Assembly: GCA_900466945.1 (NCBI GenBank)
Contig: UBNV01000008.1
Location: 62,001-126,000 of the forward strand
Length of the DNA: 64,000 nucleotides
Source: Hyphomicrobiales bacterium
Lineage (GTDB): Bacteria > Pseudomonadota > Alphaproteobacteria > Rhizobiales > Rhizobiaceae
Direction of reading: 5' to 3'
Of the stretch, positions 1-64,000 are shown in pieces. A program made the translations under genes and the position numbers. Numbering within the stretch: the first letter of the stretch is position 1; the number at the start of each line of letters is the position of its first letter. Below the pieces are notes generated by a model. It did not search any database. It had not been told where the DNA came from and saw only the letters and a list, made by a program, of their open reading frames with translations.

Positions 1-2
1 AC

Positions 3-116
3 ACCCATTGCGACCCCCGCCTCAATGCCGACCAGGCACTTGAACTCGCCTTCCTGCTCGCCGAGCGGATGAAGAGTGGTCGCGACGAGAAGCGCATGCT
101 GGTTGCGAACGGCTGA
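3..116 (+). CDS. C-terminal fragment of an unidentified protein (5' end outside window)
   Basis: An open frame enters from the left edge and stops at TGA 114-116, giving about 37 residues that end in RMLVANG. The fragment is predicted helical and charged ([13 protein letters not shown]). It is too short to assign to a family. A strong hairpin terminator lies 30 bases downstream, which supports this being the true end of a transcribed gene. Confidence 0.55.
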
Positions 117-145
117 AGCATAGGTTCACTATTCCGAGTTTGACG

Positions 146-185
146 ACCGGGCGGGCTTCATCGAAGCTCGCCCGGTTCTCGTTTC
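146..185 (+). terminator. Rho-independent terminator of the partial upstream gene
   Basis: ACCGGGCG (146-153) pairs with CGCCCGGT (169-176), and GCTTC (155-159) pairs with GAAGC (163-167) around a three-base loop, joined by one G-T pair. A T-rich tail (TTCTCGTTTC) follows. It ends just before the ribosome site of the next gene. Confidence 0.75.
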
Positions 186-195
186 GGAGGTGAGC

Positions 196-594
196 ATGAC
201 GGAAGACAAGACTGGGCGCTGCCTGTGCGGCGCAGTGACGATCACGGTAAGGGGCAAACTCGGGCCGGTCAGCTATTGCCACTGCACGCAATGCCGGCGG
301 CAGACCGGCCTCTACTACGCAACGACGAATGCTGCCATAAGCGATGTCGAGATCACCGGGAGCGACAGGATCGGCGCGTTCCGCGCCAGTCCAGAGGCAG
401 AGCGGGCCTTCTGCCGTGACTGCGGCTCGCCGCTTTACTGGAAGGCGGATGGTGAGCAGAGGATGTCGCTGATGGCCGGACTGTTTCCCAACTCGACGGG
501 TCTAGAGGGCGGCTACCACATCTACTGCGCCGACAAGGGCGACTTCTATGAGATCAATGACGGGTTGCCGCAATATCCGGCAAGCAGCAGCTGA
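196..594 (+). CDS. GFA/CENP-V family zinc-binding protein
   Basis: A 132-residue protein of the GFA (glutathione-dependent formaldehyde-activating enzyme/CENP-V) fold, a small zinc-binding domain. The cysteine ligands are visible: CLCG near residues 9-12, CHCTQC at 28-33 and CRDCGS near 73-78. Length is normal for the family. I chose ATG 196 over an in-frame GTG at 190 because GGAGG (186-190) sits at correct spacing for the ATG and overlaps the GTG. The gene stands alone, convergent with the next one with only 6 bases between stop codons. Most family members are not true formaldehyde-activating enzymes, so the substrate is unknown. Confidence 0.85.
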   Translation: MTEDKTGRCLCGAVTITVRGKLGPVSYCHCTQCRRQTGLYYATTNAAISDVEITGSDRIGAFRASPEAERAFCRDCGSPLYWKADGEQRMSLMAGLFPNSTGLEGGYHIYCADKGDFYEINDGLPQYPASSS

Positions 595-600
595 CGGACG

Positions 601-1491
601 TCACGCGGCTGCGGCGTTTTCGATCTTGATACCGAGGTGCGACAGCGCCTGGTGGTAGGATCGATCGATCGCAGCAAACTTGGCGGATTGCCAGGTAAAA
701 TAGTCTTCGACGAAGCGCCTGGAGAGCAGCAGCTCGCCCCGGCGGCGCGGCTGCTCCCATGCCAGCAGTTCGTCGCTTTCTGCCTTTTTGAACATGCGTT
801 TCAGGTTGGTGGTCGAGACCTGATAGGTCTCGCTCAGCTCTACCAGCGTCACCGGTCCGCAAGACGTGGTAGGTGCGGTACGCTCCACATTGTCGAGACG
901 CGCGAAGAGGTCGTGGAGGATGATGCCACCGAGGTCGGACCAGAGGAAATGCCCGATCGAATCCGGTGGCTCCAGCCAGACAGGATCCGACACCATGATG
1001 TCGGCTCCGATCGGCTGGGCGATCAGGAAAATCCTCTCCTCCGCCAGAGAGGTCATTTCACGATTACTGCCATCCAGACGATCGAGGCAGGCGAGGTGGC
1101 CGTTAAACCAGCTGCGCAGGCCATTGAGACTAAGTTCCGTCGGCTCCAGAACGCGCACTCGCTTGTCCGGCACATCGGGCACGTCACGGAGGAATTTGTA
1201 GGCGACCAGTTCGCTGAGGTAGGCTGTGGCAGTGTTGCGGCTGGCTGCACCCAGGCGCATCACGGTTTCGACGAAACGCGTCGCCGTCAGGCCGGACAGG
1301 GGATCATCATCGGTCCGGCGAAGTGCCAGCGCGAAGACGGATTGCGTCATCAGCCATTTGCGGTGGGAAGCCTTGAGGCGCGACATGCGGGGGGTGCGCA
1401 TGTGAATGGCGATGAGATGCTGTGCGATTTGCTTCTCGATGGCCGGAAAAAGGTGATGTGCTGCAATCTCAGCACGTGTCATCAGCTGCAT
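601..1491 (-). CDS. Hypothetical protein with two helix-turn-helix-like regions
   Basis: I do not recognise a named family. The protein (about 296 residues from ATG 1491) has a MarR-like winged-helix stretch near residues 80-120 (GAASRNTATAYLSEL followed by a charged wing ending RVRVLEP), and a second HTH-like stretch near 220-245 (TLVELSETYQVSTTNLKRMF). That arrangement suggests a DNA-binding regulator with a central effector or dimer region. No signal peptide or membrane segment is seen. The start is uncertain: the frame extends to a TTG at 1572, ATG 1482 is also possible, and none has a good ribosome site. A TTGACA hexamer lies just upstream of 1572 on the minus strand. Confidence 0.6.
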   Translation of the reverse strand: MQLMTRAEIAAHHLFPAIEKQIAQHLIAIHMRTPRMSRLKASHRKWLMTQSVFALALRRTDDDPLSGLTATRFVETVMRLGAASRNTATAYLSELVAYKFLRDVPDVPDKRVRVLEPTELSLNGLRSWFNGHLACLDRLDGSNREMTSLAEERIFLIAQPIGADIMVSDPVWLEPPDSIGHFLWSDLGGIILHDLFARLDNVERTAPTTSCGPVTLVELSETYQVSTTNLKRMFKKAESDELLAWEQPRRRGELLLSRRFVEDYFTWQSAKFAAIDRSYHQALSHLGIKIENAAAA

Positions 1492-1694
1492 GGCAATGGC
1501 TCGGCTAAAAACTTCCAATGTAATCAGGGGCTTCGACCAACCGATTGGCGATGCCAAAACCAGTTGGAGCAAGTACTGTCAAGCGGTCCGATTTGGTGAA
1601 CAAAAAAAGTCTACGCCAAATATGGGGGGTGCTGCAAGAGCGTCACCCCATCAAAACCTGTTTATGGATAACCGTGATCGGAAGCAGCGTAAAT

Positions 1695-3662
1695 TCAGCT
1701 GCTCGGTTCTGCCTGCAGACGGTTCGCCTGCTCGGGGAAGAAGCTTTCCATTCCGTAGCCTTCGCCGAACATGACATCATGTTGGAGGAGGCGATAGTCG
1801 CGGATCAGCGGATCGACCTGGCCGGACAGCGCCCAGTCGGCCTGAGCCTTGTTGTTGCGCCCGATCAGCTGATGTCGATCGATGACCGAATAACGTTCCG
1901 CCACCCGACCAAGCATGCCGGTATAATAGGGGTGGCGGTAACCCGCCATGCGGACGATGTAATAGGGCAGCTGCGACGGGCTCACGGAACCGATGTCCTT
2001 CTGGACGCCGCGCTTGGACGACCAGATGACGAGCGGCGTTTCATGCTCGCGCTTCATGGTGGTAACCGATGCCTTTCGGGTCGCCACGACGTTCGCCATG
2101 TATCCGCTTTCGGTATAGACGGCGTTCAGCGGAGGCAGGTGATCGCCGAAGAGCACGATGATCGTCTCGCGACGGCGCTTCTTGGCCCAGTCCATCAGCG
2201 CCTTCAGGCTCTGGTCGGCTTCTTTTACCCCTTGCGTATAGGTCGCAAGCGAATTGGTGCTGGCGTCGGAGAGTGTCGGCGCGTCAACCGCGATCGTGTT
2301 CTTCTTGTAGCGGTTCTGCTCATAGGGGCCGTGTCCCTGAAGGGTAACCGCAAAGAAGAAGAAAGGCTGGTCGGTATTGTCCGCTTCCTTGATGATGAAG
2401 CGCGTCAGCGCCTCGTCGGAAGCGAAGATGCCGCGCTTGTCCATGGTCGGCATGTTCTCTTCCGAGTGGAACTTGCCGAAACCGAGCGACTGATAGACGT
2501 TGTTGCGGTTCCAGAACCAGCTCTGGAATGGATGGAAAGCCTTGGTCACATAACCCTTCGATTCGAAGAACGTCGCAAGCGAGGGGACCGGACGGCGGAT
2601 GTATTGCTGATAGGGGATGCTGCCATAGGGCAGGAAGGCGTTGGAGAAGCCGGTGAGCGCTTCGAACTCGACATTGGCCGTCATGCCGCCGAATTCGGGC
2701 GAGAAGACCTGGCCGGACTGCGATGCGCGGATGACCGGCATGGGATCGGCCGAGTAGCGTACGCTGCTCATCCTGGTCGGATCCCACAGCGACTCGCTCA
2801 TGACGACGATCACATCGGCTTGGCGGCCGGAGAAGAAGGACGCCGGCAGAAGATCGGTCTGCATGTCGGTGATGGCGACATGGCTGTAGCCGTCGGGTGC
2901 ACTGACGTTTGCCATCGGCACGTTGAAGGCAAAGGCCATCAGGAAGCCGTTGTGACGATAGTTTTCCTTCTGGTCCCACATCATGGGCACGATGTTGAGC
3001 CGATCGCGGAAGGCGGAAAACGCCATCGGATCCATCAATGTGACGAAGCCGGCGAGAAGCGGGAAGGCCAAGGCAAGGCGCGCGCCGCGGCCCGACAGGG
3101 TCAGGCGGGGGAAGACCTTCCGGCTTTTCCAGATCAGAGTGACGAAGGCGAGGATGAACACAAAACAGCCGACCGCAAGGCCGAGGGCCTTTGCGGGCTC
3201 GGCTGCGACCATTGCCGGCATTAGTTCCAGGATCTGACGACCGAACAGGAGATCGCTCGGAAAGAGCGGATCCGACAAGAAAAGCTGCTTCTGTCCGGAA
3301 AAGAAGGCAGGCAGTAGTGAAAGCGGGCCGACGAAAAGCGCCGATTGATAGGCCTTGCCGATCATGGCGTCGGCGAAGAGAAGAACGAGGAAAACGATGC
3401 CTGTGGCGACCAGACCCGGTCGGCTGAACGAGGTCATGTAGTCGGCAATATCGGTCACGCTTCCGCGGGCAAGGACCTCGCTCAAGAAAACGATCGCAGC
3501 CGCAATCAGCGCCGTGTTGACCCACTGAATGAGCAACTGCAAAACCCAGGAGGAGCCTGAATCCCGTTCGCGGGTCGCGCCGACGGCGTTAAACATGTTC
3601 GCGACAAGCGTTTTCGGGTTGGTCTGGACCACTTCGAACTCCAGGTCATGGGCAGGTGTCAT
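1695..3662 (-). CDS. LTA synthase-like phosphoglycerol transferase / sulfatase-fold membrane enzyme
   Basis: A 655-residue membrane enzyme of the alkaline phosphatase/sulfatase superfamily, resembling LtaS and OpgB. The first about 230 residues hold several hydrophobic segments (for example LIQWVNTALIAAAIVFL). The extracytoplasmic catalytic domain follows: DVIVVMSESLWDP for metal binding, the nucleophile-threonine region GGMTANVEFEALTG, and the late metal motif LFGDHLPP. Known rhizobial relatives (CgmB) add phosphoglycerol to periplasmic cyclic beta-glucans, which is a plausible but unproven role here. It is divergent from nadE, with PhoB-box-like repeats at its start. An internal ATG at 3596 is a possible alternative start. 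Confidence 0.8.
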   Translation of the reverse strand: MTPAHDLEFEVVQTNPKTLVANMFNAVGATRERDSGSSWVLQLLIQWVNTALIAAAIVFLSEVLARGSVTDIADYMTSFSRPGLVATGIVFLVLLFADAMIGKAYQSALFVGPLSLLPAFFSGQKQLFLSDPLFPSDLLFGRQILELMPAMVAAEPAKALGLAVGCFVFILAFVTLIWKSRKVFPRLTLSGRGARLALAFPLLAGFVTLMDPMAFSAFRDRLNIVPMMWDQKENYRHNGFLMAFAFNVPMANVSAPDGYSHVAITDMQTDLLPASFFSGRQADVIVVMSESLWDPTRMSSVRYSADPMPVIRASQSGQVFSPEFGGMTANVEFEALTGFSNAFLPYGSIPYQQYIRRPVPSLATFFESKGYVTKAFHPFQSWFWNRNNVYQSLGFGKFHSEENMPTMDKRGIFASDEALTRFIIKEADNTDQPFFFFAVTLQGHGPYEQNRYKKNTIAVDAPTLSDASTNSLATYTQGVKEADQSLKALMDWAKKRRRETIIVLFGDHLPPLNAVYTESGYMANVVATRKASVTTMKREHETPLVIWSSKRGVQKDIGSVSPSQLPYYIVRMAGYRHPYYTGMLGRVAERYSVIDRHQLIGRNNKAQADWALSGQVDPLIRDYRLLQHDVMFGEGYGMESFFPEQANRLQAEPSS

Positions 3663-3706
3663 GAAAGCTTCGCATAGGTGTCACACAAACGTCATGAATG
3701 CTACAT
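3656..3706 (+). promoter_or_regulatory. Candidate Pho-box-like array of 7-mers at 11-base spacing
   Basis: GTGTCAC (3678-3684), ACGTCAT (3689-3695) and GCTACAT (3700-3706) are separated by four bases each, the 11-base period of PhoB boxes (consensus CTGTCAT-N4-CTGTCAT). Another GTGTCAT sits at 3656-3662, exactly two periods upstream and overlapping the start codon of the minus-strand gene. The orientation points toward nadE, but the site lies in the shared intergenic region. Confidence 0.4.
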
Positions 3707-3832
3707 GAACCGTGATGGAGAGAGCTTGGTTCCCACAATTCCGGGGAGATTGGTTAGCGGCCGCAGACATTGCAGAGCAAGGCTTCAACAAGCGGCGTTG
3801 CGATCCGATCGGCGAGGGGCTAAATCGGTGTC

Positions 3833-5515
3833 ATGAGCGAAGCAAAGAAGATCTCCGACGTCCTGCGTATCGCGGTGGCACAGTTAAACCCTGTCGTCGG
3901 CGACGTTGCCGGCAATCTGGCCAAGGCGCGTGCGGCACGAGCCGAGGCCGCCGGGCAGGGGGCCGATCTACTTCTGCTGACGGAGCTTTTCATTTCCGGC
4001 TATCCGCCGGAAGATCTCGTCTTGAAACCAGCTTTTTTGAGCGCCTGCCTGCAGGCCGTGGAAGCGTTGGCGGCAGATACCGCAGATGGCGGCCCGGGTG
4101 TGATCGTCGGCTTTCCGCGTCAGGGTGAGGCGGGGCGGCATAACTCTGTCGCCATTCTCGATGGTGGCCGCATCCTCTCCTTCCGCGACAAGATCGACCT
4201 GCCGAATTACGGAGAGTTCGACGAGAAGCGCGTCTTTACCGAAGGCGAGATGCCGGGCCCGGTCAATTTTCGCGGCGTGCGGATCGGCGTGCCGATCTGC
4301 GAGGAGATCTGGAACGATCTGGGCGTCTGCGAGACGCTGGCCGAGACGGGTGCGGAGATCCTGCTCGTGCCGAATGGCTCACCCTATTATCGCGGCAAGG
4401 TCGATGTCCGCCACCAGGTGGCGCTGCGCCAGGTCATCGAGACCGGACTGCCGCTCATCTTCGCCAACCAGCTCGGCGGTCAGGACGAACTGGTCTTTGA
4501 CGGCGCGAGCTTCGCCTTCAACGGGGACAAGTCGCTGGCTTTCCAGATGAGCCAGTTCGAGGAGACGCTCTCGGTGTCGACCTGGAGGCGGACGGAGGAG
4601 GGCTGGCGTTGCGATCCGGGACCGATGTCGCGCATTCCGGAGAAGGAAGAGGCCGACTACCGCGCCTGCGTGCTCGGCTTCCGCGATTACGTCAACAAGA
4701 ATGGTTTCAAGAGCGTGGTGCTCGGCCTCTCTGGCGGCATCGACTCGGCCATCTGTGCTGCGATCGCCGTCGATGCGCTCGGCGAAGAGCGCGTCCGCAC
4801 AATCATGCTGCCCTACCGCTACACGTCCGAGGAGAGCTTTGCCGATGCCGAAGCCTGCGCCAAGGCGCTCGGCTGCCACTACGACATCGTGCCGATCCAG
4901 GAACCGGTCGAAGGGTTTCTTGCGTCGCTATCAGAGATGTTCGAGGGAACGGAAAGCGGCATCACCGAGGAAAACCTGCAGAGCCGCACGCGCGGCACCA
5001 TCCTCATGGCTATCTCCAACAAGTTCGGCTCGATGGTGGTGACAACCGGCAACAAGTCGGAGATGTCGGTGGGTTATGCGACGCTCTACGGCGACATGAA
5101 TGGCGGCTTCAATCCGATCAAGGACCTCTACAAGATGCAGGTCTATGCGCTCTCGGCCTGGCGCAACGAGAATGTGCCGCCGGGGGCTCTCGGTCCTTCG
5201 GGCGAGGTGATCCCGCAAAACATCTTGTCAAAGGCGCCATCGGCCGAACTCCGCCCCAACCAAACGGACCAGGACTCGCTGCCGCCTTATCCGGTGCTCG
5301 ATGACATCCTCGAATGCCTCGTCGAAAAGGAGATGGGTGTCGACGAAATCGTCGCGCGCGGACATGACATCGCGACGGTGCACCGGGTCGAGCACCTGCT
5401 CTATCTTGCCGAGTACAAACGCCGCCAATCGGCACCGGGCGTGAAGATCACCAAGAAGAATTTTGGGCGCGATCGACGCTATCCGATCACGAACCGTTTC
5501 CGGGATCGGGCGTGA
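3833..5515 (+). CDS. nadE: Glutamine-dependent NAD+ synthetase
   Basis: Two-domain 560-residue enzyme that amidates nicotinic acid adenine dinucleotide to NAD+ using ammonia from glutamine. The N-terminal nitrilase-type glutaminase domain (about 1-270) shows the Glu-Lys-Cys triad in TELFISGYPPED, RDKIDLPNYGEF and VPICEEIWND. The C-terminal ATP-pyrophosphatase domain begins near residue 285 with the P-loop LGLSGGIDSA and continues with TTGNKSEMSVGYATLYGDM. ATG 3833 starts the protein with the typical short lead-in to the glutaminase domain. It is transcribed alone. Length matches the short alphaproteobacterial form. Confidence 0.95.
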   Translation: MSEAKKISDVLRIAVAQLNPVVGDVAGNLAKARAARAEAAGQGADLLLLTELFISGYPPEDLVLKPAFLSACLQAVEALAADTADGGPGVIVGFPRQGEAGRHNSVAILDGGRILSFRDKIDLPNYGEFDEKRVFTEGEMPGPVNFRGVRIGVPICEEIWNDLGVCETLAETGAEILLVPNGSPYYRGKVDVRHQVALRQVIETGLPLIFANQLGGQDELVFDGASFAFNGDKSLAFQMSQFEETLSVSTWRRTEEGWRCDPGPMSRIPEKEEADYRACVLGFRDYVNKNGFKSVVLGLSGGIDSAICAAIAVDALGEERVRTIMLPYRYTSEESFADAEACAKALGCHYDIVPIQEPVEGFLASLSEMFEGTESGITEENLQSRTRGTILMAISNKFGSMVVTTGNKSEMSVGYATLYGDMNGGFNPIKDLYKMQVYALSAWRNENVPPGALGPSGEVIPQNILSKAPSAELRPNQTDQDSLPPYPVLDDILECLVEKEMGVDEIVARGHDIATVHRVEHLLYLAEYKRRQSAPGVKITKKNFGRDRRYPITNRFRDRA

Positions 5516-5634
5516 GCGGAAAATTGCAGGCCTTTGCGGTTTGTCATCGACACTGCCCGCGTGCGCTGCGCGGGTAAGAGAGTTTATTTGCCGTGGCAGC
5601 TGATGCTGGCCGAACGGCGGACAGGGAGTCCAGG

Positions 5635-6471
5635 ATGCGCAGTTCGGTCGAGATCTACGACATGACAACACGCGAATGCGAGGTTGTCTGGGAGACGGAA
5701 GACCTCGTCGAGGCCCCAAACTGGTCGCGCGACGGTGACTTCCTCGTCATCAATGGCGACGGTCTCCTCTATGCCTTGCCGCTGGACGAAGATGATCTGG
5801 AGCCGGAACTGATCGATACTGGTTTCGCGGTCCGGCTCAACAACGACCACGGCATTTCGCCTGATGGTGCCTCGATCGCCTTTTCCGACCATACGCTCTA
5901 TGGCAAGTCCTGCATCTACATGCTCGGTGACGGGGATGAGGAGCCGCGCCAAGTGACGGCCAACATGCCATCCTACTGGCATGGCTGGTCGCCGGACGGG
6001 AAAGAACTCGCCTATTGCGGCGAGCGTAACGGCGCTTTCGACATCTACACGATCTCGACCAACGGCGGGGCCGAGCGGCGGCTGACGAACGGCGAGGGGC
6101 ACAATGACGGCCCCGATTATTCGCCTGACGGTCAATGGATTTACTTCAACTCCAGCCGCACCGGCACCATGCAGATCTGGCGGATGCGCACTAATGGCAG
6201 CGATCTGCAGCAGTTGACCTCCGATGGCCACGGTGATTGGTTTCCGCACCCTTCACCGGATGGGAGTAAGGTTCTGTTCCTTTCCTACGATGCCGACGTA
6301 CCGGGCCATCCCCGCGACAAGCAAGTTCGCCTTCGCCTGATGGATGCCGATGGCAGCAATGTCGAGACGCTGTTCGAGTTCTTCGGCGGGCAGGGCTCCA
6401 TCAACGTTCCTAACTGGTCGCCGGACGGGACGGCCTTCGCCTTCGTTCGATACTTCCCACTCGAGGACTGA
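5635..6471 (+). CDS. TolB-like beta-propeller protein
   Basis: A 278-residue protein built of repeated PD40/WD40-like blades; the motif N/D-W-S-P/R-DG recurs (PNWSRDGDF, HGWSPDGKEL, PDYSPDGQW, PHPSPDGSK, PNWSPDGTAF), giving about six blades. It resembles the C-terminal propeller of TolB, but there is no signal peptide and no N-terminal TolB domain, so it is probably cytoplasmic and not the Tol-Pal component. ATG 5635 was chosen over GTG 5593 because a GGGAG ribosome site lies about 8 bases upstream. The partner of the propeller is unknown. Confidence 0.8.
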   Translation: MRSSVEIYDMTTRECEVVWETEDLVEAPNWSRDGDFLVINGDGLLYALPLDEDDLEPELIDTGFAVRLNNDHGISPDGASIAFSDHTLYGKSCIYMLGDGDEEPRQVTANMPSYWHGWSPDGKELAYCGERNGAFDIYTISTNGGAERRLTNGEGHNDGPDYSPDGQWIYFNSSRTGTMQIWRMRTNGSDLQQLTSDGHGDWFPHPSPDGSKVLFLSYDADVPGHPRDKQVRLRLMDADGSNVETLFEFFGGQGSINVPNWSPDGTAFAFVRYFPLED

Positions 6472-6523
6472 TACGGTCGCTTTTTGTCTGTCGCGGCTTC
6501 TTGCTTCGGGATAAACAGGTTTT

Positions 6524-8498
<1,975 letters not shown>

Positions 8499-8623
8499 TT
8501 CCGTTGTCGCTTGCAGGGACAAGACAACCCTGATCACCTGCAGGATAGCGGAGCGGCGCCCAAAGTAAAATGACAGTTGAGTCGGCTGTCGCGGCTTGCC
8601 GTGCCGCGACAGCCTTTCAATGA

Positions 8624-9265
8624 TCAGGCAGCCTGGGCTGCGGATAGCGTCATCGGGTGCTCGAGCACGCTGCCATCGATCTCGGCTATAGCTTTCATGC
8701 GGTCGAGCAAGTCCTGGGAGACCTCCCAGGAAACCGCGACCGCCTGGACGACCCCGATGCGCTTTGCCTCGCCGATCCGCATGCCCGGGCAGCCCATGCG
8801 TTTGAACATGCGCTCCAGGAAAACGTCGGTCACGGTCACGATATGGCTGAGGCCGGAGGCGAGGCCCAATTCGCCGACGCCACACATGAGCTCTGCAGCT
8901 GCAATGGTCACCTGGTTGATGGCGCGGTCCTGCGAGATCTCCGGATCGATGCAGAAACGGCTCGATTCCCAGATCGTCGCACTGCGGATCTCGGGTCCAT
9001 CGCCGAGCAGGACCGGAAACGTGTCGTCGAGCATGTTGGGTCCGAGGGTTGGCAGCAGGCGTAGCGAACCGCGCAACTGCTCTTCATCACCATACGAGAG
9101 CACGTAGAGCGGATTGGCGCGGTCGTAATCGTCGATCTCCCATGCGCCACGCACCTGGACGTCCCAACCCAGCAGGTCGTGGAAGACCCGCTTGCGCAGC
9201 CTGTGCATGGCATCGATGTCGTTGGGAAACTGGTTTCGCCTGATGCCGTTGATGATCCTGATCAT
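8624..9265 (-). CDS. Acyl-homoserine-lactone synthase (LuxI family)
   Basis: Makes a diffusible acyl-homoserine lactone from S-adenosylmethionine and an acyl carrier protein thioester. All the hallmark LuxI residues are present at near-canonical positions in this 213-residue protein: R24, F28 and W34 (RLRKRVFHDLLGW), D45 and D48 (EIDDYD), R69 (LRGSLRLLP), E100 and R103 (IWESSRF). ATG 9265 has a good AAGGAG ribosome site seven bases upstream. It lies directly downstream of a luxR gene on the same strand with a 23-base palindrome between them, the usual arrangement for an autoinduced pair. The acyl chain length cannot be read from the sequence. Confidence 0.95.
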   Translation of the reverse strand: MIRIINGIRRNQFPNDIDAMHRLRKRVFHDLLGWDVQVRGAWEIDDYDRANPLYVLSYGDEEQLRGSLRLLPTLGPNMLDDTFPVLLGDGPEIRSATIWESSRFCIDPEISQDRAINQVTIAAAELMCGVGELGLASGLSHIVTVTDVFLERMFKRMGCPGMRIGEAKRIGVVQAVAVSWEVSQDLLDRMKAIAEIDGSVLEHPMTLSAAQAA

Positions 9266-9322
9266 GTCGTTCTCCTTCTTGTGGGATGGAGCCGTCAGGA
9301 TGCGGATCAGCAATGGCTTCTG

Positions 9323-9345
9323 AAACTGGCGGTGGCGTCCAGTTT
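9323..9345. promoter_or_regulatory. Candidate lux-box-like palindrome upstream of luxI
   Basis: AAACTGG (9323-9329) and CCAGTTT (9339-9345) form a perfect 7-base inverted repeat with a 9-base spacer, 58 bases upstream of the luxI start codon and in the luxR-luxI gap. Size and position fit a LuxR-type operator, though it does not match a specific published lux-box consensus. It lacks a T-run in the minus direction, so a terminator for luxR is less likely. Confidence 0.5.
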
Positions 9346-9368
9346 TAAGTATGCAATCTGTGATATAG

Positions 9369-10103
9369 TTACCGGTTGAGCCCTGTTTCCGGCGTGGGGC
9401 GTACTGCGAGGCGCGGGATCAGATCACGCCAGACGGCCTCCGCGACGGCCTGGGCATTGTTCACGACGTCAAGCTTAAGGCGGGCATTCGCCATAAAGTG
9501 CCGTATCGTACGCTCCGAAATTCCGAGGATGACCGCCGTCTCCCAATAGCTCTTTCCGGCAGCAATCCAGGCCAGCGTCTCGCGTTCGCGACGCGTCAGA
9601 GGATGTTTGCGGCCCTTGCCGCCGGGCTCCAGGCGTATGGACCTGACCAGCCGGGCGTTGAAGATGGTACCGAGGCTGAGGATGTCGCGATCATGGGCGC
9701 GACGCCAGGTCGAGATTTCCTCCGGGGAGGCCGTCTGTTCCACGAGCAGGCAGCTGTGGCGGCCGGGCAGGGCCGGGAGCGGATAACCCAGGATAAAGTG
9801 GTTGCGGCTCTGTGTCCCGTGCCAGGACGCGAGCTCGAGGGGCTCCAGAGACGACGACGCTTTCAACAACTGCTCCGTCGCCGCTTTGCTTTGGAAGTTG
9901 CGCGCTGTCTTGTCAGGGTTTCGGTGCTGGCTGTGATGGATGCGCTGGGGACGCAGGCGGCCGTTGGTGGTCACGGCATCGATATAGGTAACCGGCCCGG
10001 TCTCATAGGCCCGCTGCAACATGTGGAGGAAGGCCGGCGCATCGACCGTGTCCCACTGGTTCAGCCAATCCAACAGATCGAAATAGGCCCGCTGCTCAAC
10101 CAT
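9369..10103 (-). CDS. LuxR-family transcriptional regulator
   Basis: A 244-residue regulator. The C-terminal third is a clear LuxR-type helix-turn-helix (from about 168: LTRRERETLAWIAAGKSYWE and ILGISERTIRHFMANARLKL) with the conserved Glu, Leu and Gly positions. The N-terminal part has the length of an autoinducer-binding domain and starts like rhizobial CinR/SinR-type proteins (VTYIDAV), but I cannot find the usual ligand-pocket W-x3-Y and D-P residues. Position directly upstream of luxI says it is the cognate regulator. The ribosome site lies inside an inverted repeat at 10109-10128. It follows the malic enzyme gene on the same strand by 112 bases. Confidence 0.85.
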   Translation of the reverse strand: MVEQRAYFDLLDWLNQWDTVDAPAFLHMLQRAYETGPVTYIDAVTTNGRLRPQRIHHSQHRNPDKTARNFQSKAATEQLLKASSSLEPLELASWHGTQSRNHFILGYPLPALPGRHSCLLVEQTASPEEISTWRRAHDRDILSLGTIFNARLVRSIRLEPGGKGRKHPLTRRERETLAWIAAGKSYWETAVILGISERTIRHFMANARLKLDVVNNAQAVAEAVWRDLIPRLAVRPTPETGLNR

Positions 10104-10108
10104 CCACC

Positions 10109-10128
10109 GCCCCTAGAATCCCAGGGGC
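10109..10128 (-). promoter_or_regulatory. Inverted repeat covering the luxR ribosome-binding region
   Basis: GCCCCT (10109-10114) and AGGGGC (10123-10128) pair perfectly with an 8-base spacer, a 20-base element only five bases upstream of the luxR start codon. On the mRNA the AGGGGC arm, the only Shine-Dalgarno-like sequence present, would be locked in the stem; on DNA it has the length of a lux-box operator. Confidence 0.4.
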
Positions 10129-10182
10129 AGTGTCGGGGGTGCAGCTTTGGCTTGTCCAGACGGCAGATTTCGCGTCGAACGA

Positions 10183-10200
10183 GGGCGGATCTATCCGCCC
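10183..10200 (-). terminator. Weak hairpin downstream of the malic enzyme gene
   Basis: GGGCGGAT and ATCCGCCC form an 8-base inverted repeat (six clear pairs and a six-base loop) 16 bases past the stop codon on the minus strand. There is no T-run, so it may be only a pause site or an RNA end-protecting hairpin. Confidence 0.35.
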
Positions 10201-10215
10201 CCTGACAGCGGCGCG

Positions 10216-12531
10216 TCAGCCGGCCGGCTGGGATGCCTCGACGACGGCGAGGGCCGCCATGTTGACGACGCCGCGCGAGGTGACCGAAGTCGACAGGACA
10301 TGCACAGGCATGGCCGCGCCGAGGAGGATCGGCCCGACATGCAGGGCGTCCATCATGGTCCGCATGATGCCGAGCGAGATATTCGCCGCATCGAGGTTCG
10401 GGAAGACCAGAAGGTTTGCTTCACCGGTCAGCGTGCTCTCCGGCATGGCGCGCTTGCGGAGCACTTCCGAGAGAGCAGAACCGCCCTGCATTTCGCCGTC
10501 CACTTCGAGCTCGGGTGCCGTGTGGCGAATGATCTCCAAAGCTCTGCGCATCTTCGATGCGCTGGGCGAGGGGCGGGAGCCGAAGTTGGAATGCGACAGC
10601 AGCGCTGCCTTGGGCGCAATGCCGAAGCGGCGGATTTCCTGCGCCGCCAGCATCGTCATTTCGGCGATTTCTTCCGCACAAGGATCGTCCGTGACGAAGG
10701 TATCAGTGAAGAAGATAGCACCGCGCTGCGAGATCAGCAGGCTGAGGCCCGAGAAGTCCCGCACGCCCTCTTGCTTGCCGATGATCTGGCGGACGTCGCG
10801 AAGATGCCGGTCGAAGCGGCCTTCGACGCCACAGATGAGCGCGTCGGCTTCACCGCGCTTGACGGCGAGAGCGCCGATGACGGTCGTATTGGTACGCACA
10901 ATGGTGCGGGCAGCTTCCGGGTTGATGCCGGCGCGGCCGACCAGCGCGAAATAATCATCGACGTATTCGCGGTAGCGCGGATCGTCTTCCGGGTTGACCA
11001 GCTGGAAGTCGACGCCCGGCCTGATACGCAGACCATAGCGTTGCAGGCGGGTCTCAATGATCTGCGGACGGCCGATGAGGATCGGCTCGCCTATGCCGTC
11101 TTCGAGCAGGACCTGGGCGGCGCGCAGCACGCGTTCGTCTTCGCCCTCTGCGAAGATCACGCGCTTTTTCGATGCCGTCTTGGCGGCCGCGAAGATCGGC
11201 TTCATGACGAAACCGGAGCGGAAGACGAAGCGGTTCAGCTGGTCGAGATAGGTGTCGAAATCCTCGATCGGACGACGGGCGACGCCGCTGTCGGCTGCCG
11301 CCTTGGCGACGGCCGGGGCAATGCGCAGGATCAGACGCGGATCGAAGGGCGAGGGGATGAGGTAATCGGGGCCGAAGGTCGGGGTTTCACCCGAATAGGC
11401 CTTGGCGGCCACTTCCGAGACTTCCTCGCGGGCAAGGGCCGCGATGGCGCGCACGGCGGCCATCTTCATTTCTTCATTGATCGTGGTCGCGCCGCAATCT
11501 AGCGCGCCGCGGAAGATATAGGGGAAGCAGAGGACGTTGTTGACCTGGTTCGGAAAGTCGGAGCGACCGGTGCAGATCATGGCGTCGGGCCTTGCGGCAC
11601 GCGCCTCCTCCGGCATGATTTCCGGCTTCGGGTTGGCGAGCGCCATGATCAGCGGCTTTGGCGCCATGCGGGCCAGAAGTTCAGGCTTCAGGACGCCGGC
11701 CGCCGACAGGCCGAGGAAGACGTCGGCGTCGTCTATGCTTTCGGCGAGCGCTCGCTTGTCGGTTTCCTGCGCGTAGACTTCCTTCCAGGGGTCCATCAGC
11801 TCGTTGCGGCCCTTGTAGACGAGGCCTTCGATGTCGTGCACCCAGATGTTCTCGCGCTTGGCGCCGAGGATCACCAGGAGATTGAGGCAGGCAAGGGCGG
11901 CAGCACCGGCGCCGGAGGCGACGATCTTGACGTCTGCGATCGTCTTGCCGGCGAGTTCCAGCCCGTTCAGGATGGCAGCCGCGACGATGATGGCCGTGCC
12001 GTGCTGGTCGTCATGGAAGACTGGAATGTTCATCTTGGCGCGGAGTTGGTCCTCGACCTGGAAACATTCCGGTGCCTTGATGTCTTCAAGGTTGATGCCG
12101 CCGAAGGTCGGCTCCAGTGCCGAAATGGTTGAGACCATGTCGTCGACGCCGGGGGCATCGATTTCGATGTCGAAAACGTCGATGCCGGCGAATTTCTTGA
12201 AGAGAACGGCTTTGCCTTCCATGACCGGCTTGGAGGCGAGCGGCCCGATATTGCCGAGACCGAGGACAGCCGTGCCGTTGGAGATGACTGCGACCAGGTT
12301 GGAGCGCGCCGTGTAATCGTCGGCTGCGGCCGGGTCGTCCTTGATCGCGAGGCAGGGCGCTGCAACGCCGGGCGAGTAGGCGAGGGCCAGATCGCGCTGG
12401 TTGCCGAGCGGCTTGGTGGCCTGAATTTCCAGTTTCCCGGGACGGGGATAGCGGTGGTAGAAGAGCGCCTGTTCGTCGAGATCAGCGGTCGGGTTTGCAA
12501 TTTGCGGCTTGTTTTTGTCCTGAGAAGTCAT
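10216..12531 (-). CDS. maeB: NAD(P)-dependent malic enzyme fused to a phosphotransacetylase-like domain
   Basis: Oxidatively decarboxylates malate to pyruvate. The 771-residue protein has the malic enzyme part first (about 1-430: FHRYPRPGKLEIQ, LAYSPGVAAPCLAI, FHDDQHGTAIIVAA, and the nucleotide-binding VASGAGAAALACL), then a phosphate acetyltransferase-like domain (about 440-771: FAEGEDERVLRAAQVLL, TNTTVIGALAVKRGEADALI). This fusion is the Dme/Tme type of rhizobia, where the NAD-linked Dme is needed in nitrogen-fixing bacteroids; sequence alone does not settle the cofactor. ATG 12531 gives the usual family length; an upstream in-frame ATG at 12579 would add 16 unlikely residues. Confidence 0.93.
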   Translation of the reverse strand: MTSQDKNKPQIANPTADLDEQALFYHRYPRPGKLEIQATKPLGNQRDLALAYSPGVAAPCLAIKDDPAAADDYTARSNLVAVISNGTAVLGLGNIGPLASKPVMEGKAVLFKKFAGIDVFDIEIDAPGVDDMVSTISALEPTFGGINLEDIKAPECFQVEDQLRAKMNIPVFHDDQHGTAIIVAAAILNGLELAGKTIADVKIVASGAGAAALACLNLLVILGAKRENIWVHDIEGLVYKGRNELMDPWKEVYAQETDKRALAESIDDADVFLGLSAAGVLKPELLARMAPKPLIMALANPKPEIMPEEARAARPDAMICTGRSDFPNQVNNVLCFPYIFRGALDCGATTINEEMKMAAVRAIAALAREEVSEVAAKAYSGETPTFGPDYLIPSPFDPRLILRIAPAVAKAAADSGVARRPIEDFDTYLDQLNRFVFRSGFVMKPIFAAAKTASKKRVIFAEGEDERVLRAAQVLLEDGIGEPILIGRPQIIETRLQRYGLRIRPGVDFQLVNPEDDPRYREYVDDYFALVGRAGINPEAARTIVRTNTTVIGALAVKRGEADALICGVEGRFDRHLRDVRQIIGKQEGVRDFSGLSLLISQRGAIFFTDTFVTDDPCAEEIAEMTMLAAQEIRRFGIAPKAALLSHSNFGSRPSPSASKMRRALEIIRHTAPELEVDGEMQGGSALSEVLRKRAMPESTLTGEANLLVFPNLDAANISLGIMRTMMDALHVGPILLGAAMPVHVLSTSVTSRGVVNMAALAVVEASQPAG

Positions 12532-12732
12532 CGGTTCACCGGCAATTCCTGTCTTCACACACTCCCTGCCGTCATACACGAATTGGCAACGAGTGGTAGA
12601 CTTTAGTTCCGTGATCCCCTGCCTGCGCGGATAACACGCCAGAACCGCGTTTCGACCGCAAATCTTCCGATGTCATCTTACTGAAACACGAGTCTGATTA
12701 AGCGCTGTCCAGACAGCGAAGAGGACCGTGCC

Positions 12733-13587
12733 GTGGAAGACGTAAGCGAAACACGCCATTTCAGGACCCTGTTCATTTCTGACGTGCATCTCGGATCGAA
12801 GGCCGCCAAGACGGACTTCCTGCTCGATTTCCTGCGCACGCACGAGGCCGATACCATCATTCTGGTCGGCGACATCATCGACGGCTGGCGCCTTAAGCGC
12901 AGCTGGTACTGGCCACAGCAATGCAACGATGTTGTCCAGAAACTGCTGCGCAAGGCGCGCAAGGGCACACGGATCGTCTACATCCCTGGTAATCACGACG
13001 AATTCATGCGGGATTTTCCGGGCATGCATTTTGGCGGCATCGAGGTCGCCGAGCGCATGGTGCATGAAATGGCCGACGGGAAGAAATATCTCGTCCTCCA
13101 TGGCGACGAATTCGACGTGGTCGTCCGCAATGCCCGACTGCTCGCCTATCTCGGCGACTGGGCCTATGACACGGCGATTGCCATCAACGTCATGCTCGCC
13201 GCCATCCGCCGCCGCCTCGGCATGCCTTATTGGTCTTTCTCGGCCTGGGCGAAGCTGCAAGTGAAGCATGCGGTCAATTTCATCGGCGAGTTCCAGCGCG
13301 TGGTGGCAGACGAGGCACGTCGTGCCGAGGTGGACGGTGTCATCTGCGGGCACATCCACCATGCCGTCATGGAAGACATCGACGGCATCCACTACGTCAA
13401 TACCGGCGACTGGGTGGAGAGCTGCACGGCGATCGCTGAGCATGCGGACGGACGCCTGGAGCTGATTTCCTGGGGCCACAAGGTGAGCGCGCTCTCATCA
13501 CCCAAGCGTGCATCAAGGCTGGTCCCGGTCCTGCTTCCGTCCAGCGTTGCCGATGTGGCAAAGGAAGATGGCGTCCGCGCTGCTTGA
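12733..13587 (+). CDS. LpxH-like metallophosphoesterase (UDP-2,3-diacylglucosamine diphosphatase family)
   Basis: A 284-residue calcineurin-type phosphoesterase. Metal-binding motifs are in order: LFISDVHLGS near 14-23, VGDIIDGW near 45-52, PGNHDEF near 85-91, HGDEFD near 118-123 and GHIHHA near 205-210. The family includes LpxH, which cleaves UDP-2,3-diacylglucosamine in lipid A synthesis, but many alphaproteobacteria use LpxI for that step, so this enzyme may act on another substrate. It appears to start at GTG 12733 with an AGAGGA ribosome site; there is no ATG near. It is alone, upstream of the Mla operon by 154 bases. Confidence 0.85.
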   Translation: MEDVSETRHFRTLFISDVHLGSKAAKTDFLLDFLRTHEADTIILVGDIIDGWRLKRSWYWPQQCNDVVQKLLRKARKGTRIVYIPGNHDEFMRDFPGMHFGGIEVAERMVHEMADGKKYLVLHGDEFDVVVRNARLLAYLGDWAYDTAIAINVMLAAIRRRLGMPYWSFSAWAKLQVKHAVNFIGEFQRVVADEARRAEVDGVICGHIHHAVMEDIDGIHYVNTGDWVESCTAIAEHADGRLELISWGHKVSALSSPKRASRLVPVLLPSSVADVAKEDGVRAA

Positions 13588-13644
13588 GCGAAGGCGTGTT
13601 GCAAAGCAGCCATCGCTTTCGGCATTCGGGTGGGAAAAGCGCGA

Positions 13645-13664
13645 TTAACGATCCTTAAAGGATT
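13645..13664 (+). promoter_or_regulatory. Paired TTAA motifs and palindrome upstream of the Mla operon
   Basis: TTAA at 13645-13648 and TTAA at 13655-13658 are six bases apart, one short of the CtrA consensus TTAA-N7-TTAA. The second lies within the palindrome ATCCTT-A-AAGGAT (13651-13663). The start codon of the permease gene is about 85 bases downstream. Binding by CtrA is only a guess because of the spacing. Confidence 0.25.
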
Positions 13665-13741
13665 TCTTCCCGTGCGACGATGGTTATAGTGTGCAGCCAT
13701 CTGTCACGTGATTTGCGTAACCGGATCTTGCCGGCGCGAAT

Positions 13742-14911
13742 ATGGAAGTAGTCGCCACCTTGAATCCGGTTGAGCCTGATAACGCCCGCATCGAGATCGA
13801 GGATCAGCCGGACGGTACGGGTCGGCTGATACGGCTTGTTGGCCTGTGGAAGAACAACAGCCTCAGCGCGTTGATCAAGTCCGCCGGGCCACTTGTCGAC
13901 GACAAAGACGCGCGCTCGGACATTATCGATCTCAGTGGCGTCTCGGGCATGGATACGGCCGGAGCCTGGTTGATCCGGCGTTTCGTGACGGAACGGCGTG
14001 AGCAGGGGCGCTCAGTCGAAATCGTGGGTGCTCATCCAGAGATGCGGGAGCTCATCGAGGCGCTTCCCGAAAAGGTCACGGCACCGGAAAAGCCTGTCGA
14101 TCGCCGCACCCGCTTCGAACGTGTCTTCGAGCCGGTCGGACGTCTCACGGTCAGCCTTTGGGGCGATATGGTCGCGATGATGTTCGTTCTGGGCTCTGCG
14201 GTGCGTGGCGCGCAGACCAAGCAGGGTCGCGGCTCCGGCGTGTCGCCGGCTTCCGTCGTCAACCAGCTCGACCACATGGGTGTCCGGGCGGTTCCGATCA
14301 TCACGCTCATGTCCTTCTTGATCGGCGCGATCATCGCCCAGCAGGGCGCGTTCCAGCTTCGCTATTTCGGCGCGGAGGTCTTTGTCGTCGACCTCGTCGG
14401 TATTCTGCAGTTGCGCGAGATCGGCGTGCTCCTGACGGCCATCATGATCGCCGGTCGATCAGGCAGCGCCATCACCGCGGAAATCGGGTCGATGAAGATG
14501 CGCGAGGAGATCGATGCCCTGAAGGTCATCGGACTCAATCCGATTGGCGTCCTCGTCTTCCCACGCCTCGTCGCGCTGACGATTGCCTTGCCGCTTCTGA
14601 CCATCGTTGCCAATTTTGCCGCGCTTTATGGGGCGGCGGTCGTTGTCTGGGCCTATTCCGGCATCACCTTCGATGTCTTCATCACACGCCTGCATGAGGC
14701 CGTCGATTATTCGACGCTTGCGACCGGCATGATCAAGGCACCCTTCATGGCGCTGATCATCGGGATCATTGCGGCCGTGGAGGGCATGAAGGTCGGCGGA
14801 AGTGCCGAGTCTCTCGGCCGCCACGTCACGGCCTCGGTGGTCAAGTCGATCTTCGTCGTCATCCTCGTGGACGGGCTCTTTGCCATGTTCTACGCAGCCA
14901 TCGATTTCTGA
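13742..14911 (+). CDS. mlaE: MlaE-family ABC transporter permease with N-terminal STAS domain
   Basis: Inner-membrane permease of the Mla/MCE phospholipid transport system that keeps the outer membrane asymmetric. Residues about 1-110 form a STAS-like domain (IIDLSGVSGMDTAGAWLIRR), and the MlaE permease follows with GVRAVPIITLMSFLIGAIIA, the EIG signature in REIGVLLTAIMIAGRSGSAI, and four to five hydrophobic segments through residue 389. STAS-permease fusions are usual in alphaproteobacteria, where no separate MlaB is made. It is the first gene of a four-gene operon; the ATPase gene starts 10 bases after its stop. Confidence 0.92.
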   Translation: MEVVATLNPVEPDNARIEIEDQPDGTGRLIRLVGLWKNNSLSALIKSAGPLVDDKDARSDIIDLSGVSGMDTAGAWLIRRFVTERREQGRSVEIVGAHPEMRELIEALPEKVTAPEKPVDRRTRFERVFEPVGRLTVSLWGDMVAMMFVLGSAVRGAQTKQGRGSGVSPASVVNQLDHMGVRAVPIITLMSFLIGAIIAQQGAFQLRYFGAEVFVVDLVGILQLREIGVLLTAIMIAGRSGSAITAEIGSMKMREEIDALKVIGLNPIGVLVFPRLVALTIALPLLTIVANFAALYGAAVVVWAYSGITFDVFITRLHEAVDYSTLATGMIKAPFMALIIGIIAAVEGMKVGGSAESLGRHVTASVVKSIFVVILVDGLFAMFYAAIDF

Positions 14912-14921
14912 GGAGGGCGGG

Positions 14922-15731
14922 ATGAACAAGAGACCCTCCGGCGAGCGCGAGACCATTCTTTCGGTGAAGGACCTGACGGTCGGCTTCGGCGACAAAATCG
15001 TACTCGACAAACTCAATCTCGACATTTATCGCGGCGAAATTCTCGGTTTCGTCGGTGCTTCAGGCGCGGGCAAGTCCGTTCTCATGCGCACCGTCTTGCG
15101 GCTTTTGCCGCGTCGGTCTGGCACCATCCAGATCCTCGGTTCTGACTACGACACGGTGGATGAGGTTAAGCGCACGGCGCTCGATACCCGCCTGGGGGTT
15201 CTTTTCCAGCACGGCGCCCTATTTTCTTCATTGACCGTGAAGGAGAACATCCAGCTGCCGATGCGCGAATACCTTGATCTGCCGCGGTGGCTGATGGACG
15301 AACTCGCCTATCTCAAGATCGAGTTGGTCGGCTTGCACCCGGATGCTGCAGATAAGTATCCATCCGAATTGTCGGGCGGCATGATCAAACGCGCGGCCCT
15401 GGCGCGGGCGCTTGCGCTCGATCCGGATCTCGTCTTCCTCGACGAGCCGACCTCCGGCCTCGACCCCATCGGGGCTGCAGAGTTCGATGAACTGATCGCA
15501 CAATTGCGCGATACGCTTGGATTGACTGTCTATATGGTCACCCACGATCTCGACAGCCTGTTCTCCGTCTGCGACCGTATCGCGGTGCTCGGGCAGAAGC
15601 GGGTACTGGTAGAGGGGACGCTGGACGATATGCTCGCCTTCGACGATGCATGGGTTCAATCCTATTTCAAGGGCAAGCGTGCCCGTTCCATTCCTCGGGC
15701 GGAGAATTCCGCCGGACATCCGGTAGAGTAA
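14922..15731 (+). CDS. mlaF: MlaF-family ABC transporter ATPase
   Basis: ATPase that powers the Mla/MCE lipid transporter. The 269-residue protein has all ABC motifs: Walker A GASGAGKS near residue 43, the signature LSGGMIKRAALARA, Walker B DLVFLDEPTSGLDP and the switch histidine in MVTHDLDS. ATG 14922 is preceded by GAGGAGGGCGG, a strong ribosome site; an upstream frame extension into the permease gene is rejected. It lies between permease and MCE genes, with a 3-base gap to the latter. Confidence 0.94.
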   Translation: MNKRPSGERETILSVKDLTVGFGDKIVLDKLNLDIYRGEILGFVGASGAGKSVLMRTVLRLLPRRSGTIQILGSDYDTVDEVKRTALDTRLGVLFQHGALFSSLTVKENIQLPMREYLDLPRWLMDELAYLKIELVGLHPDAADKYPSELSGGMIKRAALARALALDPDLVFLDEPTSGLDPIGAAEFDELIAQLRDTLGLTVYMVTHDLDSLFSVCDRIAVLGQKRVLVEGTLDDMLAFDDAWVQSYFKGKRARSIPRAENSAGHPVE

Positions 15732-15734
15732 GCC

Positions 15735-17108
15735 ATGGAAACCAAAGCCAATTACGCCATAGTCGGTTTTTTCACGATGATGGTCATCGGAGCCGCCTTT
15801 GGGTTCGTCTATTGGATGGCCGAATATGGCAGAGGCGGCGAGATGGCGCCGCTTGCCATCCGCATTCCAGGTTCTGCCAACGGTCTCAGCATTGGCTCTC
15901 CGGTGCGCTTCAACGGCATATCGGTTGGTTCGGTCCGCAACCTCTATATCGACAATGAGGACCCGAATTTCTCGGTGGCCTTCACGGAGGTCCGTGCAGA
16001 CGCGCCTGTGACTTCGGGTACAAAGGCAATCCTTGAAATCCAAGGGCTGACGGGTGCTGCCTATATCGAGCTTTCGGGCGGTGGTCCGGGATCGGGCGAG
16101 CCGATCCTGGCGCGGGCGATTGACACCGGCGAACCCGCGATCCTAACGGCCGAACAATCAAGCGTCACCAATCTCCTGACTACGGCCGACCGGATCCTGC
16201 AGCGTGCCGATGGTGCGGTGGCCGAACTCCAGGGCTTCATCGCCGATGCACGCGCACCTTTGACGAACACTGTTCGCAACGCCGAGACCTTCTCGAAGTC
16301 GCTGGCGGACAATGCAAAGGGGATCGACGAATTCTTGAAGAGCGTCAGTTCGCTGTCTGATTCCGTCTCCGGTCTGTCCGGGCGTCTCGATACGACGCTG
16401 GCGGCGGCCGAGGACCTGTTCAGGGCGCTCAATTCGGAGAAAATCGACCAGATCCTCACCAATACCGAGCGCGCGACGGCGAGCTTTGCGGATGCGTCGA
16501 AGAGCATCGGTCCGGCGATCGACAGCTTCCGCGAAACGGCAAACACGTTCCAGCGTTTTGGCACCAATGCCGACCAGACACTGCAGAAAGTTTCGGCGCT
16601 CATCGATGCGGTGGATAGCCAGAAGATCGGTCGAGTGGTCGACGACGTCTCGGTTGCGACTGCCGACGCGCGACAGGCGATCGCCGGGTTCAAGGACCTG
16701 TCGACGAGCATCACCGGCCGCAAGGACGATATCGACAGGGCGATCGACGACTTTACGCAGCTGGCAAACCGCCTCAATACCTCCTCACAGCAGGTGGATG
16801 GCATCCTGAAGAAGGTCGACAGTTTCCTCGGGTCGGGCGATGCGAACTCTCTCAGTATCGAGGCCCGCAAGACGCTTGAGGCCATCCGGGCCACCGCCGA
16901 AAATCTCAACGCGCAAATCGGACCGATCGCGGCCAACCTCCAGCGCTTCTCGGCCACCGGCCTTCGGGACATCCAGACGCTCGTCAACGATACGCGAAAC
17001 ACCGTTCGCGGTCTGAACGACGCGATCACCAATTTTGATGACGATCCGCAGCGTCTGCTTTTCGGCGGCGACACGGTCAAGGAATTTGACGGACGGACAC
17101 GCCGATGA
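15735..17108 (+). CDS. mlaD: MCE-domain (MlaD-like) substrate-binding protein
   Basis: A 457-residue periplasmic lipid-binding subunit anchored by one N-terminal membrane helix (IVGFFTMMVIGAAFGFVYWM, about 8-27). The MCE domain follows at about 40-120 (GLSIGSPVRFNGISVGSVRN, then ILEIQGLTGAAYIEL). The remaining about 330 residues are helical with heptad character, as in MCE proteins that form long hexameric tunnels. It is much longer than E. coli MlaD (about 180 residues), which is usual for rhizobial homologues. It overlaps the lipoprotein gene by four bases (ATGA). Confidence 0.92.
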   Translation: METKANYAIVGFFTMMVIGAAFGFVYWMAEYGRGGEMAPLAIRIPGSANGLSIGSPVRFNGISVGSVRNLYIDNEDPNFSVAFTEVRADAPVTSGTKAILEIQGLTGAAYIELSGGGPGSGEPILARAIDTGEPAILTAEQSSVTNLLTTADRILQRADGAVAELQGFIADARAPLTNTVRNAETFSKSLADNAKGIDEFLKSVSSLSDSVSGLSGRLDTTLAAAEDLFRALNSEKIDQILTNTERATASFADASKSIGPAIDSFRETANTFQRFGTNADQTLQKVSALIDAVDSQKIGRVVDDVSVATADARQAIAGFKDLSTSITGRKDDIDRAIDDFTQLANRLNTSSQQVDGILKKVDSFLGSGDANSLSIEARKTLEAIRATAENLNAQIGPIAANLQRFSATGLRDIQTLVNDTRNTVRGLNDAITNFDDDPQRLLFGGDTVKEFDGRTRR

Positions 17109-17770
17109 CGAGAACCACCGGAAAGGACGACAGAATGCACAGGATCGGCGTCAACGGCTCCGCGGACATGGGCAAGCTTCGGCGGTTGCTTTTGACCACG
17201 GTGCTCGTTCCGAGCCTCGCCCTTGGCCTTTCGGCCTGTGGTTCCAAGGCCGTCAACGATACGTTCGACCTGACGGCAGCCGCGAGTGATCTCGCGACAT
17301 CCGCCAGCGCCCGCAATCGACAGCTCCTCGTCGCGGATCCCTCGGCGCTCAAAGCGCTCGACAGCGAACAGATCCTCGTGCGCGTCTCCGGCGCAGAGAT
17401 CCAGTATCTGTCGCAGTCGCAGTGGAGCGACCGACTGACGCGTGTGGTTCAGTCCAAGCTCGTGGAGGCCTTCGAGAATACCGGGCGGTTGGGCGGCGTC
17501 GGTCGACCGGGGCAGGGGCTGGCAATCGACTTCCAGCTGATTACGGATGTGCGTGCCTTCGAGGTCTCGGCCGAAGGTGCCGACCGCGGCGTGGTCGAGA
17601 TTTCGGCGAAGTTGCTCAACGACCGGAACGGCACCGTCAGGGCACAGCGGGTGTTTCGCGCTGAAGCACCTGCATCCGGTTCGGACAATGCGGCCTATGT
17701 GGCGGCGCTCGATCAGGCCTTCGCCCGTGTGACCGGCGATATCGTGGCCTGGACGTTGCAGTCGATCTGA
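17105..17770 (+). CDS. ABC-type transport auxiliary lipoprotein (PqiC/DUF330-like)
   Basis: Last gene of the Mla operon; the 221-residue product has a signal sequence ending in a lipobox (LALGLSAC, cysteine near 46), then a DUF330-like periplasmic domain that normally sits at the outer membrane and completes an MCE lipid-transport bridge. The start at 17105 overlaps the previous stop as ATGA; a shorter start at ATG 17135 or 17168 would give a more normal-sized signal peptide. A strong terminator follows 30 bases after the stop codon. Confidence 0.82.
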   Translation: MTRTTGKDDRMHRIGVNGSADMGKLRRLLLTTVLVPSLALGLSACGSKAVNDTFDLTAAASDLATSASARNRQLLVADPSALKALDSEQILVRVSGAEIQYLSQSQWSDRLTRVVQSKLVEAFENTGRLGGVGRPGQGLAIDFQLITDVRAFEVSAEGADRGVVEISAKLLNDRNGTVRAQRVFRAEAPASGSDNAAYVAALDQAFARVTGDIVAWTLQSI

Positions 17771-17800
17771 ACGCGATCAAGTATTCTTCAGTCCAGCCAA

Positions 17801-17843
17801 AACAAAACCCCGGATCGCCGCAGCGATCCGGGGTTTTGTTTTT
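17801..17843. terminator. Strong bidirectional terminator between the Mla operon and the GPR gene
   Basis: A perfect 18-base inverted repeat, 17801-17818 with 17823-17840, closes on a CGCA loop. It carries A-rich sequence on one side and TTTTGTTTTT on the other, so it should stop transcripts arriving from both directions. Confidence 0.95.
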
Positions 17844-17882
17844 CGTCTATGGGGGAGCCGGGTGACCGGCTCGGATCCCCTA

Positions 17883-20800
17883 TCAGCTGAAACGGCCGGC
17901 CGCGTGGGCGAGCATGGTGTAGACCTTGCCCGTGTCCGACGTCAGGTAGGACTGGGTGATCGACTTGTCGCGGTCGGTCCGGGCGACGTCTGCCAGCAAC
18001 TTCTCGAAATCGGCGATGTAGCGATCGACCGCCACGCGGAATTCCGGCTCCCGGTCATACTTGCGCTTGATCTCGTCGAAGGTCTGCTGGCCCTTCAGCG
18101 TGTAGAGCCGGCGGGTGAACACGTCGCGCTCGCCGCGCTGGTAACGGCGCCACAGATCGACCGAGGCGTCGTGATCGATCGCACGCGCGATGTCGACCGA
18201 AAGCGAATTCAGCGATTCGACCATGTGGCGCGGATTGCGGGTGTCGCCCTGGCGTGCCGGCTGGCTTTCAGCCGCTGGTCGCTGCGGAGCAGGCGCAGGG
18301 CGGACGGGCGCTGTTTCCTGCGGTTCTTCGCGTGAGGCGCCGCGTAGGAGATCGCTGATCCAGCCGCCGCCTTCGGCGCGCGTCGTGGCAGCCGTCGACT
18401 GGACATAGGGCTCACTCGCGCCCAGACTTCCGCGCAGGGGCAGGCTTTCGGTCTGGCGGATCTGAGCTTGCGGCTGCGGCGCAGCCGGCTGGCGGCGAGC
18501 GGGTTCGGGCTGAGCCTCGGCCAGGCGCCGAGCGACCGGCTCAGAGATTTCGAGTGTCTGGCTCGTGCGGCCGACGAGCTGCGAGATATCCTGCAGCGCC
18601 TTGATCTGCTCCGCCACGGCGCGGCGCATCTGCGCCGCACTTTCCTTGGCTTCCTCGGGCAGGTCGAAGGCGCCACGCTTCAGCTCGTTACGGGTCATGT
18701 CGAGTTCCTTGCGGATATCGACAGCCGAGCGGCGGATCTCGTCGGTCGCGCCGGCAAAGCGGGTGACAGCCTCGTTGACTGCGGCCTGCATAGCGTCGCG
18801 AAGGGCGGCGGCCGCACCTTCGGACTTGCGACCGGCTTCGCCGAGCAGGTGGTCGATGTCACTGAGCGAGACAGCAAGGCCACCGCGCAGACGGTTGGCG
18901 AGTTCACCGGACCGCTTCTCGGCCTCGGTGAGCGTCTTGTCGATCGAGGCCTGCGCTTCCTGTTCGGCGGAGAGCAGAGCATTGCGCATATTGATCGCGG
19001 TGGTCTGGGCCTTCTTCTCGGTATCCCCGAGTACCTGTCCGATATCGGCAAAGGAGGCCTGCACACTTTCGCGCATGTTGGCAGCGGTTGACTGTGCCCG
19101 CTTTTCCGTTTCACCGAGGATCTGCCCGATGTCAGCGAAGGAGGCCTGCACGCTTTCGCGCATGTTGGCGGCCGTCGACTGGGCGCGTTTTTCCGTCTCG
19201 CCAAGGATGTGGCCGATGTCGGTAAACGAGGCCTGGACACTTTGGCGCAGGTTGCCAGTCATCTGGCCGGAGCGCTGCTCAGCCCGGTCGAAAGCGGTCT
19301 CGACCATCTTGCCGAGCCCCTGCATGGTGGTTTCGATCTCTTCCGAGCGCTTCACGAGGCCGATGGAGAGATCGCGCAGCGCCTGCTGGCGCTCTTCGAG
19401 CGTGCCGACGAGGTTGGACTGTGCTGCCGACAGAAGTTCGGAGGCCTTGCCGAGAACCTGCGTGTGATCGCCAAAGCGGCTGACGATCGAAGAGACCTGC
19501 TGCAGCGTTTCGCCTGAGACGGCGGTGAGGCGGCCGAGCTTGTCGTCGAGCAGGCGGTTGGATGTCGACAGCATGTCGGTCGCCTGGGTGGCAGTCTCGT
19601 TGAAGCGGTTCGCCGTCGCGCCGAGGCGGCTGTCGAGCGAACCGATACTCTGGACGGCCTGGTCGATCATCGAGGAGAGGCCGGCATTGCTGTCGCCGAG
19701 GCGTTCGATGAGTTGCGAGGCGCTGACAACGAGGTTCTGCTCGGCCGCGCCGAGCGTTGCAACGGCACGATCCGTGCGCTGGCTGATCGCGTCGACCAGT
19801 GCCGCGTTTTCGGAGCGCAGGCGCTCTGCGCTCTGCTCTGCAGCAGCCGTGATCTGGTCTGCAGCGGCACGGCCGGTCTCGGCATAGGCCGCGACGACGG
19901 GCGCGGCCTTCTCGTCGATCAGGCGCGAGAGCTCTGCCGAGCGTGTGGAGAGCATCGAGTTCAGTTCACGGGTTCGGTCATCGAGGACCGAGCGGATCGA
20001 GTTGCCGCGCGCTTCGAGAGCCTTCTCGACCGCATTCATGGTGACGGCGAGTTCCTGTGTATTGCCGGAGATCGCGTCGCGGATTGCCGCTGCGCGCTGC
20101 TCGAGCGTCGAGCTCACATCGCCAAGCGTGCCCGAGAGATTCGCCACTTGGGCGCTGACCAGCGCTTCGGCTTCGGAGACCCTGTTGCTGATAACTTCGC
20201 CCGCCTGCGAGAAGGTCTGGGCAATAGACGCTGCCTGGCCTGCGAGACGGTTCTGGGTGTCGGTGATGCGCTTTGCGAGATCTTCCGAGCGCTCTTCGAC
20301 GGTACGGTTGAGTTCGGCGCTGCGCTCGCCGATCTGCTCGGCAAACTGGGTGGTGGTTGCCGTCAGGCGATCGACAGAGCGCTGTGCTTCGGCGTCGAGA
20401 TCGCGAGCGGCGTCGGTCACAGCGCTGCGCAAGGCGGTCGCCAAGCCTGCAGCCTTGCCCTCGATGGTGCGGTTGACGTTTTCGAGGCCAATGTTCAAGG
20501 CCCGGTCCATGGTCGACAGACGTTCTTCGATCACGGGCGTGCGCGTGTCAAAGGTTTCGGCGACGCGGCTGACACCCTCATCCAGAACCTGGGCGACGCG
20601 CATGCTCGCCTCGCTGCCGACGCGCTCGATAGCCGACACCTTGTCGTCGAGGCGGGCGGCGAACTTCTCGCCGGCATCGTTGACGCGGGCATCGACACCG
20701 TCCAGGCCGTTGCGAAGACGGTCTTCCAGCGTTCCCAAACTCTGCTCGATGCGGGTGCTGGTTTCGTCAAGACGGCTGGTCATGCCGGAAACGGATTGTT

Positions 20801-23800
20801 CGACGGTCCCCGAGAAACCCTGGGCCGAGCGGGTGATGTCGTCGGCGGCTTCGCGGATCTGATCGGTGAGGGCACCTGCGGTGCCGCGCAGGCGCTCGTC
20901 GAGCGCGCGGCTCGAGTCGTCGATCGCCTTGCGCAGGTTATCCCCGTGATCCTCCAGGCTCATTTCGAGCATGCCGGCGCTTGCGGCGACGGATGCGCCG
21001 ATCGAGGTCGCATGCTCGCCAAGCGTGGTCTCCAAGGCGTCGCGGGCATCGCCGATCGATGCGGTGATCGCCTGAGTGCGGTCGTCGAGTGTCGCGCGGA
21101 TCCGCTCATGGGTACCGACCAGACGCTCGTCGATGGCGATGACACCGGTCTCGATCGTCCGCGAGATGCGGTCGGTGTTTTCACCGAGGGTGGTTTCAAG
21201 CGCCTGGCACGCCGTTTCCAGGCTGGTCCGAAGCGTGGCATTGGTTTCGGCAATCCGTCCGTCGATATCGTCCACGCCTGATTTGAGCGTGTTCGCTATG
21301 CGGGCCGCATTCTCTTCCAGCGTGTTCGAAATGTTGCTGGAGCCGGAGCTCAGAATGCTGTCAAGGCGCTGCTCGCTGCCGCCGAGCTGGTCTCCGAGCT
21401 GGGCTATGCCGGCAGCAACGGTCTCGGCGATGCGGCCGGACGACTGGCCGAGGCTGCGTTCGATCTCGCCGGTCGCATCCTCGAGTGTCGAGGCGAGATA
21501 GGAGCTGTGGCTCGCCAGGGACAGCTCCAGGCGCTGCTGGTTGCTGCCGAGCTTGTCATCAATGTCGGCGAGGCCGGTCGCAACCGTCTCTGCGATGCGG
21601 CCGGACGAATGGCCGAGGCTGCGTTCGATCTCGCCGGTCGCATCTTCGAGCGTTGAGGAGAGGTAGGAGGTGTGGCTCGCAAGGGAGAGTTCCAGGCGTT
21701 CCTGGTTTTCACCATAGGCGTTGCGAATGGTTTCGGCCTTTTCCGCAAAGGCGGCGTCGATGCGGCGATCGGCATCTGCAACCGTCTCGATGATGGAAGC
21801 GGCGCGCTGGTTTAGCGTCTCGTCAATGCGGCGCTGGCTGTCGTTCAGTGTCTCGGACAGGTCCTGCGTGCGCGCGGTCAGCGTGAGGTCAAGTTCGAGG
21901 CTCTTGGTATTGAGGGCATCGATGAGCTGCTCGCTCTGGCCTTCCACGAGGGAGGCAATGCCGCGCGCCTTGACGTCGAGGGTTTCGGCGAAACGGTCCT
22001 GATTGGCTTCTAGGGCGTTGACGATGTGCTCGGCACGGCTCGACAGCGTCTGATCGAAGCGTGACTGGTTGTCGGTGAGTGCGTTGTAAAGGGCGCCGCT
22101 GCGCTCCTCCATGACCTGATCGATGCGGGCCTTTGCGCTTTCGAGGCTTTCCGTCAGGGCGGCGGCGCGGGCCGACATGGCGTCGGCGATTTCCTGCGCG
22201 CGGTCGGACATCGAGCCGTCGAGCATTTCCTGGCTGGTGCTGAGCGTCATCGCGAGCGCCAGGGACTGGTCGGTCAGCGTCGAGCCGAGACGTTCGATGC
22301 TGGAATTCAAGATGTCGCCGATGGAGTCCGTTCCACCATTCACCGTCTCATTGATGCGGGCAAGGCTCTCCATGAGCTTCGAATCGAGCGACCCGGAGCG
22401 CTGGTCGAAGGCGCTGGCGAACTCTGCGACGCGCTGGTCGAAGGTTGCGTTGATCTGGCCGATCGTCGTCTGGAAGCGATCTTCGAAAAGGCCCGAGCGC
22501 AGGTCGAGATCCACGATCGCATCGTCGGCGCTTGCCTGCAGGCTCTGGCGGAAGCCACGGCCGCGCTCGTCGAGCGACAGGTTGAGACGCGACAGAACAT
22601 CGTCAAGCGACGAGGTGATCGAGGTCTCGCTGCCCTTCAGGGTCTCCGCGATGTCGCGGGTGCGCTCGACCAGGGTCTCGTTGAGCTGGCGTGCGCGTTC
22701 ATTCAGCGCCGCATTCAGCTTTTCGGTGTTGGCGTCGAGCGTCGAGGCGCGGGTTTCGAACTCACCGAGGAGTTCACGGCCGCGCTGGCCGAGCGTCGAG
22801 GTGAGCGACTGGAGCTGGGTGTCGAACTCGTTGGAGAGCGACATGCCCGAAGCCGCGAGCGTCTGGACCATGTTCTCGGTCTTGTGGGCGAGCAGCGAGC
22901 CGAGAGCGGTGACCGCCGCGTCGGATTTCTCCATGATCGTCGCGGCGCGCATGTCGATCATCGAGGCAAAGGCTTCCCCCGATGTCTGCAGGCGAACCGA
23001 AATCTCTTCGGTCGCAAGCGACAGTTCTTCCTTCAGCTGCTCATGGGCGCCGACGATCGAGGAGCGGATGCGCTCTGCGTGATTGACGATGGCATCCCGT
23101 TCTGCGCCGAGTTCATGGACGAGGCCACGAACGCGCAGTTCGTTGTCGGTGTAGCTGCGTTCCAGCGCCGTCACTTCGGAATGGACGAGCGTCTCCAGTT
23201 CCGTGGCGCGGGCAATCGTGCGCTCGATGCCTTCGTTCATGGCCGAGACTTCGCGGCGCACGGCCTGGCCGACGGTCATGATGCGTTCGGAGGCAATGGT
23301 TTCAGGTTCGGCAAGGCGCAGCGCGACTTCGGCCATGGACCGGGCCGCATTTCGCAGGTCGTGAGCGCGGGCCATCATGATGGCAAAGGCGAAGAACAGG
23401 AGGATCGGCAGGAAGGTGCCGACGAAAATGGCGACGACGCCTGGCATGGCGACGATGTCGGCGACCGACGGCGCCTGCCAGATGGCGCTGCCGTAGAGCA
23501 GTTGGGTGAGCCCCAGGGCGCCCAGGACCCAGAGGCCCGACACAATCGCTGCGTTGCGCAGGGCCGAGGTGAGGGATGCGCCATCGAGCGTCTTCAGGAT
23601 GGCCGTGGGCGTGCGGCGCGAACCGTCATTGGCGGGCGAGAAGGCCGGGGCCTTGGGGGCGGGTTCCGGATTGAGCTCGCCGGCGCGTGCGGAGCGACGC
23701 TCAATCGTCTTCTTCGAGGCAGAACGCGTGGTACTATCTGACAAGGGTGCCTCCGGGGCGTGGGCATGAGACCGAGCCTTGGCTGGCGCGGCGGCTTCCT

Positions 23801-23882
23801 CACCGTCGAAATCGATGCTCAGGGCCGCCTCGAGAGCTTGGAACGCGTTCTCGTCTATCGAGTCGGTCTTCTTGTTCGCCAT
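17883..23882 (-). CDS. Giant polar coiled-coil protein, growth pole ring (GPR) homologue
   Basis: A 1999-residue protein with an acidic/proline-rich N-terminus (about 1-100), two membrane helices (about 111-131 and 148-170) and about 1,700 residues of almost unbroken helix rich in Ala, Glu, Arg and Ser, with recurring segments such as LDERLRGTAG and IAETV. Architecture and size match the Agrobacterium GPR protein, which forms a ring at the growing pole and is needed for polar growth. The C-terminus (about 1890-1999) is a compact conserved end with WRRYQRGERDVFTRRLYTLK. Internal tandem repeats of 55 and 29 residues are present. Neighbouring Mla genes are convergent; an HPt-like gene is divergent. 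Confidence 0.85.
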   Translation of the reverse strand: MANKKTDSIDENAFQALEAALSIDFDGEEAAAPAKARSHAHAPEAPLSDSTTRSASKKTIERRSARAGELNPEPAPKAPAFSPANDGSRRTPTAILKTLDGASLTSALRNAAIVSGLWVLGALGLTQLLYGSAIWQAPSVADIVAMPGVVAIFVGTFLPILLFFAFAIMMARAHDLRNAARSMAEVALRLAEPETIASERIMTVGQAVRREVSAMNEGIERTIARATELETLVHSEVTALERSYTDNELRVRGLVHELGAERDAIVNHAERIRSSIVGAHEQLKEELSLATEEISVRLQTSGEAFASMIDMRAATIMEKSDAAVTALGSLLAHKTENMVQTLAASGMSLSNEFDTQLQSLTSTLGQRGRELLGEFETRASTLDANTEKLNAALNERARQLNETLVERTRDIAETLKGSETSITSSLDDVLSRLNLSLDERGRGFRQSLQASADDAIVDLDLRSGLFEDRFQTTIGQINATFDQRVAEFASAFDQRSGSLDSKLMESLARINETVNGGTDSIGDILNSSIERLGSTLTDQSLALAMTLSTSQEMLDGSMSDRAQEIADAMSARAAALTESLESAKARIDQVMEERSGALYNALTDNQSRFDQTLSSRAEHIVNALEANQDRFAETLDVKARGIASLVEGQSEQLIDALNTKSLELDLTLTARTQDLSETLNDSQRRIDETLNQRAASIIETVADADRRIDAAFAEKAETIRNAYGENQERLELSLASHTSYLSSTLEDATGEIERSLGHSSGRIAETVATGLADIDDKLGSNQQRLELSLASHSSYLASTLEDATGEIERSLGQSSGRIAETVAAGIAQLGDQLGGSEQRLDSILSSGSSNISNTLEENAARIANTLKSGVDDIDGRIAETNATLRTSLETACQALETTLGENTDRISRTIETGVIAIDERLVGTHERIRATLDDRTQAITASIGDARDALETTLGEHATSIGASVAASAGMLEMSLEDHGDNLRKAIDDSSRALDERLRGTAGALTDQIREAADDITRSAQGFSGTVEQSVSGMTSRLDETSTRIEQSLGTLEDRLRNGLDGVDARVNDAGEKFAARLDDKVSAIERVGSEASMRVAQVLDEGVSRVAETFDTRTPVIEERLSTMDRALNIGLENVNRTIEGKAAGLATALRSAVTDAARDLDAEAQRSVDRLTATTTQFAEQIGERSAELNRTVEERSEDLAKRITDTQNRLAGQAASIAQTFSQAGEVISNRVSEAEALVSAQVANLSGTLGDVSSTLEQRAAAIRDAISGNTQELAVTMNAVEKALEARGNSIRSVLDDRTRELNSMLSTRSAELSRLIDEKAAPVVAAYAETGRAAADQITAAAEQSAERLRSENAALVDAISQRTDRAVATLGAAEQNLVVSASQLIERLGDSNAGLSSMIDQAVQSIGSLDSRLGATANRFNETATQATDMLSTSNRLLDDKLGRLTAVSGETLQQVSSIVSRFGDHTQVLGKASELLSAAQSNLVGTLEERQQALRDLSIGLVKRSEEIETTMQGLGKMVETAFDRAEQRSGQMTGNLRQSVQASFTDIGHILGETEKRAQSTAANMRESVQASFADIGQILGETEKRAQSTAANMRESVQASFADIGQVLGDTEKKAQTTAINMRNALLSAEQEAQASIDKTLTEAEKRSGELANRLRGGLAVSLSDIDHLLGEAGRKSEGAAAALRDAMQAAVNEAVTRFAGATDEIRRSAVDIRKELDMTRNELKRGAFDLPEEAKESAAQMRRAVAEQIKALQDISQLVGRTSQTLEISEPVARRLAEAQPEPARRQPAAPQPQAQIRQTESLPLRGSLGASEPYVQSTAATTRAEGGGWISDLLRGASREEPQETAPVRPAPAPQRPAAESQPARQGDTRNPRHMVESLNSLSVDIARAIDHDASVDLWRRYQRGERDVFTRRLYTLKGQQTFDEIKRKYDREPEFRVAVDRYIADFEKLLADVARTDRDKSITQSYLTSDTGKVYTMLAHAAGRFS
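19010..19260 (-). repeat. Three tandem 87-base repeats inside the GPR gene
   Basis: The block GCCTGCAC...GCGCATGTTGG recurs at 19057, 19144 and (more diverged) 19231, each 87 bases apart, encoding a 29-residue helical unit (core VQASFADIGQILGETEKRAQ). The first two copies are nearly identical in DNA, pointing to recent duplication. Confidence 0.85.
21385..21720 (-). repeat. Tandem 165-base repeats inside the GPR gene
   Basis: Two copies of a 55-residue unit (core LEDATGEIERSLG and SSGRIAETVA) begin near residues 737 and 792; the shared GTGGCTCGC lies at 21507 and 21672, exactly 165 bases apart. A third, diverged copy follows toward residue 847. Confidence 0.85.
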
Positions 23883-24358
23883 AGGGTTACGCCTCGTTAC
23901 CGCTTACTCTCGGTGGGGCTGACCAAAACCGCGATGCCGCTCATCGCCTCGGTTTCGTGCGGCTCCCGCCGTTCACTTGAATTTCCGCCTGCCGCCACGC
24001 CAGACGAAACTTCTTCTTATCGCAGTTCGGTCGTCGCCGTGCGAGCGTTTCCGCCTCTAGCACGCGCACCGACTGGCATGCAGGCAAAGTTCACGCACTA
24101 TTGCCCAATCAACCGTATCGTACTGACACATTTGGCCATCCGATACAATTAATGCACTCTCGGCGCGCCTCAGTCCCCGGGCCTTGTTAACAGTATTTCA
24201 ATCAAGGTTTCGGCAGAAAAGCCAGTCTGCGCCGAGGTTTAATTTTCGTTAACCATAGTGCGAGCTTTTTCCCGCGATCCCCGGGGTTTTTAACGGCGCA
24301 CCCACGGCAATGCCCCAAACTGGCATCATCAAAAAACAAGAAACCAAGGATCCCGTTC
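23883..24358. other. 476-base divergent intergenic region between GPR and the HPt-like gene
   Basis: Holds the promoters of two divergent genes. The right half is AT-richer, with a CtrA-type half-site and a second TTAA. I found no convincing ORF, RNA gene or repeat here. Confidence 0.6.
24239..24256 (+). promoter_or_regulatory. Candidate CtrA site
   Basis: TTAACCAT at 24249-24256 equals the CtrA half-site described in Caulobacter and Sinorhizobium. A TTAA at 24239-24242 lies six bases upstream of it (consensus spacing is seven). It is about 105 bases upstream of the HPt-like gene and 360 bases from the GPR start. Confidence 0.45.
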
Positions 24359-24733
24359 ATGGCAGCCGCAGTCAATATCGCATTCGAAGCCCCCGACAAC
24401 TTGAATGGTTTGACGCCGTCGCAGCAGCGCCCGATCGATCTCGTGCATCTTGCCACCCAGACCAAGGGCGACAAGGTGGTGGAAGTCGAGATCCTGCAGA
24501 TCTTTGCGCGCCAGGCCCGTGGGTGTCTGGTCGCCATGACAGCCGGGCGCGGCAAGGTCGAGGTCAAGGCTGCGGCCAACCGTTTGCGCAATGCGGCCAT
24601 GGCGGTCGGCGCGCTTCGGGTCGCCGCGGCTGCCGACCTCGTGGAGACGAAGGGGGCGACTGCCGATTCGCTGGCGTCGGTTGCCGCATCAGTGCTGGAA
24701 GCCGAGCATTTCATTCTGAAGCTCGCCCGTTGA
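24359..24733 (+). CDS. HPt-domain-like protein lacking the phosphoacceptor histidine
   Basis: A 124-residue helical protein with the shape of a histidine phosphotransfer domain: RPIDLVHLATQTKGDK and ILQIFARQARGCLVAM, followed by the helix that normally carries HxLKG. Here that motif reads ANRLRNAAMAVGA, with Asn at residue 74 (codon AAC at 24578-24580) where the phosphorylated His is expected, and Lys-Gly replaced by Arg-Asn. It therefore probably cannot carry phosphate and may act as a binding or inhibitor protein. ATG 24359 follows an AAGGA site. It is divergent from the GPR gene. Confidence 0.7.
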   Translation: MAAAVNIAFEAPDNLNGLTPSQQRPIDLVHLATQTKGDKVVEVEILQIFARQARGCLVAMTAGRGKVEVKAAANRLRNAAMAVGALRVAAAADLVETKGATADSLASVAASVLEAEHFILKLAR

Positions 24734-24844
24734 TCACGACGACTGCAGCCAGTAGTCTGATCGCCTTGCCGTGAGTTGACTGGCTTCCCGAATTGGGGGA
24801 TGACTTCGCCGATTTTTCATTAGGCGAAGTCTGGACAGGCAATC

Positions 24845-25165
24845 ATGGCAAACATCAGCATCATCGCATTCGACGGCACACGTTTCGACATCGCGGCAGC
24901 CGACGGCTCCACGGTCATGGAAAATGCCGTGCGCAATTCGGTCCCGGGGATCGATGCCGAATGCGGTGGCGCCTGTGCCTGTGCCACCTGTCATGTCTAT
25001 GTCGACGATGCCTGGTCTGAAAAGGTCGGGCAGCCGTCGCCCATGGAAGAGGACATGCTGGACTTCGCCGTCGACGTCCGGCCGACGTCGCGGCTTTCCT
25101 GTCAGATCAAGGTCTCCGCAGCCCTCGAGGGACTCGTGGTCCACGTGCCCGAGCGTCAGGGCTGA
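24845..25165 (+). CDS. 2Fe-2S ferredoxin (adrenodoxin type)
   Basis: A 106-residue electron carrier. The cluster ligands follow the adrenodoxin pattern C-x5-C-x2-C with a distant fourth cysteine: [17 protein letters not shown] (about 40-56) and RLSCQIKV (near 89-96). This type usually serves iron-sulfur cluster assembly or cytochrome P450/oxygenase partners; no partner gene lies next to it. ATG 24845 gives the usual length with AGGCA upstream. Confidence 0.93.
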
Positions 25166-25187
25166 CGGGTCCTGTCAGCGCTACCCC

Positions 25188-25224
25188 AAAAAAAGGCCCC
25201 GCTTTCGCGATACGAAAGCGGGGC
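25188..25224 (-). terminator. Rho-independent terminator for the DUF922 gene
   Basis: GCCCCGCTTTCG (25196-25207) pairs with CGAAAGCGGGGC (25213-25224), a perfect 12-base stem with a five-base loop. The run of seven A at 25188-25194 is a U-run on the minus strand, so it serves the leftward gene ending at 25456, with about 230 bases of trailer that hold no other feature I can see. It may also stop the ferredoxin transcript. Confidence 0.8.
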
Positions 25225-25455
25225 AAGGGGGCGCATCGCCAAACAGGCGAGGGAGGAAGCACCTGTGGCACCAGGACGCGCCGGGAGAACGGGGAAATCG
25301 AGAACGCTTAATCAACGTATTCGATGACACTTATATTTCAGATTTGTATCAAGGGCCACGGCGAGAAATAGCCGGTTATTCACAGGTGCTGGCGCAAGGC
25401 TCGCGCAAGCTGCAGCATGGCAGCAACACTCGCCCTTCATATTCAGGGGTGATTT

Positions 25456-26082
25456 CTACTGGTTTTCCCTGATATCCCGGCGATGCCTGAGGATGCGCAG
25501 CATTCGGTCCTGGAAATTCTTGGCTTCGACTCGGTCGAATCGCATCTGCGCCTCGTCATGGGCTACCGTTACTTCGTCGGTGACCTCGCTGACGCGATCC
25601 TGCAGGGTTTCGCAGTCTCGTGTCGGACGCAGCTTCAGGAGACGCTGTTCCAGCAGTTTGGCGTGCTGGCGCGCGATCTCGGCGTGACGCTCTTCGTGCC
25701 GTTTGATGTCGGACGACAGCGCGTCCCACAAGGTGGCCATGTCCTGGCTTGCCCGTTTGCGGTTCTTCCAGCGGGGCAGGATGAGCTTAGTCTCCACGGT
25801 GACCCTGACATCCTCGATCGCGCAGCGGTTGCCGCGTCGGGTATAGGTCAGGTCGCCGCCGAAGCGGATCTGGGTCGCACCTGGATGCCGGTTGCCACTT
25901 GCCTGGGTGAAAGGTCCCTTGCGCGACAGTTCCGCGTCGAGGTCGGCCGCCGTTCGGCCGCCGATCTGGAAGTAGGTGATGGACTTCTGGACGATGACGT
26001 CGGCGCTTGCCGAAAGCGGCAGGGAGATGCCGGTCAGGACTGCCAATATGGCGGCGGTCCGAAGACGGCGGGAGTGCTTCAT
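25456..26082 (-). CDS. Secreted DUF922 protein with HExxH motif
   Basis: A 208-residue exported protein: signal peptide (TAAILAVLTGISLPLSASA), then the DUF922 domain. The motif RHEERHAEIAR near residue 130 is a zincin-type HExxH, so the family is predicted to be a zinc-dependent protease, but activity is not shown. An early YFQIGGRTAADLDAEL segment is characteristic. ATG 26082 precedes the signal peptide with a GGAAAAAAGA region upstream; a slightly longer start is possible. It is divergent from folP. Confidence 0.78.
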   Translation of the reverse strand: MKHSRRLRTAAILAVLTGISLPLSASADVIVQKSITYFQIGGRTAADLDAELSRKGPFTQASGNRHPGATQIRFGGDLTYTRRGNRCAIEDVRVTVETKLILPRWKNRKRASQDMATLWDALSSDIKRHEERHAEIARQHAKLLEQRLLKLRPTRDCETLQDRVSEVTDEVTVAHDEAQMRFDRVEAKNFQDRMLRILRHRRDIRENQ

Positions 26083-26191
26083 TCTTTTTTCCGCAATGTT
26101 GTATTCGCCGCGCCCTTGGGGCATAGCCAAACCGGATTTCACTATCGCAGCTTCGCGGTTTTCCGTCGAGAGGATACAAGGTCGCGTGACC

Positions 26192-27061
26192 ATGGTTGAA
26201 CGCAGAATGTGGCGTGTCGGGCACGGCCGAGCTCTCGACCTTTCCGAGCGCGGCGCGATCATGGCGATCGTCAATGTCACGCCGGATTCCTTTTCCGATG
26301 GCGGCCTGCACGACAGTGTAGATGCGGCCGTTTCCCATGCGCTGGCCTGCGCAGAAGAAGGGGCAGCCGTACTGGATGTCGGCGGCGAATCGACACGACC
26401 GGGCGCGGCAGAGGTCACAGCCGACGAAGAGATGGCTCGGGTCTTGCCGGTGATCTCGGCTCTCCGCCAGAAAACGGATGCGCTGATCTCGATCGATACC
26501 TACCGGGCGGTCACCGCCCGGGCTGCAGTAGCGGCAGGCGCTCATGTCATCAACGACGTGCACGGACTGCAACGGGACCCGGAAATCGCGGCCGTCGCTG
26601 CGGAAACGGGGTCCGGGCTTTGCATCATGCATACCGGGCGAGGGCGCACGAAGCTGTCGGATCCGATCGCAGACCAGCGGGAGTTCCTCGACCTATCCCT
26701 CGGCATTGCCAAGCGTGCCGGCGTCGCGCGCGAAACAATCACGCTCGATCCGGGTTTCGGTTTCGCCAAGGAAACGCTGGAGGAGAACATGGAGCTGATG
26801 GCCCGTTTCGCTGAACTGCAGGCCTTCGGCCTGCCGATCTTGGTCGGCACATCGCGAAAGCGCTTCCTCGGGACGCTGACGGGCCGTGACGCACGCGAGC
26901 GTGACGCGGCAACGGCAGCAACCACGGTGGCGCTCAGGCTCAAGGGCGCCTCCGTTTTCCGTGTCCATAATGTCGCGATCAACCGGGATGCTCTGGTGAT
27001 CGCGGATGCTATGCTCGAAACCGAGCGGCGGATCGCTGCGTCGAAGGGATCGACCGAATGA
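26192..27061 (+). CDS. folP: Dihydropteroate synthase
   Basis: Joins p-aminobenzoate to the pterin pyrophosphate in folate synthesis, and is the sulfonamide target. The 289-residue TIM barrel shows NVTPDSFSDGG, LDVGGESTRPGA, SIDTYRA, VINDVHGL, DPGFGFAK and LVGTSRKRFLG. ATG 26192 was chosen for family length; GTG 26186 is a near alternative. It is the first of three folate genes and overlaps folB by four bases (ATGA). Confidence 0.96.
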   Translation: MVERRMWRVGHGRALDLSERGAIMAIVNVTPDSFSDGGLHDSVDAAVSHALACAEEGAAVLDVGGESTRPGAAEVTADEEMARVLPVISALRQKTDALISIDTYRAVTARAAVAAGAHVINDVHGLQRDPEIAAVAAETGSGLCIMHTGRGRTKLSDPIADQREFLDLSLGIAKRAGVARETITLDPGFGFAKETLEENMELMARFAELQAFGLPILVGTSRKRFLGTLTGRDARERDAATAATTVALRLKGASVFRVHNVAINRDALVIADAMLETERRIAASKGSTE

Positions 27062-27429
27062 GCGGTGTTTTCACCATCACACTGAAAAACTGTGCCTTCT
27101 TTGCCCATCACGGCGTGTTTCCCGAGGAGGGCGTGCTCGGTCAACGCTTCTTCGTCGACGCCGAATTCGATGTCGATGCGCTCGAAGCTGCCGAGACCGA
27201 TACGCTGGAGGGCACTGTCCACTACGGGATTGCCTTCGAGGTCATCGAGCAGATTGTCACCGGCAGTCGCCGGCAATTGATCGAGGCGCTGGCGCTCGCG
27301 ATCGCACGCGGCTTGCTCGACCGCTTTCCCGAAATGCATCGGTGTCGGATCACCGTTCGCAAGCCGAGCGCCCCGATCGCCGGCATACTCGACCATGTGC
27401 AGGTGAGCGTTGAACAATTCAGACAGTGA
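27058..27429 (+). CDS. folB: Dihydroneopterin aldolase
   Basis: Converts dihydroneopterin to 6-hydroxymethyl-dihydropterin. The 123-residue protein carries the FolB motifs LKNCAFFAHHGVFPEEG near the start, TVHYGIAFEVIEQIV in the middle and VRKPSAPIAGILDHVQV at the end, with the usual length. It overlaps folP upstream and folK downstream, so the three are translationally coupled. Confidence 0.95.
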   Translation: MSGVFTITLKNCAFFAHHGVFPEEGVLGQRFFVDAEFDVDALEAAETDTLEGTVHYGIAFEVIEQIVTGSRRQLIEALALAIARGLLDRFPEMHRCRITVRKPSAPIAGILDHVQVSVEQFRQ

Positions 27430-27934
27430 TCGCTGGCAGGCGGCAACGCTCGGCCTCGGCGGCAATATCGGCGATCCGGCGGCGGCCATGGCCGAGGCCT
27501 TGCGCCGCCTCGACGCGCGGCGCGATTGCCGGGTGACGTCTGTGTCCCGCCTGTACCGGACGCCACCCTGGGGGAAGACTGATCAGGCGGATTTCTACAA
27601 TGCCTGCGCGGCCGTCGAAACACGGCTGGAGCCGCAGGAATTGCTGGCGGCCTGTCTCGAGATCGAGCGGACGATGAAGCGGGTGCGGATCGAGCGCTGG
27701 GGACCGAGGACGATCGACATCGACATTCTCACCTTTGCTGACCGGACTATTGATGCCGAGCATTTGAAGGTACCGCATCCGCGGATGACGGAGCGCGCCT
27801 TCGTCCTGATGCCGCTTGCGGATATCGATCCGCGGCTCTCCGTAAAGGGGCGGAGCGTAGAGGATTGGCTGAGGGAAGCCGACCGGGCGGGTATTGCCGT
27901 CGCAAACGAAAACCGCGCCTGGTGGCGCGGTTGA
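27410..27934 (+). CDS. folK: 6-hydroxymethyl-7,8-dihydropterin pyrophosphokinase
   Basis: Transfers pyrophosphate from ATP to hydroxymethyl-dihydropterin, supplying FolP. The 174-residue protein shows LGLGGNIGDP, SRLYRTPPWG, DFYNACAAVET, RWGPRTIDIDIL and the H-P-R-M ERAFVL motif. It begins at TTG 27410 inside the end of folB, with AGGTGAG at good spacing upstream; there is no better ATG. Last gene of the folate operon. Confidence 0.94.
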   Translation: MNNSDSDRWQAATLGLGGNIGDPAAAMAEALRRLDARRDCRVTSVSRLYRTPPWGKTDQADFYNACAAVETRLEPQELLAACLEIERTMKRVRIERWGPRTIDIDILTFADRTIDAEHLKVPHPRMTERAFVLMPLADIDPRLSVKGRSVEDWLREADRAGIAVANENRAWWRG

Positions 27935-27961
27935 ACTTCAAGGCTCTCGGATAAGGGATGT

Positions 27962-28504
27962 TCAGTCGTTCTCGGCCATGGCGGTGGCCTGACGGTTGAG
28001 CTTCAGGCCGATTACCGGAATCATCCGGTCTTCGACCTTCACCGAAATGGTGATGTTCATGGCGTCGTTTTCCTCAATGCGGGCGACCATGGCGCCGTTC
28101 AGCTTGGCGCGATTGATGCCCATCACGGCGCGGTTGCCGGTGACGGTGCCCGAGACGATGTCCAGACCCTTGCCATCGGCGCCATCAAGGAATTGTCCCT
28201 TGTAGCTGCCGCCGGACTGGGAGATCACGGCCGACATCGGCTGGCTGAAGACGCCCACGCGGCAGGTGCCGTCGAGCTTCAGGCCGGTTTCCTTGCCCTC
28301 TGCCGGCAGGCCGGTGAGGTTGCAGGTAAACTTCGTGCCCTTGTACTTGCCGGCAACGATTTCACCCGGACCCTTCCAGACCCCGGCAACGGATTGGAAG
28401 AAGCGCTTGTCGCGCGATGCAGCATCAGCCACCGTGGCCGGCATGAGCGCGGCAACGGCAAGCATGGCGGCGCAGCGGCCGAATGTCGAGGAGCGAGAGA
28501 ACAT
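27962..28504 (-). CDS. Secreted hypothetical protein
   Basis: A 180-residue exported protein without a family I can name. A signal peptide (AAMLAVAALMPATVADA) is followed by a predicted beta-rich domain with VAGVWKGPGEIVAGKYKGTK, two cysteines about 20 residues apart (FTCNLTG, GTCRVG) and GSYKGQFLDGADG. The pattern suggests a small periplasmic barrel or lipid-binding fold. It is transcribed alone, with a CtrA-type half-site about 55 bases upstream of its start. Confidence 0.7.
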   Translation of the reverse strand: MFSRSSTFGRCAAMLAVAALMPATVADAASRDKRFFQSVAGVWKGPGEIVAGKYKGTKFTCNLTGLPAEGKETGLKLDGTCRVGVFSQPMSAVISQSGGSYKGQFLDGADGKGLDIVSGTVTGNRAVMGINRAKLNGAMVARIEENDAMNITISVKVEDRMIPVIGLKLNRQATAMAEND

Positions 28505-28557
28505 CGATTTGCCTTGGTACGAGAAACCAGAAACCCCGCGAATACCCTAGCGGAAAA

Positions 28558-28584
28558 ATGGTTAATGCTTCATTGCCATTAACC
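28558..28584 (-). promoter_or_regulatory. Inverted repeat with CtrA-type half-sites
   Basis: GGTTAATG (28560-28567) and CATTAACC (28577-28584) are a perfect inverted repeat with nine bases between them. ATGGTTAA (28558-28565) reads TTAACCAT on the minus strand, the CtrA half-site, and the other arm carries TTAACCTC on the plus strand. It is located in the promoter region of the secreted hypothetical gene. Confidence 0.45.
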
Positions 28585-28645
28585 TCAAATGGCGGCTCCG
28601 ACAACCGCCAAAAGTCACAGGGAATGCGGGTGTGGCCGGTCTGCC

Positions 28646-29746
28646 TCACCTGGCCCGGTCGCTGTCCTTGCCGGTCATCGAGGGCGTCAGGTCGCCAATG
28701 AAGTCGCCGATGCCGGGGCGCCTGGCGGCCCGGAATGGCAAGGGTCGGCAGAGATCCATGGCGGCGATGCCGATGCGAGCGGTCATCAGGCCGTTGATCA
28801 CGCCTTCTCCGAGGCGTGTCGAGAGGCGTGCGGCAAGGCCGTGGCCGAGGACCTGCTGGGCAAGCCCGTCGCCGATGGCGATCGAACCGGTGACGGCAAG
28901 ATGGGTAAAGACATCCCGGAGCAGGCGCAGCATCCCGAATGAGCCTGGCCGTCCGCCGTAGAGATTGGCCATGCTTCGCACGAGCCGGACGACTTCAAAA
29001 AGTACATAGGCCAGATCGACCACCGCTCGTGGGCTGACGGCGGTGACGACCGAAACGCGCTTGGCGGCGTTCAGGATGAGGGCGCGGGCCTGGTTGTCGA
29101 GTGGCGCCAGCAGTTCTCGTTCCGCCAGTTCGATCAGATGCGGTGCGTCGATGATGTCGTCCTCGACAGTCGCCAATGTCCTCTGACCGCGGGCGGTTTC
29201 CGGACGATGGGCTACCAGGCCGATGAGTTTCTTGACGACGGAGGCTGCCTGCTTGCGCTTGCCGCTGGCGGCCGCAGCGTCTGCCTCGACCTTGAGGTTC
29301 TGGACCGTATCTAGCCGCCAGAGGCCGATCAGTTCACGCCCGACGGCGATCACGAGCGCCAGGAGGCCGACGGCGAGTACCGCGATTGCTGTGTAGCCGA
29401 GCCAGTCGGCCCGTGTGAAGAGATCCGCGATCAGCCGGTCGACCCAAAGGCCTAAGGCGAGCGACAGGAGAAGGCCAAAGGCACCTGCGGCGAGCTTGGC
29501 GAAGGAGAAGCGCCGGCGCTGCGGTTCGGCCACCGGGACCTGTGGCAGATCTTCCGCGACGGCGATGAAGGGATCTTCTTCGTCAGGCACGATGGCCACC
29601 TCGCTGCCAAAGCTGCGCGGGGGACGGCGCAGGCTGTCGGCGCTCGTCGTCGCTTCCGGTTCGACGGTGAAGGCAACCGGGCGTCGCTGCGTGTCAGGGA
29701 TCTTCGCGGCCGGATTGCCGGTCGGCGGAACGGTCGGCTTCTTCAT
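28646..29746 (-). CDS. ycjF: YcjF/TIGR01620 family inner-membrane protein
   Basis: A 366-residue membrane protein paired with YcjX. The first about 95 residues are proline-rich and soluble; two membrane helices follow (LAAGAFGLLLSLALGLW and YTAIAVLAVGLLALVIAVG), then a helical DUF697-like domain with SPRAVVDLAYVLFEVVRLVR and GLAARLSTRLGEGVINGLMTAR. In E. coli the YcjX-YcjF pair is linked to the Psp membrane-stress response; no psp gene lies nearby here. It overlaps ycjX by four bases. Confidence 0.88.
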   Translation of the reverse strand: MKKPTVPPTGNPAAKIPDTQRRPVAFTVEPEATTSADSLRRPPRSFGSEVAIVPDEEDPFIAVAEDLPQVPVAEPQRRRFSFAKLAAGAFGLLLSLALGLWVDRLIADLFTRADWLGYTAIAVLAVGLLALVIAVGRELIGLWRLDTVQNLKVEADAAAASGKRKQAASVVKKLIGLVAHRPETARGQRTLATVEDDIIDAPHLIELAERELLAPLDNQARALILNAAKRVSVVTAVSPRAVVDLAYVLFEVVRLVRSMANLYGGRPGSFGMLRLLRDVFTHLAVTGSIAIGDGLAQQVLGHGLAARLSTRLGEGVINGLMTARIGIAAMDLCRPLPFRAARRPGIGDFIGDLTPSMTGKDSDRAR

Positions 29747-31215
29747 GCGAGTCGGTCTCCCAGCAGGAATTGCAGCGCCCGGTCGAGGCGAATATGCGGT
29801 ACCGACAGCGTGATGCCTTGCTTCTCGTCGAGTTGCGGGGGACGGAAGCGGACGATGCTGAGGTCGGGCAGGGCTACCGAGGCATCGCCTTCGTCCACCG
29901 AGCGGAAATAGGCTTCCGGATCGCGAGGCAGGTCGCCCGGGAAGACCGCCGTCTTCCGGTTACCGTCGAAGATCTCGTCTCCAATGCGCTCACCGGCCAT
30001 GGGCGTACCGACGATGACGGGGAGGTCGTGGCCATCCTGCTTCACATTGGCCTCGCGGGTCGCGCGGACGGAAGCGAGCGCCATGACCTCGATGCCGGCA
30101 CCACTCATGCCGATCGTGCGAATGGCGCGATTGACCAGGCGTCGTGTGAGGATCTCCAGCCGGTCGTGGCTCTCGTGGTGCAGGTGATCCGCCTTGGTGG
30201 CCGCCACCAGCACCCGGTCGATGCGACGCCGCACGAGGGATGTCAGGAGGTTGTTGGAGCCGGCGCGGAAGCAGGTGAGCACGTCGCCGAGCGCCCGCTC
30301 CAGATCCTGCACGGCTTCCGGGCCGCGATTGATCGCCTGGAGTGCGTCAACCAGCACGATCTGGCGGTCTAGCCGAGCAAAGTGCTCGCGGAAGAACGGT
30401 TTCACCACAACGGATTTGTAGGCCTCGAAACGGCGCTCCATCATCGCCCGCAGTGAGCCCTTCGGCGCGCGGCCTTCCGGCAGAACCGGCAGGGGGGCAA
30501 AGGTCAGCGCCGGCGACCCGTCCAGATCGCCGGGCATCAGGAAGCGGCCTGGCGGCAAGGTCGAGAGCGAACGTTCGTCCGACTTGCAGAGCCTGAGATA
30601 GGTGGTGAAGGCCTCGGCGAGACGTTTGGCGGTCATCTCGTCGGCCGGGGCGTCGGGATCGATGCTTGCCGCGACTGCCAGCCACTCGGCCGCCAGTTCG
30701 CTTCGTACCCCGGATGCAGCGAGCTGGACGGTGTTTTCCGAGAAGGTTCTGTAATCCTGCCCGAGCAACGGCAGGTCCAGCAGCCATTCGCCGGGATAGT
30801 CGACAATGTCGATCGAAAGCCGCCCCGCCGAGAACATGCGGTTCCAGGAACTCGCGCTTTTGTATTCGATGGTCAGGCGCAGTTCCGAGATCTCCCTGGT
30901 TGAATCCGGCCAGACCCGTTCCTCGACGAGTGCGCGGATATGGTCTTCATACTGGAAGCGCGGCACGGCGTCGTCCGGCTGCTCCTGGAGCGCTGCACCG
31001 GTCACGCGACCGGACCGCATGGGCTCGAAAAGTGGCAGACGGCCGCCATGCAGCAAATTGTGTACCAAGGACGAGATGAAGACTGTCTTGCCGGCACGCG
31101 ACAGACCCGTGACGCCGAGCCTGATCGTGGGATTGATCAGATGGGCGGCGCGGTCCGCAAGATTGTCCAGAGCGATCGCGGCTTCATCGGTCAGGCTGGT
31201 GAGGGAAGGGGGCAA
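29743..31215 (-). CDS. ycjX: YcjX-family P-loop NTPase
   Basis: A 490-residue predicted GTPase/ATPase of the YcjX (DUF463) family. Walker A is GVTGLSRAGKTVFISSLVHN near residues 32-51; further family stretches are DIVDYPGEWLLDLPLLGQ (G3-like DxPG) and VAATKADHL (NKxD-like TKAD). It is the upstream member of a two-gene operon with ycjF. Role: membrane-associated stress protein in enterobacteria; not established in rhizobia. Confidence 0.9.
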   Translation of the reverse strand: MPPSLTSLTDEAAIALDNLADRAAHLINPTIRLGVTGLSRAGKTVFISSLVHNLLHGGRLPLFEPMRSGRVTGAALQEQPDDAVPRFQYEDHIRALVEERVWPDSTREISELRLTIEYKSASSWNRMFSAGRLSIDIVDYPGEWLLDLPLLGQDYRTFSENTVQLAASGVRSELAAEWLAVAASIDPDAPADEMTAKRLAEAFTTYLRLCKSDERSLSTLPPGRFLMPGDLDGSPALTFAPLPVLPEGRAPKGSLRAMMERRFEAYKSVVVKPFFREHFARLDRQIVLVDALQAINRGPEAVQDLERALGDVLTCFRAGSNNLLTSLVRRRIDRVLVAATKADHLHHESHDRLEILTRRLVNRAIRTIGMSGAGIEVMALASVRATREANVKQDGHDLPVIVGTPMAGERIGDEIFDGNRKTAVFPGDLPRDPEAYFRSVDEGDASVALPDLSIVRFRPPQLDEKQGITLSVPHIRLDRALQFLLGDRLA

Positions 31216-31339
31216 CGGGCTTTCCTGTCAGGTCTTGTGCGGGAGCGAAGCCATCAGGCACGAATGGGCCGCATCTCAGGTCACATATAGGCAGCGGTTG
31301 CGGCGCGAAAAAGAGGCAAGGGCCGAAGGTGCTGGTTGG

Positions 31340-31834
31340 TCAGCCGACCAGGAAGTCCCGCAAGGCATAGGAGTCCTCGTCCAGGGCGTCGATCACGGCA
31401 AGGCCGGATGTCGGATAGCCCTCGGGCACCGTGCGGGCCATGACGTCATTGCCGCAGAGGCGCGCGAAGACTTCCTCGATGGCCGGATTGTGCCCCACCA
31501 GCATCAGAGCCTGCACGCCCCTGATCGACTGGACAATCTCAAGATAGACTTCGGCGGGTGCGTTGTAGAGCGCATCGACATAGCGGAACTCTGCGAGGCC
31601 CGAAAAAACGCGTTTGATCGCATCCGACGTCTGGCGGCAGCGTTTGGCGGTCGAGCACACGACCAGATCAGGGCGATATCCCTTGTCAGCCGCCGTTTCC
31701 GCCAGCAGTTCGGCTTCGGCAAACCCGGCATCCGAGAGACTGCGGTCGAAATCTCGACCACCTGGCTCGGCCCAGCCGGATTTCGCATGGCGCAGCAGAT
31801 AGATGCGCTGGGGAAGCTGATTGGAGGGCGTCAT
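31340..31834 (-). CDS. SixA-like phosphohistidine phosphatase
   Basis: A 164-residue histidine-phosphatase-superfamily protein. The catalytic motif is YLLRHAKSGW (RHA in place of RHG, as in SixA), the second histidine is in MLVGHNPAIEE, and CSTAKRCRQT matches the conserved STAxRAxQT-type segment. SixA of E. coli removes phosphate from HPt and PTS histidines. I started it at ATG 31834; an extension to 31900 has no ribosome site. It is alone, divergent from dksA. Confidence 0.85.
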   Translation of the reverse strand: MTPSNQLPQRIYLLRHAKSGWAEPGGRDFDRSLSDAGFAEAELLAETAADKGYRPDLVVCSTAKRCRQTSDAIKRVFSGLAEFRYVDALYNAPAEVYLEIVQSIRGVQALMLVGHNPAIEEVFARLCGNDVMARTVPEGYPTSGLAVIDALDEDSYALRDFLVG

Positions 31835-32046
31835 CCGTTGGGGTATCCGCGTGCGATGGTTCTCGTGATTGACGTACCGGTTCTTGGGCCTCGGCGTCAA
31901 CCATGCGGAAGTGCAGCCGGCATGACCCTATCGCGGTGGAGTGGTATGTATCTGGACCAAGCATCAAAGCAAATTATGCTTAAAAAATAGAAATTTAGAT
32001 CAAAAATGTAACAGATTTAAAAATGGCTTAGAAACAGTCAGAAGGC

Positions 32047-32074
32047 TTGAACCGGTTGCCTTGAAAGGTTATAC
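32047..32074 (+). promoter_or_regulatory. Candidate sigma70 promoter of dksA
   Basis: TTGAAC (32047-32052) and TTATAC (32069-32074) with a 16-base spacer lie 36 bases upstream of the dksA start. The AT-rich stretch just upstream (about 31965-32035) may act as an UP element. Confidence 0.5.
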
Positions 32075-32109
32075 ACCCGCCCATTGAGATGTTCTTCAGG
32101 AGAATCGCG

Positions 32110-32529
32110 TTGAGTGAGAAGATCAATCTTAGCAATTATGTACTCTCGGAAGACGATGAGTTCATGAACGCGAACCAGCGGGCCTACTTCAGGGCTAAGC
32201 TTGTCGCCTGGAAGAACGACATCCTCCGGGAGGCGCGGGAGACGCTCGGCCACCTCGCAGAAGAAAGTGCCAACCATCCCGATCTCGCCGATCGGGCTTC
32301 CTCGGAAACCGATAGAGCCATCGAACTCAGAGCCCGCGATCGCCAGCGCAAGCTGATCTCGAAGATCGACGCCGCTCTGCAGCGTATCGATGATGGCACC
32401 TATGGATATTGCGAGGAAACAGGGGAGCCGATCGGTCTCAAGCGTCTCGACGCTCGTCCGATCGCAACGCTTTCGATCGAGGCTCAAGAGCGGCACGAGC
32501 GCCGCGAAAAAGTCTATCGCGACGAGTGA
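32110..32529 (+). CDS. dksA: RNA polymerase-binding transcription factor DksA
   Basis: A 139-residue protein that works with ppGpp on RNA polymerase. The coiled-coil with FRAKLVAWKNDILREA and the acidic tip region LADRASSETDRA (the DxxDxA-type tip) are clear, and the C-terminal globular part has GTYGYCEETGEPIGLKRL. Only one cysteine remains of the usual four zinc ligands, as in other alphaproteobacterial DksA. TTG 32110 was chosen because AGGAGA lies six bases upstream; ATG 32089 would place that site inside the gene. Confidence 0.93.
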   Translation: MSEKINLSNYVLSEDDEFMNANQRAYFRAKLVAWKNDILREARETLGHLAEESANHPDLADRASSETDRAIELRARDRQRKLISKIDAALQRIDDGTYGYCEETGEPIGLKRLDARPIATLSIEAQERHERREKVYRDE

Positions 32530-32569
32530 AGCTTCGGCTTTATCGACGCCATCGAAACCAACGAATTCT

Positions 32570-32595
32570 GACCCGCCCTCGGCGGGTCTTTTTTT
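32570..32595 (+). terminator. Rho-independent terminator of dksA
   Basis: GACCCGCC (32570-32577), loop CTC, GGCGGGTC (32581-32588) followed by seven further T. Confidence 0.92.
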
Positions 32596-32617
32596 GGCAG
32601 CGCTGGCCAGCTGAGCC

Positions 32618-34093
32618 TCAGGGGTTTCTGCTGGCCGACATTTCGCCGAAAATGCGCGCGATCTCGTTTTGCAGATTGGGTTCTTCACCCGGCTGGGCGG
32701 TGGTTTGACCTGCACCAGGCCGGTTCCCCTCGGGCAGGACCGCTGAAACCGGCGGGCGTGGCCGATCGGCGCGGGTCTCCGGAAGGATGGGCGAAATTGT
32801 CGGGGCGGGCCGCGCAGCCGGAGCCGGATCGGCCGCCAGATGCAGCGCCATTTCTTCCTCTAGGACGCGCTCGAAATCGCTCATGTCGCGCTGCGGGGTT
32901 TCGCTCGCGACGGTCGATGAAGCAATATCGGCTGCCGTTGCGCCTCGGTTTGGCTGCAGATTGACGGCAGGCACGGAAACAGGGGCCGGGGCCAACACCC
33001 GTTGGCGCGCTGCTTCAAGAAACTCTTCTGCCGCGGGAGGATCGATCACGGGCGGAAGCACGAGGGCTGGTTCTGCCTGGGGGACAACCCGGTCGTCATC
33101 CCTATGCGCGGGCTGAACCTCATTCGTCATCACCGGTTCAATTCGGAATGTCTCGATCGGCGGGGTGCCGGCCGTCAGCTGTGGTTCGACGAGTGGCGCC
33201 GTCTGGATCGTTTGCGGTTCGCGCCGGATTACCTCGAAATTTCCCTGTGTCGGTGTCACATCTGCCTCGACGGACAGGACGGGTTCGAGGTGAGCCGTGG
33301 GCTGCGGTGCCGGTTCTTCAACTGCCATGGGCTTTTCGGCAGGCTGCTCGGAACGTGGGACGGGGGCGATTGTGGGGGCTTCCGTCAGCACTGTCGGCGC
33401 TTGCTCGATGACGGTTTTGCTGATCGGGGCGGTGGCTGCTGGCATAATGGCCGCCGGAGCAGCAATGATCGGCAGAACAGCTGCTGCCACGGGCCTTTCA
33501 GCGGCGCGTTCCGGGGGGCGGATCGGCGCCATGGCTGGTGCGGGCTTCTGGTCGGCTCGCTCCGCCGCAACGGAGATCGGCCTGGGTGGTGCCGTGGAGG
33601 GTTCAATCTTCGAGGGTTCAGCCACAGGCGCCCGTCTGGCGGGTGGCTCGACGGGCGCCGCTTCGGCGATTGCCACCGGTGCGGCGATGATGGGTGTCGG
33701 CGGTTCGGCTGCCGCGAGTATCGCCTGTGGATGAGCGGGAGTGGCCAATCCGGCCTGCTCTTCCTCGGCCATCTGCGTGACCGGGCGGGCACTGAGATAG
33801 GCCCGCTCTTCGCCGATGCCGCTTTCGATGACGATGTCGGTTGGCCCGCCGATCATCACGAGATGCTCGACATTGTCGCGGCGGATCAGCACGATGCGGC
33901 GGCGCGTATCCACGGCAGCTGCGTCGAGCACCTGAAGGCGCGGCTGGCGGTTGCGTCCACCGCGCACGAAGGGCGATGGCGCCCGGTTGCGCAGGATCCA
34001 CAGCACGATGAAGAGGCAAAGCAGCGCAAGACTGACGCCCAGCGCCGCCACGAGAAAACGATTGCCATAGGCCGCGATCAGGTCATCCAGCAT
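32618..34093 (-). CDS. FliO-like single-pass membrane protein with long Pro/Ala-rich tail
   Basis: A 491-residue protein. One membrane helix (about 12-34: FLVAALGVSLALLCLFIVLW) is followed by a FliO-type domain (LQVLDAAAVDTRRRIVLIRR, NVEHLVMIGGPTDIVIE), the small beta domain of the flagellar export component. The remaining about 370 residues are low-complexity Ala, Pro, Glu and Thr sequence, ending in a short conserved helix (LQNEIARIFGEM). No flagellar gene is near, so it may have a non-flagellar role. It is divergent from cckA by 257 bases. Confidence 0.75.
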   Translation of the reverse strand: MLDDLIAAYGNRFLVAALGVSLALLCLFIVLWILRNRAPSPFVRGGRNRQPRLQVLDAAAVDTRRRIVLIRRDNVEHLVMIGGPTDIVIESGIGEERAYLSARPVTQMAEEEQAGLATPAHPQAILAAAEPPTPIIAAPVAIAEAAPVEPPARRAPVAEPSKIEPSTAPPRPISVAAERADQKPAPAMAPIRPPERAAERPVAAAVLPIIAAPAAIMPAATAPISKTVIEQAPTVLTEAPTIAPVPRSEQPAEKPMAVEEPAPQPTAHLEPVLSVEADVTPTQGNFEVIRREPQTIQTAPLVEPQLTAGTPPIETFRIEPVMTNEVQPAHRDDDRVVPQAEPALVLPPVIDPPAAEEFLEAARQRVLAPAPVSVPAVNLQPNRGATAADIASSTVASETPQRDMSDFERVLEEEMALHLAADPAPAARPAPTISPILPETRADRPRPPVSAVLPEGNRPGAGQTTAQPGEEPNLQNEIARIFGEMSASRNP

Positions 34094-34350
34094 GTGCGTG
34101 CTCCTTTTGTCAGGCTTTCTGGCAGAAGACGTGGCCTTCCGCAATCTTGAGCGGCGGCGACAGTCTGGGGTCCTCAACGCGGCAGAGGCGCGAATGCTCC
34201 GTCAGGATTGCGGCATTCCTGTGGGAGAGCGGCTTTGCAAGCCATTCTGGCCCTTTCTTTGCTTTTTGCGGTTACAGCAACTTGATAAACAAGAGAAAGC
34301 GCCGATTCTCGCTTGGTCGATCCATCCGGGCGCTTTTGCACGAGGCATCA

Positions 34351-36972
34351 ATGACACGACAGCAGTTCGATCGAGATGGAGACGGCCCCCTGGTCGATCG
34401 CCGCAGTGGCGCCGGCATGGCGCTGCGCATCCTGCTGCTCGCTCTTGTGCTGCTCGCAACCTCCGCGGCTTTTATCTTCTTCCGCGACCAGCTCGACAAT
34501 CAGATCGTGCTCGCCGTGCTGGGCATACTCGCGATGATGGGCATCTTCTTTATCGTCTCGGCCGTCATCGGCTTCGTCGAAGTTATGCCGCAGACGCAGA
34601 GCGACACGCTCGCGCGTCGCTTCCTGTCCAGCCAGCCCGAGGGTACGCTGATCACCGATGTCGAAGGGCGGATCGTCTTTGCCAATCAGGCCTATGGAGC
34701 GATGACCGGCGCGCGCAAGGCGACCGAAGTCCAGACGCTCGAGGCGCTTCTGTCGCGCTACCGCGAATCAAGCGAGGCACTGTACCGGCTGACCAATGGC
34801 CTGCGCGAGGGGCGCGACGGCCACGAGGAGTTCCGGCTTTTGAAGCCGCTTGGCAGCCAGACGGCGAACGGGTCCGGCGCCCATTGGTATCGCCTGAAGG
34901 CGCGGCTTCTGCCCGGCGATGGACGCGGCAAGCCGCAGCATGTCTGGCAGATCTCAGATATCACCGCTGAGCGCGACGATCAGGAGCGGTTCTTCAAGGA
35001 ACTTCAGCACGCGATCGACTATCTCGACCATGCCCCGGCGGGCTTCTTCTCCGCCGGTCGCAAGGGCGAGATCTATTATCTCAACGCCACACTTGCCGAA
35101 TGGCTCGGTGTGGACCTAACTCAGTTCAACCCGGGCTCGATGACGATTGCCGATCTCGTCGCCGGCGAGGGCATGGCGCTGATCAACTCGGTCCAGGCCG
35201 AGCCCGGCCAGGCCCGCACGGAAACGCTCGACCTCGACCTTCGCCGGGTGAACGGCCAGAGCCTGCCGGTGCGCCTTGTGCATCGGGTCAGGGCGGCGCG
35301 CGACGGGGCGCCGGGTGAAAGCCGCTCCATCGTTCTCTCCCGCGCCCAGGGTGAGCGTGGCGACCAGTCGGATTCGGTCGCCTCCATGCGCTTTACCCGC
35401 TTCTTCAACAATACGCCTATGGCGATTGCCTCCGTCGACGGCGAGGGCCGGATCCTGCGGACCAATGCGCCTTTCATGAAGCTCTTCGCCGATGTCATTT
35501 CGCGCGACGAAATCGACCAGCACGGGCTGATCGAGGTCGTGCTGCACGAGAGCGAGCGCGACGAATTCCGCGAGGCGCTGGCTGCTGCCATGGACCGGCA
35601 GGTCGACATCTCCCCGATCGACAGCCGCCATCCGACCAATGACACCAGGCATTTCCGCTTCTACGTCAATGCCGTGATCGACCAGAGCGACGAAGCGCCG
35701 GAAGAAGCGGCCATCGTTTACGCCGTCGACGTCACCGACCAGAAGGCGCTCGAGGCGCAGATGGCGCAGACGCAGAAGATGAATGCGGTCGGCACGCTTG
35801 CGGGCGGCATCGCGCATGACTTTAACAATGTGCTCACCGCCATCCTTTTGTCTTCCGACCACCTGCTTCTGCAGGCGCGGCCCTCGGATGCGAGCTTTGC
35901 CGATCTCATGGAGATCAAGCGCAATGCCAACCGCGCCGCCGTGCTGGTGCGGCAGTTGCTCGCCTTCTCGCGCAAGCAGACGATGCGGCCGAGCGTGCTT
36001 AACCTTACCGACGTGATCGGCGATCTCAGGATGCTGGTCGACCGGTTGATCTCGGGTAGCAATGTCAAGCTGAGAGTCGAATACGGCCGGGATCTCTGGC
36101 CGGTAAAGACGGACCTGTCGCAGTTCGAGCAGGTGCTGATCAATCTCTGCGTCAACGCCCGCGATGCCATGCCGGACGGTGGTGCGATTACGGTGTCCAC
36201 GCGCAATGTCGATGCCGAGGAGGCCGGTGAATTCGGCTATCGCGGCCTGCCGGCGGAAGACATGGTCCTGGTCGAGGTGGCGGATACCGGAACCGGCATC
36301 GCGCCCGAGATCATGGACAAGATCTTCGAGCCCTTCTTCACTACCAAAGAAGTGGGGAAGGGCACCGGTCTCGGCCTAGCCATGGTCTATGGCATCGTCA
36401 AGCAATCCGGCGGCTACATCTATCCGGAATCGGAAGTCGGTAAGGGAACGACCTTCCGCATCTTCCTGCCGCGCCATGTGCCCGAGGTGCAGCCGGTCGT
36501 CGAGGGGCAGATCACGGCTGCGATCGACGGGGACACGATCACGGTTGCCAAGTCCAACGGCAATGCAGAGCTTCAGGATGCGCCGGATCTGACCGGCAAG
36601 TCTGCCGTCGTTCTGCTCGTCGAGGACGAAGAGGCCGTGCGGCGTGGCGGCAAACGCATGCTGGAGACGCGCGGCTACACCGTGCACGAGGCCGGTTCCG
36701 GCGTCGAGGCACTCGACATCATGGAGGAGCTCGATGGTGCCGTGGACATCGTCGTCTCCGACGTCGTGATGCCGGAGATGGACGGCCCCACCCTGCTCAC
36801 CGAATTGCGCAAGAAGTATCCGGACCTGAAGTTCATTTTCGTCTCAGGCTACGCCGAGGATGCCTTCGCCCGCAATCTCCCGGCGGACGCGAAGTTCGGC
36901 TTCTTGCCCAAGCCCTTCTCACTGAAGCAACTGGCCGTCGCTGTGCGTGAAATGCTGGATGGTGAAGGCTGA
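34351..36972 (+). CDS. cckA: Cell-cycle hybrid histidine kinase CckA
   Basis: Bifunctional kinase/phosphatase that, through ChpT, controls the master regulators CtrA and CpdR. The 873-residue protein has two N-terminal membrane helices (about 24-44 and 51-75), PAS-like domains, the dimerisation/phosphoacceptor motif [15 protein letters not shown] with His near 489, an HATPase ([49 protein letters not shown]) and a C-terminal receiver with Asp near 804 ([12 protein letters not shown]). ATG 34351 follows GAGG at good spacing. Transcribed alone and terminated strongly. Confidence 0.96.
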
Positions 36973-37001
36973 AGCCTGAGAAAAGCTCGAACCCGCGAAT
37001 C

Positions 37002-37037
37002 AAAGACCCCGCCGGATCGTTTCGGCGGGGTCTTTTA
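37002..37037. terminator. Terminator between cckA and psuG
   Basis: AAAGACCCCGCCG (37002-37014) pairs with CGGCGGGGTCTTT (37023-37035), 13 bases, with an 8-base loop. Symmetric A and T tracts make it usable by both convergent genes. Confidence 0.93.
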
Positions 37038-37057
37038 TTTCCTAATGAACGCGGCTG

Positions 37058-37984
37058 TCAGCCGTTCATGGCGACGGCAATCTCGGCGGCGAGACGCGCA
37101 TTGTTCTCGACCAGCGCGATATTGGTCTTCAGCGAGCGGCCGCCGGTGAGGTGGAAGATGTTGTCGAGCAAGTAGGGCGTGACCTGCTTGCCGGCGATCT
37201 CGTCGCGTTCGGCATTGGCAAGCGCCCGGCTGATGTAGATTTCCATCTCCTCGCGCGGGATCTCGTCGGCCTCCGGCACGGGGTTGGCGATCAGCATGCC
37301 ACCGTCGATGCCGAGCTGGTCGCGCATCTTCTGGAAATTGGCGATGGCCGCCGGGCTCTGCAGGTTCAGCACGCTCTTGAGGCCGGAGTTGCGCGACCAG
37401 AAGGCCGGGAAGTCTTCGCTGTCATAGGTCACGACAGGAACGCCACGGGTTTCCAGCACTTCAAGCGTTTTCGGAATGTCGAGAATGGCCTTGGGGCCGG
37501 CCGACACGACGATCACAGCGGTGCGGGCCAGCTCTTCCAGGTCGGCCGAGATGTCGAAGCTCTCTTCGGCGCCGCGATGCACGCCGCCAATGCCGCCGGT
37601 CGCAAAGACATGGATGCCGGCGCGATAGGCAGCAATCATGGTGGCGGCGACGGTCGTTGCGCCGTTGCGGCGCTCTGCGATCGCAAACGCAAGATCGGCG
37701 CGCGAGAGCTTCATCACATGCTCCATCTGCGCCAGCGCCTCGAGTTCGGCCGGTTCGAGGCCGATATGTAGGACGCCCTTGATGACGGCGATGGTCGCGG
37801 GTACCGCGCCCTGCTGGCGGACGATGTCCTCGACGCTGCGGGCCATCTGCAGATTGCCCGGATAGGGCATGCCATGGGTGATGATGGTCGATTCCAGCGC
37901 CACGATCGGCGCGCCGCGCTGTTTGGCGGCGCTCACTTCGCTCGAATAGGTGATGGGCAGGAGAGGGGAGATGGAACGGGTCAT
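37058..37984 (-). CDS. psuG: Pseudouridine-5'-phosphate glycosidase
   Basis: Splits pseudouridine 5'-phosphate to uracil and ribose 5-phosphate. The 308-residue protein shows the PsuG/IndA pattern: VALESTIITHGMPYPGNLQM, GATTVAATMIAAYRAGI, FATGGIGGVHRGAEESFDIS and VSAGPKAILDIPKTLE. It sits 29 bases downstream of a PfkB-family kinase that should supply its substrate, the same pairing as psuK-psuG elsewhere. Confidence 0.95.
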   Translation of the reverse strand: MTRSISPLLPITYSSEVSAAKQRGAPIVALESTIITHGMPYPGNLQMARSVEDIVRQQGAVPATIAVIKGVLHIGLEPAELEALAQMEHVMKLSRADLAFAIAERRNGATTVAATMIAAYRAGIHVFATGGIGGVHRGAEESFDISADLEELARTAVIVVSAGPKAILDIPKTLEVLETRGVPVVTYDSEDFPAFWSRNSGLKSVLNLQSPAAIANFQKMRDQLGIDGGMLIANPVPEADEIPREEMEIYISRALANAERDEIAGKQVTPYLLDNIFHLTGGRSLKTNIALVENNARLAAEIAVAMNG

Positions 37985-38013
37985 GGGGGATCTTCCGCTT
38001 GAATTTCAGGTTC

Positions 38014-38958
38014 TCATGACAGGAAACGGGCAGGCGGGACAAGAGCCAACTGGCTCAACAGCCTTTCTGCCGACAGGTTTTCGTCGGTCGCGTGGGGTGA
38101 TGCGAGGGTCATTGCGGCACTCGCGGTGCCATGTCGCAAGGCGTCCGAGAGCGAGGCGCCCGCAAGCCGTGCATCAAGGAAGCCGGCGGCAAAGGCATCG
38201 CCGGCGCCGGTGACGTCGGCAATCGTCTCCAGGGACAAGGGTTCGATCAGCGCAATGCCGCCGTGATCGAAGGCGATTGTCGGGCCGTTGCCACTGGTCA
38301 CGGTGCCTGCCATCACGCCCTGTGCCCGCAGCATGACCGGCCAGCCTTCTGGCGTATCAGGCCGTCCACCTGCAATCACCTCCGCCTCTGCGCCGTTCAT
38401 GAAGAGATGGCTGATAAGGGGCAGGGCAGCCCGGAATTTGATGACTTTTGCCGGCGAAATGGCGATGGCGGATATGCCCTTTCCGGCCGCATGGCAGGAT
38501 GACGCAAGGGCTGTCAGCGTGTCTGCCGGCAAGTTTGCGTCGGTCAGCACGTGGGCAGCGAGCGCCAGGCTGTCGCGCAGCGACCGGGCCCTCAGCCGCC
38601 GCGCGGTGAAGGCATCGTAGAGGGCCATGTCGGCAAGCGCGATCACCAGATTGCCGTCGCGTTCGAGAATGGCGGTATAGCTCGGCGTGGCCCTGTCGAG
38701 GAACATGACCGGCTGGTCGTCGAGGCCGGCGCGGTCTGCCGCGTCCGCCACCATCTGGCCTGCCGCATCGCCGCCACGCGGCGCAATCAGGCGAACTTTA
38801 TGACCCAGACGGGAGAGATTGCGGGCTGCATTGAAGACACCGCCGCCGGCTTCCTCGAACCATGCGCCAGGATTGCTCGCGCCGGGTTTCGTATCGCCGA
38901 AAATGCGTCCCCGGCGGTCGATATGAGCGCCACCGATTGCCAGGATTTCGACCGTCAT
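38014..38958 (-). CDS. PfkB-family carbohydrate kinase, probable pseudouridine kinase
   Basis: A 314-residue ribokinase-fold enzyme with an early [18 protein letters not shown] (substrate glycines) and the ATP/anion-hole signature [14 protein letters not shown] near 255-268. Its pairing with psuG makes pseudouridine the likely substrate (PsuK role), inferred from context. I chose ATG 38958 because GGAGG lies seven bases upstream; ATG 38964 would be almost on top of that site. Confidence 0.88.
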
Positions 38959-39058
38959 GCGCATCCCTCCGAAGCCCTGGATTCACGAATCGAAGCCGGC
39001 AAGCCAGCTGCAAAGTCGACCTCCCGCCTGCACCGTCTCGCCATCCGCACAAATCGCA

Positions 39059-39073
39059 GAACATATTTCGAAC
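39059..39073 (+). promoter_or_regulatory. LexA SOS box upstream of recA
   Basis: GAAC-N7-GAAC (GAAC 39059-39062, GAAC 39070-39073) is the alphaproteobacterial LexA recognition sequence, 128 bases before the recA start codon. Confidence 0.85.
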
Positions 39074-39115
39074 ATTCCATGGAAAGCCATTTTATTTCAA
39101 TCGCTTCATGGGCTC

Positions 39116-39144
39116 TTGCAAAAACAGAACAAAAAGGGTACATA
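39116..39144 (+). promoter_or_regulatory. Candidate recA promoter
   Basis: TTGCAA (39116-39121) and TACATA (39139-39144) with a 17-base spacer lie downstream of the SOS box. A second promoter overlapping the SOS box cannot be excluded, because LexA normally represses by covering the promoter. Confidence 0.4.
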
Positions 39145-39200
39145 TTGCTCATCGGCGGCTTCATTGCCTATGCGGCCTCAATAACCTAAAGGTGGATCCA

Positions 39201-40289
<1,089 letters not shown>

Positions 40290-40317
40290 GGATGCCGTCC
40301 ACCTTTCTGATATTTTG

Positions 40318-40351
40318 CCGGCCGCGTTTCCCTGGAGACGCGGCCGGTTTT
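40318..40351 (+). terminator. Rho-independent terminator of recA
   Basis: CCGGCCGCGT (40318-40327) pairs with ACGCGGCCGG (40338-40347), followed by TTTT; the loop can close further by GTTTC/GAGAC pairs. Confidence 0.85.
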
Positions 40352-40443
40352 CGTTGCGGCTGCTGGACAGGGATGAAGCCGGGCGATAAAAGCCATTGAT
40401 TTTGCAAATCGGCCGGCTTCCCGGCCTGAATGAAGGGCGTGAC

Positions 40444-43101
40444 ATGAGCGGTGTAAACGACATCCGGTCGACTTTTCTCGACTACTTCAAGACGAACGGT
40501 CACGAGGTCGTTTCCTCCAGTCCGCTGGTGCCGCGCAACGACCCGACGCTGATGTTCACCAATGCCGGCATGGTGCAGTTCAAGAACGTCTTCACCGGTC
40601 TGGAACAGCGTCCCTACTCGACGGCGGTGACCGCGCAGAAATGCGTGCGCGCGGGCGGCAAGCACAACGATCTCGACAATGTCGGTTATACCGCACGTCA
40701 CCATACCTTCTTCGAAATGCTCGGCAATTTCTCTTTCGGCGACTATTTCAAGGAGCGTGCGATCGAGCTCGCCTGGAACCTGATCACCAAGGAATTCGGC
40801 ATCGACCGCAACCGCCTGCTCGTCACTGTCTACCATACGGATGACGAGGCGCATGGCCTTTGGAAGAAGATTGCCGGTCTTTCGGACGACAAGATCATCC
40901 GCATCCCGACCAGCGACAATTTCTGGGCCATGGGTGACACCGGCCCCTGTGGTCCGTGTTCGGAAATCTTCTATGATCACGGCGATCATATCTGGGGTGG
41001 CCCTCCGGGTTCGCCGGACGAGGACGGTGACCGCTTCATCGAGATCTGGAACCTCGTCTTCATGCAGTACGAGCAGATCACGAAGGAGGAACGGGTCAAC
41101 CTGCCGCGCCCGTCGATCGATACCGGCATGGGCCTCGAGCGTGTCGCAGCGCTTCTGCAGGGGCGCCACGACAATTACGACATCGACCTCTTCCGCGCGC
41201 TGATTGACGCATCGGTAGACCTGACCGGCGTCAAGGCCGAGGGCGAGCGCCGCGCCAGCCACCGGGTCATCGCCGACCATCTGCGCTCGTCGGCTTTCCT
41301 GATTGCCGATGGCGTTCTGCCGTCGAACGAAGGCCGTGGTTACGTGCTTCGCCGTATCATGCGCCGCGCCATGCGTCATGCACAGCTGCTCGGTGCGAAG
41401 GATCCGATCATCTACAAGCTGCTGCCGGTCCTCGTGCAGCAGATGGGCCGCGCATATCCGGAACTGGTTCGTGCCGAATCCCTGATTTCCGAGACCCTGA
41501 AGCTCGAAGAAAACCGGTTCCGCAAGACGCTGGAACGCGGCCTGACGCTGTTGTCGGATGCCACGGCCACTCTCGACAAGGGCGACAGCCTCGACGGCGA
41601 AACCGCTTTCAAGCTTTATGACACCTACGGCTTCCCGCTCGACCTGACGCAGGACGCCCTGCGCGGCCGCGGCATCGGCGTCGATCTGACCAGCTTCAAC
41701 GATGCCATGCAGCGCCAGAAGGCAGAAGCTCGTGCCAGCTGGTCTGGCTCCGGTGACAAGGCGACCGAGACTGTCTGGTTCGAGCTCAAGGAGAAGTTCG
41801 GCGCGACCGAATTCCTGGGTTACAGTTCCGAGACGGCCGAAGGCCAGGTTCTGGCTGTCGTCAAGGACGGCAAGGTCATCGAGCAGGCGAGCGCTGGCGA
41901 AGAGGTCCAGATCGTCGTCAATCAGACGCCGTTCTACGGCGAGTCGGGTGGCCAGACGGGCGATACCGGCGAGATCGTCGGCGAGGGTTATTCGCTTGCT
42001 GTCACCGATACCCAGAAAAAGGGCGAAGGCGTCTTCGTGCATGTCGCGACCGTACAGAACGGGATCGTGAAGGCGGGTGGTGCCGTGACGCTCAACGTCG
42101 ATCATGCGCGCCGCTCGCGCCTGCGCTCCAACCATTCGGCGACCCACCTCCTGCATGAGGCGTTGCGTGAAGTGCTCGGCACCCATGTGGCGCAGAAGGG
42201 CTCACTGGTCGCGCCCGAGCGCCTGCGTTTCGACATTTCGCATCCGAAGCCGATCTCGGCCGAGGAGCTGAAGGTTGTCGAGGAGATGGCCAACGAGATC
42301 ATCCTGCAAAACTCGCCGGTCGCGACCCGCCTGATGGCGGTTGACGACGCGATCGCGGAAGGCGCCATGGCGCTCTTCGGCGAGAAATACGGTGATGAAG
42401 TCCGCGTCGTGTCGATGGGCACGGCCGTGCGCGGCGACAAGGCCGGCAAGGCCTATTCGATCGAACTCTGCGGCGGCACGCATGTGTCGGCCACGGGCGA
42501 TATCGGTCTCGTGCGCCTGGTCGGCGAGAGTGCCGTCGGCGCCGGCGTGCGCCGTCTCGAGGCGCTGACCGGTGAAGCGGCCCGTGCCTATCTTTCCGAG
42601 CAGGACGAGCGCGTGAAGACGCTCGCGTCGACGCTGAAGGTGCAGCCGACGGATGTCGTTTCCCGCGTCGAGGCTCTGGTCGAGGAACGCCGCAAGCTCG
42701 AAAAGGAACTGGCGGACGCCAAGCGCAAGCTCGCCATGGGTGGCGGTGCCACCGGCGGCGGTGAGGCGCCAAGGCAGGTCAATGGCGTCAACTTTGTTGG
42801 CCGCACGCTTGCCGGCATTGATGCCAAGGATTTGAAGGGCATGGCCGACGAGGCCAAGGCAGGGCTTGCCACCGCCGTCGTCCTCTTGATTGCGGTTGCT
42901 GAAGACGGCAAGGCTAGCGCTGTCGTGTCGGTCACACCTGACCTCACCGATCGTTTCAGCGCGGTCGATCTCGTGCGCGTCGCTTCTGCCGCACTCGGCG
43001 GCAAGGGTGGCGGCGGACGGCCGGACATGGCCCAGGCCGGGGGCCCAGATGGTGCTCAGGCCGATGCGGCGATTGCCGCGGTCGAGGCAGCGCTTAGCTG
43101 A
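40444..43101 (+). CDS. alaS: Alanyl-tRNA synthetase
   Basis: Class II synthetase of 885 residues. The N-terminal catalytic domain has [34 protein letters not shown] and [15 protein letters not shown]. The editing domain carries HxxxH in [11 protein letters not shown] and the late CGGTH; a coiled-coil and C-Ala domain end the protein with [19 protein letters not shown] 40444 was chosen with AAGGG upstream. Length is standard. Confidence 0.98.
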
Positions 43102-43115
43102 TGCTATCGAAACGG

Positions 43116-43140
43116 GGCCGGCGGTAACGCCGGCCTCTTT
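43116..43140 (+). terminator. Rho-independent terminator of alaS
   Basis: GGCCGGCG, loop GTAA, CGCCGGCC (43116-43135), followed by TCTTTCGTTTT. Confidence 0.85.
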
Positions 43141-43207
43141 CGTTTTGGGCAATCCTTACCCCCCTCTGCCGCTGGTCATCGCCGCAAAAGTCGCGCAGTG
43201 CATCCGG

Positions 43208-44845
43208 TTACGATGGATCGCTCGATCTAACGCGCTCCGTAATCTGACGTCGCGCTTCATCGAAGGACGGGACGAATTGCACGCCGTATTCCGGCACTTC
43301 GTGATGCAGCAGCATCTGCCGGATCTCCGGGCGGTCCGAGATCACATAAACCTGCACATGTTGGCGCACGGCCTTGCGGATGACGCCGGCGAGAAGATTG
43401 ACGCCCGATGTGTCGATGAAGCGAATCCCGTGGCAGTCGAGGACGAGATTGCGGTGGTCATCCGCGATCCTGTCGAGAACGGCACTGGCTGCCGCAACTG
43501 CGCCGAAGAAAAAGGCCCCGTCCAGCCGATAGGTCACCGTTCCCGCGTCCATTTCCTCCAGCGGATTTTCCACCCTTTCCGGTGTGATGCGGACATTCCT
43601 CGACATGTGATGGATGAACTGCAGGGCGGCCAGCGAGAAGCCGACGACGATGCCTTCCGTTAGGTCGCGGAAGACGACGAGCAGGAAAGTGACGGTCAGG
43701 ATCAGTGTTTCGCCGCGCGACGAGCGGACAAGCGCCACGATCGCGGATTTCTCCACCATGTTCCAGGAGACGACCGCCAGCACGCCGGCAAGGGCTGCGA
43801 GCGGGATGTAGGCGGCAAGCGGTGCCGCCACCAGCATGAAGACGAGCAGGAAGATGGCATGCAGCATGCCGGATACGGGGCTGGTGCCTCCGGCCCGGAC
43901 ATTGGTTGCGGTGCGTGCGATGGTTCCAGTGACGCAGATGCCGCCGAACAGGGCAGAGGCGATATTGGCCACGCCCTGGCCCACCAGTTCGGTGTTGGAT
44001 CTGTGCCGCCGCCCCGTCATGCCATCGGCAACGACGGCCGAAAGCAGCGATTCGATCGCACCCAGAAGGGCAAACGCGATGGCGTCGGGCAATACGGCGA
44101 AGGCGAGATCGAGGGATAGATCGGGCAGCGCCGGCATCGGCAGACCGGAAGGAATGCCACCGAATTTCGAGCCAATGGTCGAGACCGGAAGGTCGAAGAT
44201 GGCCGAGACCGCCGAGGCCACGATCACCGCGATGAGCAAGCCGGGCCAGGATGGGCGATATCGGCGCAGCAAGAGAATGACCGCCACGGTCACGCCTGCA
44301 ATTCCGGCGGCGGCCGGTGAGAAGCCGGGCAGGGCTGCGGCGATTGCTGAGAGCTTGTCGGCCAGCGGGCCGGGCTCTCCATTGGGGAAGGTCAGTCCCA
44401 GCAGTTCTCCGATCTGGCTGGCGAAGATGATGACTGCGATGCCCGCCGTGAAGCCGACGGTGACGGGATAGGGAATGAATTTGATGTAGTCCCCGATCCT
44501 CAGGAGCCCGCAGGCGATCAGCATCAGGCCGGCCATTGCGGTTGCGCGGATAAGGCCGTCAATGCCGTGAGTTGCCACGGTCGCGCTGACAAGGACGATG
44601 AAGGCACCGGCCGGGCCACCGATCTGGTGGCGGCTGCCGCCGAGCAGGGAGACCAGGAATCCGCCGATGATCGCGGTGTAGAGGCCTCGGTCCGGGGTGA
44701 CGCCCGAGGCGATGGCGATGGCCATCGATAGCGGCAGCGCGACGATGGCCACGGTGAGACCGGCCAATGCATCGGCCTTGAACTTCGCGGGACCATAACC
44801 TTCTTTGAAAACGCTGACGGTTTTCGGCAAGATGGCTTCGGTCAT
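43208..44845 (-). CDS. SulP-family anion transporter with STAS domain
   Basis: A 545-residue secondary transporter for sulfate or bicarbonate-like anions. The transmembrane part (about 1-420) has the SulP opening ALAGLTVAIVALPLSMAIAI, GGSRHQIGGPAGAF and LGAIESLLSAVVADGMTG. The C-terminal STAS domain (about 435-540) contains LVLDCHGIRFIDTSGVNLL. ATG 44845 starts at the usual place; an upstream extension is rejected. The substrate is not determinable from the sequence. It is divergent from a small membrane protein gene. Confidence 0.92.
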   Translation of the reverse strand: MTEAILPKTVSVFKEGYGPAKFKADALAGLTVAIVALPLSMAIAIASGVTPDRGLYTAIIGGFLVSLLGGSRHQIGGPAGAFIVLVSATVATHGIDGLIRATAMAGLMLIACGLLRIGDYIKFIPYPVTVGFTAGIAVIIFASQIGELLGLTFPNGEPGPLADKLSAIAAALPGFSPAAAGIAGVTVAVILLLRRYRPSWPGLLIAVIVASAVSAIFDLPVSTIGSKFGGIPSGLPMPALPDLSLDLAFAVLPDAIAFALLGAIESLLSAVVADGMTGRRHRSNTELVGQGVANIASALFGGICVTGTIARTATNVRAGGTSPVSGMLHAIFLLVFMLVAAPLAAYIPLAALAGVLAVVSWNMVEKSAIVALVRSSRGETLILTVTFLLVVFRDLTEGIVVGFSLAALQFIHHMSRNVRITPERVENPLEEMDAGTVTYRLDGAFFFGAVAAASAVLDRIADDHRNLVLDCHGIRFIDTSGVNLLAGVIRKAVRQHVQVYVISDRPEIRQMLLHHEVPEYGVQFVPSFDEARRQITERVRSSDPS

Positions 44846-44967
44846 GACTTTTTCGATGGCATGTGTCCCGTCACGGCATCCCCCAATTGCCTTCTGCCGG
44901 CATTGGAGCCTGAGTCCAGGTTTTTGACAACATGGCCAAAGGACTAGGTTCTGCGCGTACGTGATTG

Positions 44968-44995
44968 TCCCGGCTGTTCCGCCGGGATGATTTTT
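44968..44995 (+). terminator. Terminator-like hairpin directly upstream of a start codon
   Basis: TCCCGGC (44968-44974), loop TGTTCC, GCCGGGA (44981-44987) followed by TGATTTTT, ending 17 bases before the ATG at 45012. No plus-strand gene ends here, so it may be an attenuator in the leader of the next gene. Confidence 0.4.
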
Positions 44996-45011
44996 CGTAT
45001 GTAGGTAGATC

Positions 45012-45530
45012 ATGAAAACCGAGACAAGCTATCCGACCCTGATCGTCTATCCCCGCCGCGGATTCGGGGTTGTCTGGGCTGCCATGGCGGCCATTGTTTT
45101 GTCCGTGTCCATCGGCGGGTTGATGGCCAGCCTCCTGGGGGGCGATGGGGCGAGCCTGATGGTTCTCGTCTATCTGGTGCTGCTCGCCTCTGCCGTCTTC
45201 GGGCTTCGCAAGGGCTGGAGGGACCTGGCGCTCGCCACGCGGCCGGTGATCGAACTCAACAATGAGGAATTGATCGATCTCAGGATCGAGCGGCGCATAC
45301 CCTGGGCCTCCATGGTCGAGCTTGCGCAGCGTCGCGTGGATGGCCGTTGGGTGATCGACATCGACTATCTCGACGAGGATGACCCTGATCGTCTCGAGAG
45401 TTACGACCTGCCGCTCACCGGCTATCACATGTCGGGCCGGCGCCTCGGGGCCGAGATCCGCAAGCGCTTTGCCGAAGTCGACGCCGAGGTCGATACCGCT
45501 GAAGCAGAAAACCCGGCCACGTTGCCGTGA
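45012..45530 (+). CDS. Hypothetical membrane protein (two helices and a C-terminal soluble domain)
   Basis: A 172-residue protein without a name I can support. Two adjacent membrane helices (about 20-42 and 48-66) are followed by ALATRPVIELNNEELIDLRI, a small beta-rich domain like those of bacterial PH-type STM3941 proteins, and an acidic tail. ATG 45012 has GGTAG upstream. Its 3' end overlaps the terminator of the convergent icd gene. Confidence 0.7.
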   Translation: MKTETSYPTLIVYPRRGFGVVWAAMAAIVLSVSIGGLMASLLGGDGASLMVLVYLVLLASAVFGLRKGWRDLALATRPVIELNNEELIDLRIERRIPWASMVELAQRRVDGRWVIDIDYLDEDDPDRLESYDLPLTGYHMSGRRLGAEIRKRFAEVDAEVDTAEAENPATLP

Positions 45531-45537
45531 CCGGGTT
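45507..45537 (-). terminator. Rho-independent terminator of icd
   Basis: AACCCGG (45510-45516) pairs with CCGGGTT (45531-45537), and inner CACG pairs with CGTG around TTGC, with one mismatch between. The minus strand reads into TTTTCTG. It overlaps the end of the convergent upstream ORF. Confidence 0.75.
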
Positions 45538-45563
45538 CTGAATTTCAAAGACTTGGCTGCCGA

Positions 45564-46778
45564 TCAGGCGGCCATGGCCTTCTTGAGGTTTTCGTCGACC
45601 TTGTCGAGGAAGGCGGTGGTCGAGAGCCACGGCTGATCCGGACCGATGAGCAGCGCCAGGTCCTTGGTCATGTAGCCGGCTTCAACCGTGTCGATGCAGA
45701 CCTTTTCCAGCGTCGTTGCGAAGTTGGCCAGATCGGCATTGTCGTCCAGCTTGGCGCGGTGGGCGAGGCCACGGGTCCAAGCGAAGATCGATGCGATCGA
45801 GTTGGTTGAAGTTTCCTGACCCTTCTGGTGCTGGCGGTAGTGACGCGTCACCGTGCCGTGGGCGGCTTCGGCTTCGACGGTGCGGCCATCGGGGGACAAG
45901 AGAACCGAGGTCATCAGGCCGAGCGAGCCGAAGCCCTGAGCAACCGTGTCCGACTGAACGTCGCCGTCGTAGTTCTTGCAGGCCCAGACGTAACCACCGG
46001 ACCACTTCAGTGCAGAAGCGACCATGTCGTCGATCAGGCGATGTTCGTAGACGATGCCGGCTTCGTCGAACTTTGCCTTGAACTCGGTCTGGTAGACTTC
46101 TTCGAAGATATCCTTGAAGCGGCCGTCATAGGCCTTGAGGATGGTGTTCTTGGTCGACAGGTAGACCGGCCACTTGCGCATCAGGCCGTACATCATCGAG
46201 GCGCGGGCGAATTCGCGGATCGATTCGTCGAGGTTGTACATCGCCATGGCGACGCCTGCGCCCGGTGCGTTGTAGACTTCCTTTTCGATCACTTCGCCAT
46301 CTTCACCGACGAACTTGATCGTCAGCTTGCCCTTGCCGGGGAACTTGAAATCGGTCGCCTTGTACTGGTCACCGAAAGCGTGACGGCCAACGACGATCGG
46401 CTTGGTCCAGCCGGGAACGAGACGCGGCACGTTCTTGCAGATGATCGGCTCGCGGAAGATAACGCCGCCGAGGATGTTGCGGATCGTGCCGTTCGGGCTC
46501 TTCCACATTTCCTTGAGGTTGAATTCCTTGACGCGCTGTTCGTCCGGGGTAATCGTCGCGCACTTGATGCCGACGCCGTGCTTCTTGATGGCGTGGGCGG
46601 CATCGATGGTCACCTGGTCATTGGTGGCGTCGCGGTTTTCGACCGAGAGGTCGTAATATTCGATGTCGAGATCCAGGTAGGGCAGGATCAGCTTGTCCTT
46701 GATGAACTGCCAGATGATGCGGGTCATCTCGTCGCCGTCGAGATCGACCACCGGGTTGGCTACCTTGATCTTGGTCAT
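45564..46778 (-). CDS. icd: NADP-dependent isocitrate dehydrogenase (eukaryote-like, dimeric type)
   Basis: TCA-cycle enzyme making 2-oxoglutarate. The 404-residue protein resembles mitochondrial-type [27 protein letters not shown] at the start, [20 protein letters not shown] for isocitrate, [20 protein letters not shown], and [18 protein letters not shown] for NADP. Length fits that class. ATG 46778 follows GAGGATATTC. It is transcribed alone. Confidence 0.97.
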
Positions 46779-47000
46779 GAATATCCTCACGAGTTTTTGC
46801 CTGACGCGCAGGCGCGGGGAGGGCGCTCTGCCGATGGCCTGCCTATAACATTCTCTCGTTACAAGGCAAACAGGAGAGGGTGTCTTCCGGTAAATTCTAG
46901 GTTCAGACTTTCGACGTGCGTTTTGCCCCAAACTTGGTTGCGGGAGATGCCCGATTTGCGGCTAAAAGCAAAGTGTCGATCAGATCCATCGGAGTCTCCC

Positions 47001-47537
47001 ATGAAGCCCCAGTCCGCAGCCTTCGTCCTTGGCCTGTTTTTCGTATCGGTTGCGCCGAGTGCCGCGACAGCCGACATGAAGGCTCCCGTCCGGGAAATCA
47101 TCGAGGCGGCGGCCCGCAGCTGGGACAACACGATCGACGAGCCGGCCGAAGACGTCTTCAGCGTGGATCGGCTGGAGCGACTGTTCAGCGAGGATTTCGT
47201 TGAAGCTTTCGAGGCGGCATCGAAAAATCCGCCCTTCGACCCGCCGGAGGGCGAGACGACCGGCTATCCCTTCGACTACGACCCGATTGCCCAAGGGCAG
47301 GATGGTTGCCTCTTCGAGAATATTTATCTCGAGGATGATGAAGAGGGGCAGGTGACCGCGTTTTTCAACAATCGCCGTTGCATGGGCGAAGGCCCTGACT
47401 ACGAGGTCGAAACGGTCCTGATCTTCGAGGTCGTTGACGAGGACGGTCGGACGGTCATCGACGATTTCTACCCCGTGGTCGATGGGCAGAATGGCTCCTC
47501 AATCAAGCATGATTTGAAGGCGCAAGGCGGGCTTTGA
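47001..47537 (+). CDS. Secreted hypothetical protein
   Basis: A 178-residue exported acidic protein with no family I can name. The signal peptide is FVLGLFFVSVAPSAATA; the mature part has APVREIIEAAARSWDN, a PFDYDPIAQGQDGCLFENIY segment and FNNRRCMGEG, giving two cysteines that could form a disulfide. The fold looks like the small NTF2-like or DUF3828-type periplasmic domains, but I am not sure. ATG 47001 follows GGAG. It is divergent from icd. Confidence 0.7.
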   Translation: MKPQSAAFVLGLFFVSVAPSAATADMKAPVREIIEAAARSWDNTIDEPAEDVFSVDRLERLFSEDFVEAFEAASKNPPFDPPEGETTGYPFDYDPIAQGQDGCLFENIYLEDDEEGQVTAFFNNRRCMGEGPDYEVETVLIFEVVDEDGRTVIDDFYPVVDGQNGSSIKHDLKAQGGL

Positions 47538-47673
47538 GCTCCGGCGCGCCGTTTTCTCTGCACGAAACTCACGGGGCGCAACGCCGTTTCAGCGGCTGCC
47601 TTGCCGGTGCAACCCCTTTGCGCCCTGACGATTTTATGCCAATGGGTGGCCCACACGCATACAAGGGCAGATC

Positions 47674-48507
47674 ATGGCAGGGACGAACAGCGAACGCATC
47701 ATGCTGGCCGAAGGGCCGGCAATCATTCTGGTTGAGCCGCAACTCGGCGAAAACATCGGCATGGTGGCGCGCGCCATGGCCAATTTCGGCCTGGCTGAGC
47801 TGCGTCTCGTCAATCCGCGCGACGGCTGGCCATCCGAAAAAGCGCGCTCTGCAGCGGCCAAGGCCGATCACGTGATCGACGGAACGGTTGTCTTTGATAC
47901 GCTCGAAGAGGCCATCGCCGATCTCAACTTCGTCTATGCGACGACAGCCCGCTTCCGGGATGGCTTCAAACCAGTGCGCTCGCCGGTTACCGCCGCCGAG
48001 ACCCTTCGCCAGAAGTTTCGCTCCGGCGAGAAGACGGGCATCCTGTTCGGACGCGAGAAGTCGGGCCTCTCCACCGAAGACGTGGCGCTGGCCGATGAAA
48101 TCGTCACCTTCCCGGTCAATCCGGCCTTCGCCTCGCTCAACATCGCCCAGGCGGTCCTTCTCATGTCCTATGAATGGATGAAGTCCGACATTGAGGATCT
48201 GCAGTCCGTGCCGTTCGATGCGCCGGAGCAGCCACAGGCGACGAAGGAAGAGGTCGTCGGCATGTTCGAGCATCTGGAACAGGCGCTTGAGGTCCGGGGC
48301 TATTTTCATCCCGCCAGCAAAAAGCCGAGAATGATCGACAATCTGCGCGCTGTGTTCACAAGGCGGGCCTTCACGACACCCGAGATCCATGTGGTGCGCG
48401 GCGTGATCAACTCGCTCGACCGATTTTCCCGGCCAGGTCAGATCAATGCGTCGGTAAAGGCTGTGGTGGCGGAAGATGGTTCTGATGACGAAGGTTCCGG
48501 CAAGTAA
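47674..48507 (+). CDS. trmJ: tRNA (cytidine/uridine-2'-O-)-methyltransferase TrmJ
   Basis: SPOUT-fold methyltransferase for the ribose of position 32 in tRNA. The 277-residue protein shows [20 protein letters not shown] near the start and the SAM-binding trefoil-knot motifs [19 protein letters not shown] and [16 protein letters not shown]. The C-terminal about 90 residues are helical, as in TrmJ. It overlaps the murI start, so the two are probably cotranscribed. Confidence 0.92.
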
Positions 48508-49330
48508 CAGCGACACGGACGGCTTGAAGCCGATCCTGGTTTTCGATTCGGGCATCGGCGGCCTCACCGTCCTGCGCGAGGCGCGCCTCTTGATGCCGGA
48601 GCGCGGCTTTATCTATGTGGCCGATGATGCCGGTTTTCCCTATGGCGGTTGGGAAGAGGAGCCCTTGAAGGCGCGGATCGTCCGCCTGTTCGAGGATCTG
48701 TTCGCGCGGTACAATCCCGAGGCAGTCATCGTCGCCTGCAATACCGCCTTCACGCTTGCGGGTGCGGATCTTCGCCAGCACTTTCCGGAGATGCGCTTCA
48801 TCGGCACGGTGCCAGCCATCAAGCCGGCGGCAGAGCGCACGCGCTCCGGGCTCGTCTCGGTGCTGGCGACGCCTGGGACCGTGAAGCGCGCCTACACGCG
48901 CGATCTCATCCAGTCGTTTGCCTCGCAATGCCATGTTCGCCTCGTGGGCTCGGAGAACCTCGCGCGCATGGCCGAGGCCTATATCCGGGGTGAGACGCTT
49001 GATGATCAGGCCGTGCTTGCCGAGATCGCACCTTGTTTCGTCGACAAGAATGGAATGCGGACGGACATCGTCGTGCTGGCCTGCACCCATTATCCCTTCC
49101 TCGCCAATGTCTTTCGAAGGCTTGCCCCCTGGCCGGTAGACTGGCTCGATCCGGCGGAAGCCATTGCAAGGCAGGCGCGGCGCCTCGTTCCGCTAGTGGA
49201 GGGGGCAGAACACCCCGAGGATTTCGACTTCGCCGTCTTTACCTCCGGCAGCCAGGATTTCTCCACACGGCGCCTGATGCAGGGCATGGGCCTCTCGCTC
49301 CGGCCTGTGTCCGGACCCCTGTTCCGGTAA
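48485..49330 (+). CDS. murI: Glutamate racemase
   Basis: Makes D-glutamate for peptidoglycan. The 281-residue protein has [12 protein letters not shown] with the conserved Asp-Ser, the first catalytic cysteine in IVACNTAF and the second in [13 protein letters not shown] 48485 lies nine bases after GGAAG; ATG 48476 would touch that site. It starts inside the end of trmJ. Confidence 0.94.
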
Positions 49331-49382
49331 GATCTCGTTCGGCTCCGAACTGGCCTGCGACAATTTGTTGCATATCGGCAAC

Positions 49383-49430
49383 GGCTCCTTGTCAAGATTT
49401 GCAATCTCGAATTGCGATCTTGCGGGAGCC
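49383..49430 (+). other. Long imperfect hairpin downstream of murI
   Basis: GGCTCC (49383-49388) pairs with GGAGCC (49425-49430), CAAGAT (49393-49398) with ATCTTG (49417-49422) and GCAAT with ATTGC around a five-base loop. A GATTTTG tail follows. It could terminate murI or form the leader structure of the small ORF at 49485. Confidence 0.55.
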
Positions 49431-49484
49431 GATTTTGCATGGCATGTTCCGGCCATCCGCAACACAAACTACAGGAGGCGACAT

Positions 49485-49577
49485 ATGACTCATTTTTCTC
49501 TGCGCATGCGCCTCTCTGGCGGATCGGTGTCTTCGATGTGCGTGGGATCTCCCACCATCGCTCGCTACACCCGATGA
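49485..49577 (+). CDS. Candidate 30-residue microprotein
   Basis: A 30-codon ORF with a perfect AGGAGG ribosome site (49473-49478) six bases before its ATG. The product begins MTHFSLRMRLSGG and ends ARYTR; it is basic, with serine and a single cysteine, no membrane helix and no family I recognise. Its TGA stop is the first part of a terminator stem, so the ORF fills a very short transcription unit between murI and the DUF1127 gene. It could instead be a leader peptide or the coding part of a dual-function small RNA. Confidence 0.5.
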   Translation: MTHFSLRMRLSGGSVSSMCVGSPTIARYTR

Positions 49578-49597
49578 CTGTCTGATCAGTCATTTTT
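49575..49597 (+). terminator. Terminator fused to the stop codon of the 30-residue ORF
   Basis: TGACTG (49575-49580), loop TCTGAT, CAGTCA (49587-49592) followed by TTTTT. Confidence 0.7.
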
Positions 49598-49734
49598 CCT
49601 GCCTTTTCCGGCGTATTCAATCATCCTGACGTGACTTGCTGTCTGCGCGCCTGAACGCGTTCGTCCGCTCGTGTCACGTCGCTTTTCATCATCGAAAGGA
49701 CCTGGACGCATCGGCGTTCCGGGACGGACAAGTC

Positions 49735-49971
49735 ATGCACGAAAATCAATCTATAGTTGAAATTCCGCTTTCGAAGCGGATGGACGAACTGCTTGAACAC
49801 TTTGGTTCCTGGCGAATGCTTGCCGCGTTGATCGGGGCGAGCTGGAGGCGGCGGCAGGTCCGCAATCTTGCGGCGCATTTGTCACCGCAGATGCGCCGAG
49901 ACATCGGCTTGCCGGAGCACGAGGAGTGGAAGAGGCCAAGAAGTCTCGCCCTTTGGGATTTCCGGGTTTGA
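49735..49971 (+). CDS. DUF1127 small protein
   Basis: A 78-residue protein ending in the arginine-rich DUF1127 domain: WRRRQVRNLAAHLSPQMRRD followed by IGLPEH. In related bacteria such short DUF1127 proteins affect RNA turnover, phosphate and carbon metabolism and stress response. ATG 49735 is likely but has only a weak GGGACGGA upstream. It is followed by two hairpins. Confidence 0.82.
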   Translation: MHENQSIVEIPLSKRMDELLEHFGSWRMLAALIGASWRRRQVRNLAAHLSPQMRRDIGLPEHEEWKRPRSLALWDFRV

Positions 49972-49981
49972 GCAACGAAAA

Positions 49982-50060
49982 AACGGTTCGGGGGCCTCGG
50001 GCAATCGAACCGTTCTTCTATTTTCAGCGCAAGCAGACCACTCCGACGGGTGGTCTGCTT
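49982..50060 (+). terminator. Two consecutive hairpins after the DUF1127 gene
   Basis: AACGGTTCG/CGAACCGTT (49982-49990 with 50006-50014) is followed by CTTCTATTTT. A second stem, AAGCAGACCAC/GTGGTCTGCTT (50031-50041 with 50050-50060), has 11 paired bases and an 8-base loop. Confidence 0.75.
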
Positions 50061-50127
50061 TGCAAATCACTCGGGCTCGCTGACAGTCGGTATTCTGATT
50101 CTTCTATCGTTTCTCGCCGGACCAATC

Positions 50128-51264
50128 ATGCCCCCCAAGCCCGCCATCATGACCGCCTTTTTCCTGCAGCCGATCGCCTTTGGCTGCTGGTTGCCGCAGA
50201 TTCCCGGTGTGCAGGAGCGCCTTGCGCTCGGGCCAGCCGAACTCGCCATCGCGCTTCTCGGTCTGCCGACTGGCATCCTGCTGATGCTGCCCTTTGCGGG
50301 GCAATTGGTCGGCCGGATCGGCAGTCGCAATACGCTGATCAATGGTTTCCCGGTCTTTCTCGCGCTGGTTCCCTTACCGGTCGCGGCACCTGACATCGTC
50401 TCGCTTTTCCTGCTGCTGGCGCTTCTCGGGATCGGGCTTTCGACGATCGAGCTCGGTCTCAATGTCGAGGCCGATGTGATCGAGAAACGCGGTACGGCTT
50501 CAATCATGAACCGCTGTCACGGTTTCTGGAGTCTCGGGATCATGACCGGCAGTCTCATCGGTGCAGTCTTTCTCGCAATCGAAGCACCTCCATTCCTGGC
50601 CATCGGTCTGCTGTCGCTCCTTCTGGCGCCGGTCGCTCTGGTCGTCTGCCGGGCCTTGCCGGCGCACGCGGCTCCGGTCGCTGAAGCGGAGAAGCGGTCA
50701 TCCTGGCGTTTGCCGGGTCCCGCCATCCTCGGCATCAGCCTCTTCGTCTTCGGCATCACCATGACGGAAGGGGCCGTCGCCGACTGGTCTGCTGTCTATC
50801 TCAAAGATGTCTTCGCGACCTCGGGCATGGCGACGGGCATGGGCTATGTCGTCTTTGCCATGATGGTCTCGCTCGGGCGGTTCCTCGGCGATGGGGCCAA
50901 GGAGCGGCTGGGGGCGGTCGTCCTGGCGCGTATCTGCCTGTCGCTCTCACTGGCGGGGATGTTGCTTGTCGTTGTCGCCCCCGTGACGATCATCGTGTAT
51001 CTGGGACTTGCATGCGTCGGTCTCGGCGTATCGGTCGGCTTTCCGCTTGCCGTCACGGCTTCTGCCGATCTCGGCGATCGGCCCGCGGCTGAGAACGTCG
51101 CGATCCTGAGCTTCATTGCGCTGTTCGGCTTTCTGGTCGGGCCGCCGATGATCGGTTTTGTAGCCGAGCTCGCCGGACTGCGCAGCGGGCTTGCCACGCT
51201 TCTGCCTCCGCTGATACTCAGCATGGCGCTGGCTGGTCTCCTGCGTCGCCGAAAGGCCGCCTGA
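50128..51264 (+). CDS. MFS transporter
   Basis: A 378-residue permease with about 12 hydrophobic segments and the loop between helices 2 and 3 as GRIGSRNTLIN. It looks like the YbjJ/FucP-like subgroup with NVEADVIEKRGTASIMNRCHG in the centre (the N-x-E-x12-16-G-R-x3-MN-x-H pattern of that subgroup). Substrate unknown. ATG 50128 was chosen; an in-frame GTG at 50050 lies in the terminator hairpin and is rejected. Confidence 0.85.
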   Translation: MPPKPAIMTAFFLQPIAFGCWLPQIPGVQERLALGPAELAIALLGLPTGILLMLPFAGQLVGRIGSRNTLINGFPVFLALVPLPVAAPDIVSLFLLLALLGIGLSTIELGLNVEADVIEKRGTASIMNRCHGFWSLGIMTGSLIGAVFLAIEAPPFLAIGLLSLLLAPVALVVCRALPAHAAPVAEAEKRSSWRLPGPAILGISLFVFGITMTEGAVADWSAVYLKDVFATSGMATGMGYVVFAMMVSLGRFLGDGAKERLGAVVLARICLSLSLAGMLLVVVAPVTIIVYLGLACVGLGVSVGFPLAVTASADLGDRPAAENVAILSFIALFGFLVGPPMIGFVAELAGLRSGLATLLPPLILSMALAGLLRRRKAA

Positions 51265-51363
51265 CGTCGGCACTTCCCTGTGGGTTTCGCGGATGCAGGC
51301 CACACGGGGGCTTCCAAGTCTGTTAGGGACTAGAGTTCAACACAGGAATTGAGGATACCGCCA

Positions 51364-52884
51364 TTGAAGGTCGGAATCGATATGGGAACGGTGCAGGGCG
51401 GTCAGCCTGCCAAGCTCGATATCGAGGAGCTTCTCGCGACCCGTCTGCTCGTGCAGGGCAATTCCGGCTCGGGCAAGTCGCATTTGCTGCGCCGTTTGCT
51501 CGAACAATCTGCCCAGTGGGTGCAGCAGGTCATCATCGACCCGGAGGGTGACTTCGTCACGCTCTCCGACAAGTATGGCCACGTCGTGGTGGACGGCGAA
51601 CGGACCGAGGCGGAACTGGCCGGCATCGCCGATCGTATCCGTCGTCATCGCGTCTCCTGCGTGCTGACGCTCGAAGGTCTAGACGTCGAGCAGCAGATGC
51701 GCGCCGCCGGCGCCTTCCTGAACGGCCTTTTCGATGCGGATCGCGAATTCTGGTATCCGGTGCTGGTCGTGGTCGATGAAGCGCAGATGTTTGCGCCGGC
51801 CGTCGGCGGCGATGTCTCGGAAGACGCGCGCAAGATGTCGCTGGGCGCGATGACCAATCTGATGTGCCGTGGTCGAAAGCGCGGGCTGGCCGGCGTCATC
51901 GCCACGCAGCGCCTTGCCAAGCTCGCGAAAAACGTGGCCGCCGAAGCCTCCAACTTCCTGATGGGGCGCACCTTTCTCGATATCGACATGGCGCGCGCCG
52001 CCGACCTGCTCGGCATGGATCGCCGCCAGGCGGAGATGTTCCGCGACCTGCAGCGTGGCAACTTCGTGGCGCTCGGCCCTGCCATGTCGCGCCGGCCACT
52101 GCCGATCGTCATCGGCGCCGTCGAAACTTCGGCGCGTTCGTCATCCCCCATGCTCATGCCGCTGCCGGATGCACTGCCGGATGTCGAGGACCTGATCTTC
52201 ACGCCAGACCCGGAGGAATTCACCCGGCCGATCGCGCGCCGCGCGCCGCCCGCACCGCGCCCGACGACGGATATCCTCGCCGAACTTTCGCGTTCGACAC
52301 CGGCGTCCATGGCGCCTGTGCCAAGCGAATCGCCGATGCGCGGCGCTGAAATGTCGGCCGAAGAGCGTGAGGATCGGTTGTCTGCAGTGCTTTCCGAAAT
52401 CCTCGGGGATCCGCAGGCCGCCTACCGGACCGACAGTGTGCTGTATCAGGAGTTTCTCGTGCGCGCCCGCATGCGCCGCGTTGCCGGCCCGCCCATGCCC
52501 ATGGGCGAATTCCGTCGCCGTGTGGCGATCACGAGGGCCGGGGTGGACGACGAAACGGCGGCGAGCGAAGGCTGGCAGACTGCGCTTTCGCTGTCCGTGC
52601 GTGTCTCCGACGACCTTCAGGGCGTCTTTCTGCTACTCGCCAAGGCGGCGCTGCGCAACGAGGAATGCCCGTCCGACCATCGCATCGCCCGGGCCTACGG
52701 CACGCATTCGGCCCGCCGCGCCCGACGTCTGCTCGGCTATTTCGAGGAACAGGGGCTCGTCGTCGTGCATACCGACTTTTCCGGCAAGCGCATCGTCGCC
52801 TTCCCGGATCTGGAAGCCGAGACGAAGCCGGGTGATCCGAACCTCGTGGATGCAGACGATCAAACGACGTCGGCCGCCGAATAG
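51364..52884 (+). CDS. HerA-like (DUF87) ATP-binding protein
   Basis: A 506-residue P-loop ATPase of the HerA/FtsK superfamily. The first about 260 residues hold Walker A (VQGNSGSGKSHLLRRLLEQ), Walker B (VLVVVDEAQMFAP) and the RKRGLAGVIATQR stretch with the sensor glutamine. A proline-rich linker then leads to a helical C-terminal part with a predicted winged-helix (IARAYGTHSARRARRLLGYF). No NurA nuclease gene is nearby, unlike classic HerA. The start is a TTG: 51364 (GAGG nine bases upstream) is favoured over TTG 51349. Function unknown. Confidence 0.78.
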   Translation: MKVGIDMGTVQGGQPAKLDIEELLATRLLVQGNSGSGKSHLLRRLLEQSAQWVQQVIIDPEGDFVTLSDKYGHVVVDGERTEAELAGIADRIRRHRVSCVLTLEGLDVEQQMRAAGAFLNGLFDADREFWYPVLVVVDEAQMFAPAVGGDVSEDARKMSLGAMTNLMCRGRKRGLAGVIATQRLAKLAKNVAAEASNFLMGRTFLDIDMARAADLLGMDRRQAEMFRDLQRGNFVALGPAMSRRPLPIVIGAVETSARSSSPMLMPLPDALPDVEDLIFTPDPEEFTRPIARRAPPAPRPTTDILAELSRSTPASMAPVPSESPMRGAEMSAEEREDRLSAVLSEILGDPQAAYRTDSVLYQEFLVRARMRRVAGPPMPMGEFRRRVAITRAGVDDETAASEGWQTALSLSVRVSDDLQGVFLLLAKAALRNEECPSDHRIARAYGTHSARRARRLLGYFEEQGLVVVHTDFSGKRIVAFPDLEAETKPGDPNLVDADDQTTSAAE

Positions 52885-52914
52885 CCTCGATCGCTAGCAG
52901 GCCCGCGGGACGGT

Positions 52915-54150
52915 TCAGGCCGCCCGCTCTTCCCAGACCTTGACCAAGGCGACGATCGTCTCGACGGCCTTTTCCATATCCTGAACGCTCACCCATTCGA
53001 GCGGCGAGTGATAGGCATGGCCGCCGGTGTAGATGTTGGGGCAGGGCAGGCCCATGAACGACAGGCGTGAGCCGTCTGTGCCGCCGCGAATGCTGTGGCG
53101 CACGGGTTCGAGCCCGACACGTCGGACGGCTTCTTCGAGATTGTCCATGATCTCCGGATGGCGATCGAGCACGTCCTTCATGTTGCGGTACTGATGCTTG
53201 ACCGTGAATGTATGCCGCGAGCCGGGATAGGTGGCCATCACGTCGTTTGCGATGCGTTCCAGCAGGTCCTCCTTCTCCTTCAGGCCCTCTTCCGTAAAAT
53301 CGCGGATGATGAATTGGAGCTTGGCGCTTTCCATGCTGCCCGAGATATCGACCGGGTGGATGAAGCCCTGACGGCCCTCGGTGGTTTCAGGCGCGATGTC
53401 GCGGGGCAGGCGGGCGACGATGTCGCTTGCGGCCTTGATCGCGTTTTCCATTTTTCCCTTGGCATAGCCCGGATGCATTGCGACGCCCGTGATCTCGATC
53501 GTCACGCCGTCGGCCGAAAAGGTCTCGTTCTCGATCTCGCCGACGGTCGAGCCGTCGAGCGTATAGGCGAAGCGAGCACCGAGTTTTTGAAGATCCACCT
53601 TGTCGGCGCCGCGGCCGATTTCTTCGTCGGTGGTGAAAAGGATCTTGACGGTTCCACGCGGAATTTGCGGATTTGCCATCAGATGGGCCGCCGCCGTCAT
53701 GATCTCCGCCACGCCTGCCTTGTCGTCGGCACCGAGCAGCGTGGTGCCGTCGGTCGTGACGATGTCATTGCCGACCTGCTTGTTGAGCTGAGGATGGGAG
53801 GCGACTCGGATCACCTGGCTCGTGTCGCCAGGCAGTGCGATGTCGCCGCCCTGATAGTTACGCACCAGTTGTGGCTTGACATTGGTGCCTGTGAAGTCGG
53901 GTGCGGTGTCCATGTGGCTGCAGAAGCAGATGACCGGTACGTCATTCGCGGTGTTGGCCGGGATCGTCGCATAGACATTGCCGTGCTCATCCATATGCGC
54001 GTCGGAGAGGCCAAGCGCCAGGAGGTCAGCGACCAGCACGCGGCCGAGATCCTTCTGCTTTTCGGTCGACGGTTGTGCGTCGGATGTCGGATCGGACTGC
54101 GTATCGATCACGACATAGCGGAGAAAGCGGTCGAGAACGGTCTCGGTCAT
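52915..54150 (-). CDS. pepT: Peptidase T (tripeptide aminopeptidase)
   Basis: Zinc-dependent M20 peptidase that removes the N-terminal residue from tripeptides. The 411-residue protein shows ICFCSHMDTAPDF (HxD), TLLGADDKAGVAEIM and TTDEEIGRGADK (catalytic and metal-binding acids), then the lid domain and GGTDGSRLSFMGLPCPNIY with GGHAYHS at the end. Length is standard. Terminates 28 bases after the convergent HerA-like gene. Confidence 0.95.
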   Translation of the reverse strand: MTETVLDRFLRYVVIDTQSDPTSDAQPSTEKQKDLGRVLVADLLALGLSDAHMDEHGNVYATIPANTANDVPVICFCSHMDTAPDFTGTNVKPQLVRNYQGGDIALPGDTSQVIRVASHPQLNKQVGNDIVTTDGTTLLGADDKAGVAEIMTAAAHLMANPQIPRGTVKILFTTDEEIGRGADKVDLQKLGARFAYTLDGSTVGEIENETFSADGVTIEITGVAMHPGYAKGKMENAIKAASDIVARLPRDIAPETTEGRQGFIHPVDISGSMESAKLQFIIRDFTEEGLKEKEDLLERIANDVMATYPGSRHTFTVKHQYRNMKDVLDRHPEIMDNLEEAVRRVGLEPVRHSIRGGTDGSRLSFMGLPCPNIYTGGHAYHSPLEWVSVQDMEKAVETIVALVKVWEERAA

Positions 54151-54178
54151 GGGCTTTGCCTTGCTGTTATGCCTGTGA

Positions 54179-55012
54179 TCACTGGCTGACTTTGGTGCCG
54201 AAATGGCGGTCGAAGAGCGTGATCATTTCCTGCGTTCTAGCATTGGCGCTGTCGGCGCCGAGGACCACGCCGACGAGGCGGCGGTTGCCGTTGCTGGCCG
54301 AGGTCACGATGTTGTAGCCCGAGGCATTGGTAAAGCCGGTCTTGATGCCTTCGGCGCCCGGATATTGCACCAGGAACGCATTGTGGCCGCGAAACTTCAT
54401 GCCGCGGAATGTCATGCCGCGCGAGGCGAAGAGTTTGTATTCCTCGGGAAAGTCGCGCATCAGCGCCAGACCGAGCCTTGCCATGTCGGTCGCCGTCGTC
54501 ACCTGGCGCGGGTCGGGCAGGCCCGAGGGATTGGTGAAGACGGTGCTGGCCATGCCGAGCTCGCGCGCCTTCGACGTCATCATCTGACCGAAGGCTTCCT
54601 CGGAGCCTGCCAGTTCCTCGGCCACTGCGGTTGCCGCGTCATTGGTCGAGAGCACGACCATGCCCATAACGGCTTCGCGCACGCTGATCGTGTTGCCGGC
54701 GCCGACGGCGAACTTGTAGGGTTCCTTATCATTGGCATTCTTTGAGATGACCAGCCTCTGCTCCCAGTCGAACCGGCCGGAATGAAGGGCCTCGAAGGTG
54801 AGGTAGAGGGTCATCATCTTGGTGAGTGATGCCGGATAGAGCACTCTATCGGCATTGTCCGCTTCGAGGATCTTACCGGTTTCGGCATCGACCAGGATAT
54901 GCGCATGGCCGGGCTTCTGGATTTCCGCTGCCGCAGGGCTGATGACCATGAGGAGGCCGAGGAGGGCGAGCAAGGGCAGGCGGAACAGATCTCTCATCAT
55001 CAAGGGACGCAT
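54179..55012 (-). CDS. D-alanyl-D-alanine carboxypeptidase (PBP5/DacF type)
   Basis: Trims peptidoglycan pentapeptides in the periplasm. A signal peptide (LPLLALLGLLMVISPAAA) precedes the S11 domain with SxxK in YPASLTKMMTLY, SxN in VLSTNDAATAVAEE and KTG in GIKTGFTNASGYN. At 277 residues it lacks the PBP5 C-terminal domain and amphipathic membrane anchor, so it is probably soluble in the periplasm. ATG 54997 is an alternative start just inside. Confidence 0.93.
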   Translation of the reverse strand: MRPLMMRDLFRLPLLALLGLLMVISPAAAEIQKPGHAHILVDAETGKILEADNADRVLYPASLTKMMTLYLTFEALHSGRFDWEQRLVISKNANDKEPYKFAVGAGNTISVREAVMGMVVLSTNDAATAVAEELAGSEEAFGQMMTSKARELGMASTVFTNPSGLPDPRQVTTATDMARLGLALMRDFPEEYKLFASRGMTFRGMKFRGHNAFLVQYPGAEGIKTGFTNASGYNIVTSASNGNRRLVGVVLGADSANARTQEMITLFDRHFGTKVSQ

Positions 55013-55156
55013 CTTCTTTCATTGAGGATGCCCCGGGGATAGCGGAGTTCTTGCGTTCTGTCAGCCTTTGCAGGCAGTTTCGCGGCTTTTTCCGCTGGAG
55101 AACGTCCAGGAAAGACGCTATGTGCAGGTCCGGAGCCTGGCAGCGTCGATGCCGTG

Positions 55157-55185
55157 TTGACAAATTTGTACAACGCCACTAATGA
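55157..55185 (+). promoter_or_regulatory. Candidate promoter of rpsD
   Basis: TTGACA (55157-55162), 17-base spacer and TAATGA (55180-55185). The predicted transcript would start near 55192, leaving a leader of about 168 nt before rpsD. Confidence 0.6.
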
Positions 55186-55192
55186 CCCCACC

Positions 55193-55292
55193 AACGCCGG
55201 GCCGAAATGCCCGGTGTTTGTTTTGACATGTCCCGTGGTTTTCTCCGTTCGCTAACGTGAGAAGCCTGTCGGAACCTCGGAAACGGAGGTTC
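55193..55292 (+). other. Structured leader of rpsD
   Basis: Two hairpins lie in the rpsD leader. The first (about 55196-55217: CGCCGGGC, loop CGAAAT, GCCCGGTG, one G-U pair) is followed by TTTGTTTTG like a terminator. The second pairs GAACCTC (55272-55278) with GAGGTTC (55286-55292), and a G-C pair closes a GAAA tetraloop. The rest of the 55013-55359 gap holds the divergent promoter region of the carboxypeptidase gene; I see no other gene in it. Confidence 0.45.
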
Positions 55293-55359
55293 AGAGGAGG
55301 GCGTGTTTCCTTAAGCGGCTTGGCAACAAACCGCTGTAACCTGTTGAGAAGGAAATACG

Positions 55360-55977
55360 ATGAGCAAGCGCGCATCATCCAAGTACAAGATCGATCGCCG
55401 TATGGGCGAAAACATCTGGGGCCGTCCGAAGTCCCCGGTGAACCGTCGCGAATACGGTCCTGGCCAGCACGGCCAGCGCCGCAAGGGCAAGCTTTCCGAC
55501 TTCGGCGTGCAGCTGCGCGCCAAGCAGAAGCTGAAGGGCTACTACGGCGATATCCGCGAGAAGCAGTTCCGCGCCACTTACGAAGAAGCCAACCGTCGCA
55601 AGGGCGACACCGGTGAAAACCTGATCGGCCTGCTCGAGTCGCGTCTGGACGCCATCGTCTACCGCGCCAAGTTCGTTCCGACGGTCTTCGCAGCTCGTCA
55701 GTTCGTCAACCATGGCCACGTCACGGTCAACGGTGTTCGCGTCAACATCGGTTCGTACCGCTGCAAGGCCGGCGACGTTATCGAAGTTCGTCAGAAGTCG
55801 AAGCAGCTCGTGACCGTGCTCGAATCGGTTTCGCTCGCAGAGCGTGACGTTCCGGACTACCTCGAAGTTGACCACAACAAGATGGTTGCCACCTTCGCTC
55901 GCGTTCCTAACCTGGCGGATGTTCCGTATCCGGTCATCATGGAACCGCAGCTGGTTGTCGAATTCTACTCGCGCTAA
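55360..55977 (+). CDS. rpsD: 30S ribosomal protein S4
   Basis: Primary 16S rRNA-binding protein of 205 residues. Sequence features: [20 protein letters not shown] at the start, [20 protein letters not shown], and the S4 RNA-binding domain [15 protein letters not shown] through [15 protein letters not shown]. It lacks N-terminal zinc cysteines. Preceded by AAGGAA. In other bacteria S4 represses its own mRNA; here it stands as a single gene with a structured leader. Confidence 0.98.
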
Positions 55978-56000
55978 TTGCTCGCGCGACGGATTTGTGG

Positions 56001-56027
56001 AAAGCCGCCCTTCGGGGCGGCTTTTTC
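56001..56027 (+). terminator. Rho-independent terminator of rpsD
   Basis: AAAGCCGCCC, tetraloop TTCG, GGGCGGCTTT (56001-56024) followed by TTC; a UUCG loop makes it very stable. Confidence 0.95.
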
Positions 56028-56090
56028 TGTTTGCAGTGCAGCGCAGGCCGGGGAAAATGACACAGCAAGAACTCGGGTAAGGGGTGAGAG

Positions 56091-57017
56091 ATGGATCTGC
56101 AGCTGATCGCCGACGAAATTGTCAGCGCGCTCGAGCCGCGCCTCGGCGAGGGTAAGGTTGCCGACTATATTCCGGAGCTCGCGCGCGTCGATCCGAAGCA
56201 GTTCGGCATCGCCATCACCACGGTCGACGGCGAAACCTACAAGGCGGGCCACGCCGACACGGCGTTTTCGATCCAGAGCATTTCCAAGGTCTTCATGTTG
56301 ACGCTCGCGCTAGGCAAGGCGGGTGAATCCGTCTGGAAGCGGGTCGGCCGCGAACCGTCGGGCTCTTCCTTCAATTCCATCGTCCAGCTCGAACACGAGC
56401 ACGGGATGCCGCGCAATCCCTTCATCAATGCCGGGGCGATTGTCGTCACCGACATGGTGGTGGCCGGTCATGCGCCGCGCGAGGCGATCGGTGAATATCT
56501 GCGTTTCATGCGCTACCTCGCCGATGACGAGACCATGTCCATCGACGAGAAGGTGGCCCGATCGGAGCAGCGAACCGGGTATCGCAACTTCGCGCTCGCC
56601 AATTTCATGCGTGGCTTCGGCAATCTCGAACACCCGGTGGAGCACACGCTCGGCGTCTATTTCCATCAGTGCGCCCTGGCGCTCTCCTGCGTGCAGCTCT
56701 CGCATGCCGGCCTGTTTCTCGCCAATCGCGGCACCAATCCGCTGACCGGCTTCTCTGTCGTTTCGCCGAAGCGGGCGCGGCGCATCAATGCTTTGATGCT
56801 GATGTGTGGCCATTACGATGGTTCGGGTGATTTCGCCTATCACGTCGGTCTGCCCGGCAAGTCCGGCGTCGGTGGCGGCATTCTGGCGGTTGCGCCAGGC
56901 AAGGCCTCCATTGCCGTCTGGTCGCCGGGTCTTAACAAGGTCGGCAATTCGGCGCTCGGCTCAGTGGCACTCGAGATGCTCGCCTCTCGGACCGGCTGGT
57001 CCGTCTTCGGGACTTGA
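56091..57017 (+). CDS. glsA: Glutaminase
   Basis: Hydrolyses glutamine to glutamate and ammonia. The 308-residue protein has the serine-dependent beta-lactamase-like fold: [16 protein letters not shown] with S-x-x-[16 protein letters not shown], and [19 protein letters not shown] near the C-terminus. Length is normal. ATG 56091 follows GGGGTGAGAG. It is followed closely by ttcA on the same strand. Confidence 0.95.
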
Positions 57018-57075
57018 TCTTCGAGCCCGCAAAGGGCATTGCAGGGCACGACATGCCCCTGCGGCGGAGCTTGAT

Positions 57076-57963
57076 ATGAACCTCGTCACCATGATCGACA
57101 GTAAGGACAGCGCCGTGCTCGACGGCGAGGACGAGCTCGACCTGTCGACCGTGCATCCTGTTTTCGCGCAGGCGCCGCGCTCCGTGTCCTTCAACAAGCT
57201 GCGCAAACGGCTCATCCGTCAGGTCCGCCAGGCTCTCACCGATTTCGACATGTTGAAGGGCCAGAAGCGCTGGCTGGTGGGTCTCTCCGGCGGCAAGGAC
57301 AGCTATGGCCTGCTCGCCGTTCTGCTCGATCTCCAATGGCGCGGTCTGCTCCCGGTCGAGCTCGTGGCCTGCAATCTGGATCAGGGGCAGCCCAACTTTC
57401 CCAAACACGTTCTGCCGGAGTACCTGGCCTCGATCGGGGTCAAGCACCGGATCGAATATCGGGATACCTATTCGATCGTGAAGGAGAAGGTCCCGAGCGG
57501 TGGCACCTATTGCTCGCTCTGTTCGCGGCTGCGTCGTGGCAATCTCTATCGCATTGCCCGCGAGGAAGGTTGCGACTCCCTGGTGCTAGGCCATCACCGC
57601 GAGGATATCCTCGAAACCTTCTTCATGAACTTCTTCCATGGCGGACGGCTCTCGGCCATGCCGGCGAAACTGCTCAATGACGAGAAGGATCTCTTCGTTC
57701 TGCGTCCGCTCGCCTATGCGGCAGAGGAAGACATGTCCCGCTTTGCCCAGGCCATGCAGTTCCCCATCATTCCGTGCGACCTCTGCGGCTCCCAGGATGG
57801 ACTGCAGCGCAATGCGATGAAGGACATGCTGGCAGGGATAGAAGCGAAGATGCCGGGGCGCAAGGACGCGATGCTGCGAGCGCTCGCCCATGTAGACCCC
57901 TCGCATCTACTCGATCCGAAGCTCTTCGATTTTGCCGGACTGATGGCCACGAAGCCGGAATGA
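57076..57963 (+). CDS. ttcA: tRNA 2-thiocytidine(32) synthetase TtcA
   Basis: Iron-sulfur enzyme that thiolates C32 of certain tRNAs. The 295-residue protein shows the PP-loop [14 protein letters not shown], the central CxxC in [12 protein letters not shown], and the second CxxC in [11 protein letters not shown], which together bind the 4Fe-4S cluster. ATG 57076 begins just after glsA (58-base gap). The frame is open upstream through glsA but that is not coding here. Confidence 0.94.
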
Positions 57964-58136
57964 GTGCTGCACTGCACCTTTTGTCAGTGTGATGCTTGTA
58001 AAGACACAAGAAAAGTCCTCCCATTGCCCGTTGATCGGGCTCCAAGGCTGGACTGCGCATGAGGCTTCTTGCACATTGCGGCCGGACAGGGACTGCAAGC
58101 ACTGCTTCGCGGATCCGGGAATGTGTGGGAGTAGGA

Positions 58137-59342
58137 ATGTCTGAGGTCACTCAGCCTTCGGTGTCGAGGCGTGCCGTGTTTCTCGTCGGAGGGTATGAAC
58201 GCAACGACGCCGCCGGCTTCTTCCGGCGCATCGGGCGCGAGATGGAGCGCTTTTGCAAGTGCTGGTCGGTCGAGGCCAAGCTCGCCACACCGGTGGAGAC
58301 GGCCGGGGCCGCGGTTACCTCGGCCACCGCGGACTATCGCGGCCCAGACGGCACCTGCCTGTCCGAGATCACCTTTCTGAGCTTCGACGATATCGTCAAG
58401 CACGATGGCGCGCGGCCCTTTGTCGTGCGCGTTCTTGCCTATCTCGTCGCCTTCTTCGACTATGTCTTCAGCGGCACGATGTTCCGGTTCTTCGCCACCA
58501 ACTGGCGCTTTGCGCTCTATTTCCTGTATCCCTTCGTCATGCTGGCCTTCTTCGCCTGGCTTGGAACGGCTGCCTACCGGCTGGCAGAATTTCTGCCAAT
58601 TCCCGGCGGCCCCATCCTGCCGGCGTTGATCGGCGTCGGGGTCGCCTATGCCGTTGGCAGCTTCGTCGGCCGCCGCTATTTCGTCTTTCACCTCATGGAC
58701 CTCTGGTCGTTCAGCCGCGAGCATCTGCATTGCCGCCGTCCCGTCATGGATGCCCGGATCGATGCCTGGGCGGGACTGATCGCCGAGCGGCTCTCCGCAG
58801 CACCTTATGACGAGGTTCTGCTCGTCGGGCATTCGACGGGCGGCGCGCTCATCCTCGATGTCGCACACCGGCTTGCGGAGCGTCTGGTGGATGAGGGCAG
58901 GGCCGTCGACTTCAAGATGGTCACTGTCGGATCCACCTCGCTCAAGGTGGCCCTGCATCCTTCTGCAAAACGGGCACGGATGCGGCTCGAATCGCTGGCG
59001 CGCCATCCGGGGATAAAGTGGACGGAGTTCCAGGCGCTCACCGACATCATCAACTTCTACAAATGCGATCCCTATGCCCGCGCGGGCCTCAGTCACCAGC
59101 GCGGCGACCTATTTCCGCGCCAGTTGCAGGTGCGCATCCGCGAAATGCTCGAACGGGACACCTACAAACGGGTGAAGAAGAACTTCTTCCGGGTTCACTA
59201 TCAGTTCATTTCGGCCAACAGCCGACGCTATTTCTATGATTTCTTCATGATCTGCTGTGGCACCCGACCGATCGAGGCCGTAAGAGGCGACACGCTTCCG
59301 CTTTCGCCGGAGGCGGGTAAAGCGGCAGAGGCAGTATCATGA
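58137..59342 (+). CDS. Membrane-anchored alpha/beta-hydrolase-like protein
   Basis: A 401-residue protein. The N-terminus has a short beta strand RAVFLVGGYERNDAAGFF, then two membrane helices (about 124-144 and 156-178), and a hydrolase-type domain whose nucleophile elbow is LLVGHSTGGALILDVAH near 240. No obvious catalytic Asp-His pair can be assigned by eye. The lipid or ester substrate is unknown. Its stop overlaps the next gene as ATGA, so it is coupled to an ICMT-like methyltransferase. A gene beginning at 63741 starts in the same way and seems to be a paralogue. Confidence 0.72.
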   Translation: MSEVTQPSVSRRAVFLVGGYERNDAAGFFRRIGREMERFCKCWSVEAKLATPVETAGAAVTSATADYRGPDGTCLSEITFLSFDDIVKHDGARPFVVRVLAYLVAFFDYVFSGTMFRFFATNWRFALYFLYPFVMLAFFAWLGTAAYRLAEFLPIPGGPILPALIGVGVAYAVGSFVGRRYFVFHLMDLWSFSREHLHCRRPVMDARIDAWAGLIAERLSAAPYDEVLLVGHSTGGALILDVAHRLAERLVDEGRAVDFKMVTVGSTSLKVALHPSAKRARMRLESLARHPGIKWTEFQALTDIINFYKCDPYARAGLSHQRGDLFPRQLQVRIREMLERDTYKRVKKNFFRVHYQFISANSRRYFYDFFMICCGTRPIEAVRGDTLPLSPEAGKAAEAVS

Positions 59343-59920
59343 CACGCGTTTCCTTCATCCTCTGGGCTCTGATGCTGGTCACCTGGTGTGCCATGCGCTA
59401 TCCGGCCATGCGTCGGGCGCGCCGCGTCAAGACCCGCGTCGACCGTCGGTCAACGCTCGATATCTCGCTTCTTGCCTTCTGCACCTTCGCGCTCGTGGCG
59501 ATGCCGGTCGCCTGGCGGCTGGACGTCTTGGAAGGTTTTGCCGATCGCGGGCAGGGCATCGCGCCGGTCATTCTCGGCGCTCTGTCCGGCAGCGGTTTTC
59601 TCTGGCTCTTCCGTCGCAGCCACAAGGATCTCGGCAAGAACTGGTCCGTCACGCTCGAAGTCCGTGAAGGCCATCAGTTGGTGACACAGGGCGTCTATGC
59701 CCATGTCCGGCACCCGATGTATGCCTCGTTCCTGCTCTGGGGTGTGACCCAGGCGCTGCTGATTCCCAACTGGATCGCAGGCCTCGCAGGGCTGGTCGCC
59801 GTGCTCGCGCTCTATGCCGTGCGCCAGTCTCGCGAAGAGGCCATGATGCGGGACACCTTCGGCGCCGAATACGACGCCTATTGCGCCCGCACGAAGCGGC
59901 TCGTTCCCGGGATCTTTTGA
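59339..59920 (+). CDS. Isoprenylcysteine carboxyl methyltransferase-family (ICMT/PEMT-like) membrane protein
   Basis: A 193-residue methyltransferase-like membrane protein with about five hydrophobic segments. The SAM-binding C-terminal core reads GVYAHVRHPMYASFLLWGV, then EEAMMRDTFGAEYDAYCART, the ICMT/PEMT pattern. Bacterial members methylate lipids or small molecules, not prenyl proteins. It is translationally coupled to the hydrolase upstream. Confidence 0.85.
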   Translation: MTRVSFILWALMLVTWCAMRYPAMRRARRVKTRVDRRSTLDISLLAFCTFALVAMPVAWRLDVLEGFADRGQGIAPVILGALSGSGFLWLFRRSHKDLGKNWSVTLEVREGHQLVTQGVYAHVRHPMYASFLLWGVTQALLIPNWIAGLAGLVAVLALYAVRQSREEAMMRDTFGAEYDAYCARTKRLVPGIF

Positions 59921-59926
59921 GAAGCG

Positions 59927-60544
59927 TTAGCGCTTGCGGAGCGCCTGCGTGATTTCCTTGATGGCCCGGTCATGGAGCGCCGGATTCTTGTCGATGTTGA
60001 AGTGGCCGATGCCCTTGATTGCGGTCTCGCCCTGGCGCAGGTTGATGTTGGCGAGTTCGCCCTTGAAGCCGGGCGCCGGCAGGACGGGTGACCACAGGTT
60101 CTCGCCGCCGGTGTAGAAGTTCAGCGTCTTCTTGACGTTGCCGGGGACCGGCCCCTTGCCCGTCGGATCGAAACTCAGGATCAATCCCACCGGGATCTTC
60201 AGCGGTTGGAGTGCGCTTGCCACTGAAAAGGTCATGTCCGCGCCGAGCGAGTGTCCGATCAGAACGATCGGGCGGGCATCCTTCGATGCTCGATAGCGCT
60301 CCGCGATCCTGCGGGCGAAGGCCTGGGCGTTCGGCAGCGACAGAACTTCTGCTTTGATCCCATCCGCAGCAAGCTGTTTGCCCAGCGTGTCGAGCCCCGT
60401 TGAGAAGATGTTGGCGAAGCCTCGGAAGAGATAGACCTGGCCGGTCGCAAGCTTCGGTTTCCTCGGTCTTGCCGCCTCGGCGGGCAGGACGGAAGCGGCA
60501 AGGATCAGCGATGCATGAGAAAGAAGGGCGCGCCTGGAGATCAT
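59927..60544 (-). CDS. Secreted alpha/beta-hydrolase (lipase-like)
   Basis: A 205-residue protein with a Tat-like signal (SRRALLSHASLILAASVLPAEA) and a hydrolase fold with the nucleophile elbow IVLIGHSLGADMT near 102. Late IGHFNIDKNP could hold the catalytic histidine. Substrate unknown. ATG 60544 is used, since the twin arginines then sit at residues 4-5; an upstream ATG at 60589 would add 15 residues without a ribosome site. Convergent with the methyltransferase gene, only 6 bases apart. Confidence 0.72.
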   Translation of the reverse strand: MISRRALLSHASLILAASVLPAEAARPRKPKLATGQVYLFRGFANIFSTGLDTLGKQLAADGIKAEVLSLPNAQAFARRIAERYRASKDARPIVLIGHSLGADMTFSVASALQPLKIPVGLILSFDPTGKGPVPGNVKKTLNFYTGGENLWSPVLPAPGFKGELANINLRQGETAIKGIGHFNIDKNPALHDRAIKEITQALRKR

Positions 60545-60722
60545 GTCGGGAGGGGATCCTGAAAAAGCAGTTGTTTCGAATTCATGCATGATTCACGCTG
60601 GCTGACAACAGGGCTTGCCATGCCATCCGGTCTATACTTTCCCGTTCGGTGCGGGCTAGAAGGGTTGGACATCTTTGACCGTATTCGATTGCCAAAGAGT
60701 TAGTTCAGACCGGAGAGATTTC

Positions 60723-61550
60723 ATGACTGCTGCCATCGACATCGCGGCTCTTGCCAACCTTCTGCAGGAGGCTGCCGTCGAGGAGATCCTGCCGCGCTTC
60801 CGCAATCTCGGCGATGGCGACATCAGGATGAAGACGGAAGCGATCGACCTCGTCACGGAGGCCGACGAGGCAGCCGAGCGTCTGATCCGCAAGGGCATCG
60901 AGGGACTGATGCCTGACGCCCTGTTCGTCGGCGAGGAATCGGTTGCTGCTGAGCCCGCACTCCTCGATCGCCTCAAGGACGCCGATCTCGCGGTCATCGT
61001 CGATCCGATCGACGGAACGTTCAACTTCGCCTCCGGGCTCAGCCTCTTCGGCGTCATGCTCGCCGTCGTCTCCAAGGGCGAAACCGTGGCTGGTTTGATC
61101 TATGATCCGATCGGCAATGACTGGGCGCTTTGCGAAAAGGGATCGGGCGCCTGGCTCTATCGGACGGATGGCGCTCAGGAGCAGATGTTCATGCGGCCGA
61201 GTGGTCCGCTCGAGCAGATGATCGGCATTGCCAATACCGGCTTCTTCGATCTTGAGATGCGCCGCAAGATCCTGTCGAATCTCGCCGAGGTCCGGCTTTT
61301 TACCAGCTATCGCTGTGCGGCCCATGAGTACCGCCTGCTCGGCCAGGGGCACATGGATTTCGCTATGTACAACAAGCTGATGCCTTGGGATCATCTCGGC
61401 GGCGCCCTGATGATGCAGGAGGCGGGCGCGCATGTGGCGCGGTTCGATGGTTCTCCCTACCTGCCGCATCACACGGCGGGTGGCCTGCTGATCGCAGCCG
61501 ATTCTGATGCCTGGCAGGAATTGCGGGAGCGGATCTTTACAGTGGACTGA
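60723..61550 (+). CDS. Inositol monophosphatase-family phosphatase
   Basis: A 275-residue lithium-sensitive-type phosphatase. Metal motifs: LVTEADEAAER, LFVGEESVA, the signature VIVDPIDGTFNFASGL near 95-110 and the late LMPWDHLGGALMMQEAG. The family covers inositol, histidinol, fructose and PAP phosphatases; the exact substrate cannot be chosen here. ATG 60723 follows GGAGAG. Ends at a bidirectional terminator. Confidence 0.9.
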   Translation: MTAAIDIAALANLLQEAAVEEILPRFRNLGDGDIRMKTEAIDLVTEADEAAERLIRKGIEGLMPDALFVGEESVAAEPALLDRLKDADLAVIVDPIDGTFNFASGLSLFGVMLAVVSKGETVAGLIYDPIGNDWALCEKGSGAWLYRTDGAQEQMFMRPSGPLEQMIGIANTGFFDLEMRRKILSNLAEVRLFTSYRCAAHEYRLLGQGHMDFAMYNKLMPWDHLGGALMMQEAGAHVARFDGSPYLPHHTAGGLLIAADSDAWQELRERIFTVD

Positions 61551-61557
61551 ACGGACA

Positions 61558-61583
61558 AAAGGCCCGGCATCGACCGGGCCTTT
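61558..61583. terminator. Bidirectional terminator
   Basis: AAAGGCCCGG (61558-61567), loop CATCGA, CCGGGCCTTT (61574-61583), between the phosphatase gene and the convergent drug exporter gene. Confidence 0.93.
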
Positions 61584-61611
61584 CGCTATCAGCGGCAGTC
61601 AAGTCGTTTCG

Positions 61612-62859
61612 TCAGACCGGCTTGTTCTGCGCCTGGAAGAGGCGGCCCTTTTCGCCGATCAGGACGAAGATCAGGCCTATCACGCCGACCACGAAGAAGC
61701 CGGCGACCATCGGAAGCGCGGTCCCGTCGAAAGCCTGGCCGATGGCGGCTCCGATGATCGATCCGCCGATCGTGCCCATGAAGCCCAGTACCGACGATGC
61801 CGTGCCGGCCACGTGGCCGAGCGGCTCCATCGCCAGCGAGTTGAAGTTCGAGCCGATCCAGCCGAACTGGAACATTGCCAGCGCGAAAAAGCCGATGAAC
61901 AGGAAGAATGGCATCGGCTGTGGGCCGAGCATCTGTACCACGAGCCAGATCAGGTTGATCGCGACAAAGCCCAGCAGCGATCCATGCGACAGCTTGCGCA
62001 TGCCGAAGCGCCCGACGAGCCTGGCGTTGACGAAGGACGAAAGGGCCATGAACAAAGCAACCGCCGCAAAGGCGACTGGGAACCAGACGCCTAGGCCGTA
62101 GATCCCCACATAGACCTGCTGCGCGGAGTTGATGAAACCGAATAGTGCGCCGAAGATAAAGGTGCTGGCGATGGTGTAGCAGAGCGCCACGCGGTCGGTC
62201 AGAACGATGCGGAAGCCGTCTATGATGACCTTCGGCGTAAAGGGGCGGACGTCTTCGGGGGCGAGTGTCTCTGGCAGGCGGACATACATCCAGGCACCGA
62301 CGATCACCGCGATCACCGCCATGAAGACGAAGATCCAGTGCCAGTCGCCGAAGAGCATGATTACCTGGCCGGTTCCGGGAGCCACGACGGGGATGACCAT
62401 GAAGACCATCATGATCAGCGACATGACTTCGGCCATCTGGCGGCCGCCGAAGACGTCACGCACGATTGAGACAGTGATGACGCGGGTCGCGGCCGAGCCG
62501 ATGCCCTGGATGAAGCGCAGCAGAAGCAACGATTCGAAGGACGGCACGAAGACGACGGCGAGCGAGGAGACGACATAGATCGCCAGGCCGACGATCATCG
62601 GCATGCGCCGGCCAAAACGGTCGGCGATCGGTCCGTAAAAGAGCTGCGCGACGCCGAAGCCGATGAGATAGGCGGAGATGACATATTGGCGGTGGTTTTC
62701 GTTCTCGACATTGAGTGCGGCCCCGATCTCCTGGAGGCCTGGCAGCATGATGTCGATGGCAAGCGCGTTGAGCGCCATGAGGAAGGCCATCATCGCGATG
62801 AATTCGGCGCGTCCCATGCCCCCCAGGGTCTTGGGGGCGGACTGTAATGAATCTGACAT
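61612..62859 (-). CDS. Bcr/CflA-type multidrug efflux MFS transporter
   Basis: A 415-residue proton-linked exporter with 12 predicted helices. Family signatures: MALNALAIDIMLPGLQEIGA in helix 1, LIGFGVAQLFYGPIADRFGR in the loop 2-3 motif, and FIQGIGSAATRVITVSIVRD in helix 4-5. Drug range is unknown. ATG 62859 has AAGG upstream. A 13-base perfect inverted repeat lies in its leader. Confidence 0.92.
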   Translation of the reverse strand: MSDSLQSAPKTLGGMGRAEFIAMMAFLMALNALAIDIMLPGLQEIGAALNVENENHRQYVISAYLIGFGVAQLFYGPIADRFGRRMPMIVGLAIYVVSSLAVVFVPSFESLLLLRFIQGIGSAATRVITVSIVRDVFGGRQMAEVMSLIMMVFMVIPVVAPGTGQVIMLFGDWHWIFVFMAVIAVIVGAWMYVRLPETLAPEDVRPFTPKVIIDGFRIVLTDRVALCYTIASTFIFGALFGFINSAQQVYVGIYGLGVWFPVAFAAVALFMALSSFVNARLVGRFGMRKLSHGSLLGFVAINLIWLVVQMLGPQPMPFFLFIGFFALAMFQFGWIGSNFNSLAMEPLGHVAGTASSVLGFMGTIGGSIIGAAIGQAFDGTALPMVAGFFVVGVIGLIFVLIGEKGRLFQAQNKPV

Positions 62860-62879
62860 GAAGTGATACCTTGGAACGG

Positions 62880-62913
62880 CATGAAGGCGTTGCTTGGGAA
62901 CAACGCCTTCATG
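62880..62913 (-). repeat. Perfect 13-base inverted repeat between grxD and the efflux gene
   Basis: CATGAAGGCGTTG (62880-62892) pairs with CAACGCCTTCATG (62901-62913) with an 8-base loop. No T-run follows in either direction. It is 35 bases past the glutaredoxin stop and 21 bases before the efflux start codon on the same strand. Confidence 0.8.
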
Positions 62914-62948
62914 ACCTGGGAAATTTAAGCGCCTTGCGGCAGATAGGG

Positions 62949-63281
62949 TTAGGCTGCGCCGCGGACGGCGATGCCCTGGTCTTCGAAATGCTTCTGCAGT
63001 TCGCCCGCCTGGAACATCTCCCGCACGATGTCACAGCCGCCGACGAATTCGCCCTTGATGTAGAGCTGCGGAATGGTCGGCCAGTTGGAATATTCCTTGA
63101 TGCCTTCACGGATTTCCATGTCTGCGAGGACATTCACGCCCTTGTAGTTCACCCCGAGGTAATCGAGAATCTGGACCACCTGGCCCGAGAAACCACACTG
63201 TGGGAACTGCGGGCTGCCCTTCATGAACAGGACCACGTCATTGGTCTTCACTTCGTTTGCGATGAATTCGTGGGCGCTCAT
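62949..63281 (-). CDS. grxD: Monothiol glutaredoxin (CGFS type)
   Basis: Carries and delivers 2Fe-2S clusters. The 110-residue protein has the single active-site cysteine in the motif [13 protein letters not shown] (CGFS), the conserved lysine in VVLFMKGSP, and [19 protein letters not shown] for glutathione binding. ATG 63281 follows GGAAAGG. The BolA partner gene, often next door in alphaproteobacteria, is not seen beside it. Confidence 0.96.
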
Positions 63282-63387
63282 GTCATTCTTCCTTTCACAT
63301 GCCGTTCAAGGCGGCAGCTTCGATGTGCCGTAGAAATAGCAACACAGCTCGCCTTTTGCCAGTGGCGAGTTTGCGGCTACGCCTGAA

Positions 63388-63618
63388 TTAACGGGCCCGC
63401 TGGCGGCTGCGCTTGGCAGCAGAGCGGCGGCGGCTCACCTGCTTGCGGGCCGGGGCCTTCACGCGCTTGCTCGTCTTGCGCACGAAGCGTCCGGTCGTTG
63501 CGGAGCGGGTCTGGCGCTTGCGCCGACGCGTCGTGCCGCTGCGGGTCGATTTCTTGAGGATTTCCTTGAGGACGCCTTCGACGACGTCCTTGACGATGTT
63601 TCCGAGCAGATCCGCCAT
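63388..63618 (-). CDS. Small, highly basic protein of unknown function
   Basis: A 76-residue protein: an amphipathic N-terminal helix (MADLLGNIVKDVVEGVLKEI) followed by about 50 residues made largely of Arg, Lys, Ser and Thr (TRSGTTRRRKRQTRSATTGR), like histone H1-type tails. ATG 63618 has GAGGGAT upstream. It could bind DNA or RNA, or be a membrane-active peptide. No family recognised. Confidence 0.65.
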   Translation of the reverse strand: MADLLGNIVKDVVEGVLKEILKKSTRSGTTRRRKRQTRSATTGRFVRKTSKRVKAPARKQVSRRRSAAKRSRQRAR

Positions 63619-63740
63619 GATTATCCCTCTTGCACTCACGGTTCTGGATGGTTTTGTTCCTTACGCTCTTTAAATCAGCGCAAATCTCGTCTAGCAAGCG
63701 CCACCTGCGGCCGCTTGCCGTCGATTGAGTGACCGCTTTC

Positions 63741-64000
63741 ATGATCCACAGCCGCATCGTGCTGCATTTCCCGGGGTTCGAACCCCTCAGTGCAGAAGCC
63801 CACCGCCAGCGCTATGAGCGCTCCGCCGCTCAGGCTGCCCGGGTCTGGCAGGCACGCTTCGCTGTGGGTTCGCTGTCCGTCGATGAAACGGGCGTGCACT
63901 TTCCGGTGGATGCCGAGGTGGCCGGCTGGGCGACGCGCTCCGATATCCATGTGTTCGACCACAATAACCTGATCTCCGCGATGCGGTCCGAGCCGGTCTG
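63741..64000 (+). CDS. N-terminal part of a hypothetical protein similar to the hydrolase at 58137 (runs off the window)
   Basis: The frame opens at ATG 63741 and is open to the window end (86 residues). It begins IHSRIVLHFPGFEPLSAEAH, followed by RYERSAAQAARVW; the strand-turn-helix pattern and residue spacing match the start of the 58137 protein (RAVFLVGGYERNDAAGFF, RRIGREMERFCKCW). Similar rhizobial proteins are long membrane-associated alpha/beta-hydrolase-like proteins. The rest lies outside the window. Confidence 0.6.
   Translation, partial: MIHSRIVLHFPGFEPLSAEAHRQRYERSAAQAARVWQARFAVGSLSVDETGVHFPVDAEVAGWATRSDIHVFDHNNLISAMRSEPV

Follow-up and report, generated by a model that had tools for sequence, protein, structure and literature searches.

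The locus considered here raises the question of whether a group of elements packed between murI and a DUF1127 gene constitutes a gene in its own right or serves one of its neighbours. The elements lie at positions 49383-49597 of the window, by which the whole analysed stretch of 64,000 nucleotides is meant, and had been described in an earlier sequence-only reading as a compact transcription unit with a long hairpin, a 30-codon ORF preceded by a perfect ribosome site, and a terminator built on the stop codon. They very probably form the promoter of that DUF1127 gene together with its 5' leader, which would act as a translation-status attenuator. The unit of leader and upstream ORF (uORF) is real and was previously unannotated, carries promoter-like elements and a kept ORF frame, and is very probably homologous to the duf1127_1 leader of Sinorhizobium meliloti (PMC12218461). 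The uORF is probably a decoy mini-gene by means of which the cell can switch DUF1127 on when protein synthesis falters.

In S. meliloti, the transcription start site is followed after 30 nt by a 29-aa uORF (sORF26) and after 279 nt by DUF1127 (Kothe et al. 2025, PMC12218461). According to that article, a short uORF RNA is seen, DUF1127 is kept off only with uORF translation, and this translation controls transcription attenuation. The effects of start-codon, stop-codon, synonymous and deletion mutations are described there, as are induction by translation inhibitors, derepression by synonymous changes in the C-rich codons 3, 5, 9 and 10, and a hairpin between the ribosome site and early codons that was predicted with RNAfold (PMC12218461). 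Rho was the presumed termination factor, since mutation of the sole candidate intrinsic terminator was without effect (PMC12218461).

The features of the window are collected in the table. The AGGAGG (49473-49478), the ATG at 49485, the 30 sense codons and the TGA (49575-49577) are present as the sequence-only reading had reported them. Homology with S. meliloti puts the +1 at A49455, with which the conserved AUCCGC opens, and given this +1 the uORF would start after 30 nt and DUF1127 after 280 nt.

Table. Features of the DUF1127 promoter and leader, in window coordinates
Feature	Position	Strand	Remarks
Upstream dyad GTTGC-N6-GCAAC	49367..49382	+	Putative operator half (DNA element); mostly conserved in 21 close loci
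Imperfect hairpin	49383..49430	+	-72 to -25 from the inferred start; probably promoter DNA
Inner dyad TGCAATCTCGAATTGC (TGCAAT/ATTGC)	49400..49415	+	Putative operator
-35-like CTTGCG	49419..49424	+	Weak -10-like CATGTT at 49443-49448
DUF1127 mRNA leader	49455..49734	+	280 nt; +1 set at A49455 by homology
AUCCGC, outer helix 5' strand	49455..49460	+	Pairs with 49519-49524
Shine-Dalgarno strand CAGGAGGCG	49472..49480	+	Pairs with 49509-49518, bulge at 49515
uORF MTHFSLRMRLSGGSVSSMCVGSPTIARYTR	49485..49577	+	30 codons and TGA
Ribosome-site-masking strand	49509..49524	+	Codons 9-13 (CGC CTC TCT GGC GGA) and one base
uORF stop-codon hairpin	49573..49594	+	Terminator-like; U-tract not conserved
45 nt 3' of the uORF stop	49578..49622	+	C 29%, G 16%; position of the published delta-1 attenuation region (PMC12218461)
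Long conserved stem GACGTGA/TCACGTC	49628..49680	+	Between uORF and DUF1127; RNAalifold
Conserved hairpin immediately 5' of the DUF1127 start	49701..49724	+	RNAalifold
DUF1127 gene	49735..49971	+	78 aa; regulated gene

A 405-base query (49331-49735) matched 32 of 63 genomes of the window's genus, 21 of them at nearly full length. Near-identity blocks in these 21 aligned loci comprised the two upstream dyads, the -35 region, AUCCGCAAC...ACAGGAGGC, the ATG, codons 8-13 and the stop-codon stem; much of the 157 bases separating the uORF from DUF1127 was nearly identical as well. The uORF had 30 codons, with no indel or internal stop, in 21/21 close loci, and the block of ribosome site and codons was common to all 30 loci taken from the 32 matching genomes.

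A covariance model was built on the 30 loci of the window's genus and matched 32 of 33 genomes of a second genus and 45 of 57 of a third. With strict filters, it matched 30 of 394 genomes, in 10 genera, in a sample of the family drawn evenly over genera. Two weak matches within the family (L056 and L059) lack DUF1127, are each the sole match of their genus and are probably due to chance, so that eight genera remain in which the element was found ahead of DUF1127. A sample of the order (397 genomes, strict filters) gave six matches, four of them in family members and two weak ones in other families, whose loci were unmatched by the DUF1127 profile. Since the strict filters, applied to evenly drawn genera, drop weak matches, both 30/394 and 6/397 are probably lower bounds, and the element may occur more widely beyond the family. 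No convincing second copy was found in the window's own genome (best E 0.8 and 2.5). Weak second model matches were recorded in two other genomes, G454 (C10:29820-29890, E 0.007) and G492 (C11:111330-111398, E 0.0035), and may be chance or further leaders.

S. meliloti itself was not met in the sequence searches (0 of 394 genomes; none of 8 matches Sinorhizobium). A locus of the second genus, L041, was found by the window-genus model and has a uORF of the S. meliloti type, 29 aa long with C11 and A15, and DUF1127 at 279 nt. Of the published sequences it has the octamer at nt 121-128 exactly and the 18-mer at nt 192 with 2 mismatches. In place of T17, the third residue published, it has M, and all six loci with C11 have V or M there.

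For the wider analyses, an alignment (A2) of 100 loci, with 92 distinct rows, was kept to 100 sources, leaving out the two loci without DUF1127 (L056, L059), the duplicates L031 and L032, and the near-duplicates L002, L005, L009, L020 and L025. A match to the DUF1127 profile lay on the same strand, 150-420 nt downstream, in 100/100 aligned loci; the weak model matches L056, L059, L118 and L119 had none. The profile was made from 20 loci, 16 of which belong to the 100-locus set, so that 84 of the 100 are independent of it. The distance from element start to profile position 1 had a median of 281 nt and a lowest value of 104 nt over the 100 loci, and was 270-290 nt in 93 of them and in 77 of the 84 independent ones. 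From uORF to DUF1127 it was 251.4 nt (sd 5.1, 97 loci), a spread that is understated because the ATG was sought at 225-270 nt. The window's DUF1127 protein scored 14.8 bits against Pfam DUF1127, below the cut-off of 23.3, which four of nine proteins from other loci passed, and at E up to 1 it was unmatched in NCBIfam. As the window protein falls below the gathering cut-off though orthologous to proteins that pass, automatic annotation could miss the gene.

The structural evidence concerns two helices, AUCCGC/GCGGAU and CAGGAGGCG/CGCCUC(U)CUG, by which the uORF ribosome site would pair with codons 9-13. Over the 100 loci of A2, 92.1% of the cells were paired, and pairing fell to 40-60% when the partner strands were slid by 1 to 3 columns. 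Changes on both sides of a pair were counted in 47 cells, against 16.5 (sd 3.2) in shuffles, none of 500 of which reached 47. The excess was less clear for the number of pairs with such a change (6 compared with 4.1, a number that 23 of 500 shuffles reached) and for further pair types (24 against 21.1, reached by 15 of 500), and the helix end pairs were unpaired in 38 and 29 rows. Because A2 had been aligned to the model structure and contains related rows, this covariation is support and not proof. In the 30-locus alignment A1, where the helices hardly vary, no both-side change was found. The nine-pair ribosome-site helix is kept in 21/21 close loci, with one end pair broken in two. RNAalifold, applied to a structure-blind whole-leader alignment of a 42-locus group of other genera, recovered both helices in shortened form; for the 21 close loci it kept the ribosome-site helix and paired the 5' UCCG before DUF1127, at its ribosome-site region, and not with GCGGAU.

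Farther downstream, the stem GACGTGA/TCACGTC is present in both aligned groups, and a hairpin at 49701-49734, ahead of the DUF1127 start, may mask the DUF1127 ribosome site. RNAalifold also gives a long-range alternative, in which the 5' UCCG pairs with a CGGA close to that ribosome site.

Codon choice within the uORF points in the same direction as the covariation. A core of Arg-Leu-x-Gly-Gly or a near form was counted in 83 uORFs (14 of 97 were off-pattern and uncounted, and two of the 83 have Phe for Leu). Its leucine codon is CTC in 60, CTT in 19, CTA in one and CTG in one, so that CTG accounts for 1/81, compared with 94/230 (41%) in six window ORFs; its last glycine is GGA in 69/83, compared with 10/180 (6%) in the same six ORFs. 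Random synonymous recoding, performed on 92 loci that do not include eight of the A2 loci, weakened the fold on average (mean z -1.1, below 0 in 82/92), a modest effect that reached the 5% level singly in 21/92. Synonymous divergence was 0.059 in codons 8-14 and 0.468 in codons 15-30. Compensatory changes and codon choice support, without proving, a helix between codons 9-13 and the ribosome site of the uORF. The window also has an excess of C over G (0.38/0.17) in codons 3-10 and in the 45 nt after the stop (0.29/0.16), and C exceeds G in 96/97 post-stop stretches and in 95/97 early uORFs.

The proposed transcription scheme would run as follows in this genome. Transcription would start at A49455. 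With good ribosome loading the uORF would be translated, and its C-rich early codons would come free in the wake of each ribosome; a termination factor, presumably Rho, would grip these codons together with the C-rich post-stop stretch, and transcription would end before DUF1127, leaving a short uORF RNA. If initiation stalled or ribosomes were scarce, either a stalled ribosome would cover the C-rich codons or the ribosome site would fold onto codons 9-13; with the codons covered or folded, termination would fail and DUF1127 would be transcribed. The basis of this scheme in the window and its relatives is the anatomy, the conservation, the compensatory pairing, the codon choice, the C-over-G skew and the link to DUF1127; for this genome, the start site, Rho and induction would be expected by analogy.

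The uORF might instead be an independent gene encoding a microprotein with a role of its own, as the sequence-only reading had suggested, and the kept frame and length in 21/21 loci would agree with this, as would the appearance of a stop in at least one row in 195 of 200 column shuffles of codons 15-30. Its residues, however, are weakly constrained: the dN/dS check proposed earlier, run over the 21 loci, gave 0.74 for codons 2-30 (1.05, 0.62 and 0.56 in three subgroups) and 0.76 for codons 15-30, compared with 0.23 for DUF1127 (codons 2-58, aligned without gaps). The five shuffles without a stop (mean 0.89, sd 0.22, minimum 0.64) have a range that includes 0.76. The open frame is kept and the second-half residues are hardly constrained, which fits a uORF whose translation outweighs its product. 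Further evidence against a dedicated gene is that the uORFs of 97 loci vary in length between 27 and 37 aa and have divergent C-termini, that the codons follow the ribosome-site pairing, that DUF1127 comes next in every aligned locus, and that in S. meliloti synonymous changes abolish regulation, so that the RNA matters (PMC12218461). An independent microprotein is therefore regarded as highly improbable. Slightly less remote, yet still improbable, is a dual-function small RNA, in which the short attenuated transcript would also act in trans on other mRNAs or via the peptide. Here, and in speaking of a compact transcription unit, the sequence-only reading came close, since a short RNA containing the uORF is made from the S. 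meliloti homologue (PMC12218461). One article also counts sORF26 as one of the novel sORFs located in ncRNAs annotated earlier (PMC10117765); the bases conserved most strongly, however, are explained by internal pairing, and the covariance models of Rfam 15 gave no match at E up to 1 in 45000-54000.

Two of the hairpins could be read as terminators. A stem does stand at the uORF stop codon, with arms GAUGACUG/CAGUCAUU and a start two bases before the TGA (49573-49600, -9.1 kcal/mol, z -2.7, 3 of 200 shuffles as stable). It is a conserved hairpin, but a consensus terminator scan of 48400-50400 found none (mean 2.5 in shuffles), and the U-tract, which in the window has five U counted from the six-pair stem, or three from the eight-pair stem, and then CC, is not conserved across the 21 close loci. 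In the window's group the hairpin might nevertheless be an intrinsic terminator, with attenuation by ribosome position at the stop codon and not by Rho, which is a variant of the preferred explanation (the chances assigned to the rivals are not mutually exclusive). The U-rich tail would suit this, as would the retention of all six pairs in 21/21 loci and the compensatory change seen at two pairs (5 cells, compared with 1.1 in shuffles), although 55 of 500 shuffles reached that number of pairs and four of the five cells fall at one pair in the related loci L018-L021. Other groups often have a stem of different sequence at or around the uORF stop, and 87/97 stop regions fold at -6 kcal/mol or better, compared with 42% of mononucleotide shuffles; the hairpin is, however, missing from the RNAalifold consensus of the 42-locus group. 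In S. meliloti, moreover, mutation of nt 121-128, beside the stop, was without effect, and 3' ends cluster at nt 170-190 (PMC12218461); a ribosome at the stop would also be expected to block the stem, giving the opposite sign to the published effect. Intrinsic termination at the stop codon is consequently unlikely in this group, and in view of these two S. meliloti results an accessory role for the hairpin, or protection of the short RNA at its 3' end, is more likely. As no working intrinsic terminator was reported for S. meliloti (PMC12218461), whereas a U-rich tail follows the stop hairpin in the window, termination may proceed differently here.

The other candidate is the first hairpin, which had been considered as a possible murI terminator, and this reading, with the remainder put down to chance, is extremely unlikely. 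The long imperfect hairpin is certainly there, more stable than 200/200 shuffles (region 49360-49440, -30.9 kcal/mol, z -4.2), and murI is the next upstream gene in the window, but a U-tract is missing directly 3' of the hairpin, the inner dyad is conserved while the outer GGCTCC/GGGAGCC arm is not, and the dyad persists where no adjacent murI was found, for example in L018, L021, L039 and L041. Over 97 loci, murI is adjacent in 37 and not adjacent in 60, being farther upstream in 12 and not found within the flank of about 1.5 kb in 48. In L005-L014 and L016, murI lies about 1.5 kb upstream, its match cut by the locus edge, so that another segment stands between murI and the leader there. As an RNA hairpin the element fares no better despite its stable fold: it lies upstream of the start site set by homology and is therefore probably promoter DNA. 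It consists mostly of the second dyad plus flanks, and the outer pairing of these flanks is restricted to the window and its closest relatives.

For the attenuator reading, this upstream region is the promoter. Loose regular expressions found a GTTGC/GCAAC-like dyad in 76 and a TGCAAT/ATTGC-like dyad in 87 of 100 loci, and TTG stands between -40 and -28 in all 100; the alpha-proteobacterial promoter consensus is given as CTTGAC-N17-CTATAT (PMC8844928). In the window's own genome, the inner dyad has 12 sites at up to 2 mismatches (2 for a backward-read control), only the window's being exact; of six others examined, four are located within ORFs longer than 160 codons, and none precedes a copy of the unit, by eye. 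A regulator probably uses the upstream dyads as its operator. VtlR/LsrB was considered owing to its small-protein and sRNA targets and was rejected, as its box GCAT-N3-TG-N3-T has no exact match on either strand of 39925-56782.

The published account of the S. meliloti attenuator relied on reporter data for one strain and an RNAfold structure (PMC12218461); compensatory changes and codon bias over eight genera now provide evolutionary support for that structure. The device goes with DUF1127 and depends little on the peptide, and the covariance model enables the leader to be annotated. As far as was searched, the distribution in eight genera, the compensatory pairing and the codon-choice support are new here. 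The word 'conserved' is absent from the main text of PMC12218461, while PMC10117765 has a section on the conservation of its small ORFs, and a published conservation note on sORF26 may exist. Two parts may be additional to those treated in PMC12218461, namely the uORF stop-codon hairpin and the conserved promoter double dyad. A joint reading would combine a family-wide RNA translation sensor, an extra stop-hairpin module and an operator-binding regulator. It is put forward tentatively, as possible but on the whole somewhat doubtful. The codons of the decoy ORF, an element without a match in Rfam 15, would have been selected to mask its own ribosome site, and the stop hairpin of the window's group would be an additional module for intrinsic termination or 3'-end protection.

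Among known systems, trp- and his-type leader-peptide attenuators also consist of a translated uORF followed by a hairpin. The window differs in that its uORF lacks a run of codons for any one amino acid, the trp-type criterion, and in that the best-supported helix masks the ribosome site of the uORF. Rho attenuation of the tnaC type (E. coli tnaCAB, as presented in PMC12218461) is similar in that uORF translation decides the access of Rho; the window, however, has no evident stalling peptide, and the duf1127_1 device has one required element at the start of its uORF besides one after its stop (PMC12218461). The VtlR/LsrB-activated promoters of sRNAs and small proteins (PMC7486931, PMC8844928) share with the window a dyad-bearing promoter before a small rhizobial unit, but the box described in those articles is missing from the window promoter. 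The duf1127_1 leader of S. meliloti (PMC12218461) differs in having a uORF of 29 aa, compared with 30 in the window, whose stop hairpin is followed by a U-rich tail; it shares with the window a uORF at 30 nt from the start (here placed by homology), a leader of about 280 nt, a ribosome site paired with early C-rich codons, a C-rich post-stop stretch and the DUF1127 gene itself.
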